Source of the DNA: Thermoproteota archaeon
GTDB taxonomy: Archaea > Korarchaeota > Korarchaeia > Korarchaeales > Korarchaeaceae
Assembly (NCBI GenBank): GCA_027061785.1
Contig: JAMOVA010000068.1
Span: 1 to 41,736, forward strand
Length of the DNA stretch: 41,736 nt
Direction: 5' to 3'
Shown here: one piece after another, positions 1-41,736 of the stretch
How positions within the stretch are numbered: the stretch's first letter is position 1
Layout of the letters: each line of letters starts with the position of its first letter
Notes under the pieces: generated by a model
Databases searched by the model: none
What the model was told of the DNA's origin: nothing
What the model saw: the letters and a program-made list of their open reading frames with translations, nothing else
Program-made: the position numbers and the translations under genes

Positions 1-2
1 TG

Positions 3-566
3 GTCCCGTACCTGATGCCCAGTCTACATCCTACCATGCCGGAGACCAGCATGTTCATCAGGGGAGGGCTCACCCCCCTGATCTTCGGGGGCAGGATCAT
101 CTTGGTCTCACTGGAAGGCGCACTCCTGGCCCTCCTCATCAGGTCCGGAGGCGCGAGGAGCGCGAGGCTCGCGGTCATCCCCGTGGTTCTGGTGGCCGTG
201 CTGCTGCTAGCGATGCAATTACCCCCCAATCTCGTGGGAGGCGCGAGCGGAACGTTCAAGGTCCAAGTTATCTCAGGCACGGTGGAGAACGGGACCCTCC
301 ACCTGAAGGTGAGGTCCTCTCAGGGGACCTACGACCTCCTCTATAGAGGGAGACCGCCGATAAATCCGCTCTTCGTCACGTTCGGTGGAGAGAGGAGGCT
401 CACCTTGGAGAAGCACTGGCTGCTGGTGGAGGGGAAGGTCGAGGACGGTACCATACTGGCGAGCAGCCTGAAGCTGATACCCTACTGGGGGAATCCCGTC
501 AACTCGATGATATACGCGCTAACCCTTTTCACCCTCGCCTACCTGGCAGGGAGGGAGAGGAAATGA
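3..566 (+). CDS. CcmC-like haem handling protein, C-terminal part (5' end outside window)
   Basis: The reading frame is open to the left edge, so this is the tail of a longer gene. The first in-frame ATG (15) probably lies inside it. The early segment SLHPTMPET followed by a membrane helix resembles the end of CcmC/CcsA-type proteins, which present haem to CcmE at the outer face of the membrane. A second helix (about residues 51-70 from ATG 15) is followed by an extracytoplasmic beta-rich stretch with a VEGKVEDGTILAS segment that looks like the OB fold of CcmE, then a last helix near residue 163. Position as first gene before ccmE, with an ATGA overlap, fits CcmC. The extra beta domain is unusual. 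The identity rests on a short stretch plus context, so it is tentative. Confidence 0.5.
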   Translation, partial: VPYLMPSLHPTMPETSMFIRGGLTPLIFGGRIILVSLEGALLALLIRSGGARSARLAVIPVVLVAVLLLAMQLPPNLVGGASGTFKVQVISGTVENGTLHLKVRSSQGTYDLLYRGRPPINPLFVTFGGERRLTLEKHWLLVEGKVEDGTILASSLKLIPYWGNPVNSMIYALTLFTLAYLAGRERK

Positions 567-976
567 AGGGAGTGATACTGGCAGCGTCCATAGCCTTGGT
601 GGTTCTCTTGGTGGGATACATGGCCATAACCTCCAGCTCGTACGAGCAGGTATCTCAGCTCGCCAAGTACAGGAAGCCCACGATGGTCACGGTCAGAGCG
701 CTGGTGGCGGATATCAAGACCTTTCCCGAGAAGGACCTGATACTCTTCGTGCTGAAGGACGAGAACGGGAGCAAGATCTACGCCTTTTACGGCCTCACCA
801 GATTCATCAGCCAGTACGGGGCCCCTCCATCACACTCGACGGTGGAGCAGGAGGTCATCATGAGGGGGATGTTCTACCCCGAGAGGATGGGGGACGTTTT
901 GGGGAGGATGGAGATAAAGGAGATCCTGCAGGGATGCCACAAGGCCTACGAGGCCCCTCCGGCCACGGGTGGTTGA
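563..976 (+). CDS. ccmE: CcmE cytochrome c maturation haem chaperone, CxxxY type
   Basis: CcmE carries haem outside the membrane from CcmC to the CcmF lyase. The 137-residue protein has one N-terminal membrane anchor (residues 4-21), then an OB-fold-like region (KPTMVTVRALVAD to VIMRGMFYPERMG) and a C-terminal CHKAYEAPP. In classical CcmE the covalent haem site is HxxxY; here the aligned residues are Cys125 and Tyr129, the CxxxY form known from archaea and some sulfate reducers. A histidine (126) follows the cysteine directly. The start overlaps the preceding stop (ATGA) and the stop abuts the GTG of ccmA, so translation is coupled. Length is normal for the family. Confidence 0.8.
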   Translation: MKGVILAASIALVVLLVGYMAITSSSYEQVSQLAKYRKPTMVTVRALVADIKTFPEKDLILFVLKDENGSKIYAFYGLTRFISQYGAPPSHSTVEQEVIMRGMFYPERMGDVLGRMEIKEILQGCHKAYEAPPATGG

Positions 977-1606
977 GTGCTACTCGAGTTCAGGGACGTG
1001 TGGAAGAGCTTCGGGAACGGGTACGTGATAAGGGGGATCACCCTCACCTTAGACAGGGGAGAGTTGGTGGCGATAGTGGGCCCCAACGGGTCCGGGAAGA
1101 CGACGATCCTGAGGCTCGCCTCGGGCCTCATAGCGCCCTCGAGGGGAGAGGTCTTAGTGGGAGGGAAGGACGCTAGGAGACCCGCTGCCAAGGCCCTCCT
1201 AGGTTATGTCCCCCACTACCCGCCCCTCTACGGGGATCTGACCGTTCGGGAGAATTTGATCTACTACGCAGGCCTCTACGGGTATGCCGACCTGTCAAAC
1301 GTGGAGCCCATCTTGGGGGAGCTCGGTCTGGACGCTTTCTTGGATCGGAGGGTCGCTGAGTTGAGCTACGGGTGGAGGAAGAGGGTGGACATGGTGAGGG
1401 CCCTCCTCCACGACCCACCCCTGCTCCTCATTGACGAGCCGTTCTCTGGATTGGACGACGCGGGGAGGAGGTGGCTGGTCGATTTCCTCACCCGGTCGGT
1501 ATCAGCGGGCAAGACGGTGGTCATGACATCGCCTAGGGCCGATGTGGAACTGGAAGCGAAGGTGTACGAGATCAGGGAGGGGAGATTGAGTGCTGTTACA
1601 GGTTAA
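977..1606 (+). CDS. ccmA: CcmA, ATP-binding subunit of the haem-release ABC complex
   Basis: This ATPase works with CcmB (and CcmC) to release haem-loaded CcmE. The 209-residue protein has Walker A GPNGSGKTT (residues 35-43), a signature LSYGWRKRVDM that departs from the usual LSGGQ, and Walker B LLLIDEP with FSGLDD downstream. It is close to the length of bacterial CcmA. The GTG start at 977 directly follows the ccmE stop, and the 3' end overlaps ccmB by 17 nt. The family call comes from ATPase motifs plus the ccm context; by sequence alone it could be any COG1131 ATPase. Confidence 0.85.
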   Translation: MLLEFRDVWKSFGNGYVIRGITLTLDRGELVAIVGPNGSGKTTILRLASGLIAPSRGEVLVGGKDARRPAAKALLGYVPHYPPLYGDLTVRENLIYYAGLYGYADLSNVEPILGELGLDAFLDRRVAELSYGWRKRVDMVRALLHDPPLLLIDEPFSGLDDAGRRWLVDFLTRSVSAGKTVVMTSPRADVELEAKVYEIREGRLSAVTG

Positions 1607-2234
1607 GAGGATCCTGTGGAAGGATCTGAAGCTCGAAGCTAGGAACCTGCCGGAGCTGGGCGGGGCGGCCATATTTTCCGTGGCATCGTCGAGCCTGCTG
1701 GGCTTCTCACTGAGCAGGTTGCCGGTGGAGGATCCCCTTCCCCTGGCCGGGACCGGCCTCATGCTGATAGCGCTCTTCCTCTCGGTCTTCACCTCGGTCA
1801 TGACCGTCGTGAGGGAGGAGGATCTGGGCACCCTCGACGGGGTCAGGATGTCACCTGTTGAACCGGTGACGTTCTTCCTGGCGAAGCTCCTGCTGGCCTT
1901 CTTCCTCCTCGAGACCCTGATCACTCTGTCCTTCTTGACCACCGTGGGCCTGTCCGGCTGGACCGAGGGAGCTCTATACCTCTACTCCCTCGTGACCTCC
2001 TCAGGAGTCTATCTGGCGTCCATATCCGCCCTCTCTTCAGCTATATCCGTCTACCTGAGGGCAAGGGGGATTCTTTTGCCGACGATGATCCTCGTGCTGA
2101 GTCTTCCGATCATTCAGGAGACCCTCTCGTTCCTTACCTCCGGGGATTACTCCCGAGCCCTCATCCTAGCTGCGTCGGGTCTCCTGTTCTCCCTGATCGC
2201 CTCCTGGCTGGCTGGCTACGTTCTGGAGGTGTGA
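1590..2234 (+). CDS. ccmB: CcmB, membrane subunit of the haem-release ABC complex
   Basis: The 214-residue protein is almost wholly hydrophobic, with about six predicted membrane helices and a cytoplasmic N-terminus (VKRILWKDLKLEARN) typical of CcmB. EEDLGTLDGVRMSPVEP matches the conserved loop after the second helix in this family. The GTG start at 1590 lies inside the end of ccmA, which implies coupled translation and a CcmAB complex. Known CcmB proteins act with CcmA to free holo-CcmE from CcmC. Confidence 0.85.
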   Translation: MLLQVKRILWKDLKLEARNLPELGGAAIFSVASSSLLGFSLSRLPVEDPLPLAGTGLMLIALFLSVFTSVMTVVREEDLGTLDGVRMSPVEPVTFFLAKLLLAFFLLETLITLSFLTTVGLSGWTEGALYLYSLVTSSGVYLASISALSSAISVYLRARGILLPTMILVLSLPIIQETLSFLTSGDYSRALILAASGLLFSLIASWLAGYVLEV

Positions 2235-2237
2235 GTC

Positions 2238-3305
2238 ATGAGGGTAAGCTATCAGAGCATCTTGGCCATCGTCATCGTGCTAACTTCCGTGGGTCTCGGC
2301 CTCCTGGTCTCGTTCAGCAGCAAGGGCGTGGCCATACAGATCTCCGCAGGGGAGCTGGACAGGCGGCTCAAGGAAGGGTTGGTGGCCGTCATGTTCTGGA
2401 GCGAGACCTGCTCCTCCTGCGAGCTGATGAAGCCCTACTGGATGCAGGTGGAGGCCTCCCCACCTAAAGGCGTCCGGGTAGTGGATGTGCCCCTAGTCCC
2501 CGGAGAGACCGATCGGCTCTTCATGGAGTACGGGGTCACGGAGACCCCAACCTTCTTAGTCCTCAGGGACGGCGCCGTGGTGGCCAAGATCGTGGGCCCG
2601 GTTCAGTCCGACGATCCGGCCCTCTACTTCAGGAAGTGGATCGAATCGGCAGCTAAGATGACTAGCACGTCCAACGAGCAGGTCTCGGGATGGGAACCGG
2701 CCACCCTAGCCCTGCTCCCCTTCTTGGGCGCGCTGGTCGCTCTATCCCCCTGCTCGGCGCCCATTGTCGCTGCCTACGCCACCATGGGAAGGGTGAGGGG
2801 GAAGGGAGACTACGCGGTCTGCTTGGGCTCCTCGTTCGTCGGTACCATGGTCCTAGGTTCCCTGATGGTCATCGCAGCCTCCTTCGTTGCGGGCCTCATC
2901 AAGGGACTGACCTTCGCCTTGGCCGTGGCCGCTATACTGTTCGGGTCGCTCACCATTTTCACCGCCTCTGAATCCTGCCCCTTACCGGGCCAGAGGGTTA
3001 GGGGGCTTCTATCATCTGGCCTACCAGCAGCGTGCTTCAGTTTCGGTCTGGTATCCCTCCAGTGCAGCCTCCCCTTACTCGCTGGCTACATAGCGCTCAT
3101 AAGCGCGACCGGCGATGTGCTCGCCGGGGTCACGGGCGTGGCCCTGCTCGCGCTGGGCATGGCAGCCGCATTAGTTGCCTCCCTTTACCTAGCGAAGAGA
3201 GCGACCGGAGCCTTCTCCAAGGCCATGAAGAACCCCGCCTGGCTGGAGAGGATAAGCGGCGGCATACTCGTGGCCCTAGGTATCTACCTCTTGCTCGTGG
3301 GGTGA
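2238..3305 (+). CDS. Thioredoxin-CcdA fusion, thiol-disulfide exchange for cytochrome c maturation
   Basis: An N-terminal anchor (about 8-25) is followed by a thioredoxin-like domain with the redox motif C58-S-S-C61 (WSETCSSCELMKPYW) and a TETPTF segment holding the expected cis-proline. After residue 155 comes a CcdA/DsbD-type membrane domain with about six helices. Its two expected membrane cysteines are visible: Cys172 in SPCSAPI and Cys276 in LQCSLPLL. CcdA carries electrons across the membrane and the thioredoxin domain keeps apocytochrome CxxCH cysteines reduced, roles otherwise split between CcdA and CcmG/ResA. It lies 3 nt after ccmB and 4 nt before ccmF. No CcmH is visible in the operon, so this protein may be the only apocytochrome reductase here. 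Confidence 0.85.
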   Translation: MRVSYQSILAIVIVLTSVGLGLLVSFSSKGVAIQISAGELDRRLKEGLVAVMFWSETCSSCELMKPYWMQVEASPPKGVRVVDVPLVPGETDRLFMEYGVTETPTFLVLRDGAVVAKIVGPVQSDDPALYFRKWIESAAKMTSTSNEQVSGWEPATLALLPFLGALVALSPCSAPIVAAYATMGRVRGKGDYAVCLGSSFVGTMVLGSLMVIAASFVAGLIKGLTFALAVAAILFGSLTIFTASESCPLPGQRVRGLLSSGLPAACFSFGLVSLQCSLPLLAGYIALISATGDVLAGVTGVALLALGMAAALVASLYLAKRATGAFSKAMKNPAWLERISGGILVALGIYLLLVG

Positions 3306-3309
3306 ACTC

Positions 3310-6300
3310 ATGCACTACACGGGATTGATAGCTCTTCTGGGTGGCGCGGTCCTCCTCGTTGATGTCGCATACTCCTCTATCAAGGGGAGGATAGTCAAGC
3401 TCGGACTCGCGGCCTACGCGATCATCCTAGCCGACTGGCTCCTCTACGTGTGGGCCTTCGTGACCCAAGATTACACGCTCAAGCCCGTCTACGAAACATC
3501 GTCTATGGGACTTCCCCTCATATTCAAGATAGCCTCGAGCTGGTCCAGCGGGGGCGGGAGCCTCTTCCTCCTGACCACGGTCTTGGCCACCGTGGCGCTC
3601 ATCCACAGGAGGTACCACAGGGATACGGTGTTGAACGCCGGGTACGGCGCGCTGATACTCTCATCCCTAGCCCTGGCGTTCCTGAACGGTGCCTTCGAGT
3701 CCTTCCACGGTGCTGTGGCGACTGGCATGGGGCTGAACCCCCTGCTGAAGAGCCCTTGGATATACCCTCACCCCCTCTCGACCTTCACCGCCTACGCCTT
3801 AATCGCCGCCTCGGCCGTCTCCCTGTACAGCGGGCACGAGAAGGCAAGTGATCTACTGGCTAGGGCCGGATGGCTCCTGCTGACCCTAGGTATAGCTATA
3901 GGAGGCTACTGGAGCTACGTTACCTTCGGATGGGGAGGCTACTGGGCCTGGGATCCGGTGGAAACGGCTGAGCTGACCCCCTGGCTTGCCCTGACTGCGG
4001 CATTCCACGTCAAGTCCCTGGACAGGAAGCTCTCCTACGCCACTCAGATGACTGCAGCGGGTAGCGTCTTCCTAGCCATACTCGTCACTAGGGTGGGCAT
4101 CTCCCCGCTCCACAGCTTCGCCTCCCCCCAGTCCATGACCAGCGCGCTGACGCTCCTGTTCACCTTCCTCTTCATAGCCGAGGGCATAAGGGGATCTAGG
4201 GGGGCTGGTACCGGGATAGGAAAGGTGACCTCCAGTCCTTACAGGACGGGACTCGTCCTCTCATACTTCTCTCTGTTCATGATGTTCTTGGTGCTCTTCT
4301 CGGTGCTAGCTGGCGGGTCCATAGGCAGCGCCTTGGGTATGAGGATCGATGTCCCCCAGATGGACTCCGGCATAGACTTCTTCCACCCGGTCCTCTTCCC
4401 CTTCGCCCTCCTGCTCATGGTCTCCCTCCCGATGTGCACCTTGGGGGCGAGACTCGGATGGAGGGAGATACTGGGGGTGATAGAGGGTCTCTCAATAGTA
4501 TCAGCAATCCTCCTCTACCTGACCTTCAAGAGGGACATCATCTGGTCGCCGGCGAGCTCGCTCACCACGAACCTCATCATATCGATATTGCTTCCCTTTA
4601 CCGTGGCTGGCCTCTTCTCGGGGCTAGCGGCCCTCTACATATACGCTAGGGACAGGTTAAGTACCATGTCCTCGGTGTCGCTGCTGCACGCAGCAATGGC
4701 CCTCACGATGCTCGGCATACTCATGAGTGGACCCTTTGCCTACAACAGGTCTTACTTCAGGGATGTGACCCTCCCCTACGGTCAGGAGCTGGATGTGGAC
4801 GGATTGGGAATAGAACTGAGGGGATACGAGTACAGCCTCTACGGCGGTAAGGTGGACCTCTACACCCCCTACGTCGGGAAGTCGGACATATACAGGAGGG
4901 CGAGCCTCGTCATGCTATCCTTGGTGATCAACTTCGGGAATGCCCTGCGGGAGATGAAGAAGGGAGAGAAGCGGCTGGAGGAGGCAGGCATCTTGGAGAT
5001 ATACAGGGGTCTCAAGGGAGGTGTCAAGATGAGCGGGAGCTACAGAGCGAACGCCAGCGCCATCCTGACGGAGATCACCAACGCTTCCAAGGAATCCAAG
5101 GATCTGGGTGAGGTATCTGTTTCGATCTCGGATCCCGTGATCGCCGCCTTCTTGGGCGCCACTGCCAATGGAACCACCCTTAGGATGATAGTAGTGGGGA
5201 ACGTGACCCTTGAAGGTAACTTGAACGGAATGAGGGCCTCTCCATCCATGATGGTGAACCTCACCTTCCGGAGACCCCTCCTCCTGAGCGCCCCTAACGG
5301 GACGGTGGAGATAGTGAAGGCATCCCTCGTATTCTTCGACATGCTGGAACAGGGTCACTCCCTGCCCAAGAACCTCAACGGCACCATAGTGGCCCCGAAC
5401 TCGACTCTCGTGATCGAGAAGGGAGTGTATCACGGGGAGAGGGATGTGGAGATACCGGCAAACATGAAGGGAAGGGACGTGATCCTCTACGTGGCGTTCA
5501 CTCAGGGCGGGATCTCGTCCGATGTAATGAAGATACTCGAGGACCACGGTCTGTCCAGATTGCTCACCAACGAGACATTCACCTCGAAGCTGTTGAACGA
5601 CCTGCTTCCCGGAAACTGTAAGGAGCTGATCCACCAGCGCCAGGCGGAGGCCATCAATTGCCTGGGATACCTCCCCATACCTAAGGAGTTGCCGGAGGGT
5701 GCGAAGCTCTCCCTAACGCTGGAGGCTGGGGACTCGGAGAAGCTGCTGGAGATAAGGTTCGATGCCAACGGTGAGGCTCAGGGCATCCACGGGCTGGTCG
5801 CCCACGTACTGACAGTACCCAGCGGCTTAGGCGACCTGTACATGGTATTCCATCCCCCAGTCGTCAAGGACAGGAAGTGGAGCATAGGTTTCCACGAATT
5901 GATGGTTTACTACCTCCATGAGTCGTTCAAGGGGATCACCGAGGAGCAGAAGCTCGCCCTGGCTTCGCTCTTCACCACCGCCTACTTGGGTCAATCGGTG
6001 CAGGAGGAGATGTTGCTCCCCTACACGCTGGACCTCTACGACCTGGCCCACCGCTTCGATCCCTCTAACTCGACCCTCATGACCTCAGGCGCCTTCGTCC
6101 AAGTGAAGGTGATACCGTACGTCCAGCTGCTATGGTGGGGGGTAATCCTCATGGCCCTCTCAGAGCTCTACCTGATAATCGAGGGGCTGAGGAGATCGAG
6201 AAGGGCCTCAACCCCCGAGGAACAGCAGGCCTATCTGGACAGCGAGCCAGAACGAGATGGGAACGGTGAGCCCGGGGAGGGATCTGCCAGTCCTGTAGAG

Positions 6301-6318
6301 GGCCCAAAGAGTCAGTAA
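3310..6318 (+). CDS. ccmF: CcmF, cytochrome c haem lyase subunit with enlarged outer domain
   Basis: CcmF attaches haem to the CxxCH cysteines of apocytochromes. The tryptophan-rich WWD motif is clear (W208-GGYWAWD215, then PVETAELTPWL), with the long polytopic core before residue about 480 and a LLHAAMAL helix carrying a likely haem-ligand histidine. A last helix follows at about 938-960 (LLWWGVILMALSELYLI), as in the family. The protein is 1002 residues, against about 650 in the E. coli protein. The excess lies in an extracytoplasmic stretch of about 450 residues (roughly 485-935) rich in NxT/NxS sites. The last 111 nt overlap the convergent protease gene. It is the last ccm gene visible. 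Confidence 0.9.
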   Translation: MHYTGLIALLGGAVLLVDVAYSSIKGRIVKLGLAAYAIILADWLLYVWAFVTQDYTLKPVYETSSMGLPLIFKIASSWSSGGGSLFLLTTVLATVALIHRRYHRDTVLNAGYGALILSSLALAFLNGAFESFHGAVATGMGLNPLLKSPWIYPHPLSTFTAYALIAASAVSLYSGHEKASDLLARAGWLLLTLGIAIGGYWSYVTFGWGGYWAWDPVETAELTPWLALTAAFHVKSLDRKLSYATQMTAAGSVFLAILVTRVGISPLHSFASPQSMTSALTLLFTFLFIAEGIRGSRGAGTGIGKVTSSPYRTGLVLSYFSLFMMFLVLFSVLAGGSIGSALGMRIDVPQMDSGIDFFHPVLFPFALLLMVSLPMCTLGARLGWREILGVIEGLSIVSAILLYLTFKRDIIWSPASSLTTNLIISILLPFTVAGLFSGLAALYIYARDRLSTMSSVSLLHAAMALTMLGILMSGPFAYNRSYFRDVTLPYGQELDVDGLGIELRGYEYSLYGGKVDLYTPYVGKSDIYRRASLVMLSLVINFGNALREMKKGEKRLEEAGILEIYRGLKGGVKMSGSYRANASAILTEITNASKESKDLGEVSVSISDPVIAAFLGATANGTTLRMIVVGNVTLEGNLNGMRASPSMMVNLTFRRPLLLSAPNGTVEIVKASLVFFDMLEQGHSLPKNLNGTIVAPNSTLVIEKGVYHGERDVEIPANMKGRDVILYVAFTQGGISSDVMKILEDHGLSRLLTNETFTSKLLNDLLPGNCKELIHQRQAEAINCLGYLPIPKELPEGAKLSLTLEAGDSEKLLEIRFDANGEAQGIHGLVAHVLTVPSGLGDLYMVFHPPVVKDRKWSIGFHELMVYYLHESFKGITEEQKLALASLFTTAYLGQSVQEEMLLPYTLDLYDLAHRFDPSNSTLMTSGAFVQVKVIPYVQLLWWGVILMALSELYLIIEGLRRSRRASTPEEQQAYLDSEPERDGNGEPGEGSASPVEGPKSQ

Positions 6319-6975
6319 AATACCAGCGTTCAGAGCTATAAGAGGTAGGAAGGAGGAGGGGATGGGAAGGGATCTGAAGGAGACGGCTGCCGCCATGGAA
6401 TAGCAGAACACATCCCCGACTCCCATGGAGACGTCCCCGTGGAACACCATGAGGGGATCCAGGGGGTCCTCTTGGGAGACCATCAGGAGCTCGCTCAACG
6501 GTCCCTTGAACACCGAATAAGCGTCGTATAGGGCGAGACCCCCGAGAAGGAAGTATATGAAGAGGTCGTTGAAGAAGACCACGAAGAGGTAGGCCAGCGA
6601 AGCTGAGAGGAGGGACTTGGCTAAATTGCCTATCGAATCCCTGCGGAAACTGAGCCAGGCAACGATAACAGCTAGAAGCAACTCTAAGGGCCAAGGAAAT
6701 GATATGAAGGCGCTGATAAGAGTATCTAGAGAGATAAACGTAGAATACACGAAGAAGACGCCGATCATGACCCTTATCAATCGGATCCTCCTCTTCCTGA
6801 CTAGGTAAACCATCAGGACGGCCATGCCGAATACCAGCGCTATGTAGGCTAGGGAGAGGCCCGCGGATTCTTGAACCGATAGCTCGACCTCCGGCCGTGG
6901 CCTAGTGTTTAATACTACCAGTCCAGCGAATATCTCGGCCATAAGAGGCCAAAGAACGACTGCATATCTCTTCAC
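6208..6975 (-). CDS. Presenilin/SPP-like GxGD intramembrane aspartyl protease
   Basis: About eight to nine hydrophobic segments carry the three marks of the family: YD (Tyr150-Asp151), GVGD (185-188) and a PGL triad (234-236) in place of the usual PAL. Archaeal presenilin homologues of this kind cut helices within the membrane. Start choice: the frame opens at a GTG at 7020, but a GTG at 6975 has GGAGGG six nt upstream and gives a 255-residue protein beginning in the first helix, so I prefer it. The 3' end overlaps the end of ccmF antiparallel by 111 nt. It diverges from the ABC exporter across a shared AT-rich promoter core. Its substrate cannot be told from the context. Confidence 0.75.
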   Translation of the reverse strand: MKRYAVVLWPLMAEIFAGLVVLNTRPRPEVELSVQESAGLSLAYIALVFGMAVLMVYLVRKRRIRLIRVMIGVFFVYSTFISLDTLISAFISFPWPLELLLAVIVAWLSFRRDSIGNLAKSLLSASLAYLFVVFFNDLFIYFLLGGLALYDAYSVFKGPLSELLMVSQEDPLDPLMVFHGDVSMGVGDVFCYSMAAAVSFRSLPIPSSFLPLIALNAGILLTLWALYRTGRSLPGLTVPISFWLAVQIGLLFLGG

Positions 6976-7032
6976 CGCTGACCCTCCTTCTTCCTCGACG
7001 CGTGTCCACTTGATGACCACAACTGGTCAGGA

Positions 7033-7050
7033 GGTTTAAATTTCTTTACG
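7033..7050. promoter_or_regulatory. Bidirectional TATA-like core between protease and ABC exporter
   Basis: TTTAAATTTCTTTA at 7035-7048 is the only AT-rich element in the gap between the divergent genes. On the minus strand it lies about 60 nt before the preferred protease start at 6975. On the plus strand it would place transcription near 7062-7066, downstream of the GTG at 7055. Confidence 0.5.
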
Positions 7051-7054
7051 GGGA

Positions 7055-8092
7055 GTGAAAGCTAACAGGGTGCCTAAAAATATGAAGGAAGAGGTCGTGA
7101 CAGTCGAAAACCTCAGAAAAAGCTACGAGACCTACTTAAGGAGGGGATTATTTGCTAGAGAGAGGAAGATCGTGGAGGCTCTGAAAGGAGTTTCCTTCCG
7201 CATATATCGGGGCGAGGTATTCGGACTGCTCGGACCTAACGGGGCAGGAAAGACGACCACCGTGAAGATACTGAGCACCCTCCTACTGCCTGACTCGGGA
7301 GTGGCTACAGTTCTGGGATACGACGTCGTCAAGGAGGCTGTCGAGGTGAGGAGGAGGATTGGCGTCTCTCTAACCGTGGAGAAGGGCTTCTTCTGGAAGC
7401 TGACTGGAAGGGAGAACCTGATGTACTTCGGCATGCTCTACGGTCTGGATGGCCCGGAGCTCAAACAGAGGGTTCAGAGGATGCTGGAGCTCGTTGGATT
7501 GGAGGAGCTGGGTTCCTCTGATAAGCTCTACGAGGAGTACTCCCTCGGGATGAAGGCTAGGCTGAGCATAGCGAGAGCTTTGCTCACTGATCCCGAGCTG
7601 CTGATACTTGATGAGCCCACTCTGGGACTAGATCCACCGTCGGCGAGGCTGTTGAGGGAGCTCCTAATCAGGGTGGCTCATGAAGAGGGGAAGACCGTTC
7701 TGATAACGACGCACAACATGTTCGAGGCCGAGATAGTGTGCGATAGACTGGCTATAATAAATAAGGGAACTATAGTGGCGATGGACACCGTTGACGGCCT
7801 TAAGAGGCTCGTATCCGAGGACATAACTCTCGAGATGCTGGTCGTGCTGCCAGCCAAGGTCAGCCTCAAACAGCTCAGGGAGGAGATATCCGAGGTGGTG
7901 TCCGGGAGGGTGGAGGTCGACCCGACGGAGGAAGGTACCAGAATAAGGGTCGTCATGAAGCCTTCAGAGAAGGAGCAGGCCACTCAAGAGATGCTCAGGA
8001 AGCTTCACTCCATGGGATGCTCCGTGAGGAGGATAGAGGTGAAGGAACCCACCCTAGAGGATGTCTTCATCGAGCTCACGGGAGGAAAGTGA
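7055..8092 (+). CDS. ABC exporter ATP-binding protein (COG1131 type)
   Basis: The 345-residue ATPase has Walker A GPNGAGKTTT (from residue 60), signature YSLGMKARLSIARAL, Walker B LLILDEPTLGLDP and the H-loop TTHN. A C-terminal domain of about 90 residues (VVLPAKVSLKQ onward) is common in drug and lipid exporters of this class. The two following genes are its permeases. Start is uncertain: GTG 7055 has GGGGAG close by, but a TATA box at 7035-7048 would put the transcript start near 7065, making ATG 7082 (MKEEVVTVENL) a good alternative. Substrate unknown. Confidence 0.85.
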   Translation: MKANRVPKNMKEEVVTVENLRKSYETYLRRGLFARERKIVEALKGVSFRIYRGEVFGLLGPNGAGKTTTVKILSTLLLPDSGVATVLGYDVVKEAVEVRRRIGVSLTVEKGFFWKLTGRENLMYFGMLYGLDGPELKQRVQRMLELVGLEELGSSDKLYEEYSLGMKARLSIARALLTDPELLILDEPTLGLDPPSARLLRELLIRVAHEEGKTVLITTHNMFEAEIVCDRLAIINKGTIVAMDTVDGLKRLVSEDITLEMLVVLPAKVSLKQLREEISEVVSGRVEVDPTEEGTRIRVVMKPSEKEQATQEMLRKLHSMGCSVRRIEVKEPTLEDVFIELTGGK

Positions 8093-8093
8093 G

Positions 8094-8906
8094 ATGGGTC
8101 TGTGGACCCTCCTGAAGTCTGGGCTGATTCTGGATATATACTTCTTCAAGAACAACAGGGCCCAGCTAGTCTCGATGTTCGCGTGGCCTTACATACTCTT
8201 GGTCCTCATGCTCGGCATGGGGTTCCTATTCGGTTCAGCGGAGACCTTCAAGTCTAACGTGGGCGTCGAGGCAGATCCTGTGGTGTTCTTCGTCGCCTCG
8301 ACGCTGATAGCCATGGCCTCCATGTCCGTCATGTGGGAGGTCGGGGGTACGGTTCTCTTCCACAGGTGGACTGGGACGCTCCCATACATGCTGATCGCCC
8401 CTTATAGGATCTCCGTAACGCTGGTGATGTCCTACATACCTAGATACCTTCTATGGTCCTTCATGCAACTCGCTGAATTTGTCCCCGTGCTCATATGGAG
8501 AGAGGGCCTGGTGGGAGGGCTGGCTGATGCACTGGTGATGGGCCTGGCCATCGTTATAGGGATGCTGCCCCTGTTGGGCTTCGCGGCGATATTCGGCTCC
8601 TTCCTCCTGACGATAAAGGAGGAGACTAACGTTCTCAGCTGGCTCAATCCCATAGTCCTGATACTATCCGGAGCATTCTACCCGGCCTATCTCTTTCCCC
8701 TCTGGGCTAGATTCCTATCCATGATCCTGCCGACCACTTACACGTTCGAACTGGCACGTATCTCGTCACTGCTGGGAGCGCCGAAGCTCGCAGAGATGAC
8801 CTTCCTGATAGCTGTACTGCTGGGAATGTCCATCTTCTACAACGCACTGTCCTTCACTCTCATGGGGAAGGCTGAGAAGAAGGCCCTGAAGAGCGGAGCG
8901 GTGTGA
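8094..8906 (+). CDS. ABC-2 type transporter permease, first subunit
   Basis: The protein has about 270 residues and six hydrophobic segments, ending in the typical ABC-2 stretch with NPIVLILSGAFYPAYLFPLW (a gain-of-membrane loop before helix 5). I choose ATG 8094 rather than the longer frame from 8061, because GGAGGA at 8081-8086 stands seven nt upstream and the extra residues would be a serine-rich out-of-family leader. It follows the ATPase stop by one nt and overlaps the next permease (GTGTGA), so the three genes form one exporter operon. Confidence 0.8.
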   Translation: MGLWTLLKSGLILDIYFFKNNRAQLVSMFAWPYILLVLMLGMGFLFGSAETFKSNVGVEADPVVFFVASTLIAMASMSVMWEVGGTVLFHRWTGTLPYMLIAPYRISVTLVMSYIPRYLLWSFMQLAEFVPVLIWREGLVGGLADALVMGLAIVIGMLPLLGFAAIFGSFLLTIKEETNVLSWLNPIVLILSGAFYPAYLFPLWARFLSMILPTTYTFELARISSLLGAPKLAEMTFLIAVLLGMSIFYNALSFTLMGKAEKKALKSGAV

Positions 8907-9697
8907 TCATGTGGGTGAAAGTGAAGGCGATAATCTGGCTCCACACCTTGAGGCTGTGGAGGTACGGGATGAGCTTCATCAACATGGTGCTCTCCCAGAT
9001 GCTATGGATACTTCTCTTCATCATGGGCGTCCTCCTGTTCGTTCCTCCGGAGCACCTGACCGTCGCACTGAGGATGGCATACTGGACCATCGCAGCCTGG
9101 AGCATAATATCCAGCTTCTCCTCACTTGTGGGGGGATGGACCTCTTTCTTCATTCTCATGGGGATGGTAGAAGAGCACCTGCTCAGGAACACCTCTCCCT
9201 TCACCACTATCATCGGGAGGGTCCTAACCGGGACCACCGTTTCCTTCGCCATAATAATTGTCATGGGCTATGCCTTCAGCTGGATATTCGGAAGGGTTCT
9301 CATGACGGTTGAGCAACCCGCACTGATGCTTTTGGCCTTCCTTCTACTGATCGTGGAGAGTCTCTCTTACGCCCTCTCCATCTCAGCCACCTCCATGAGG
9401 ACGAGCATATCTGAGCAGTTCTTGGAGATACTCAACTTCGGGATAATTGGACTGCTGATAGTTCCCGTCAGCGCTCTGCCCGGGTATGCTAGACTGATTT
9501 ACTTAACGATCCCCTACGTGGGACCCACTTACATGGTCAAGGTCGCTATAGGCAGCGAGAGTCCGGTACTTGTGAAGTGGGCGACATCGATCAGCCTCAT
9601 CGAGGCGGTACTAATGGTCCTCATCGCTCTCAGGCTCATGAAGTCGGTGGAGGATCATGTGAGGAGAAACGGTGTAAGGGCAGTGGGCTTCTGGTAG
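8903..9697 (+). CDS. ABC-2 type transporter permease, second subunit
   Basis: A hydrophobic protein of 264 residues with about six helices. It shares the layout of the preceding permease (GMSFINMVLSQMLWILLF early, LLIVPVSALPGYARLIYLTIPY late), so the exporter is probably an ATPase dimer on a heterodimeric membrane pair. The start is GTG 8903 overlapping the upstream stop, or ATG 8909 two codons later. No substrate clue is present; the adjacent genes (peroxiredoxin, protease) do not define one. Confidence 0.78.
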   Translation: MIMWVKVKAIIWLHTLRLWRYGMSFINMVLSQMLWILLFIMGVLLFVPPEHLTVALRMAYWTIAAWSIISSFSSLVGGWTSFFILMGMVEEHLLRNTSPFTTIIGRVLTGTTVSFAIIIVMGYAFSWIFGRVLMTVEQPALMLLAFLLLIVESLSYALSISATSMRTSISEQFLEILNFGIIGLLIVPVSALPGYARLIYLTIPYVGPTYMVKVAIGSESPVLVKWATSISLIEAVLMVLIALRLMKSVEDHVRRNGVRAVGFW

Positions 9698-9704
9698 GGG
9701 AAAC

Positions 9705-9712
9705 GATTTAAG
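9705..9712 (+). promoter_or_regulatory. TATA-like box of the peroxiredoxin gene
   Basis: GATTTAAG lies 22-29 nt before the ATG at 9734, the distance expected if the transcript starts at or next to the start codon (leaderless). No ribosome binding site is visible before that ATG. Confidence 0.5.
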
Positions 9713-9733
9713 CCCTGCAGCAGATAACTGATT

Positions 9734-10207
9734 ATGCCCGGGCTAGCTGAAGGTTCCGAAGCACCCGATTTCTGCCTCCCTGACCAAGACGGGCAGGAGG
9801 TGTGCCTTAGCGAGTATAGGGGTAAGTGGGTGGTCCTATACTTCTATCCAAAGGACAACACGCGCGGATGCACCCAAGAGGCCAAGGATTTCACGGATCT
9901 AATTGAGGAATTCGAGAAGCTTGGCGCTGTAGTGCTGGGAGTGAGCCCCGACTCCGTGAGGAGCCACAAGAGATTCCAAGAGAGGCATGGACTCAAGGTC
10001 AGGCTCCTCAGCGATCCTGAGAAGGAGGTGATACGGAAGTACGGGGCATGGGGGAAGAAGAAGATGGCGGGCAGGGAGTACTTCGGGGTGATCAGGAGCA
10101 CCTTCCTCATAGACCCCCAAGGCAGGGTGAGGAAGGTGTGGCCCAAGGTCAGGGTGAAGGGGCACGCTGAGGAGGTCCTCAACGTCCTTAAATCCCTCGT
10201 TTCCTAG
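9734..10207 (+). CDS. Peroxiredoxin, BCP/PrxQ type
   Basis: This thiol peroxidase of 157 residues reduces hydroperoxides in the cytosol. The thioredoxin fold is seen in WVVLYFYPKDNTRGCTQEAKDF with peroxidatic Cys46, SPDSVRSHKRF, and STFLIDPQGRV. In most PrxQ proteins a resolving cysteine sits five residues after the peroxidatic one; here that position has none. Two other cysteines (14 and 24) lie near the N-terminus, so it is either a 1-Cys enzyme or uses an unusual partner cysteine. Likely a single-gene, leaderless transcript. The 3' end overlaps the convergent methyltransferase gene by 20 nt. Confidence 0.85.
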   Translation: MPGLAEGSEAPDFCLPDQDGQEVCLSEYRGKWVVLYFYPKDNTRGCTQEAKDFTDLIEEFEKLGAVVLGVSPDSVRSHKRFQERHGLKVRLLSDPEKEVIRKYGAWGKKKMAGREYFGVIRSTFLIDPQGRVRKVWPKVRVKGHAEEVLNVLKSLVS

Positions 10208-10772
10208 CCACCAGAAGGTAACTCCCCATGCTCCCCTCCTTGGCCTCCTCTATCTCCAATCCCAAGCCCTCAACGAGATCCCTCACCTGATCCAGTGAGT
10301 AGAAGTCAGAGGAGATGCCGAACATCCTCTCAGCTATCTTCAACAGCTTGGTTATCAGCTTGCTCCCGTCGAAATCGAACACCGCTAGCAGGCCATCATC
10401 CCTGAGGACCCTTACCCCTTCTCTGAGGGCCTCCATCCTGTTGGGTATGTGGTGGAGGGAATCGAAGAAGTAGACCAGATCGAAGGAGGAATCCCTGAAT
10501 GGGAGACTGGAAGCATCTCCCACGACTACGTGGACCCTCGGGGAGCCAAGCCTCTCCCACGCCTTCTCGGCCATGGCCCCCTCTATCTCCAAGAGGAAGG
10601 CCTCCCCCACGTAGGGGGATATCAGCTCGACCGCTATCCCGTAGCCAGCCCCGACGTCGAGGACCCTCTCTGCCCCCCTCTCCCTCACCAATTCCACCAG
10701 GGGCGTGTAGAATCCCTTGACCTTCGATGTCGAGTAAACAAGCCTATACGCCAGGGGCTCCCTGCCTTTCAT
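10188..10772 (-). CDS. SAM-dependent methyltransferase, class I
   Basis: The Rossmann motif I is VLDVGAGYGIAVELI, with an acidic residue closing beta 2 (FLLEIEG), VVGDASSLPF as motif II/III and FDLVYFFDSLHHIPN as motif IV, which is the UbiE/Methyltransf_11 pattern. I take ATG 10772 as start because GGTGGGGA stands just upstream and the longer frame adds a proline/glycine-rich stretch antisense-like in composition. That gives 194 residues. It overlaps the end of the upstream acyl-CoA synthetase gene by 29 nt, so the two are co-transcribed. Substrate unknown. Confidence 0.8.
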   Translation of the reverse strand: MKGREPLAYRLVYSTSKVKGFYTPLVELVRERGAERVLDVGAGYGIAVELISPYVGEAFLLEIEGAMAEKAWERLGSPRVHVVVGDASSLPFRDSSFDLVYFFDSLHHIPNRMEALREGVRVLRDDGLLAVFDFDGSKLITKLLKIAERMFGISSDFYSLDQVRDLVEGLGLEIEEAKEGSMGSYLLVARKRGI

Positions 10773-12141
10773 GGTTCCCCCACCACCAGAGCGCCAGCGA
10801 GGCGGAGGCGAACTCCCTGACATCGTCGTATGTTGGTATGCCTGCCCTCTCCAGCAGGGACCTCTTCTCCTTGGTATAGCGTCCGCCCGCCGCGAAAACC
10901 AGCAGGGGCTTACCAGCAGTATCGAAACGGGACAGGGTCTCGGCGAAGTCGTCCTCCAGCGGGGAATCTTGGAAAACGACGAAAACTCCCAGTAAACCTA
11001 CTTCCTCGGCTCTAACCAGTACCTCGAGGGCGTTCAGGTAATCGGACGTATTAGCACTTCCGGTGAGGTCTATCACGAAGTCTCCCACCAGGGCATAGGG
11101 AGGAAGCGAGTTCCTGAGCTCCTCCTTAGTTTTCTCACTCAATTGGGCTAGGGGAACCCCCTTCATCACGAGCTCGTCAGCGGCCATGACGCATGGTCCA
11201 GCTCCATTGGTCACCATGACGACCCCGCCACCCCTCATCACCGGCTGCTTAGCCAAGGCCTTTATTGCGGCGTAGAGCTCACCGAAGGAGTCGACCAGCA
11301 GCGCGCCGGCCTGTCTAAGGGCGGACGAGGCCACCTCGTGCCTAGCCACCATCCTTCCGGTATGCGATACGGCAGCTAAGGAGCCCTTCTCCGTCCTGCT
11401 AGCCTTGTAAACGACCACGGGCTTGCGCGCATTTCTCACCGCCTCCATGAGCTCCCTTCCCCGGGTGAAGCTCTCCACGTAGACCCCTATAACCTGAGTT
11501 TCCGGATCTTCCGCGAAGTACGAGATGAGGTCGGCCTCGTCCACGTCGGCCCTGTTCCCCAAGCTCACCATCTTGCTCACACCCAAGTGATCCTCGGCCG
11601 CCCAGTCCAAGAAGGTGGCTCCGAAGGTGCCGCTCTGGCTCAGGAACGCCACAACCCCTGGTCCGGGCCTGCCCATCCTCTCGTGGGGCTGGAAGGAGGT
11701 GTCCACTCTACTGTGTCCGTCGAACACGCCTATGCAGTTGGGTCCGATGATCCTGATCCCTCCCTCCCTGGCCAGCCTCACGACCTCCTCTTCGATCCTC
11801 TTTCCCTCCGGCCCGGCCTCTCCGAAGCCGCCCGATATTATGACCACGGCCTTGACGCCCTTCTTCACGCAGTCCCTCATGGCGTCGATGACAGCCCGAG
11901 CGGGTAACGTGATCACAGCCAGATCCACCTCACCCGGAACGTCGAGGATGGAGGGATACGCCTTGAGGCCGAGGATCTCATCAGCCCGAGGATTCACCGG
12001 ATAGATCTTTCCCGAGTATCCCGTCATCAAGAGGCTCCTTAGAGATTCGTGACCGATCTTGCCCGGCTTAGAGGAAGCTCCTATCAGAGCTACGGCCCTG
12101 GGCCTGAAGAAGTAGTCCAAGGAGTGATCCATCTTCCTCAT
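10744..12141 (-). CDS. ADP-forming acyl/acetyl-CoA synthetase, alpha-type subunit
   Basis: Enzymes of this family make ATP from acyl-CoA, ADP and phosphate. The 465-residue protein has a CoA-binding Rossmann domain at the N-terminus (RAVALIGASSKPGKIGHE), then succinyl-CoA-synthetase-like domains with FLSQSGTFGA and the phospho-histidine loop AAVSHTGRM. The length fits a stand-alone alpha subunit. No ATP-grasp beta subunit lies beside it, so the partner must be elsewhere or the protein acts in another role. Start ATG 12141 lies about 25-30 nt below a GTAAAAACG box (12165-12173 on this strand), consistent with a leaderless transcript. Confidence 0.8.
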   Translation of the reverse strand: MRKMDHSLDYFFRPRAVALIGASSKPGKIGHESLRSLLMTGYSGKIYPVNPRADEILGLKAYPSILDVPGEVDLAVITLPARAVIDAMRDCVKKGVKAVVIISGGFGEAGPEGKRIEEEVVRLAREGGIRIIGPNCIGVFDGHSRVDTSFQPHERMGRPGPGVVAFLSQSGTFGATFLDWAAEDHLGVSKMVSLGNRADVDEADLISYFAEDPETQVIGVYVESFTRGRELMEAVRNARKPVVVYKASRTEKGSLAAVSHTGRMVARHEVASSALRQAGALLVDSFGELYAAIKALAKQPVMRGGGVVMVTNGAGPCVMAADELVMKGVPLAQLSEKTKEELRNSLPPYALVGDFVIDLTGSANTSDYLNALEVLVRAEEVGLLGVFVVFQDSPLEDDFAETLSRFDTAGKPLLVFAAGGRYTKEKRSLLERAGIPTYDDVREFASASLALWWWGNHERQGAPGV

Positions 12142-12252
12142 CAGGGAGACCTACCTGCCCCCACGTAAAAACGTAGCATCAAGTAGCCTCCTCAGGTCGG
12201 TCTTAGGGACTAAGGTTAAACCCTCTCCCTCCCATTTCAGAGAGATCTAAGA
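12142..12252. promoter_or_regulatory. Divergent promoter region, acyl-CoA synthetase / giant secreted protein
   Basis: This 111-nt gap holds two AT-rich boxes. GTAAAAACG at 12165-12173 suits the minus-strand gene. GGTTAAACC at 12214-12222, a near palindrome, suits the plus-strand gene, with about 30 nt to its ATG. Confidence 0.45.
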
Positions 12253-15200
12253 ATGCAGGAAAGATCAAAGGTCCAATCGACGTTTCTGATCTCCTTACTC
12301 CTGCTCTCATATCTGGGCATTGCGAGTAGCCTCACTTCACACTCAGCCGCATACGTCGACCAACTTGTTACTTTGATAGAGGAGAACTTCTCATCGAGCG
12401 AGAGAACCCGGCAAAGATTCGATCTGACGACGGAAGTGTACGATGTGGGAACTACTGGGAACTCATTTGTGAGTGTGAATGAGGCGAACGGCTGGCTCGT
12501 ATTCAAGGGATTCAACCAGGAAAATGCTGATAACCCGGATAAGGACGAGCCCATAGCTGTGCTAAAGGCTTATCAGGAACCAGATGGATTCTCACATTAT
12601 CTGAGGCTGCCCTACAATTACACGGTGACCGTGGACTTCTCGCTACCTCCAGGAGGGAAGGGGCACTTCTACGTCCTGCCGAGGTACGGGTCCGTGGCCG
12701 ACAAGTATGAGGTGGTCGTGGACACGGATTTCAACAATCTAGTCTTCAACGTGGTCCTCTCGGACGAATGGAGGGAGCTCAAGGCCTCTCCTCTTGGCTT
12801 CACCATAGAGGAGGGTAGGTGGTACAGGCTGCAGGTCACGGTGCTCTGGGTGACGGATCCTTCGACCGGCGACAAGGTAAACCGCATAATTGCAACGGTC
12901 ACGGACCTCGCCAATCCGCTCAACACGTACAGCGATGAGGTAGTGGATGGATCGATCTCGCCATCGGCCCATAATGGGCTAGCTATTCTGGGCTTCCACC
13001 CGTGGGAGGACTTCACGGTCTTGGCGGACAACCTGAAGGTGGAAACCTGGATGGAGAAGGTGGGCGAGGAGCCAAATGAGGGCCTCATCCCTAGCGACTT
13101 GGATGTGAAGGAGGTCTGGGCGCTCCACGATGACAGGCTCTTCGTCATGGTGAAGACCGCGGGCCCCATTGCGAGGGATCCCTCAGCTACCAAGTACTGG
13201 TCGGTGGAGCTCGACGCCGATAAGGACAGCCTGATATCGACCTCTTGGTTCAGCGACTACCGCATCGTCGTCAGTCTAGAGTCGGACGGGACCGAACGGG
13301 CTCACCTCTACGATGGTTCGGGGAACTGGATATCTCAGGTGCAGATCGTGGGCGGGGGAGAATCGTCGGATGTCTGGGTAGTGGGCGTGCCGCTCGGGCA
13401 GACCCCGCTCTTGCTGGACTCCTTCCTCCTCTACTCATACACGGAACTGGGCGCGACGGTAGTCGATAGATTCCCCGAGAGCGGCACTTCCACGGGAGAA
13501 TTCACCACCTACCCCTTAGAAGAACCGCCAACGGATTGGAAGGGCGAGGTGACCGATGCCTCTGGGGACGCATCGTCGCCCTACCTAGACATCACCGACT
13601 TCAAGGCCGGACTCAACTCCGAGCAGTTGATCTTCAGGATTGAGGTGTCGGGAACCCTACCTTGGTACGGTGGCTCCCCCGTCGGCACTTACTGGATCTT
13701 CATGGACACGGACGGGGATGCGGCCACGGGCTACCCGGTGGGGGGCATAGGCGCTGACTACATGGTGGAGTATCACTTGGGATACGCTCCGAAGCTGTAC
13801 GAGAACACGGGGGCCGGCTGGTCTTGGTCGTTCGTGGGGAGGTGCGAGCTCGTCCACAACCCCGGAGGAGGTACTGAGATCCTCCTGTCCGTACCTCGGC
13901 ATATGATATCCGATCTCCATAGAGAGCTCACCCTGGTGGCCGGATCCGGACAGTCGGGCTCGCTCTTAGACTATACGGATGCCTTAACCATGACCCTAGT
14001 GTACGATGCCGAATACTCCGATGCCGAGATTCCGGTTGACACGAACGGCAAGGAAGTGGACGTAGTTGGCGAGGCCATGGGAGCCCCCGGATCCTACGAC
14101 TTCGCCGGATGGTACACCAACACGGTGGCCTTCGATCCTGACACGAAGACTGCAGCCGTGGCTTGGGTGAGAAAGGACGCCGATAGTTACGGGAACGACA
14201 TCATATACTTAGAGATAGTGAAATTGGACTCGAAGAACGCCTCATTGACCGTGAAATACGTGGGGAAGGCCTCCAGCGTGGACAGCATAGACTCCCTGAT
14301 CATAGGCGGGGGTAGGATCCTCATAACTTGGACCTACTACACTCCATCCACCAAGACCGATGTGCGTGCGGCCCTGTACGACCTAGAAGGCAATTACATC
14401 TGGAGCGGCGATGTAAGGGACACTACTTACTTCGAGGAGTATAGCAGAGCCTGTTACGTGCCGGGAGAGGGTAAATACCTCATCATCTGGTACTCCAGCG
14501 ACGGCAAGAAAGTGGAAGGCAGGTGGCTATCTCCGGACGGGAGCATGGGCTCCCCGTTCTACATCACCTCGACGGGAGGGCTGTCCTACACCCAAGCGGA
14601 CCTCATGCTCTGCGTGGGTGGCGGTAGCAAGGCCCTGGTGGTCTACCGATACCTCGACGGCGGTGGAGATATAGGCCTCTCCGCGAGGCTAGTTGACAGC
14701 TCGGGCGTGTCCGGCTACATCACCCTCTATGACGACGACACCAAGGAGGAGATACCCGGGGTGGACGGGGCTTATCTGGAGTACGGAGGGGATGGTTACT
14801 TCCTCGTGCCCTTCCTCTCAGGCAGCGAGGTCAGGTACGCCGTGGTCAGGGACGATGGGACGGTGGTCTCCAACGACAGGAGACTAACCACCAACGGCAG
14901 GGATCCCTACGTGATAAGTTTGAATGACAGATTCGTGATCTCCTACATATATCTGAATGCGGATCCCGAGGGAGACCCGAGAATAGCGAACATAAACCCC
15001 TCATCATGGGCCTATCACATAAGAGTGGTAGATAGCGATTCAACCCAGATAGCCAAGCATCCTCTGATGGCCTACGACTCCCTCAACGATCGGGTAGTTT
15101 ATCTGTGGACTTCCGGCTCCTCCGGTAATTACGAGGTGGCGTACGCAATAATAGATCCTCAAGACAGTCCGGGAAAGTATCCCACTGTGGAAGAGAAGGG

Positions 15201-17958
15201 AACTCTCCTCTCAATGAGCGGTAACCAGATCGTCGACGGTTTGGCCGTGGTATCCAAGGACGAGTACTTGGCTGTGTACAGGGACGACAGTTACGGAGTT
15301 GAGGAGTTGATGTCGTACATCAGGTTACCAGAGAAAGAGGGCCTGTTGGATGCCTCTCTCATCGAACTACCGGAGGAAGGTGATCGGTACAAGAGCTTGG
15401 TTGAGGGCCTCATAGATGGAGCCTCATCCAAGATATATGTGGCCGTTGCGTTCATAGAGTATGAGGATATCCTGAAGAAGCTAGTGGAGGCCCACAACAG
15501 GGGGGTCGACGTCAGGGTCATAATGGATGACAGCCCGAGCAATTCTGACGCCCTCAATTACCTCCACACTTACGGGGTCGAGGCCATAGACGACTCCTCG
15601 CTGGGTGATCCCACCCACATAATGCACGATAAGTTCATAGTTATAGATGGCAGGAAGCTGCTCGTATCCACGGTGAACCTCATAGAGGATGACTTCTTCA
15701 GGAACAACAACACGGCGTTCGTGGTATCGAGCAGGACCGCGGCTTACTACTACGAGAGGGAGTTCCTCCAGATGTGGAACGGAGGAGCTGGCAAGTTCGG
15801 GATAGAGAAGACCCAAAGTAACGATTTCATCGCCTCTGCCACTTATTCCGGCAGGCAGCTGATGTTCCAGGGGCTCTTCACCCCGCAGGAGTTCGGGGAC
15901 AGGGGGAGGATACCGAATGTCCTGGCGGGATACGTCAAGAGGGCTTCAAAGCTCAGGTTCACCTCCTACATCTTCACCACCAGCGGATGGGTCTCACCGC
16001 TCTACGATGCCATAGTCCACGTGTTCGATAGCGGTGGAAGCGTCGTAGGAGTGTTTGACGAGCTCCTCAACCTTCGCAACAGGGGCAGGCGCATATACGA
16101 CCTGATAGAGGAGGGAGTCCCGGTCTACGTCGATACGCACAAGTACAAGATGCACGCCAAGCTCTTCGTGGTGGACGACGCCTTAGCGGCCCTAGGCAGC
16201 TGGAACCCGACCAAATCAGCCACCACCGTACACGACGAGAATGTCCTCGTGATAATGGACGACAGCTCCGACGGTTTCGCCTCCAGATTGAGTAACTGGG
16301 TGGACGAAATGGCGTCTGATCCGGAGCACTTCGCGCTGATAACCCCCACGTCCACCTACAGGGCTCCGCACCTCCTGATAACCGAGATCATGTTCATGCC
16401 CGATTCTACGGGCGATCCCGACGGTGAATGGGTGGAGATATACAACCCAACGGACAGCGACGTCGATCTCACGGACTACCTGATAGGGGACTCCGAGACC
16501 CTGCTTGGTACGGCCCCCTACGACGATGAAAGCCTCTACAGGTTCCCCGCGGGGGCGGTAATACAGGCCGGAAGGAGGATCGTTGTGGCCTACAAGGCGT
16601 CGGAGTTCGAATCCACTTACGGGTACAAACCCGACTTCGAGCTCGTGGACACGGACCCCACAGTCCCCGATCTCTCTCTATACGACCCAGCGGACTACGG
16701 TGACTCGTGGAACTTGGATGACTCGGGAGACGAGGTGCTGTTGATAAAGCTAGAGGAGGGAGGGTTCCTCCAGATAGTCAGCGCAGCGTGGTACGGCTCC
16801 TCCACGTACTTGGATGGTCCCGTCGACACCGCAGCGCTGGCTCCCGGTCAGGTGATCCAGAGGGTTCCCGAGGACCACGACGCAGCTTATGCTTCCGCGG
16901 TCTTCACCGTGGCCGCCCCATCGCCGCCCTACGCTGAGCTGAGCATCGGCGTAGAGACACCGTCCGGGGACCACCTCACCTGCCAGGTGCAGGTGACCTC
17001 CTCTTGGGGCGTGGACGCCTACGTAGGGGATGGAGATACCCTCCAGATCACCTCAGGCGATCAGCTGACCCTGACCGCGCAGGAATGCTCTGGGTATTCC
17101 TTCCTGAGGTGGAAGGGATATGTCAGCGACGTGACTTCCCAGATTTCATTCGAGATGCCGGACCATGACGTTGAGGAGATCGCAGTGTACAGCTCTAAGA
17201 ACTATGAACTCAGCATAAGGGTTGTCGATGACAAGGGTTCTTCCCTGCCCTGCACCGTCGAGATCTCGGTGAATGGGGTCCCTGCTGGCTTCTTCGGTGA
17301 TGGAGACTCCTTGACAGTTCAGGAGGGAGCTGAGGTCAAGGCATCTCCAACGAACTGCAGCGGATATTCATTCGACCACTGGGAGCTCGATGGAACAGAG
17401 CTGGATGAGGTTAATCCAACTTTTATGATGACGGGAGATCTGACCTTGAAGGCGATCTTCACGAGATCCCCTACGAGGAGGATTACCGCTCCCAAAGATT
17501 GGTACGCATCGATCTTCCCCGAGAAGTTCAGGTACGTAGCTAAGGGCGCGGATCTAGAGATGAACATGGATCTCCTCTCCAAGACAGCCGGACCATCGCT
17601 ACCAGGCCAGAGGAGCATGTTGATCATATTGGGAGGTCCCGATGTCGTTCCTTACAACTGGAGGGCTGTTGGTGTGAGGTTCCTCAGGGAGAAGGGCAGC
17701 TTTACTGGACTGGAGTTCAACTCCAGCGTTTACAAGGCCACCTTCGGGAAGATTGACTACGCGGCTATCTACGTGAATGGCGAAGACATGGTGGTGAGGA
17801 TAGCTGGAATCACCAGATATGGGACTAGAGCGGGACTGATCTATCTGGATGAACATCCGAGCCTGCTTGGTGCTACTGGACTCTATTTGATTGGGTGGAA
17901 GGACTTGGACGGAGACGGACGCATTAACTCGAACGAGATATTCCCGGTTTTTCCCTAA
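12253..17958 (+). CDS. Giant secreted phospholipase D-family protein with lamin-tail domain
   Basis: The 1901-residue protein has an N-terminal signal helix (10-27). A jelly-roll-like region (about 35-275) follows, then two beta-rich CBM9/DOMON-like segments (about 280-410 and 430-590). A long beta-propeller-like stretch (about 595-1030) shows repeated YLIIW, ALVVY and LAVY-type strands. Next are two phospholipase D half-sites: H1125-DK-x4-D1132 ending in STVN, and H1301-AK-x4-D1308 ending in GSWN. A lamin-tail-like domain (about 1372-1530, LLITEIMFMP and GEWVEIYNPT) and two related beta repeats (1562-1737) follow, with a C-terminal domain after them. Both catalytic motifs are intact, so hydrolysis of a phosphodiester (DNA or phospholipid) outside the cell is likely. 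Lamin-tail domains often accompany extracellular nucleases. Confidence 0.75.
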   Translation: MQERSKVQSTFLISLLLLSYLGIASSLTSHSAAYVDQLVTLIEENFSSSERTRQRFDLTTEVYDVGTTGNSFVSVNEANGWLVFKGFNQENADNPDKDEPIAVLKAYQEPDGFSHYLRLPYNYTVTVDFSLPPGGKGHFYVLPRYGSVADKYEVVVDTDFNNLVFNVVLSDEWRELKASPLGFTIEEGRWYRLQVTVLWVTDPSTGDKVNRIIATVTDLANPLNTYSDEVVDGSISPSAHNGLAILGFHPWEDFTVLADNLKVETWMEKVGEEPNEGLIPSDLDVKEVWALHDDRLFVMVKTAGPIARDPSATKYWSVELDADKDSLISTSWFSDYRIVVSLESDGTERAHLYDGSGNWISQVQIVGGGESSDVWVVGVPLGQTPLLLDSFLLYSYTELGATVVDRFPESGTSTGEFTTYPLEEPPTDWKGEVTDASGDASSPYLDITDFKAGLNSEQLIFRIEVSGTLPWYGGSPVGTYWIFMDTDGDAATGYPVGGIGADYMVEYHLGYAPKLYENTGAGWSWSFVGRCELVHNPGGGTEILLSVPRHMISDLHRELTLVAGSGQSGSLLDYTDALTMTLVYDAEYSDAEIPVDTNGKEVDVVGEAMGAPGSYDFAGWYTNTVAFDPDTKTAAVAWVRKDADSYGNDIIYLEIVKLDSKNASLTVKYVGKASSVDSIDSLIIGGGRILITWTYYTPSTKTDVRAALYDLEGNYIWSGDVRDTTYFEEYSRACYVPGEGKYLIIWYSSDGKKVEGRWLSPDGSMGSPFYITSTGGLSYTQADLMLCVGGGSKALVVYRYLDGGGDIGLSARLVDSSGVSGYITLYDDDTKEEIPGVDGAYLEYGGDGYFLVPFLSGSEVRYAVVRDDGTVVSNDRRLTTNGRDPYVISLNDRFVISYIYLNADPEGDPRIANINPSSWAYHIRVVDSDSTQIAKHPLMAYDSLNDRVVYLWTSGSSGNYEVAYAIIDPQDSPGKYPTVEEKGTLLSMSGNQIVDGLAVVSKDEYLAVYRDDSYGVEELMSYIRLPEKEGLLDASLIELPEEGDRYKSLVEGLIDGASSKIYVAVAFIEYEDILKKLVEAHNRGVDVRVIMDDSPSNSDALNYLHTYGVEAIDDSSLGDPTHIMHDKFIVIDGRKLLVSTVNLIEDDFFRNNNTAFVVSSRTAAYYYEREFLQMWNGGAGKFGIEKTQSNDFIASATYSGRQLMFQGLFTPQEFGDRGRIPNVLAGYVKRASKLRFTSYIFTTSGWVSPLYDAIVHVFDSGGSVVGVFDELLNLRNRGRRIYDLIEEGVPVYVDTHKYKMHAKLFVVDDALAALGSWNPTKSATTVHDENVLVIMDDSSDGFASRLSNWVDEMASDPEHFALITPTSTYRAPHLLITEIMFMPDSTGDPDGEWVEIYNPTDSDVDLTDYLIGDSETLLGTAPYDDESLYRFPAGAVIQAGRRIVVAYKASEFESTYGYKPDFELVDTDPTVPDLSLYDPADYGDSWNLDDSGDEVLLIKLEEGGFLQIVSAAWYGSSTYLDGPVDTAALAPGQVIQRVPEDHDAAYASAVFTVAAPSPPYAELSIGVETPSGDHLTCQVQVTSSWGVDAYVGDGDTLQITSGDQLTLTAQECSGYSFLRWKGYVSDVTSQISFEMPDHDVEEIAVYSSKNYELSIRVVDDKGSSLPCTVEISVNGVPAGFFGDGDSLTVQEGAEVKASPTNCSGYSFDHWELDGTELDEVNPTFMMTGDLTLKAIFTRSPTRRITAPKDWYASIFPEKFRYVAKGADLEMNMDLLSKTAGPSLPGQRSMLIILGGPDVVPYNWRAVGVRFLREKGSFTGLEFNSSVYKATFGKIDYAAIYVNGEDMVVRIAGITRYGTRAGLIYLDEHPSLLGATGLYLIGWKDLDGDGRINSNEIFPVFP
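16936..17465 (+). repeat. Two-copy protein repeat in the giant secreted protein
   Basis: Residues about 1562-1650 and 1652-1737 each begin with ELSI and contain a cysteine about 15 residues in, then GDGD(T/S)L, CSGYSF and a W. They are diverged tandem copies of a beta-rich unit resembling the bacterial InlB-type/SHIRT-like repeats. Each copy has two cysteines, which could form a disulfide outside the cell. Confidence 0.65.
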
Positions 17959-18046
17959 CAACCTCTTTCTCTCGAGAATAGGTCCTAACCGTGGTAGCTT
18001 CTGTTAAGAGCAGTGAGCGAAAAAACACGTTAGTCTCTTGTCGGAT

Positions 18047-18082
18047 GACTTTTTTAACATATTTGTTAACATTCCTATAAGA
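18047..18082 (+). promoter_or_regulatory. AT-rich promoter of the stalk protein gene
   Basis: The 148-nt gap after the giant protein contains a T run (18049-18054), which may end the upstream transcript. TTAACATATTTGTTAA follows, then TATAAG at 18075-18080. The latter is 26-32 nt before the GTG start at 18107, as expected for a leaderless transcript. Confidence 0.5.
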
Positions 18083-18106
18083 ATAACCAGCAGGGGCTGA
18101 TGACCT

Positions 18107-20272
18107 GTGGAAGGCGTCCGCCTTAGAAACCTGCTGTTTCCTTCAATTCCCATTCTTGTACTCTTGGTCGGATTGATCCCTGTCTCGGGGTCCCAGAAGG
18201 CATACGTCTTCGTCTACGAGGATGTCTCTATAATGGCGCCACCCGAACTGGCTTCAAGTAACTACGGCGACGACACCTACTTGGTGTCCGGCTACATCTA
18301 CAGGGAAGTCAAACAGTGTTCTGGAGGGCCGTGTCTGATCAACCTCGAGAAGGACCCGGCATTCATTCTCCTGAAGTTCAAACCCTCAAGCGCCTTGGTA
18401 TGGGAACCGTCTAGGGTGGAATTGCATCTCTCAGCCTTGTGGCTCGACTATTACCTACCCTCAAGCGACTTCTATAGCCTGTGCAGGTTTTCCATCTCTT
18501 TAGTAGATGTGGACTTTTCTGAGGATGATGTAACTTGGAAGGAGGTAAAGGAGGGAGTTCCTTGGAACCCCGAGGACCACTTAAAGCCACTGGGAACGTT
18601 CTTCGTCACTCCTCAGAACTCTTCGCATCTCGTGATTGACCTGACTGACCAGCTTAAGGGAATGATAGGTCCTGGATCGGAGATCAGACTAGCTATAGCG
18701 CCCTCTCCTGAGTGGTGGAAGTACGGATGGGAGGAGGGAATGGGATGCAGCCTGTACATAAGGTCCTCTGAAGGGAAGTCGCCGCCTTATCTCCTCCTAA
18801 TGAAGGAAACTCAGGATCAGGAGCAAGAGCAAGAACAGAAGAAGAGTGCGTTCCCAATTTACAAGATACCAGTACCACAACTACCCAAGATAGAGATCCC
18901 AGAGTCCATGGACCCGGGTGAGGACGGGGAGAAGATCCCCCTTCCAGACATACCCGTTCAAAAGATACCGAAGCTTCAGCCTAAGGTTATCCCACCTCCC
19001 AACGTGCCGGAGAATCCAGAACCGGGGAATCCTCCTCAACCCCAGCAAGAGTACCCTCCAACATTCTCCCTTCACATGGATCCACCAATTCTCTCCGTGT
19101 ATCCGGGAGGAGATGCCGTCTTCACCGTGCAAGTTGTTCCGTTCTTCGGTTTCTCACAACCCGTCAAGCTCAAAGTTATTGGAGGACCACAGGACTCCCT
19201 GATACAAGTCATACCTAATACGATCAACCCCGCAGCCGCCCCTAAGCCGGAAGCAAAACTAGTAATCGAGGTGAACAAGGAAGCCCCTCCTGGAAACTAC
19301 ATTATCCAAGTCGAAGGGTCTGGGGGTGGGCTGAAGAACACCGCGAGTGCTTGGTTGCAGGTCAAACCGATTAAGAAACCTCAACAGACATCCACCCAGA
19401 CACAAGCTCAAAGCACTAGTCTTACCTCGACAGAAACGGCGGCATCCAGCGAGTCAGATTTCCAACTGGAACTCGACAGCGATCTCTACGAGACATCTCC
19501 GGGTAGGGCAGTCACCATGTGGGTGAAACTGATTCCTGTGGGTGGCTTCAATCAACCCGTCGACCTGAGCGTCACGGGGGTACCTCCCGGATCCCTCTTC
19601 CTCATACACAACTCTCCCCTGACTCCTGACCAGAAGGCAGCTCTCAGGATACTGCCCGGGGAGGAGACCCCTCCGGGATCATATGAGGTTATCGTCATGG
19701 GGTCTTATGGCAACTTGATCAGGTTCGACAAGGCCACCCTTAGGGTCAAGGGCTCAGAGAAGTCGATCAGTACTGGAACCGGTGGAGAAGGTGTGAGGGA
19801 TGTTGGAAAATCCGAATCCGAGATAAGGGTTAGAGATACCTCACTCGTTTCGAGGGTCGGGGTGCCAGTGAAGACGATCGTAACCGCTATCTCCGCTCCG
19901 AAGGGCTCAATAGGATTGGAGGTACTGGCACCGCGTGAAGTGATTGTGAGATTCGATAAGACCATTCTAAAGCGGGGAGAAAGTACGTACGTGTACCTGA
20001 CCCCGAGAGCACCAGGTGACTACGAGGTTAAGATAATGACAAGGGACGGGGGATCGGAGGTCACCATTAGGCTTAGGGTAGCTCCCACTACCCCTATCAC
20101 TAGGACTGCGGCAGGAGCGGGGGAGCTTTCAACCTCCACAACTCAGAAAGTCGGATACCTATCGATGCCTGTGGTTACAATGCTGATACTCCTGCTCACA
20201 CTTCTAATCTTAGCCCTAATAATACTCAGGATCAGGGCCACCAGAAGAAGAAATATTTCGGGAGAGGGCTAG
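18107..20272 (+). CDS. Membrane-anchored surface stalk protein with DNRLRE-like head
   Basis: The 721-residue protein has a signal helix (about 8-28). A DNRLRE-like beta domain (about 32-230) shows NYGDDTYLVS, AFILLKFKPSS and DVTWKEV in the family order. A charged Q/E run (EQEQEQ, about 236-243) and a proline-rich hinge follow to residue 318. Two homologous immunoglobulin-like repeats come next (320-422 and 452-550, each with PGG/PGR, GFxQPV and PPGxY landmarks), with a third looser one (583-662). It ends in a helix (683-706) and a basic tail. Such a layout places the head outside the cell on a stalk through the S-layer. It follows the giant secreted protein on the same strand, so the two may work together (inference). 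GTG start chosen from the TATA spacing. Confidence 0.7.
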   Translation: MEGVRLRNLLFPSIPILVLLVGLIPVSGSQKAYVFVYEDVSIMAPPELASSNYGDDTYLVSGYIYREVKQCSGGPCLINLEKDPAFILLKFKPSSALVWEPSRVELHLSALWLDYYLPSSDFYSLCRFSISLVDVDFSEDDVTWKEVKEGVPWNPEDHLKPLGTFFVTPQNSSHLVIDLTDQLKGMIGPGSEIRLAIAPSPEWWKYGWEEGMGCSLYIRSSEGKSPPYLLLMKETQDQEQEQEQKKSAFPIYKIPVPQLPKIEIPESMDPGEDGEKIPLPDIPVQKIPKLQPKVIPPPNVPENPEPGNPPQPQQEYPPTFSLHMDPPILSVYPGGDAVFTVQVVPFFGFSQPVKLKVIGGPQDSLIQVIPNTINPAAAPKPEAKLVIEVNKEAPPGNYIIQVEGSGGGLKNTASAWLQVKPIKKPQQTSTQTQAQSTSLTSTETAASSESDFQLELDSDLYETSPGRAVTMWVKLIPVGGFNQPVDLSVTGVPPGSLFLIHNSPLTPDQKAALRILPGEETPPGSYEVIVMGSYGNLIRFDKATLRVKGSEKSISTGTGGEGVRDVGKSESEIRVRDTSLVSRVGVPVKTIVTAISAPKGSIGLEVLAPREVIVRFDKTILKRGESTYVYLTPRAPGDYEVKIMTRDGGSEVTIRLRVAPTTPITRTAAGAGELSTSTTQKVGYLSMPVVTMLILLLTLLILALIILRIRATRRRNISGEG

Positions 20273-20273
20273 G

Positions 20274-20696
20274 TCAGTACTCTATTACCCTCTTCATCTT
20301 TTTGGCCGCTTGCACCCAAGCAGCTACCTGCTTCCTGGTGGGAAGCCTCCTAACCAGCTTTTTCTTCTCGTTAACCTTGACCAGCTCCTCATAGAGGTTA
20401 TCTGGATTCCTCTTCGCGAGTTCTACAACCGTGTCAACGCCGGCCTGCTCGAGGAGATCTGAGTACTCCTCACCAACTCCAGGTATTCGGAACAGATCGG
20501 CCCTATTGACCCACTCGAGTATTTTCTTCTCTGAAATGCCTAGGCTCTTGGCCAGCTTCCTTCTATCGGACTTCTTAGCTCCTGCCTTAAGCAGGTCCTC
20601 CACAGTCTTAATCCCCAGCTCCTTCAGTTTCTTGGCATACACATTACCTATGCCCTCTATCGCCTCTACAGGATAGTTCAGTCGTCTTCTAGGCAT
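20274..20696 (-). CDS. Helix-hairpin-helix protein (DUF4332-like)
   Basis: A small basic protein of 140 residues with two helix-hairpin-helix units: IEGIGNVYAKKLKELGIKTV (early) and IPGVGEEYSDLLEQAGVDTV (middle), each with the G-x-G hairpin. This matches the DUF4332/radA-like tandem HhH fold, which usually binds DNA without sequence preference. I choose ATG 20696 over a TTG four codons upstream. A TATTAGTATATC box on the minus strand (about 20738-20722) fits a short leader. Its role is unknown; proximity to XPB-Bax1 may be chance, since it runs away from them. Confidence 0.7.
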   Translation of the reverse strand: MPRRRLNYPVEAIEGIGNVYAKKLKELGIKTVEDLLKAGAKKSDRRKLAKSLGISEKKILEWVNRADLFRIPGVGEEYSDLLEQAGVDTVVELAKRNPDNLYEELVKVNEKKKLVRRLPTRKQVAAWVQAAKKMKRVIEY

Positions 20697-21031
20697 GGGA
20701 ACACCCAAGGGATGGAGATAGATATACTAATAAAGTTTCCACACGGAAAGATGCATAGCGCCTAGAAGATTTTTCCCTCACCTTGGGACACAACTAAAGT
20801 GGTTAGCGTGCGTAACGCTCGTCACGAATGACGTGGATCGTCTTTCGAGCCGAACGATTATCTCTGGTAACCGGAAAGATGAGTATCCAAACAGCACCTC
20901 TAGATTCACAGCTTACAATCTCATGAGGGATCCTCACCGTAACTCAGCACCCTTAGGTAACTTTTTCCCGAGCTCAAGGAATCCTTTGTGGTGGGACCGT
21001 AGTACTGAGGATCTCATACGATAGGGGAACT
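20697..21031. other. Non-coding stretch between HhH gene and XPB
   Basis: This 335-nt gap contains the minus-strand TATA-like box of the HhH gene near 20722-20738. Its last 30-75 nt hold in-frame XPB homology (21002-21031). An open frame at 20833-21024 has no family resemblance and atypical codon use. I saw no tRNA, C/D-box signature or strong repeat in the middle. A short imperfect hairpin TGAGG-GAT-CCTCA lies near 20923-20935. Confidence 0.5.
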
Positions 21032-22327
21032 TTGCTGATAGAGGGAGTCAGTAAGCTCCCGCACTGCAAGTATGACCCTAGGGTCGGTAAATTAAGGACT
21101 CTCGCCTACAGATACAGGGAATTGAAGGAGCTTCTACCTCATGCGATCGATCAAGTTCTCGATCCCCTTCCTCCTCCTGATTTGACTGAGAAGGTGACTC
21201 TAAGACCCTACCAGGAGGACGCCCTCAACTCTTGGTTGCGGAAGAGGAGGGGGATAATAGTCCTCCCTACGGGGGCAGGCAAGACGTACATAGCGCTGAG
21301 GGCGATGGAAGTATTGAGAGAGCCAACTCTAATAATCGTCCCGACGCTTCCACTACTCAAACAGTGGAAGGACCTGATAGAATCCATCTACGGCATAAAG
21401 GTCGGTGCGATAGGTGGAGGGAGCGAGGACCTGAGGTCTGTCACGGTGATAACGTACGACTCAGCTTACATCAGGGCCTCGGAGCTCGGAAACAAGTTCA
21501 CCTTTTTGGTGTTCGACGAGGTGCATCACCTAGCGGCGGAGGCCTACATAGAGATCGCGGAGTACTCGGCGGCGCCCTTCAGGATGGGGCTGACGGCCAC
21601 GCTGGAGAGGGAGGACGGGAGGCACGTACTCCTCTTCCCCTTGGTGGGCGGTGTAGTCTATCAGATCTCCCCCAAAGAGCTGGCTGGCGAACACCTAGCT
21701 GAGTTCGACACTATCAGGATAAGAGTGGATCTGACGGAGGAGGAGAGGGCCAGATACGAGGCGCTGGTCAGGGAATACAAGGAGGCACTCAGGCAGGCTG
21801 GGATAACCATGAGGTCGCTCGAGGATTTCAGGAAGCTCGTCATGAGAAGTACATCGAACAAGGCAGCTAGGAGGGCTCTTCTCGCCTGGAACGAGGCTAG
21901 AAAAATTGCTATAAACTCCAAGAGCAAGCTTGAAGTTCTGGAGAGCTTGCTGGAGAGCCACAGGGACGACAAGGTGATCATATTCACGGAGTACAACGAG
22001 ATGGCCGAGGAGATAAGCAGAAAGTACTTGATCCCCCTGATTACCCACAGGACGAGTCAGAGGGAGAGGAACCGCATCCTGGACTCCTTCAGGGTGGGCT
22101 CGGTCACGAAGATAGTGACCTCGAAGGTCCTCGACGAGGGTATAGATGTGCCGGACGCTAGAGTAGGTATAGTGCTCGGAGGCACCGGCAGCAGGAGGGA
22201 GTTCATACAGAGGCTGGGCAGGATCCTCAGGAAGAGGGAGGGAAAGAGGGCCGTTCTCTACGAAGTAGTATCGAAAGGAACGTCCGAGGTCAGGATATCG
22301 AGCAGGAGGAGGAAGGGGTTGGGCTGA
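21032..22327 (+). CDS. xpb: XPB/Rad25-type DNA helicase
   Basis: A superfamily 2 helicase that opens damaged DNA, partner of Bax1 in archaea. Helicase motifs in order: I PTGAGKT, Ia VPTLPLLKQW, II DEVHH (variant of DEAH), III GLTATLEREDG, then the ThM-like insertion, IV IIFTEYNEM, V VLDEGIDVPDA and VI QRLGRILR. The N-terminal damage-recognition domain is seen in KYDPRVGKLRTLAYRYREL. Homology to archaeal XPB continues upstream of the first canonical start (TTG 21032), as VLRISYDRGTLLIEG read from 21002. No ATG, GTG or TTG exists in that frame between the stop at 20954 and 21032. The true start may be GTA 21002 or CTG 21005, with GGTGG at 20990-20994. The last base overlaps bax1. Confidence 0.88.
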   Translation: MLIEGVSKLPHCKYDPRVGKLRTLAYRYRELKELLPHAIDQVLDPLPPPDLTEKVTLRPYQEDALNSWLRKRRGIIVLPTGAGKTYIALRAMEVLREPTLIIVPTLPLLKQWKDLIESIYGIKVGAIGGGSEDLRSVTVITYDSAYIRASELGNKFTFLVFDEVHHLAAEAYIEIAEYSAAPFRMGLTATLEREDGRHVLLFPLVGGVVYQISPKELAGEHLAEFDTIRIRVDLTEEERARYEALVREYKEALRQAGITMRSLEDFRKLVMRSTSNKAARRALLAWNEARKIAINSKSKLEVLESLLESHRDDKVIIFTEYNEMAEEISRKYLIPLITHRTSQRERNRILDSFRVGSVTKIVTSKVLDEGIDVPDARVGIVLGGTGSRREFIQRLGRILRKREGKRAVLYEVVSKGTSEVRISSRRRKGLG

Positions 22328-23844
22328 TGCTTCCCTCCCAGCTGTTGAGGGCCAGGGTCAGGAGATCGATGCTGCTCCCTCTCTGGGCGAGGGGTACTGA
22401 CGAGGAGATAGAGCTTGCCAGGGAACTGATATCCGCGTTCGAGCAGGGGAGAAGGCTCAGCGAGATCCACGAGAGGGTCGAGGAGATAGAGGAGATGTAC
22501 GAACTCTTGGGGATGGACTACAGGTTTGTCAGAGGGTTGGCCCTCCTCCTCGAGAGGATGAGCCAGTTCAGGAGACCGGAAACCGTCGTAGAACCGGAGA
22601 AGGCTAGAGAAGTAGTGTTCCGTCTGGTCAATGCGAAATACGGCGGCTTCGTGACCGAAGAAATGAGGGATCAGGCGCTGGAGGAAGCGGCCCGCGAGCT
22701 GGGGATCTCCAAGGAGGATCTGGAGAGCAGCCTGTGGGCCGACTCCGACGACTTCCAAGTGTTGATCTCCAGGCCTGAGATCTCCCCTGAGGATCTCCTC
22801 CGAAAGTACAACCTCTCACTGCTCCAGACATCACTCTTCAAGGCCCTATATCTGAGGATAGAGACTGGAGCGGCGGGATGGGAGGTCAAGGGATTCCTCA
22901 GGGCGCTCAAGCGCTTAGGCCTGATGTACACGGCGGAGAAGATTGATGGAGGCGTGGCAATAGAGGTCAGCGGCCCCGCTTCCATACTCAAGATGACCAC
23001 TAGGTACGGTACGTCCTTGGCCAAGCTGATCCCCCACGTCGTCTCGATGTCCCACTGGAGGATCTCAGCCAGGATCGCTAGGAATAAGAGGGTGCTCTCG
23101 CTGAAGCTGGACTCCAGGGCTAGGGACCTGTTCCCGGACGAGGGTATTGAGGAGCCCCAGTACGACAGCTCCCTCGAGAGGAGGTTCGCCTCTATAGCCG
23201 AGGCCGGCGGTTGGAGGGCCATCAGGGAGCCAGAACCCCTAGTAGCTGGACGTTCCATCCTCATACCAGATTTCCTCCTCGTGAAGGGGCCAGCAAAGGT
23301 TTATGTGGAAGTCATGGGCTTCTGGACCCCAGAATACGTCGAAAAGAAGATCAGGAAGCTGTCCCTCTTGAAGGAACCCATACTCATCGTGGCGAGGAAG
23401 GACCTCCTCTGCTCGAGGACAGAGAGCCTGCCGAAAGACGTCTTCTACATCGAAGGGAGCATCGACAAGGTGGCTCTGCTGAGGAAACTCAACGAGCTGG
23501 AGAGGAGGGCTATGGAAGATATTGCGCTGTCGGATCGCGACCTCGAGGGCGATATCGTGGATCTCAGGTCCCTAGCTAGGGAGAGGGGAATGAGGGTCGA
23601 TCAGCTGAAGAGGGTCCTTTCCTTAGAGAGCTACCGGGTACTGGGAGACTATGCGATCCGGAAAGAGCTGCTGGAGTCACTCAAAGCCAAGAAGATTCCC
23701 AGAAAGGTTAAGGAGCTGAAGAAAGTGCTCAGGGAGGAGGGTCTCCCCGAGGATGTGGCCTTGCCCTTGGCGTCGGCCTTGGGCTATGAGGTGGTGTGGC
23801 ACGGGCTGGACGAGGACGAGGCCGAGCTGTACCCTGCGGACTGA
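22327..23844 (+). CDS. bax1: Bax1, XPB-associated nuclease (DUF790)
   Basis: Bax1 is a structure-specific nuclease that binds archaeal XPB, and together they are thought to do nucleotide excision repair cleavage. The 505-residue protein starts with the family MLPSQLLRARVR and a helical region. It carries a PD-(D/E)xK-like core in ILIPDFLLVKG...KVYVEVMGFWTPEYVEKK (Asp near 315, Glu near 327, Lys near 337). The start ATG overlaps the XPB stop (TGATG), so the two are made together. Length agrees with the family. Confidence 0.88.
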   Translation: MLPSQLLRARVRRSMLLPLWARGTDEEIELARELISAFEQGRRLSEIHERVEEIEEMYELLGMDYRFVRGLALLLERMSQFRRPETVVEPEKAREVVFRLVNAKYGGFVTEEMRDQALEEAARELGISKEDLESSLWADSDDFQVLISRPEISPEDLLRKYNLSLLQTSLFKALYLRIETGAAGWEVKGFLRALKRLGLMYTAEKIDGGVAIEVSGPASILKMTTRYGTSLAKLIPHVVSMSHWRISARIARNKRVLSLKLDSRARDLFPDEGIEEPQYDSSLERRFASIAEAGGWRAIREPEPLVAGRSILIPDFLLVKGPAKVYVEVMGFWTPEYVEKKIRKLSLLKEPILIVARKDLLCSRTESLPKDVFYIEGSIDKVALLRKLNELERRAMEDIALSDRDLEGDIVDLRSLARERGMRVDQLKRVLSLESYRVLGDYAIRKELLESLKAKKIPRKVKELKKVLREEGLPEDVALPLASALGYEVVWHGLDEDEAELYPAD

Positions 23845-23859
23845 GAGGAAACTTTTTAT

Positions 23860-24732
23860 ATGCCCCGTTTAGGGTGGAACTGTGATGCCCTTGGAACGGA
23901 CTCCGTCCTCCTAGTGGTCGATCATCCGAGATTAGAGGAGAAACTCATTTACAACTCCTTGAGGGAAAAGGGCATTAAAGTAGGGATCCTGAACGTGACT
24001 TCAACACCGCTACCGATAAACGGGGTGAAGATCCCGGGAATAGCTCTCATAAGGACAGTGGGGATGTTCAGGGGAGTCAGATCTTCTGCCGTGCTGGAAT
24101 CCATGGGTTCTCACACCATAAACAGCAGTTCGACGATAATGACCTGCGGGGACAAGGTACTCACATATTCGGCCCTTTCCAAGCTAGGGATACCGATCCC
24201 CAAGAGCTTACTGGCGCTGGGAAGGGACGCGGTTCTCAAGGCCTACGGGGAGTTCCAGGGAGTGGTCGTGGATAAGCCACCCTTGGGCAGCTGGGGGAGG
24301 ATGATCTCACTCGTTAAGAGCGCTGAGATGGCGGCACAGATTGCTGATGCGAGGGGGATGATGCCCAGCAGCGTGAGGGGGCACGTCATACAGGAGTACG
24401 TCGAGACCGGTGGCAGGGACATAAGGTGTCTCGTCTTGGGTGGCAGGATGATCGGATGCATGGAGAGGATGGCGTCCAGAGGATGGAAGAGCAATGTGGC
24501 GCTTGGGGGAAAAGTAAGGCCAGTTGAGGTGACTGGCGAGATCGAGGAGCTCTCCTTGAAAGCGGCGGAAGCTGTGAAGGGAGAATTCGTGGCCGTGGAT
24601 CTTCTCTCCAACGAGGAGATTTTAGTAAATGAGGTCAACGGAATCCCCGAGTTCAAGGGCTTCATCAGGGCTACCGGAGTCGATGTAGCCAGAGAGCTCG
24701 CCTCGTACGTATGGGAGGTGCTCAGGTCTTGA
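23860..24732 (+). CDS. argX: ArgX, LysW-glutamate ligase (ATP-grasp)
   Basis: ArgX joins glutamate to the C-terminal Glu of the carrier LysW to begin carrier-bound arginine synthesis. The 290-residue RimK-like ATP-grasp protein has VVVDKPPLGSWGRMISL (nucleotide loop), IQEYVETGGRDIRCLV and the metal-binding end VNEVNGIPEFKGF. The EFKGFIRATG signature is that of ArgX, against EFKN in LysX. Start is doubtful: ATG 23860 forms part of a TTTTTATATG box, and family homology begins near residue 15 (SVLLVVDHPRLEEK). However, no other canonical codon lies between 23863 and GTG 23914. GAGAGGA at 23843-23849 is 10 nt upstream of the ATG. The gene overlaps lysY by TTGA. Confidence 0.8.
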   Translation: MPRLGWNCDALGTDSVLLVVDHPRLEEKLIYNSLREKGIKVGILNVTSTPLPINGVKIPGIALIRTVGMFRGVRSSAVLESMGSHTINSSSTIMTCGDKVLTYSALSKLGIPIPKSLLALGRDAVLKAYGEFQGVVVDKPPLGSWGRMISLVKSAEMAAQIADARGMMPSSVRGHVIQEYVETGGRDIRCLVLGGRMIGCMERMASRGWKSNVALGGKVRPVEVTGEIEELSLKAAEAVKGEFVAVDLLSNEEILVNEVNGIPEFKGFIRATGVDVARELASYVWEVLRS

Positions 24733-25751
24733 GAGTGGCCGTTTTCGGGGCTTCGGGCTATACGGGCGGGGAGCTGCTGAGGATCCTGGTCTCCCATCCG
24801 GCCTTCACGGTGACGGTGGTCACGTCCAGGGAGTATGCTGGTAAGCCCATCTACATGGCGCATCCCCATCTGAAGGGGCTGCTCTCGCTGAAGTTCATCA
24901 AGCTGGAGGAGGCCCTAAATAAGGAGTTTGATTACGCACTTCTCGCCCTCCCTCACGGCATCTCCAAGGACGTGGTTCCCTCCCTGCTTGAGAGGGGGAT
25001 CGGGGTGGTCGATCTGGGGGCCGATTTCAGGCTGAAGGACCCGTCCCTCTACGAGACGTGGTACGGGTGGAAGCATCCGAATCCCGAGCTGCTGGAAGAG
25101 GCGGTTTACGGACTGCCCGAGCTGCACAGGGGCGAGATAAGGAACGCGAGGCTCGTGGCCTCACCGGGGTGCAACGCGACGGCCACGATACTGGCCTCCG
25201 CTCCCTTGGTTAAGCTGGGGGCGAGGAAGGTGCTCGCGGACGTCAAGGTCGGTAGCAGCGAAGCAGGATCCAAGCCATCGAGGGGAACCCACCATCCCGA
25301 GAGGAGCGGCGCCATAAGGCCCTACTCACCCTCGGGACACAGGCATCAGGTGGAGGCATCCCAGGAGCTCTCCCTGCTCGCGGGGGAGGAGGTGAGGGTC
25401 AGCATGGTACCCCACTCCGTCGGTTCCGTCAGGGGAGCCTTTGCCAGCGCGCACGCGGAGCTGGAGGTGGACGAGGGCGAGCTGTGGAGGGCATTCGCCA
25501 GGTTCTACTCCAATGAACCCTTCGTCAGGGTCATGCAGAGGGGATCATACCCGAACGTGAAGAACGTGCTGGGAAGCAACTTCGCTGACGTGGGGTTCGC
25601 ATCGGATCCCTCCCTTCCTAGGGCTTCAGGATTCGCGGCGATAGACAACCTCATGAAGGGGGCGGCGGGACAGGCCATTCAATCCCTCAACCTGATGGCC
25701 GGCTTGGAGGAGACCACCGGACTGATGTACCCCCCGCTTAGCCCGGCGTAG
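24729..25751 (+). CDS. lysY: LysY/ArgC, LysW-carried aminoadipyl/glutamyl phosphate reductase
   Basis: This NADPH-dependent enzyme reduces the carrier-bound acyl phosphate to the semialdehyde. The nucleotide-binding turn is VAVFGASGYTGGELLRIL, the active cysteine is Cys148 in SPGCNATATIL, and HHPERSGAIRPYSPSGHRHQ and PHSVGSVRGAF are family blocks. I choose TTG 24729 over ATG 24711: a full GGGAGGTG (24712-24719) is nine nt upstream, and the protein then starts directly in the first beta strand (340 residues). With one copy and both ArgX and LysX present, it probably works in both pathways, as in Sulfolobus. Confidence 0.9.
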   Translation: MRVAVFGASGYTGGELLRILVSHPAFTVTVVTSREYAGKPIYMAHPHLKGLLSLKFIKLEEALNKEFDYALLALPHGISKDVVPSLLERGIGVVDLGADFRLKDPSLYETWYGWKHPNPELLEEAVYGLPELHRGEIRNARLVASPGCNATATILASAPLVKLGARKVLADVKVGSSEAGSKPSRGTHHPERSGAIRPYSPSGHRHQVEASQELSLLAGEEVRVSMVPHSVGSVRGAFASAHAELEVDEGELWRAFARFYSNEPFVRVMQRGSYPNVKNVLGSNFADVGFASDPSLPRASGFAAIDNLMKGAAGQAIQSLNLMAGLEETTGLMYPPLSPA

Positions 25752-25759
25752 GTGGTGAC

Positions 25760-26542
25760 ATGATAGTCGTGAAGGTGGGAGGGAGGACCCTCGACAACTT
25801 CCCCTCCATAGCCAAGGACTTGGAGAAACATCAGCCGTTCGTGCTGGTTCACGGTGGGGGTGATCTAGTCACCGAGTACTCCAAGAGAATGGGAGTGGAT
25901 CCCAAGATAGTGGTGTCGCCCTCAGGCATAAGGAGCAGGTACACCGACGAGGACGAGCTGGAAGTGTTCACGATGGTGCTGGCTGGAAAGGTCAACAAGG
26001 AACTGGTCTCCACGCTCCTCGACTTGGGCATCCAAGCTGTGGGGATTTCCGGCGTGGACGGTCCTACATTGATCGCCAGGAGGAAGAGGAGGATAGTCGT
26101 CTTGGAGAGGGGGAGGAGGAGAGTGATACCCGGTGGCTACACCGGGAAGATCGAGGAGGTCAGGGTGGATCTCATCCGCCTCCTCTTGGACTCGGGGTAC
26201 AGCGCGGTCGTAGCCCCTCTAGCTAGGGGAACGGAGGGCGAGATGCTGAACGTGGATGGTGATCAAGCCGCCTCCAAGCTCTCCATCGCTCTGAAGCCCG
26301 CGTACCTCATCCTGCTGTCCGATGTGGAGGGGGTAATGTGGGAGGGGGATGTCGTGAAGAGGCTGACGCCCGAGGAAGCCGAGGAGCTGGCTGCTAAGTT
26401 AGGGGCTGGCATGAACCGGAAGCTCATGATGGCCGCGGAGGTGGCGCGGTCCGGGGTGCGGGTTGCCATCTCCAGCGGCCTGGCGGACGAACCCGTTACC
26501 CAAGCCTTAAACGGCGCTGGCACGCACGTCGTTCCTAGCTAG
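25760..26542 (+). CDS. lysZ: LysZ/ArgB, LysW-carried aminoadipate/glutamate kinase
   Basis: An amino acid kinase of 260 residues that phosphorylates the carrier-bound substrate. Landmarks: VVKVGGRTL at the N-terminus, LVHGGGDLVTEYSKRMG, the GVDGPTL loop, LNVDGDQAA and LLSDVEGVMW, and a final GTHVVPS typical of the family. ATG 25760 follows GGTGGTGAC, eight nt after the lysY stop. The single copy is likely shared between lysine and arginine branches. Confidence 0.9.
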   Translation: MIVVKVGGRTLDNFPSIAKDLEKHQPFVLVHGGGDLVTEYSKRMGVDPKIVVSPSGIRSRYTDEDELEVFTMVLAGKVNKELVSTLLDLGIQAVGISGVDGPTLIARRKRRIVVLERGRRRVIPGGYTGKIEEVRVDLIRLLLDSGYSAVVAPLARGTEGEMLNVDGDQAASKLSIALKPAYLILLSDVEGVMWEGDVVKRLTPEEAEELAAKLGAGMNRKLMMAAEVARSGVRVAISSGLADEPVTQALNGAGTHVVPS

Positions 26543-26589
26543 GAATTTTCCACTATTTTCCGATATTCGTCCTATATAGTTCGAGGATA

Positions 26590-26601
26590 ACGTTTATATT
26601 A
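26590..26601 (+). promoter_or_regulatory. Internal TATA-like box before lysW
   Basis: ACGTTTATATTA lies in the only sizeable gap (89 nt) inside the pathway cluster, 31-42 nt before the lysW ATG. It can make a separate lysW-lysX-lysJ-lysK transcript, so carrier protein supply could be set apart from argX-lysY-lysZ. Confidence 0.55.
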
Positions 26602-26631
26602 TGGGGTATTCGTATCGCGTGGTGCGAAGAT

Positions 26632-26802
26632 ATGGAGGCCGAGTGTCCAATCTGCGGTTCCCCGGTGGAACTCCCAGATGATGTCATGGCGGGCGAGCTC
26701 CTCGAGTGTCCCTCCTGCGGGGCCACCTTAGAGGTATATGAGCAGGATGGAACGTTTCTACTGAAGGAGGCTGAAGAGATAGGCGAGGACTGGGGAGAAT
26801 GA
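26632..26802 (+). CDS. lysW: LysW, amino-group carrier protein
   Basis: An acidic zinc-ribbon protein of 56 residues. The alpha-amino group of aminoadipate or glutamate is bound to its C-terminal glutamate, protecting the substrate and guiding the pathway enzymes. Zinc ligands are C5PIC8 and C26PSC29, and the tail ends in the invariant EDWGE. The ATG is at 26632, with GGTG and a short leader upstream. The stop overlaps the lysX start (ATGA). Confidence 0.95.
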   Translation: MEAECPICGSPVELPDDVMAGELLECPSCGATLEVYEQDGTFLLKEAEEIGEDWGE

Positions 26803-27632
26803 GGGTAGCCCTGGTCTACGAGAGATTGAGGGAGGAGGAAAGGCAGCTCATAAGGGCTATCGAGGAGCTAGGGCACGAGCCAGTACCTTTACACCTCAAC
26901 TCGAACTTCTTCCCGCTGGATCATGGGGAGACCTTTGAGGCCGATGCGGCCCTGATAAGGGCGATCAGCGCCGCCAAGGCGCACGCGTCGGCTGTGACCC
27001 TGTCCAGTCTGGGGGTGAGGGTGGTTAACTCGCCCGAGGTCCTGTCTATCTGTGGAAACAAGCTGACAACCACAGCTAGGCTTTCGGAGGCTGGGATCCC
27101 CACTCCCAAGACGGCGGTAGCGTTCTCGCTCGAGGGTGCCCTGGAAGCGGCCAAGTCCATCGGATATCCCGTGGTGATCAAACCGGTCAACGGGAGCTGG
27201 GGGAGGCTGGTATCCCTGGCGCAGGATGAGGAGGAGTTGAGGACCATACTGGAGCATCGGGAGGCGATCCCCTCACCCTACTACAGGATCCACTACATTC
27301 AGGAGTTCATAAGGAAGCCCGGGAGGGACGTAAGGGCTTACGGGACCGAGAAGGCCTTCATCACGGCCATCTACAGGGTGTCGGATCACTGGGTCACCAA
27401 CACCGCCAGGGGGGCCAAGGCCGTGCCGGCCGAGTACAGGGAAGATCTCGCCGATCTCGTTATTAGAACAGCTGAGGCGCTGGGAGGCGGATTCCTCGGC
27501 GTGGACATCGCGGAGGACGAGGAGAGGGGACTTGTGGTGATAGAGGTGAACGGAGTCACCGAGTTCAAGAACGCAGCCCGCGTCACCGGCGTGGACATCG
27601 CGAAGGAGCTCGTGAGTTACGCGGTGGGGTGA
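26799..27632 (+). CDS. lysX: LysX, LysW-aminoadipate ligase (ATP-grasp)
   Basis: LysX uses ATP to join alpha-aminoadipate to LysW, the first carrier step of lysine synthesis. The 277-residue protein has VVIKPVNGSWGRLVSLA, YIQEFIRKPGRDVRAYG and VIEVNGVTEFKNAARVTGVD. The EFKN motif marks the LysX type and distinguishes it from the EFKGF ArgX encoded upstream. The two proteins are paralogues over their length. It is coupled to lysW by a 4-nt overlap and followed by lysJ after six nt. Confidence 0.92.
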   Translation: MRVALVYERLREEERQLIRAIEELGHEPVPLHLNSNFFPLDHGETFEADAALIRAISAAKAHASAVTLSSLGVRVVNSPEVLSICGNKLTTTARLSEAGIPTPKTAVAFSLEGALEAAKSIGYPVVIKPVNGSWGRLVSLAQDEEELRTILEHREAIPSPYYRIHYIQEFIRKPGRDVRAYGTEKAFITAIYRVSDHWVTNTARGAKAVPAEYREDLADLVIRTAEALGGGFLGVDIAEDEERGLVVIEVNGVTEFKNAARVTGVDIAKELVSYAVG

Positions 27633-27638
27633 GGTGAA

Positions 27639-28784
27639 GTGGTCTCCCTCATCTCCTTCTACGGGTTCAGGGGCCTCAAACTCGTGAGGGGAGAGGGCCA
27701 ATACGTGTGGGACTCGGAGGGAAAGCGCTATCTGGACGCCCACACCGGTCACGGTGCTGCCTTCCTCGGACACAGGCCTCCCAAAGTGATAGAGGCCATC
27801 CAAGAACAGATGAACTCGATAATGGTGGTCACCCCGAGCTTCGTGAGCGAGTCAATGGAGAGGTGCCTCTCCTCCCTGGGGAAGATCCTCCCCGAGGGAT
27901 TGAACCACGTGTACTTCCAAAACAGCGGAACCGAGGCCGTGGAGCTGGCGTTGAAGCTTGCTTTCAAGGCGACAGGCAGGAAAGGGGTGGTGGCCTTCAT
28001 GGGGAGCTTCCACGGCAGGACGCTTGGCTCCCTCTCCGTGACCTGGAACCCGAAGTACAGGAAGGGCTATCCTCTGATAGATGTGAGGTTCGGGAGGTTC
28101 AACGATCCGTCCTCGGCCGATCTGATAGATGAGGAGGTTGCTGCAGCCATAGTCGAACCAATTCAGGGGGAGAGCGGCGTCAGGCCCTCGACCTCCGAAT
28201 TCCTCGGGACGTTGAGGAAGGCCTGTGACGAGCACGGTTCCGTCCTGATATTCGATGAAGTCCAGAGCGGGTTCGGCAGAACCGGCGAGGTGTGGGCCCA
28301 CTGGACCAGAGGAGTCGAGCCGGACATCATGACCGCTGGCAAGAGCATGGGCGGCGGATTCCCCGTCAGCATGGTGGCCGCAAAGGAGTGGGTGATCGAA
28401 TCCCTCAAAGGAGGAGAGCACGGTTCCACCCATGGAGGTAATCCACTGGCCTGCGCCGCGGTCTACGGAGGCGTATCCACACTGCTCGAGGATAACGTGC
28501 CCTCCAGAGCTGCCAAGATGGGTGAAGAGCTGATCAAGGGATTGAGGGACGTGGAATCACGCCTCATAAGGGATGTGAGAGGGGAAGGACTCATGATCGG
28601 GGTTGAACTCAGGGCTGATGTCGGACCCGTCCTCAGGAGGCTGCAACAGAGGGGGATCTTAGCCCTCAGGGCGGGAAGGACCGTCCTCAGACTACTCCCT
28701 CCCTACTTGATAACCGAGGAGGACGTGAGAAGGATTGTGGAGGAGGTGGAAAGTGCCCTCATCCACGGAATCGGGAGTCGATGA
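27639..28784 (+). CDS. lysJ: LysJ/ArgD, LysW-carried semialdehyde aminotransferase
   Basis: A class III PLP aminotransferase of 381 residues that converts the carrier-bound semialdehyde to LysW-lysine or LysW-ornithine. Landmarks: NSGTEAVELALKLA, GSFHGRTLGSLS, the Asp site in LIFDEVQSGFGRTG, and PLP-lysine Lys235 in TAGKSMGGGFP. The GTG start (27639) follows GAGGTG with very short spacing. The 3' end overlaps lysK by 32 nt. Confidence 0.92.
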   Translation: MVSLISFYGFRGLKLVRGEGQYVWDSEGKRYLDAHTGHGAAFLGHRPPKVIEAIQEQMNSIMVVTPSFVSESMERCLSSLGKILPEGLNHVYFQNSGTEAVELALKLAFKATGRKGVVAFMGSFHGRTLGSLSVTWNPKYRKGYPLIDVRFGRFNDPSSADLIDEEVAAAIVEPIQGESGVRPSTSEFLGTLRKACDEHGSVLIFDEVQSGFGRTGEVWAHWTRGVEPDIMTAGKSMGGGFPVSMVAAKEWVIESLKGGEHGSTHGGNPLACAAVYGGVSTLLEDNVPSRAAKMGEELIKGLRDVESRLIRDVRGEGLMIGVELRADVGPVLRRLQQRGILALRAGRTVLRLLPPYLITEEDVRRIVEEVESALIHGIGSR

Positions 28785-29784
28785 GATCCTGCTCAAACTC
28801 TTGGAGGCTTACAGCCCTACCGGCCAGGAGGATAACGCTAGGGATGTGATAGTGGAGATCTGCGAGGACCTCGGATTGAGGGTCGAGATCGACGGGGTGG
28901 GGAACGTTCTCGCCAGTAAAGGAGGCGGCAGAGTCTGGCTCGTGAGCCACTACGACACGGTCCCCGGAAGGCTTCCCGTCAGGAGGAGCGGCAATATAAT
29001 CTCCGGTAGGGGGGCCGTGGACGCGAAGGGACCCCTCGCTGCGATGCTGATGGCAGCATCTCTCTCCAAATCGCCTGTGACGGTCGCGGCCCTCGTGGGC
29101 GAGGAAGGGGACAGTAGGGGGGCCAGGCACCTGCTCACCAAGGAGCTTCCCCCCTTCGTGGTGATAGGGGAGCCCTCCAACACCACCGGCGTCATAATAG
29201 CCTACAGGGGAGGGGCGCACCTGACCTTGAGGTGCAAGGCGGAGGGAGGTCACTCCTCATCTCCCGGAGCGTCTGCGGTGGATCTGCTCATCGAGTCCAT
29301 CTTAAGGATGAAGAAGGTAGCTCCCGGTGGGAAGTACGCTGATCCAAGCGTTGCCGCCACCATGATCAGGGGTGGGGAGGCACCTAACGTTCTCCCAAAG
29401 AGAGCTGAAGCTGTACTAGACCTGAGAGTCCCGCCGGGGATCGATCCTTCAGCTGTAATTGACGAGATGAAGTCTAACCTTCCCGAGGGCTGCGAAATCG
29501 CTGTTGGGTGGATTGTTCCACCCGTAGCTGTCAGGCCGAGCGAGCCCGTCCCCAGAGCACTGACCAGATCCATCATCTCCTCAGGAAGGAGGCCTAAGCT
29601 CCTGAGGAAATACGGATCCAGCGACATGAACCTGCTCCATGACAGGGTCGCAAGCATAGCTGCCTACGGTCCGGGAGACGGTAAGCTAGCTCACACCGAC
29701 ACGGAGTTTGTGGACGTGGAGGATTTGGAATTCGCAGTGAAAGTCTACGTTAGAACGGTGGAGTATCTATCGAACCTCAGTTGA
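28753..29784 (+). CDS. lysK: LysK, LysW-lysine/ornithine hydrolase
   Basis: An M20-family metallopeptidase that releases free lysine or ornithine from LysW. Metal-binding blocks: VSHYDTVPG (His, Asp), GRGAVDAKGPLAAML (bridging Asp), GEEGDSRGA (Glu pair) and YGPGDGKLAHTDTEFVD near the end (His). I prefer GTG 28753 (343 residues), with GGAGGTG at 28742-28748, over the longer frame from 28735, which adds a basic tail shadowing lysJ. Last gene of the cluster. Confidence 0.92.
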   Translation: MPSSTESGVDEILLKLLEAYSPTGQEDNARDVIVEICEDLGLRVEIDGVGNVLASKGGGRVWLVSHYDTVPGRLPVRRSGNIISGRGAVDAKGPLAAMLMAASLSKSPVTVAALVGEEGDSRGARHLLTKELPPFVVIGEPSNTTGVIIAYRGGAHLTLRCKAEGGHSSSPGASAVDLLIESILRMKKVAPGGKYADPSVAATMIRGGEAPNVLPKRAEAVLDLRVPPGIDPSAVIDEMKSNLPEGCEIAVGWIVPPVAVRPSEPVPRALTRSIISSGRRPKLLRKYGSSDMNLLHDRVASIAAYGPGDGKLAHTDTEFVDVEDLEFAVKVYVRTVEYLSNLS

Positions 29785-29850
29785 GGCTGCAAGCGGTCCT
29801 TCTTCCCCTGAAACGCCTACCCAGCTAGCCTCGACGCTCGAGTCATAGCC

Positions 29851-29884
29851 TTAAATTATAGTTGCGACTATAATAGTTGTGACT
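29851..29884 (+). promoter_or_regulatory. Palindrome and direct repeat over the start of the AAA ATPase gene
   Basis: TTATAGT-tgcg-ACTATAA (29856-29873) is a perfect 7-bp inverted repeat. ATAGTTGCGACT (29858-29869) recurs as ATAGTTGTGACT (29873-29884) with a 15-nt period, the second copy covering the GTG start. TTAAATTATA at 29851-29860 can act as TATA box about 24 nt before the start. The layout suits an operator for self-regulation. Confidence 0.55.
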
Positions 29885-31249
29885 CGAAAATTCATCGACA
29901 GGGAGGAGGAACTCTCCCAGCTTGAGGACAGCTGGCAAAGGGGAGACCACCTCATCATAGTGTACGGGAGGAGGAGGGTAGGGAAGACGGAACTCCTGAA
30001 GCGATTCATGACGGATAAGCCAACCGTGTACTACCTGTGCTCGCTCAGGAAGGTCCAGTACAATCTGAGGAGATTCTCCCACAAGGTGTCCGAGTTCTTG
30101 AAAATCCCCAGAATAGAGTTTTCGAGCTTTCAGGACGCTTTTGAGGCCCTGAGGGGGAGGGGTAGGGTTCTAGTCGTGATAGACGAATTCGGCTACTTGG
30201 TCAGGGACGATCCCGGAATCCTGAGTGACTTTCAGGAGATAGTGGACGAGAAGTTGAGGGATTCGGAGATCACGCTCATCCTCTGCGGATCCAGCGTCTC
30301 CTTGATGGAGACGAGGGTGATGGGGGCGAAATCCCCCCTCTACGGGAGGGCCGACAGGTATCTGAGGGTGAGGCCCTTCAAACCTGAGCATCTGGCCTCC
30401 TGGTTCCCGAATACGGCTCCGGACGACCTGATTAAGATATACGCAGTCACGGGAGGAGTGGCCAGATACCTTGAGTTCTTCTCCGGATCGGATGTGGAGG
30501 CCGAGATCGAGAGGAACTTCTTCGACCCCTCCTCCTTCCTGTACATGGATGCCATGACCCTGTTGTCCGAGGAGCTCAGGGACTACGCGACCTATTTACA
30601 GGTGCTGGAGGCCATAAGCCTGGGATATAACAGGGTCACGGAAATAGCTAACTACGCGTTCCTCCAGCCCAAGGACGTCCATTTCTACCTCAAGGTGCTC
30701 TCAACTCTGGGTATAGTCAGGAGGATAGTCCCAGTCCTGTCACCTAGGAAAACCAAGAGGGGAATATACGAAATAGTGGATAACTACTTCGACTTCTGGT
30801 TCGCGTTCGTATCACCGTTCCAGTCCGAGATAGAGTCGGGATATGGTGATCCGGTGCTGAGGAACTTCAGGGAGAAGTTCCCCGTTTACTTGGGTAGGGT
30901 GTTCGAGAGGACAGTTCGTGATCTGATAAAGCCTCTCCTGCCGTTCAGACCAATGCAGGTGGGCAGGTGGTGGCACAGGGATGTGGAGATAGATGTGGTC
31001 GCGCACGACGACTCGCACATAGCCTTCCTAGAGGTAAAGTGGTCTGATCTCTCGCTCAAGGCTGCGAGGAAACTCCTAATTTCCTTGATGGAGAAGGCCT
31101 CAAAGCTGAGGTTTGACGGGAAGAGGTATTACGGCCTCGTGGCCAAGAGTATAACTGGGAAGGAGGAGCTATCGAAAGAGGGCTTTATAGTCTATGATCT
31201 CAGGGATATTCTAACCCACAGGGACCATAGCAGTGGGAAAAACACGTAA
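29879..31249 (+). CDS. Archaeal AAA ATPase with C-terminal DUF234 domain
   Basis: The 456-residue protein has the N-terminal FIDREEEL motif, Walker A YGRRRVGKTELL, Walker B RVLVVIDEFGYL and sensor LILCGSS. A winged-helix-like linker follows, then the C-terminal DUF234 nuclease-like domain: VGRWWHRDVEIDVVA and AFLEVKW form a PD-(D/E)xK-type pattern (E-x-D, then E-x-K). This family is abundant and mobile in thermophilic archaea. Its job is not established, though links to STAND-type regulation or defence have been proposed. GTG start chosen from TATA spacing (leaderless). It stands alone between the lysine cluster and the radical SAM gene. Confidence 0.8.
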   Translation: MTRKFIDREEELSQLEDSWQRGDHLIIVYGRRRVGKTELLKRFMTDKPTVYYLCSLRKVQYNLRRFSHKVSEFLKIPRIEFSSFQDAFEALRGRGRVLVVIDEFGYLVRDDPGILSDFQEIVDEKLRDSEITLILCGSSVSLMETRVMGAKSPLYGRADRYLRVRPFKPEHLASWFPNTAPDDLIKIYAVTGGVARYLEFFSGSDVEAEIERNFFDPSSFLYMDAMTLLSEELRDYATYLQVLEAISLGYNRVTEIANYAFLQPKDVHFYLKVLSTLGIVRRIVPVLSPRKTKRGIYEIVDNYFDFWFAFVSPFQSEIESGYGDPVLRNFREKFPVYLGRVFERTVRDLIKPLLPFRPMQVGRWWHRDVEIDVVAHDDSHIAFLEVKWSDLSLKAARKLLISLMEKASKLRFDGKRYYGLVAKSITGKEELSKEGFIVYDLRDILTHRDHSSGKNT

Positions 31250-31279
31250 AGTTGTTGACGAGCTATGGGAGGAATTCAG

Positions 31280-32407
31280 TTGCCCGAAGTGAGGTTATCC
31301 GAGCTGCTCAGGTTGAAGACATCCGTGAGGGAGGAACTGGCCTCTAGGCTGGATAGAAAGGAGAGGAAGGAGGCCTTGAACGACGGACACGCCCACAGAG
31401 AGCCCAGACCCTGTGGGCTAACCGTTCACCCGGGTAGGGGATGCACCTACGCATGCATTTACTGTTACGTGGAGGACATGGGCGTACCCCGGAGGCCGGA
31501 GCCGTCCCGCCTTTCAGGCCTGCAGCTGGCCTATGCCATCGCTTCGAACCCATACACCCTTCTAGGGAAGGGAGGGACGTTCCTAGCTTTCGGCTCGGTC
31601 ACGGAGCCCTTCCTGCCGGCCATCAAGGAGAGGACCCTCGAGTACTTGGAGGCTGTATCACACTACTTGGGGAACCCGACCCAGTTCTCGACGAAGGCCT
31701 ACCTCAGCGAAGAGGATGCGGAGAAGATATGGTCCCTCGATCCCTCAGTTAGCGCCTTGGTCACCATCCCGGCACTGAGGTGGGCGGAGAGAATAGAGCC
31801 CAAAGCTCCCCCGCCGGAACTGAGGTTCAGGACCCTCAGCAACCTGCTACAGCGAGGAATACATGCATCACTCTTCCTCCGACCGCTGATCCCTGGAGTG
31901 AGTGAGGAGGATGGTCCCCTGATACTGGAAAGGGCTGCCAGCTTGGGCGTGAGAGGAGTAGTGTTGGGAGCACTCAGGGTGACCCGTCGCATCCTTAGAG
32001 AGCTCGAAGCTGTGGGTCTGGGGGGCCTAGCTGACAGGATGATCAGGGAACCGAAAAGCCCCACTGACCAGGTACCGCTGAACACGGGAGATCTGAAGAG
32101 AATGCTCTCGTCGAGGGCGAGGGCCTTGGGCCTCAAGGTGTTTCCCTCAGCCTGCTCCGCCAACGTGGATGCCCACGATCTCGGGTGCCACATGTGCAAC
32201 ATGGGTCCCTGCAACGGCCCACTGCCCGATTACGATCCTGAGGAGATAGAGCAGGCCCTGAGAGGCCTGGGAATCGAGGCTAGAATAATCCCGAAGGACA
32301 GGAAGATCCTCGCATTGGTGAAAGGAGGGTCGAAGAGGATGAGGAGGGTGAGGCATCTAGTCTCCACCGCTACCAAGAGGTTGGTGACCGTCAGGCAGAT
32401 CAGGTGA
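31280..32407 (+). CDS. Radical SAM protein, SplB/COG1533-like, with extra cysteine cluster
   Basis: The motif GRGCTYACIYCY (C60, C64, C67 counted from ATG 31265) binds the SAM [4Fe-4S] cluster. FLAFGSVTEPFLP and FSTKAYLS follow as in spore-lyase-like proteins of COG1533. Near the C-terminus C297-x10-C308-x2-C311-x4-C316 could bind a second metal or cluster. Start: ATG 31265 is possible, but GGGAGGA at 31267-31273 falls inside its first codons and stands six nt before TTG 31280, which I take as start. The 3' end overlaps the convergent regulator gene by 51 nt. Substrate unknown; no protein or RNA partner is evident nearby. Confidence 0.8.
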   Translation: MPEVRLSELLRLKTSVREELASRLDRKERKEALNDGHAHREPRPCGLTVHPGRGCTYACIYCYVEDMGVPRRPEPSRLSGLQLAYAIASNPYTLLGKGGTFLAFGSVTEPFLPAIKERTLEYLEAVSHYLGNPTQFSTKAYLSEEDAEKIWSLDPSVSALVTIPALRWAERIEPKAPPPELRFRTLSNLLQRGIHASLFLRPLIPGVSEEDGPLILERAASLGVRGVVLGALRVTRRILRELEAVGLGGLADRMIREPKSPTDQVPLNTGDLKRMLSSRARALGLKVFPSACSANVDAHDLGCHMCNMGPCNGPLPDYDPEEIEQALRGLGIEARIIPKDRKILALVKGGSKRMRRVRHLVSTATKRLVTVRQIR

Positions 32408-33358
32408 GGTAGTCGACGCGTTCGCTCTCAACATCACTAGGGTGGCCTCACCCTCCCTCCTCACCTCAACTAGTCCTCTCCCCTCCAACCGCCTTATCTT
32501 CCTCCAGACGGTTGTCCTGGGGGCCTGAACAGCCCTTATGATGTCGGCCTGCTTGGCCACGCCACCTCTCCTCTCCAACTCCCTCAAGATCTCATACTCT
32601 AGGGAGCCCTCCTTCAGATCATCGGCCATCCCACTCCTTCTTCTACTACGAAGGAGGATCGCCGAGGCAGCTGAGGCGAGAACGATGCCGCTTGCGACCA
32701 ATAGGACTATAGATTGGTTCGTTAGATCTTGAACTTGGTTTCCTTGACTCGTGGTACCGCTCGACCCCTCAGAAGGAGTGATGTAGGTATTTTCCATGGT
32801 TTTCACATCTGACCTCGAACCCGGGGAGTTCCTTTCACTGATAGGTTGACTCATCGGCCTGTGGGCTACCTTGTAGGAAAGGGACGCGGTACCGCCTGAG
32901 AACGAGATCCTAAGAGCTCCTCCCGACTGAGAGATCTCATCGGGCAGCTTGGAAAGGCCCACGATAACTAGCTGGGAAGGTACCACTACCGAAAGCCTGT
33001 CAACGTCAAGTTCCAACGTCAGGTTCCACATCACTCCGAACTTGGAGGTGAGTGAAGGCGTCTGATAGAATATGGAGACCTCCCTGCTCCCTAAAGTTTG
33101 TACTATGAGGAAGGAGCCATCTAGCGAGTAATTGAGGGGTATGCCTCTCTCATTGACCACCATGAGGTTGTGTGGCTCACCATCTAGTCTGATAATAAGC
33201 CCTGAGCTGGTCTCATTGAGCCTGATAGTGATCGTAACATCCACCCATCCGTCCGGAAAGAGCACCACCTCAGCCGTTGCCGAGCTTCCGGGCTGGGCTT
33301 GAGCAGAGACAAGCACTAGAGTCAGCGAGAGCAGGAGAACCTTTGGCAGGTATCTCAT
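32357..33358 (-). CDS. Membrane-anchored winged-helix regulator with outer sensor domain
   Basis: A 333-residue protein with a signal helix (about 1-22), an outer beta-rich domain (23-180) and a Ser/Thr-rich linker. One membrane helix follows (about 217-239), then a basic cytoplasmic part with a winged helix (YEILRELERRGGVAKQADIIRAV then TTVWRKIRRLEGRGLVEVRREG). This topology lets an outside signal act directly on DNA binding. I choose ATG 33358 because GGGGAGGTGA stands just upstream. The start follows the His-rich secreted protein gene by 47 nt on the same strand, so that protein may be its ligand or target (inference). The ligand is unknown. Confidence 0.72.
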   Translation of the reverse strand: MRYLPKVLLLSLTLVLVSAQAQPGSSATAEVVLFPDGWVDVTITIRLNETSSGLIIRLDGEPHNLMVVNERGIPLNYSLDGSFLIVQTLGSREVSIFYQTPSLTSKFGVMWNLTLELDVDRLSVVVPSQLVIVGLSKLPDEISQSGGALRISFSGGTASLSYKVAHRPMSQPISERNSPGSRSDVKTMENTYITPSEGSSGTTSQGNQVQDLTNQSIVLLVASGIVLASAASAILLRSRRRSGMADDLKEGSLEYEILRELERRGGVAKQADIIRAVQAPRTTVWRKIRRLEGRGLVEVRREGEATLVMLRANASTTSPDLPDGHQPLGSGGD

Positions 33359-33405
33359 CACTTCACCTCCCCTTCCCCTAAAAAGAGAGGGGACATTGAG
33401 GGAGA

Positions 33406-34323
33406 TCACCTACCGTGAGCGCGATCCGCCTCTCCTCGACCTCCCCTATCTTCACCTCTCATCGTTTGGGGCTTAACAGGACCAGGACTCGCAGAGGTGG
33501 TGGTACTAGGCGTTCCGTGCGAGTGATCCTCATGCCCGTGCTGATGGGTGTAGTTCATCGCCGCACTGGAGTTCCCCATCGCTCCTGCCTTCACCATTCC
33601 CCTAGCCCTCTCCATGACCTCTTTCGGTGCACCACTCAGGTTCACTATCGTGGCGTTTTCAGGTACTTTAGCCTTCATGTGTTCTCTCACCCTCTCAGTG
33701 ATCTCCTCCATAGCCTTGTATGCCTCCCTTATCTTGCTCTCGACCTTCATCATGAGACTCATGGCCTCATCAGTCTTGTTCTGCATCAGCAGGAGGTTGG
33801 CCTGCTGCATGAGCCTTTCAGCTTCCCTCAAGTGCCCCATCACAGGGGTAACGTTCACGGTAGAGTTAGCCCTCATTACTGCTTTCATGACCCTAGAGAG
33901 CAGCATTTGAGTCCTGTTGAGCTGCCCTATGGCCGTGGCATTTATTGTATCCGCAGCCTCACCTTCGGCAACCTCACATTTATACAGGGTCCGGTAAGCA
34001 TTCCCTATCATGTTGATGGCCCTCATTACCAAGCTTTCAGCCTGACGATAGTTCCCTACGCTCATCGAATTTTCCGCACTCTCAATGAGGGAGTCAGCCT
34101 TGGACAGGGTATCGTTCACCGCCTGAAGGGCGCTGGAGCACTCTGGGCTGGTGGTGCTGATCGAGGATACAGTTCCCAAGAGGTCTTCCTTCGCCTGAGT
34201 GTACACCCCTATGAGGGCCTGTACCACATCTTGGTTGGTGGCAGCTACCGGGATGACAACAGCCAAGATCCCTATCAGCAGGGCAGCAGCCAGCTTACTT
34301 GATGCAGGAAATCCTAAACTCAT
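33406..34323 (-). CDS. Secreted alpha-helical protein with His-rich tail
   Basis: A 305-residue protein with a signal helix (about 5-28) and long amphipathic helices with many NxT/NxS sites. Repeated heptad-like blocks (SADSLIESAENSM, AERLMQQANLLLMQ, MKVESKIREAYKAMEE) suggest a helical bundle or coiled coil. Near the C-terminus HQHGHEDHSHG precedes a Ser/Thr/Pro tail and an R/G-rich end, and may bind Ni, Zn or Cu. Two cysteines (about 62 and 117) could pair. No family recognised. ATG 34323 has GGGGTGAT upstream. The downstream membrane regulator is probably in the same operon. Confidence 0.65.
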   Translation of the reverse strand: MSLGFPASSKLAAALLIGILAVVIPVAATNQDVVQALIGVYTQAKEDLLGTVSSISTTSPECSSALQAVNDTLSKADSLIESAENSMSVGNYRQAESLVMRAINMIGNAYRTLYKCEVAEGEAADTINATAIGQLNRTQMLLSRVMKAVMRANSTVNVTPVMGHLREAERLMQQANLLLMQNKTDEAMSLMMKVESKIREAYKAMEEITERVREHMKAKVPENATIVNLSGAPKEVMERARGMVKAGAMGNSSAAMNYTHQHGHEDHSHGTPSTTTSASPGPVKPQTMRGEDRGGRGEADRAHGR

Positions 34324-34422
34324 CAAATCACCCCAGTAAGTCCGATCGAGAGAGCGAGAGATAAGGACAGCGTCCGGACGATGGGCGCCCAGTGGGCACT
34401 CGTAGAGGAGAGGTCTAGGGGG

Positions 34423-34632
34423 TCACAGCTGTTTGGGAAGGAGCTTGTTCAATGCCTCCACATTCCACGGATGAACCGTCCTCCTTCTCCTATCGATCGG
34501 TATGCCTCTCTTTCTGGCCTCTGTTATTGAAATACCAGCTTCTTTAAGCTCTCCCAGGCTGAATCCCCTGCCCAACCTCTTCCTCTTGATCTTCCTAGTG
34601 GAGGTCAGGACCAAGGGGCTCAGCGACCTCAT
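34423..34632 (-). CDS. Ribosomal protein eL13 (L13e)
   Basis: A short basic protein with the conserved L13e block GRGFSLGELKEAGISITEA, followed by GIPIDRRRRTVHPWNVEALNKLL. It is part of the large ribosomal subunit in eukaryotes and a subset of archaea, mainly Thermoproteota and Korarchaeota, so it also informs on lineage. I choose ATG 34632 (69 residues): GTTTATTATG at about 34662-34653 on this strand stands at the right distance for a leaderless transcript. An ATG at 34656 is possible but lies within that box. Confidence 0.88.
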   Translation of the reverse strand: MRSLSPLVLTSTRKIKRKRLGRGFSLGELKEAGISITEARKRGIPIDRRRRTVHPWNVEALNKLLPKQL

Positions 34633-34651
34633 AAGTAGTCGGTGGGGGGTG

Positions 34652-34702
34652 GGCATAATAAACCTAACAGAACTCTGGCGGAGTAACCTTCAAATAATAT
34701 TT
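34652..34702. promoter_or_regulatory. Divergent promoter region, eL13 / TrmB-like regulator
   Basis: Minus-strand GTTTATTATG (34662-34653) fits eL13. On the plus strand CATAATAAA (34656-34664) or CAAATAATATTT (34690-34701) could serve the regulator. The choice between them decides whether the regulator starts at TTG 34701/34710 or further down. Confidence 0.45.
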
Positions 34703-35522
34703 GGACCTATTGGTACAAGGTGCGAAGATAGAGGAAGATTTCTTAATTTCGAGACTCAAAAATATACTTCACTTGACGGAGTATGAAGCTAGGGCATACC
34801 TAGCCTTGATCATGCACGGAAGTATGACCGTGGGGGAATTGAGCAAGTTGAGCGGTGTCCCCCGGGCTAAATGCTACGAAACTGTGAGGAATCTCGTGAG
34901 GAAGGGCATGGTGGTAATGGTGAGTAGTAAGCCCGCCAAGTATGCGCCCCTGCCTGCTGAAGAGGGAATAGCCAACAGAATGGAGCAGCTGAAGAGGGAG
35001 ATCGAGAGAAAGGCGATGGAGGCCGAGCGTCTCTTAGATGAGATAAGGGAGATCAGTGGTCAAGGATCTATCAGGGAGGCACAGATGATGATAATAGAGA
35101 GCCACGAAGCAGTGCTCTCCAACTCGGTTAAGGATGCCGTAAACGCGGAGAGGGAGGTGCTGGTGGCGCTCTCTCAGAAGCCCGCTAAGATAGAATGGAG
35201 CAAGTATGCCAAGGATCTCATGGGTTGCGTGAGGAGGGGAGTGAGATTCAGATTCCTAGTACCCTCTCTTAACGTGTTCAGTAACAGATTCAGGGAGATA
35301 CTGGAGAAGAGCACGCTGGAGCCCCCATCAGGTAACTTAGTGGAGATCAAGGAAACGAAAGCTGTGAGAATGCCCTTCGTGGTCATAGATGGCGATATAA
35401 CCTATCTCTACATAACAGATCCCAAGACGAATACCCTCAGGACTGCCGTCAGGATAAGAGACAACAGAATGGCGGAGCAGATGAGGGAACTCTTCGACAG
35501 GTACTGGGAGATGAGTCACTAG
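34701..35522 (+). CDS. TrmB-like transcription regulator
   Basis: The N-terminal winged helix LTEYEARAYLALIMHGSMTVGELSKLSGVPRAKCYETVRNL matches TrmB. A coiled coil follows (EQLKREIERKAMEAERLLDEIREI, about 95-120). The C-terminal half has a phospholipase D-like effector fold (AQMMIIESHEAVLSNSVKDAV, FLVPSLN, MPFVVIDGDITYLYITDP), which in TrmB binds sugars. The 273-residue length is normal for short TrmB proteins. Start is unsure among TTG 34701, TTG 34710 and possibly ATA 34728 (after GGTG). It faces the small TIGR04076-like gene tail to tail with a 4-nt overlap. Target genes unknown. Confidence 0.8.
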   Translation: MDLLVQGAKIEEDFLISRLKNILHLTEYEARAYLALIMHGSMTVGELSKLSGVPRAKCYETVRNLVRKGMVVMVSSKPAKYAPLPAEEGIANRMEQLKREIERKAMEAERLLDEIREISGQGSIREAQMMIIESHEAVLSNSVKDAVNAEREVLVALSQKPAKIEWSKYAKDLMGCVRRGVRFRFLVPSLNVFSNRFREILEKSTLEPPSGNLVEIKETKAVRMPFVVIDGDITYLYITDPKTNTLRTAVRIRDNRMAEQMRELFDRYWEMSH

Positions 35523-35830
35523 CTCTTGCTCTCCCGTTTCAGCCTGGTGAGCCTGAAAACGACAGTCCCGCCGCATGTGAGCGGTGGTCCGGGATCAGGG
35601 CACTGCACGCGCCCGATATCTCCCTCACCTATTCCCAACTGATCCGCGGGCACTCCATGGGAGAAAGGGGAAAGAAGAGTCGCCATAGCAGTCAGGGCGT
35701 GGAGGCAGATCCTCACGCAATCCTTCCTCTCGATGTAAAAGCCCCTCAGGATGAAGAAATCGCCCTCGCGGTATCCGGCGGCACAGTGCCCTCGGACCTC
35801 CTCCACCTCTATCCTCACGTCGTACAGCAT
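35519..35830 (-). CDS. Small cysteine-containing protein, TIGR04076-like
   Basis: The 103-residue protein has VRIEVEEVRGHCAAGYREGDFFIL at the start, a central cysteine (DCVRICLHAL) and a CPDPGPPLTCGGTVVFRLTRL end. This follows the cysteine pattern of the small TIGR04076 family of unknown function, found in anaerobes and archaea. The gene starts six nt after the nicotinamidase stop, so the two are probably co-transcribed. A metal or redox role is only a guess from the cysteines. Confidence 0.6.
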   Translation of the reverse strand: MLYDVRIEVEEVRGHCAAGYREGDFFILRGFYIERKDCVRICLHALTAMATLLSPFSHGVPADQLGIGEGDIGRVQCPDPGPPLTCGGTVVFRLTRLKRESKS

Positions 35831-35836
35831 TGGAAA

Positions 35837-36418
35837 TCACCTCAAAAGTATCTCGTCCAATCTGACTAGGACCGCCCCTTCCCTCACCATCTCGTTCTTG
35901 GCTCTCTCCTCATCGCTCGGATCTATGCCCCTCACCGCATCCTCCACGACAAAGACCTCGAACCCCAACTTCAGCGCATCCAAGACTGTGGCCCTGACGC
36001 AGTACTCGGTCGCGACACCCCCCACGAAGAGCCTCCTAACCCCTCTCTTTTCAAGGATCTCTTTGAGGTTGGTCCCCTCGAAACCCGAGTACGCATCTTT
36101 ATCCCTATCCGTTGCCTTGGAGACTATCACAGCACCTTCAGGGACCGCCAGATCGGGGTGGAACTCGGCGCCCTCGCTCCCCTGAACGCAGTGAGGGGGC
36201 CAGGGACCACCCCTCTGTTTGAAGGATATGTGGTCGGGAGGGTGCCAGTCCCTAGTGTAGATCACGGTGAAACCTCTCTCGGCGAAATAGGAGATCAGGA
36301 CATTCAGGGGTGGCACGACCTCGTCCCCCTTGGGGACGGGAAGGGCGCCCCCGGGCATGAAGTCCCTCTGAACGTCCACCACGATGAGCGCTGGGTTCCG
36401 GACCGGTGCTACCCTCAT
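35837..36418 (-). CDS. pncA: Nicotinamidase (PncA-like isochorismatase family)
   Basis: Converts nicotinamide to nicotinate in NAD salvage. The 193-residue protein has the catalytic set Asp15 (VVDVQRDF), Lys101 (VSKATDRD) and Cys140 (VATEYCVRATVLDA). Metal ligands Asp57, His59 (TRDWHP) and His76 (PPHCVQG) have spacing matching archaeal nicotinamidases. ATG 36418 stands about 26 nt below a TATA-like box, so the transcript is probably leaderless. It is followed by the small TIGR04076-like gene. Confidence 0.88.
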   Translation of the reverse strand: MRVAPVRNPALIVVDVQRDFMPGGALPVPKGDEVVPPLNVLISYFAERGFTVIYTRDWHPPDHISFKQRGGPWPPHCVQGSEGAEFHPDLAVPEGAVIVSKATDRDKDAYSGFEGTNLKEILEKRGVRRLFVGGVATEYCVRATVLDALKLGFEVFVVEDAVRGIDPSDEERAKNEMVREGAVLVRLDEILLR

Positions 36419-36439
36419 AAGGTGAATGTGAGCGTGGAT

Positions 36440-36449
36440 CTCATAAACT
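36440..36449 (-). promoter_or_regulatory. TATA-like box of the nicotinamidase gene
   Basis: AAGTTTATGA on the minus strand stands 22-31 nt before the ATG at 36418, with no ribosome binding site between, consistent with leaderless expression. Confidence 0.5.
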
Positions 36450-36473
36450 TAGAAAGGTGGAGGATGTGGAGGA

Positions 36474-37520
36474 TCAGACCTCCAGCTCATCCAAGAAGTC
36501 GGGAATCCAGGAGAACATGTCCTGCGAGACCTTGGCCACCATGTCCACTCCAACTACCTCGCTGGGGTAGACGGGGATGTAGGACCTCACCAAGGATCCG
36601 AGATCCCTCTCTATCTCGGCCATGTACCCCAGCTGCTCCCTGTACTTATTCCTTATGTACTCGTTCGTCGTCGCCTCAGCGACGGCCTTCGGTATCACCT
36701 GATTCACGATGACCCCGCCGACGGGTATGTCGAAGCCCCTCACCATCTTGATGAACCTCTTCACCACCGCTATTGGCAGGGAAAGGGGCAGCGTGACGAA
36801 GAAGAACGCGGTGAGTTCATCGTTGAGCAGGATGTCCTTGACCCTGTTGAACCTGTCCTGCATGGACAGCAGGTCGGCCATGAGGGGATCCTTCTTTATC
36901 TCCTCCATCACCTTCTCCTTGCGGAAGGACAGCTTCACCCTGAGGGACAAGGCTTCCTTCCTACTCTCGATCATCCTCTCAAGCCATAGACCGTATATCT
37001 TGCTCAAGCCTATCAGCCTGGCCGCGTTCGCAACGGCGGCGGTGTCGAAGACGACCACATCGTACTCCTCACCCTGCTGGAGCACCACGTCCATCATCTT
37101 GTCGAACATGGCCGACTCTTGGAAGGCCGGGTTCGTAGTGGCTATGTCGATGAAGGGCTTGGGATCCATGGGTATGTCCGCCCACTTCAGGAACTCCGAA
37201 AGCCTCTTCGCTATGTTCTGCTTGTACTTCTCCACAACATCATCTATCTCCACCTCGAGGGCGTAGAGGTTAGGAGCCCCCTCTACGGGCTTTATGGCTC
37301 CTCCTCTCAGGTCCTGACCGAACAGGCTTGACAGCGAGTGCACGGGGTTGAGGGACACGAGGAGAGTCTTCTTCCCATCCTTGGCGAACCTGTAAGCTAA
37401 ACCAGCAGCGGATACGGTCTTCCCAACGCCTCCCTTACCCCCAGTGAAGAGGAACTTGAGCTTGGGCTTTTGAGAGAGAAACTCGGGCATCAACACCTTC
37501 TCCTCCAGGCTCACCACCAT
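36474..37520 (-). CDS. Get3/ArsA-like ATPase with altered switch regions
   Basis: A 348-residue deviant-P-loop ATPase (GKGGVGKT, residues 28-35) of the Get3/ArsA family, whose members target tail-anchored proteins or drive arsenite efflux. Unlike its neighbour it lacks the switch I aspartate: the STDPAH position reads SLNPVH with Asn58. Its switch II is FDTAAVANAARLI rather than DTAPTGH. There are no cysteines at all, so neither the Get3 zinc CxxC nor ArsA metal-binding cysteines exist. The hydrophobic middle (AFFFVTLPLSLPIAVVKRFI) is typical. The start overlaps the end of the other ATPase gene by 10 nt. I expect a pseudo-catalytic partner in a heterodimer (inference). Confidence 0.8.
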   Translation of the reverse strand: MVVSLEEKVLMPEFLSQKPKLKFLFTGGKGGVGKTVSAAGLAYRFAKDGKKTLLVSLNPVHSLSSLFGQDLRGGAIKPVEGAPNLYALEVEIDDVVEKYKQNIAKRLSEFLKWADIPMDPKPFIDIATTNPAFQESAMFDKMMDVVLQQGEEYDVVVFDTAAVANAARLIGLSKIYGLWLERMIESRKEALSLRVKLSFRKEKVMEEIKKDPLMADLLSMQDRFNRVKDILLNDELTAFFFVTLPLSLPIAVVKRFIKMVRGFDIPVGGVIVNQVIPKAVAEATTNEYIRNKYREQLGYMAEIERDLGSLVRSYIPVYPSEVVGVDMVAKVSQDMFSWIPDFLDELEV

Positions 37521-38512
37521 AGCAGGTCCCTCCTCGAGTGCATCAGGTCCTCAGCGACCTTCGCAATCATCTCCAATCCCTTTGGTTCCCTATCGTACAT
37601 GGGGATTAGTGCCGCAACGAGATCACCGAACTTCTCTCTTATTTCAAGCAGGTGCTTCTCCTGCATCTCTATCTTCTTCCTCAGGAGTTCGGGCAGGTCA
37701 GGCTTGTTTAACAGGTCCCTAGGATATATCTGGTTGACCACCACGCCGGACATCTCTATGTTCAGCTCCCTGAACATCTCCAGCGCGCGTTCCGTGTCCA
37801 GTATGGCCATCTTCTCCGGCACCATCACCATGAAGAAGGCTGTCTTCTCGGAGTTGGTCATCAGCTCGGTGAAGGTGGTCATCTTCTTCCTTATCTCCTC
37901 CAGCTCCTTCAGGACCATGTCCTCGGTCTGCATCCCTCCCTTCAGGGTAGCAGCGACGGCCTCGTACTCAGCTGCCTCCTTCCTAGCTTCAGTTATCTTG
38001 TCCACCCAGGCGCTGAGGATCTCCGCCATCGCCACCATCCTGACCCCGTGGCCGAAGGGAGGCATGTCGAAGACGTAGAGGTCGTACTCACCCGAGGCCA
38101 CCAGATCCGCCATAGCATCGTAAGTCGCGGATTCGTACATCGCGGGCTCGGCGGAGGTGCTATCTATGTACTCCTCAATCTCCTTGGGGAGTTCCTCCAG
38201 TCCATACATGTCCAGTATCTTCTGCTTGATCTCCTGCTGGTATTCGGCTATCTTCTTGTCAGCGTCTATCTCCACCACGTAAAGGTTGGGCGCCACCTCC
38301 ACGACTCCCTTGCCGAAGAGGTCCCTCTCGAAGATGTCGCTGAGGGAAGCTTGGGGATCCGTGCTGAAGCAGAGGACCTTCTTCCCCTCATTCACGGCCA
38401 TGTGGTAGCTCAGGGCGGCGCTGCTCGTCGTCTTTCCCAGGCCACCTTTTCCGGCGAACACCACGACCTCTATATCCGGCTTTCTCGCGAAGAACTCAGC
38501 TAAACCCACCAT
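37511..38512 (-). CDS. Get3/ArsA-like ATPase, catalytically complete member of the pair
   Basis: The 333-residue protein has P-loop GKGGLGKT (21-28), switch I FSTDPQASLSDIF with Asp52 present, and switch II FDMPPFGHGVRMV, close to the DTAPTGH pattern. A helical middle with VNQIYPRDLLNKPDLPELLRKKI corresponds to the client-binding region. No zinc CxxC is present. It is paralogous to the following ATPase over its full length. Upstream, 35 nt away, is small protein A, and before it CstA. The four genes share strand and tight spacing and look like one operon. ArsA is unlikely, given no arsenite cysteines and no ArsB. Confidence 0.85.
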   Translation of the reverse strand: MVGLAEFFARKPDIEVVVFAGKGGLGKTTSSAALSYHMAVNEGKKVLCFSTDPQASLSDIFERDLFGKGVVEVAPNLYVVEIDADKKIAEYQQEIKQKILDMYGLEELPKEIEEYIDSTSAEPAMYESATYDAMADLVASGEYDLYVFDMPPFGHGVRMVAMAEILSAWVDKITEARKEAAEYEAVAATLKGGMQTEDMVLKELEEIRKKMTTFTELMTNSEKTAFFMVMVPEKMAILDTERALEMFRELNIEMSGVVVNQIYPRDLLNKPDLPELLRKKIEMQEKHLLEIREKFGDLVAALIPMYDREPKGLEMIAKVAEDLMHSRRDLLWW

Positions 38513-38547
38513 GGAACCACTCTCCCATCTTATCCTCTTCTATCCCA

Positions 38548-38871
38548 TCAGCCGCTCAGCAGGTCGGTGAAGTCCCTCTCCCTGAACAGCCTCTCCTTCC
38601 AAGACTTTATGTTTGGGACCACGTAGGGCAGGATCTTCAGCGAGTAATAGGGCGGGATTATCGGGAAGCCCAGCATGTCACCCAGAGTCATCAGCATGAA
38701 GAGGTGCTCCATGTGCATCCTAGTCTTCAGGGCTGCAGTGGCCGCTCCGTGGACAGCGAAGCCGTAGAGCACTCCCTTAAGGGCCTCAGAAACTCCCTCC
38801 TTCTTCTCTTCCTCCTTTTCCTTCTTCTTCCTACCGAATAATGGTATAGGAATCACCTCCCAATCGGACAT
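38548..38871 (-). CDS. Small hydrophobic protein A with RERD motif
   Basis: A 107-residue protein from ATG 38871: a charged segment (RKKKEKEEEKK, 14-24), then mostly hydrophobic MEHLFMLMTLGDMLGFPIIPPYYSLKI segments (written here in part: MEHLFMLMTLGDMLG, IIPPYYSLKI). It ends in LPYVVPNIKSWKERLFRERD (81-100). The same end occurs in small protein B (40747-41025), so they are paralogues. No named family recognised. Start is odd: the ATG has no ribosome binding site, yet a full GGGAGGTGAT lies inside the frame at 38861-38852, five nt before an ATA codon (38847). It sits between cstA and the two ATPases, suggesting a partner or client of one of them. Confidence 0.65.
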   Translation of the reverse strand: MSDWEVIPIPLFGRKKKEKEEEKKEGVSEALKGVLYGFAVHGAATAALKTRMHMEHLFMLMTLGDMLGFPIIPPYYSLKILPYVVPNIKSWKERLFRERDFTDLLSG

Positions 38872-38891
38872 GAAAAAGGGAAATAAAAGGT

Positions 38892-40625
38892 TTAGGGAGA
38901 GACAGCTTTGGCCTCTACTTCTCCTCTTTTCGCCTTGAAGTAAGCGTTCCAGAGGGCATAGCTCATGTAGATGCCCAGCACGAAGAGTATTATTCCTATG
39001 ACGAAGAATAGCGCGTTGAGGGCCCACGCCGCCCCAGGATACTGGGTAAGCGGTGGTTTCGCTAGAGGCTTCTTTATACCGAAGGTGCTCAACCCGAAGG
39101 TGTATATCTCCCAGAGTAAGGCCGAAAGGGTTACTACCGTCATGAAGGCGGCTGGCACGGCGGAGTACCACGAGGGCTTGTTCATCTTAGCCACGTAGAA
39201 GGCCACCAGCGTGAGGGCCATGGCCGCCAGCAGCTGGTTGCTACCTCCGAAGTATATCCACAGGTTTATCCAGCTGCCAGTGAGTGCGAAGATTATTGGC
39301 AGTATCAGACCCGTAGCGGTAGCTATATACTTATTCCCGAGCCATGCCCAGGATCCCCTGAAGAGCTCGGCGCTGAACACACGCCAGTACCTGGTGACGA
39401 GGGCCTGCACGGTTATGGCGTATATAACGAGGAATATCGAGAAGAACGTCAGCAGATACGCCTTGGATGCATCTCCTCCGAGGAACGGAGCGGTCAGCAG
39501 GGTGGCCCCATTCACGAAGGCCGATATCTTACCCTTGGCTATGAGGTCGGGTGAAACCACCATGTAGGCAGCGAGGGCTGAGGTGGCGAGCAGGCCCTCG
39601 GTGAGCATCGCTCCAGCTCCCACGGGCCTGGCATCGGTCTCCACGTCAAGCTGCTTCCCAGTGGTGGAGGTGCTGACGAGGCTGTGCCATCCCGATATCG
39701 CACCGCATGCTATGGACACGAAGAGGATCGGGAATATCGGGCCGACATTCTCGACGTACCATCCCTTGAATGCTGGCTGGATGAGCTTTATGCCAGTGGC
39801 AGGAGATATGAGGGCACCGAATATTATCAGGAGGACACCTCCTATGGCCGGGAACACAGCCACGAAGTTCATCGGCGTTATGAACTTGGGGAGCGGAACT
39901 ATCGCTCCCACGAAGAGTATTATCGCGAGGATTATCGACCACACCTGAACTGACCACGGACCGAAGAAGTTCTTGGGCGGCCAAGCCACGGCAGTGCCTA
40001 TTCCAACGCTGATCAGCGTGAGTATTATCGCTAGGGCGGTGACCCCGAAGATGTTAGCCTTGTACTTGTAGAGGAGCTCTCCCACTATGAGACCGGTTAT
40101 TATGATGCCTATCGTAGCAATGAAGGAACCGGGGAAGACGTTCCAGAAGAGCGATACGAGGTATATGAACACCGCCGATATTATCAGTAGGTAGAAGAGC
40201 AGGTAAGCCAGCAGTATCTTCCTTCCCCTCTCACCTATGGCGTTGTAGACGAGGGGACCCATGGACCTGCCCTCGTTCCTGACCGTGAGCATTATGGTGC
40301 TGTAGTCTTGGACCCAGCCGATGAACATGTTCCCTATCACTATCCAGATGAGGGCCGGAAGCCAGCCGTAGGCGACCGCTATGAACGGTCCCAGGATGGG
40401 TCCTAGGGCGGCTATGCTCTTGAACTGGAATCCGTAGAGGACGTACCTGCTGACCGGGAAGTACTCCACGCCGTCCAAGTACATGTGAGCTGGTGTAACC
40501 CTCTTCTCGCTTACCTCCCAGATGTGCTCATCCACCCACTTGGCATACACGTAGTAGGCGAATCCGTAAGCAACTAGGGCCCCGATTATCCAGAGGGAGG
40601 GGGTCTCCAAGAACGCTACCTGCAT
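38892..40625 (-). CDS. cstA: CstA-like carbon starvation/peptide or organic acid transporter
   Basis: A polytopic protein of 577 residues with about 15 helices. CstA landmarks: KRVTPAHMYLDGVEYFPVSRYVLYGFQFKSIAALGPILGP early, GWLPALIWIVIGNMFIGWVQDYS, RNEGRSMGPLVYN, GAISGWHSLVSTSTTGKQL and FGGSNQLLAAMAL late (each quoted in part). Members import peptides or pyruvate-like compounds. ATG 40625 follows GGGGGGT. Here the gene heads a set with small protein A and two Get3-like ATPases. An inverted repeat lies about 100 nt upstream. Confidence 0.9.
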   Translation of the reverse strand: MQVAFLETPSLWIIGALVAYGFAYYVYAKWVDEHIWEVSEKRVTPAHMYLDGVEYFPVSRYVLYGFQFKSIAALGPILGPFIAVAYGWLPALIWIVIGNMFIGWVQDYSTIMLTVRNEGRSMGPLVYNAIGERGRKILLAYLLFYLLIISAVFIYLVSLFWNVFPGSFIATIGIIITGLIVGELLYKYKANIFGVTALAIILTLISVGIGTAVAWPPKNFFGPWSVQVWSIILAIILFVGAIVPLPKFITPMNFVAVFPAIGGVLLIIFGALISPATGIKLIQPAFKGWYVENVGPIFPILFVSIACGAISGWHSLVSTSTTGKQLDVETDARPVGAGAMLTEGLLATSALAAYMVVSPDLIAKGKISAFVNGATLLTAPFLGGDASKAYLLTFFSIFLVIYAITVQALVTRYWRVFSAELFRGSWAWLGNKYIATATGLILPIIFALTGSWINLWIYFGGSNQLLAAMALTLVAFYVAKMNKPSWYSAVPAAFMTVVTLSALLWEIYTFGLSTFGIKKPLAKPPLTQYPGAAWALNALFFVIGIILFVLGIYMSYALWNAYFKAKRGEVEAKAVSP

Positions 40626-40746
40626 ATTTACCCCCCTGAAAGCGATCTTTAAGTAGGTAGGGTCAGCAGTTAGCTAATTAACTTTGCTATATACGTCTTT
40701 TGCTTATGTCATGGAAAGATTTTTCACAAATCATGTGAATTATTTT
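40626..40746. promoter_or_regulatory. cstA upstream region with inverted repeat
   Basis: On the minus strand CTTAAAGA (about 40654-40647) can serve as TATA box for cstA. Further up lies an AT-rich tract with a perfect 6-bp inverted repeat TTCACA-aatca-TGTGAA at 40723-40739, the size of a dimeric regulator site. T runs at 40720-40724 and 40741-40748 may instead belong to termination of small protein B's transcript. Confidence 0.45.
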
Positions 40747-41025
40747 TCATACAGTCTCCGGGACCTCCTCGGTTATATCCCTCTCCCTGAGCTGCCTCTG
40801 CTTCCAACCCTCTATCTCAGGCAGCAGGTAGGGTAGAAGCCTCAGCATAATTGGAGTGGTCATAAGTGGGAGGCCCAGCAACTCGCCCATGAGCAGGAGG
40901 TTGACCGCATCCCTGAGCTTGGCCGCTTCCTTCTTCGTGTCCCAGTAGAGGTCGAAGTAGAAGAGACCAAAGAGGAACTCCTTGACAGCCCTCTTAAATT
41001 CCTCCCATCTCATGGCAGAGGACAC
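40747..41025 (-). CDS. Small hydrophobic protein B, paralogue of small protein A
   Basis: A 92-residue protein: an amphipathic N-terminus (WEEFKRAVKEFLFGLFYFDLYW), a hydrophobic middle (AVNLLLMGELLGLPLMTTPI) and the end LLPYLLPEIEGWKQRQLRERDITEEV, which matches small protein A in LPYxxPxIxxWKxRxxRERDxT. GTG 41025 is supported by GAGGA five nt upstream; an ATG at 41013 is the alternative. It overlaps the upstream hypothetical gene by 32 nt, so those two are co-expressed. Not a recognised family; possibly membrane-associated. Confidence 0.65.
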   Translation of the reverse strand: MSSAMRWEEFKRAVKEFLFGLFYFDLYWDTKKEAAKLRDAVNLLLMGELLGLPLMTTPIMLRLLPYLLPEIEGWKQRQLRERDITEEVPETV

Positions 41026-41467
41026 CCACTTCCTCGAGTATCTTCATCATGTTTAGATCGGACGGGCCCTTAAACATTATCTGAATGGTCCTATCTGTGA
41101 TGTCGCAGTAGTGGACCGTGAACAGGTGGTTCTTGTTCCTCCCAGTTATGATCCCCCTCCCCACGTAGTACGTGGCGGGATGACCCCCCACCTCCGTTTC
41201 ACCGGTCCTCTCCACCCTGATCCTGGGTTTCAAGTCCTTCCTGCCTGGTCTGACCACGATCCTCAGGTCCACAGCGTAGCTGGGGGTCGCTAACACATGG
41301 TAGCTCTCCCCGTAGGTCACGTAGGCCAGGTGACCCCTCCTCTCGTACTGAGTGATGTCCGATCCGTAGGCTGTGGCCATCACCTCCGCTTCATCCGGTA
41401 TGGTGAGTGTGAGGAAGTCCACCGTGCCGAAGAGGGAACTGATCGCCCTTATGTGCACCCGCTTCAT
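40994..41467 (-). CDS. Conserved-looking hypothetical protein, beta-rich
   Basis: A 157-residue protein without signal peptide or membrane helix. It has alternating beta-type segments (VDLRIVVRPG, PATYYVGRGIITG, LFTVHYCDITDRTIQIMFKG) and ends in a helix with MKILEEVGVLCHEM, leaving two cysteines. I do not recognise the family. ATG 41467 (GTG 41470 just before) has GGAG close upstream and a TATA-like ATAAAACC about 25 nt away. It overlaps small protein B, so it probably belongs with the CstA/Get3-like block. Confidence 0.55.
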   Translation of the reverse strand: MKRVHIRAISSLFGTVDFLTLTIPDEAEVMATAYGSDITQYERRGHLAYVTYGESYHVLATPSYAVDLRIVVRPGRKDLKPRIRVERTGETEVGGHPATYYVGRGIITGRNKNHLFTVHYCDITDRTIQIMFKGPSDLNMMKILEEVGVLCHEMGGI

Positions 41468-41490
41468 CACTCCAGCCGCATTCGCGGGTA

Positions 41491-41506
41491 GGTTTTATCC
41501 TTTACT
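41491..41506. promoter_or_regulatory. Bidirectional TATA-like core
   Basis: GGTTTTATCCTTTA stands about 25-30 nt from the start codons of both divergent genes (ATG 41467 minus, ATG 41525 plus), the usual archaeal distance for leaderless or near-leaderless transcripts. Confidence 0.5.
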
Positions 41507-41524
41507 CGATGCACTTTGGGATGT

Positions 41525-41736
41525 ATGTACGAAATCGAGATAGTGATAGCCATATCGGCTGTGCTGGCCGGCTGGTATTTCGTGGGCTCCTACCAGAACA
41601 GGAAGCTGACCTCCAGGGTGTGGAGCGCCGTGCTGGAACAGATGGAGGAGTTCGCCTCGGAGATGACTGTAAGGGAGCTTGGGGGCTCCGCCTTCATAGC
41701 CGTGGCCAAGAGAACTCGATCCCCATTCAGGAGGGT
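41525..41736 (+). CDS. Start of a membrane-anchored protein (3' end outside window)
   Basis: An open frame runs from ATG 41525 to the right edge (70 complete codons). It begins MYEIEIVIAISAVLAGWYFVGSY in form: one N-terminal membrane helix, then a basic turn and an amphipathic helix (SRVWSAVLEQMEEFASEM). Codon use matches the neighbours. A TATA-like core at 41493-41498 fits a leaderless start. Family not recognised; it may be a cytoplasmic-facing single-pass protein. Confidence 0.6.
   Translation, partial: MYEIEIVIAISAVLAGWYFVGSYQNRKLTSRVWSAVLEQMEEFASEMTVRELGGSAFIAVAKRTRSPFRR

Follow-up and report, generated by a model that had tools for sequence, protein, structure and literature searches.

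An expanded korarchaeal CstA-CstX-ArsA gene cluster with two small proteins, a beta-rich protein, and a probable active/inactive ATPase pair

We analyzed a stretch of DNA of 41,736 nucleotides (here called the window) from a korarchaeal genome of 1.76 Mb. The window contains the gene for a CstA-family transporter together with genes for two small proteins, which we call A and B, a beta-rich protein, and two ArsA/Get3-type ATPases (Table 1). From upstream to downstream the order is beta-rich, small B, cstA, small A, ATPase 1, and ATPase 2. A preliminary description of this DNA had placed these genes on one strand between 38548 and 41470. All of them are present, on the minus strand, with both ATPase genes lying just outside that range. 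The description had also divided the genes into two tight groups, and this division is fair: the start of small B overlaps the end of the beta-rich gene and, after a gap of 121 bp, cstA is followed by small A (20 bp), small A by ATPase 1 (35 bp), and ATPase 1 by ATPase 2, with which it overlaps by 10 bp.

Table 1. Genes of the cluster and their positions in the window.
Feature	Length (aa)	Coordinates	Strand	Family match and remarks
Beta-rich protein	158	40994-41470	-	No Pfam/NCBIfam family
Small B	92 from GTG; 88 from the likelier ATG	40747-41025	-	CstX/cory-like, NF041419 (E=2e-6)
CstA-family transporter	577	38892-40625	-	PF02554 (E=2e-104)
Small A	107	38548-38871	-	CstX/cory-like, NF041419 (E=1e-7); directly before ATPase 1
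ATPase 1 (Get3a), ArsA/Get3-type	333	37511-38512	-	PF02374 (E=4e-68); TIGR00345
ATPase 2 (Get3b), ArsA/Get3-type	348	36474-37520	-	PF02374 (E=1e-55); TIGR00345
Isochorismatase-fold (nicotinamidase-like) gene		35837-36418	-	PF00857 (E=3e-41); 55 bp downstream of ATPase 2

With Pfam and NCBIfam, we found no ars resistance genes among the seven genes between 35837 and 41470. The isochorismatase-fold gene immediately follows the cluster in 7 of the 14 korarchaeal genomes with such a cluster, lies elsewhere in the locus in 1 more, and was found there in no other genera. It is probably a neighbor and not a member of the module.

The two small proteins had been described as sharing the motif LPYxxPxIxxWKxRxxRERDxT, and this motif is exact in both A and B. 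When small A was used as a query against its own genome, small B (E=3e-11) was the only match, and the profiles of the two proteins aligned in hhalign with a probability of 99.8% (E=2e-27). Thus, A and B are paralogs and do not resemble each other by chance. They are small, as previously stated, but their description as hydrophobic was overstated: the mean hydropathy is negative in both, and the best 19-residue window reaches ~1.3 to 1.7. The tails of A and B are hydrophilic, without a C-terminal membrane segment or anchor; A ends in DLLSG and B in VPETV, and neither protein contains a cysteine. Small A is predicted to be a two-helix protein, and this cory structure prediction is of low confidence (pLDDT 68). 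We found no sequence match to small A among viral contigs or plasmids.

It had further been thought that no known family covers these small proteins. We found that they are distant relatives of NF041419, the "cory-CC-star" family, and that they probably correspond to the CstX proteins of Castillo and Saier (2010) (PMC2963123). Small A scores 31.8 bits and small B 27.6 bits against a curated cutoff of 80 bits, and none of the 29 Korarchaeota genomes has a protein that reaches this cutoff. Both scores are far below it, and A and B are homologs of cory-CC-star that fall outside the equivalog. Profiles of bacterial cory aligned with korarchaeal A and B in hhalign with a probability of 96.7% (E=4e-10). 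The homology covers a GxP...YxLxLxP...W...E core, and the proteins of both kinds sit beside an ArsA-type ATPase and CstA. A and B differ from cory-CC-star in their low scores, in the absence of a C-terminal CC, and in their occurrence as two paralogs, of which A carries a charged N-terminal extension.

The arrangement as a whole has a published precedent. In 26 clusters from bacteria and archaea, Castillo and Saier found cstA together with a cstX of ~90 aa and a single-domain arsA; they argued that these genes coevolved and proposed that ArsA energizes CstA with CstX as the linker (PMC2963123). Thus, the module is not uncharacterized in the sense of being unknown, as the preliminary description had it. 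Bacterial operons of cstA and arsA encode a small protein homologous to A and B, which we equate with the published CstX on the basis of size and gene position. The korarchaeal cluster has in common with the published clusters CstA, a CstX of ~90 aa, single-domain ArsA homologs of ~330 aa, and the absence of ars genes. It also shares an adjacent ArsA pair with the Pyrobaculum arsenaticum/Symbiobacterium type; P. arsenaticum has two adjacent ArsA proteins and two CstX proteins (PMC2963123). However, Castillo and Saier do not report a second ATPase with Asn at its catalytic position; their DPA motif lists only substitutions of the P. They also do not describe the beta-rich protein or mention Korarchaeota; their CstY, with ~210 aa and one transmembrane segment, is of a different size and type from the beta-rich protein. 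Our literature search found no later paper that pairs the name CstX with CstA, no paper on CC-star proteins, and no interaction or transport experiments on CstX or CstA-linked ArsA. We regard the korarchaeal cluster as an expanded member of the CstA-CstX-ArsA type, unusually elaborate but ordinary in kind.

The distribution of the genes across genomes bears on whether they belong together. CstA, the NF041419-like proteins, and the ATPase pair were found in the same 14 of 29 Korarchaeota genomes, and none of them was found in the other 15. The probability of an identical 14/15 split arising by chance is ~1e-8 if the genomes are treated as independent, which they are not. Both small proteins and both ATPases are present in all 14 genomes, including those in which cstA is inverted or, in one case, lies on another contig, and small A immediately precedes ATPase 1 in every one. 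Homologs of the beta-rich protein are encoded next to the module or in its vicinity in 13 of the 14 genomes. Their gene adjoins small B in most genomes and moves with it; in one genome (G018), the pair formed by small B and the beta-rich gene is on another contig. The beta-rich protein is a member of the module, and as a component it is new, being absent from earlier descriptions of such modules.

In bacteria, a scan of a genome collection with cory as the query gave 331 relatives. We examined the best 80 of these 331 cory loci, a sample that is biased to the closest matches and comes from Bacillota, Pseudomonadota, Gemmatimonadota, and Acidobacteriota. Both cstA and arsA were present in 79 of the 80, and the exception is cut by the end of its contig; the order cstA-cory-arsA on one strand was seen in 74. 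The same gene set occurs on plasmid records of Cytobacillus, Pseudochrobactrum, and Paracoccus (RefSeq names). An even draw of 249 Pseudomonadota yielded cory in 5 genomes (one of them the center genome), each time 0.2 to 0.3 kb after cstA, and YbdD in none of these 5. CstA was found in 134 genomes of this draw; thus, most CstAs work without a CstA-linked ATPase. Where such an ATPase is present, it is the sole ArsA-family protein in 4 of 7 bacterial genomes tested.

These data support, through linkage and co-occurrence, the earlier proposal that the genes form a module. The proposal would have been refuted if proteins with the RERD motif were widespread without the ATPases or if their linkage to cstA were confined to one genome. 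We found the ATPase with them in 79 of the best 80 bacterial cory loci and in all 14 korarchaeal genomes, and the linkage to cstA extends across Korarchaeota and bacteria. The genes could still be mere neighbors in one starvation-induced operon, with no physical cooperation among their products, and other metabolic genes, such as that for the nicotinamidase, do adjoin the module in one genus. However, the linkage and co-occurrence span Bacillota, Pseudomonadota, Gemmatimonadota, Acidobacteriota, and Korarchaeota, and they persist where the gene order has changed; we consider passive co-location highly improbable.

The two ATPases differ at residues expected to matter for catalysis. ATPase 1 has an intact P-loop (GKGGLGKTT) and the switch-I Asp (STDPQAS). 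ATPase 2 has kept the P-loop, with Asn in place of the Asp in switch I (SLNPVHS) and a degenerate switch II (DTAAVAN). Across the korarchaeal genomes, the switch-I residue is Asp in 14 of 14 ATPase 1 proteins and Asn in 14 of 14 ATPase 2 proteins; it is Asp in all 79 readable CstA-linked ATPases from the best 80 of 331 bacterial cory loci. Judging from the aligned motif and from the residue numbering of the yeast protein, we take this position to be that of D57 in yeast Get3. The D57N variant of yeast Get3 binds ATP and does not hydrolyze it (PMC12506534). With the catalytic Asp replaced in every ATPase 2 (14 of 14), the two proteins probably form a heterodimer of one active and one inactive subunit. 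Such an apparently half-inactive pair is new relative to the published system. In the ATPase tree, ATPase 1 and ATPase 2 formed sister clades (97/86), separate both from the ArsA-family proteins of Korarchaeota that are not linked to the module and from the bacterial ATPases. Thus, a duplication within this system is the most likely origin of the pair, with the reservation that the tree has long branches and was rooted at the midpoint.

We compared the pair with known ATPases of this family. The nearest solved structures of both proteins are archaeal Get3 and ArsA1, an ArsA/Get3-family ATPase. The pair shares with Get3/TRC40 the ArsA/Get3 fold and the GKGGxGKT P-loop, and it differs in having no CxxC motif and in being linked to a transporter. 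CxxC is absent from all 28 korarchaeal ATPases (14 of each kind) and from all 80 CstA-linked ATPases of the best 80 of 331 bacterial cory loci, whereas the archaeal Get3 structures used in the alignment do have it. The mycobacterial Get3-like pair Rv3679/Rv3680 (BagA/BagB, PDB 6bs3) resembles the korarchaeal pair in its fold, its P-loop, and its paired, diverged subunits; again, the korarchaeal proteins differ by the lack of CxxC and the link to a transporter. Neither ATPase is a member of the BagA/BagB families NF053622/NF053621, with scores of 46/39 bits for ATPase 1 and 56/38 bits for ATPase 2 against cutoffs of 400/521, or of the ArsA pump family TIGR04291, with scores of 98 and 80 bits against a cutoff of 650. 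As in the ArsA-ArsB arsenite pump, an ArsA-type ATPase is found beside a permease that resembles a secondary transporter. However, the subunits here are single-domain proteins and not a double protein of ~600 aa, and the permease is CstA and not ArsB.

The AlphaFold2 model of the beta-rich protein is confident and all-beta (pLDDT 88, pTM 0.84). Its best Foldseek matches were DcrB, PsbP, LpqN, SciW, and Mog1, all of them weak (E ~4e-3 to 6e-2; E=3.5e-3 and TM ~0.40 for the best). In an alignment of 11 homologs, four residues are invariant (H97, C122, C152, and H153), and the protein has no cysteines other than C122 and C152.

The Get3-like fold of the ATPases and these structural matches bear on the main rival to a role in controlling CstA. 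In that reading, the heterodimer, aided by the beta-rich protein as its chaperone, would bring CstA (or A and B) to the membrane or assemble it there, and the module would serve assembly rather than the gating of a completed transporter. Archaeal Get3 and ArsA1 are indeed the closest structures to both ATPases, and SciW, which was solved bound to a transmembrane segment, is among the matches of the beta fold. Yet the beta match is weak (E ~4e-3, TM ~0.4), CxxC is missing throughout the ATPases examined, the hydrophilic tails of A and B offer no membrane anchors, and other CstAs reach the membrane without the module. The preliminary description had considered two roles beside the Get3-like ATPases, one in membrane insertion and one in controlling the transporter. 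The first idea is weakened by the lack of CxxC, by the lack of anchors, and by a fixed partner that belongs to one transporter family; the second is the better of the two. We consider insertion of CstA by the ATPases unlikely, and less likely than gating by ATP through adaptors.

In the CstA tree, the korarchaeal CstAs formed one supported clade. The YbdD-linked, bacterial cory-linked, and korarchaeal CstAs occupied separate well-supported branches, with some partnerless CstAs interleaved. Thus, partner choice follows CstA ancestry. Pyruvate or peptides are the substrates of CstA in Escherichia coli. In this organism, YbdD, which is encoded beside CstA, is required for pyruvate uptake by CstA (PMC5847655). 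The E. coli CstA-YbdD system and the one described here are alike in having a small-protein gene beside cstA, and the bacterial partners of both kinds end in CC. They differ in that YbdD is not detectably homologous to cory, A, or B, in that no ATPase accompanies it, and in that its CstAs lie on a separate branch. A and B had no Pfam match to YbdD (PF04328), and the hhalign probability was <2%. We also rejected YbdD and cory as one family, again with an hhalign probability of <2%.

The Cys-Cys tail that recurs among CstA systems, supplied in trans by cory or YbdD or else by CstA itself, is a new observation. A C-terminal CC was present in 80 of 80 bacterial cory proteins examined (best 80 of 331) and in 31 of 32 E. 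coli-type YbdD proteins. Where YbdD was missing within the YbdD-type CstA group, CstA itself ended in RCC (10 of 10), and none of the 5 YbdD-linked or 81 cory-linked CstAs checked had a CC end. Two of the 10 RCC-ended CstAs were placed in the CstA tree, where they formed one branch within the YbdD-type group; this may reflect a single event. We rejected the tail as a rule for every CstA system, since several CstA groups are without any CC-ended partner. The small proteins of Korarchaeota, which lack the tail, are a further departure from the pattern.

This distribution would fit a thiol or redox control in which the tail, whether on cory, YbdD, or CstA, is the working element, with the ATPase only recruiting it and, in Korarchaeota, with the role passed to the two-Cys beta-rich protein. 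The invariance of C122 and C152, set beside A, B, and ATPase 2, none of which has a cysteine, would also fit. However, the module persists even though korarchaeal A and B have no tail, other groups of CstA do without a CC-ended partner, and hot-spring archaea may avoid cysteine for other reasons; the step from the CC tail to the cysteines of the beta-rich protein is conjecture. We think thiol control of this kind quite unlikely. In a combined reading, which we also hold to be unlikely, CC would be a swappable element found on CstA in some systems, on YbdD in others, and in still others on the unrelated cory/CstX protein. It would have been lost from the korarchaeal cory proteins as the module gained the two-Cys beta-rich protein and a half-dead ATPase heterodimer, to give an ATP-controlled transporter with its thiol and ATPase functions on different subunits.

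On balance, we lean toward an expanded CstA-CstX-ArsA system in which adaptors couple the ATPase heterodimer to CstA and the ATP cycle controls or energizes transport; we infer the heterodimer, its contact with CstA, and the control by ATP. CstA would be the membrane transporter, and A and B would be adaptors of the CstX/cory type. Their assignment as adaptors is suggested by analogy with YbdD and because cory/CstX was hardly ever seen in the genomes examined without both CstA and the ATPase. Against this reading stands the finding that most CstAs work without such an ATPase. Since A and B lack the CC common to the 80 bacterial cory proteins, these adaptors may work differently. Within the putative heterodimer, ATPase 1 would hydrolyze ATP, and ATPase 2 would bind it with little or no hydrolysis. 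The adaptors would link this dimer with the cytoplasmic face of CstA; A would do so by way of ATPase 1, and B jointly with the beta-rich protein. The ATP cycle would then turn CstA on or add driving force, for which the energizing of ArsB by ArsA offers a comparison.

Why an ArsA/Get3-type ATPase accompanies a nutrient transporter has been a question since 2010, and the korarchaeal form provides a handle on it. Because all 14 genomes carry a natural D57N-like subunit, the ATPase cycle is predicted to be asymmetric. In the sampled group, CstA bears its own CC in precisely those cases in which the small partner is absent, and this bears on the role that YbdD and cory-CC-star proteins may play for CstA.

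We examined the C termini of CstAs with and without an adjoining small protein. All 10 members of the YbdD-type CstA group that lack YbdD, the small CstA partner of E. coli type, end in RCC (L184, L185, and L189 to L196, all from Pseudomonadota genomes). No RCC end was found among the linked CstAs checked, which comprised 5 linked to YbdD and 81 linked to cory (the cory-CC-star small protein, NF041419, unrelated to YbdD). In the CstA tree, the bacterial cory-linked CstAs have a sister clade that is frequent in Pseudomonadota (L175, L176, L177, and L180), and neither cory nor YbdD was found adjoining CstA there. Separately, on the Streptomyces plasmid NZ_CP139046.1, an unannotated reading frame ending in Cys-Cys lies immediately 3' of cstA (L171:4251-5162); it is possibly an overlooked YbdD-like protein.

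The sole ArsA-family gene of the korarchaeal genome G013 is broken across two reading frames (G013:C2:76991-77865); the cause is a frameshift or else a mistake in sequencing. Around the module, a nicotinamidase-like gene lies directly 3' in 7 of the 14 module-bearing genomes, all 7 from one genus. Assignments at two further places in the window come from reading by eye and are listed as candidates.

Other genes in the window
Feature	Position	Assignment	Remark
Isochorismatase-fold gene	35837-36418	nicotinamidase-like	immediately downstream of module
Two neighbouring genes	21032-23844	putative XPB-like helicase and putative Bax1-like nuclease	1-base overlap; read by eye
Secreted protein, 1901 aa	12253-17958	candidate phospholipase-D-like HKD motifs	read by eye
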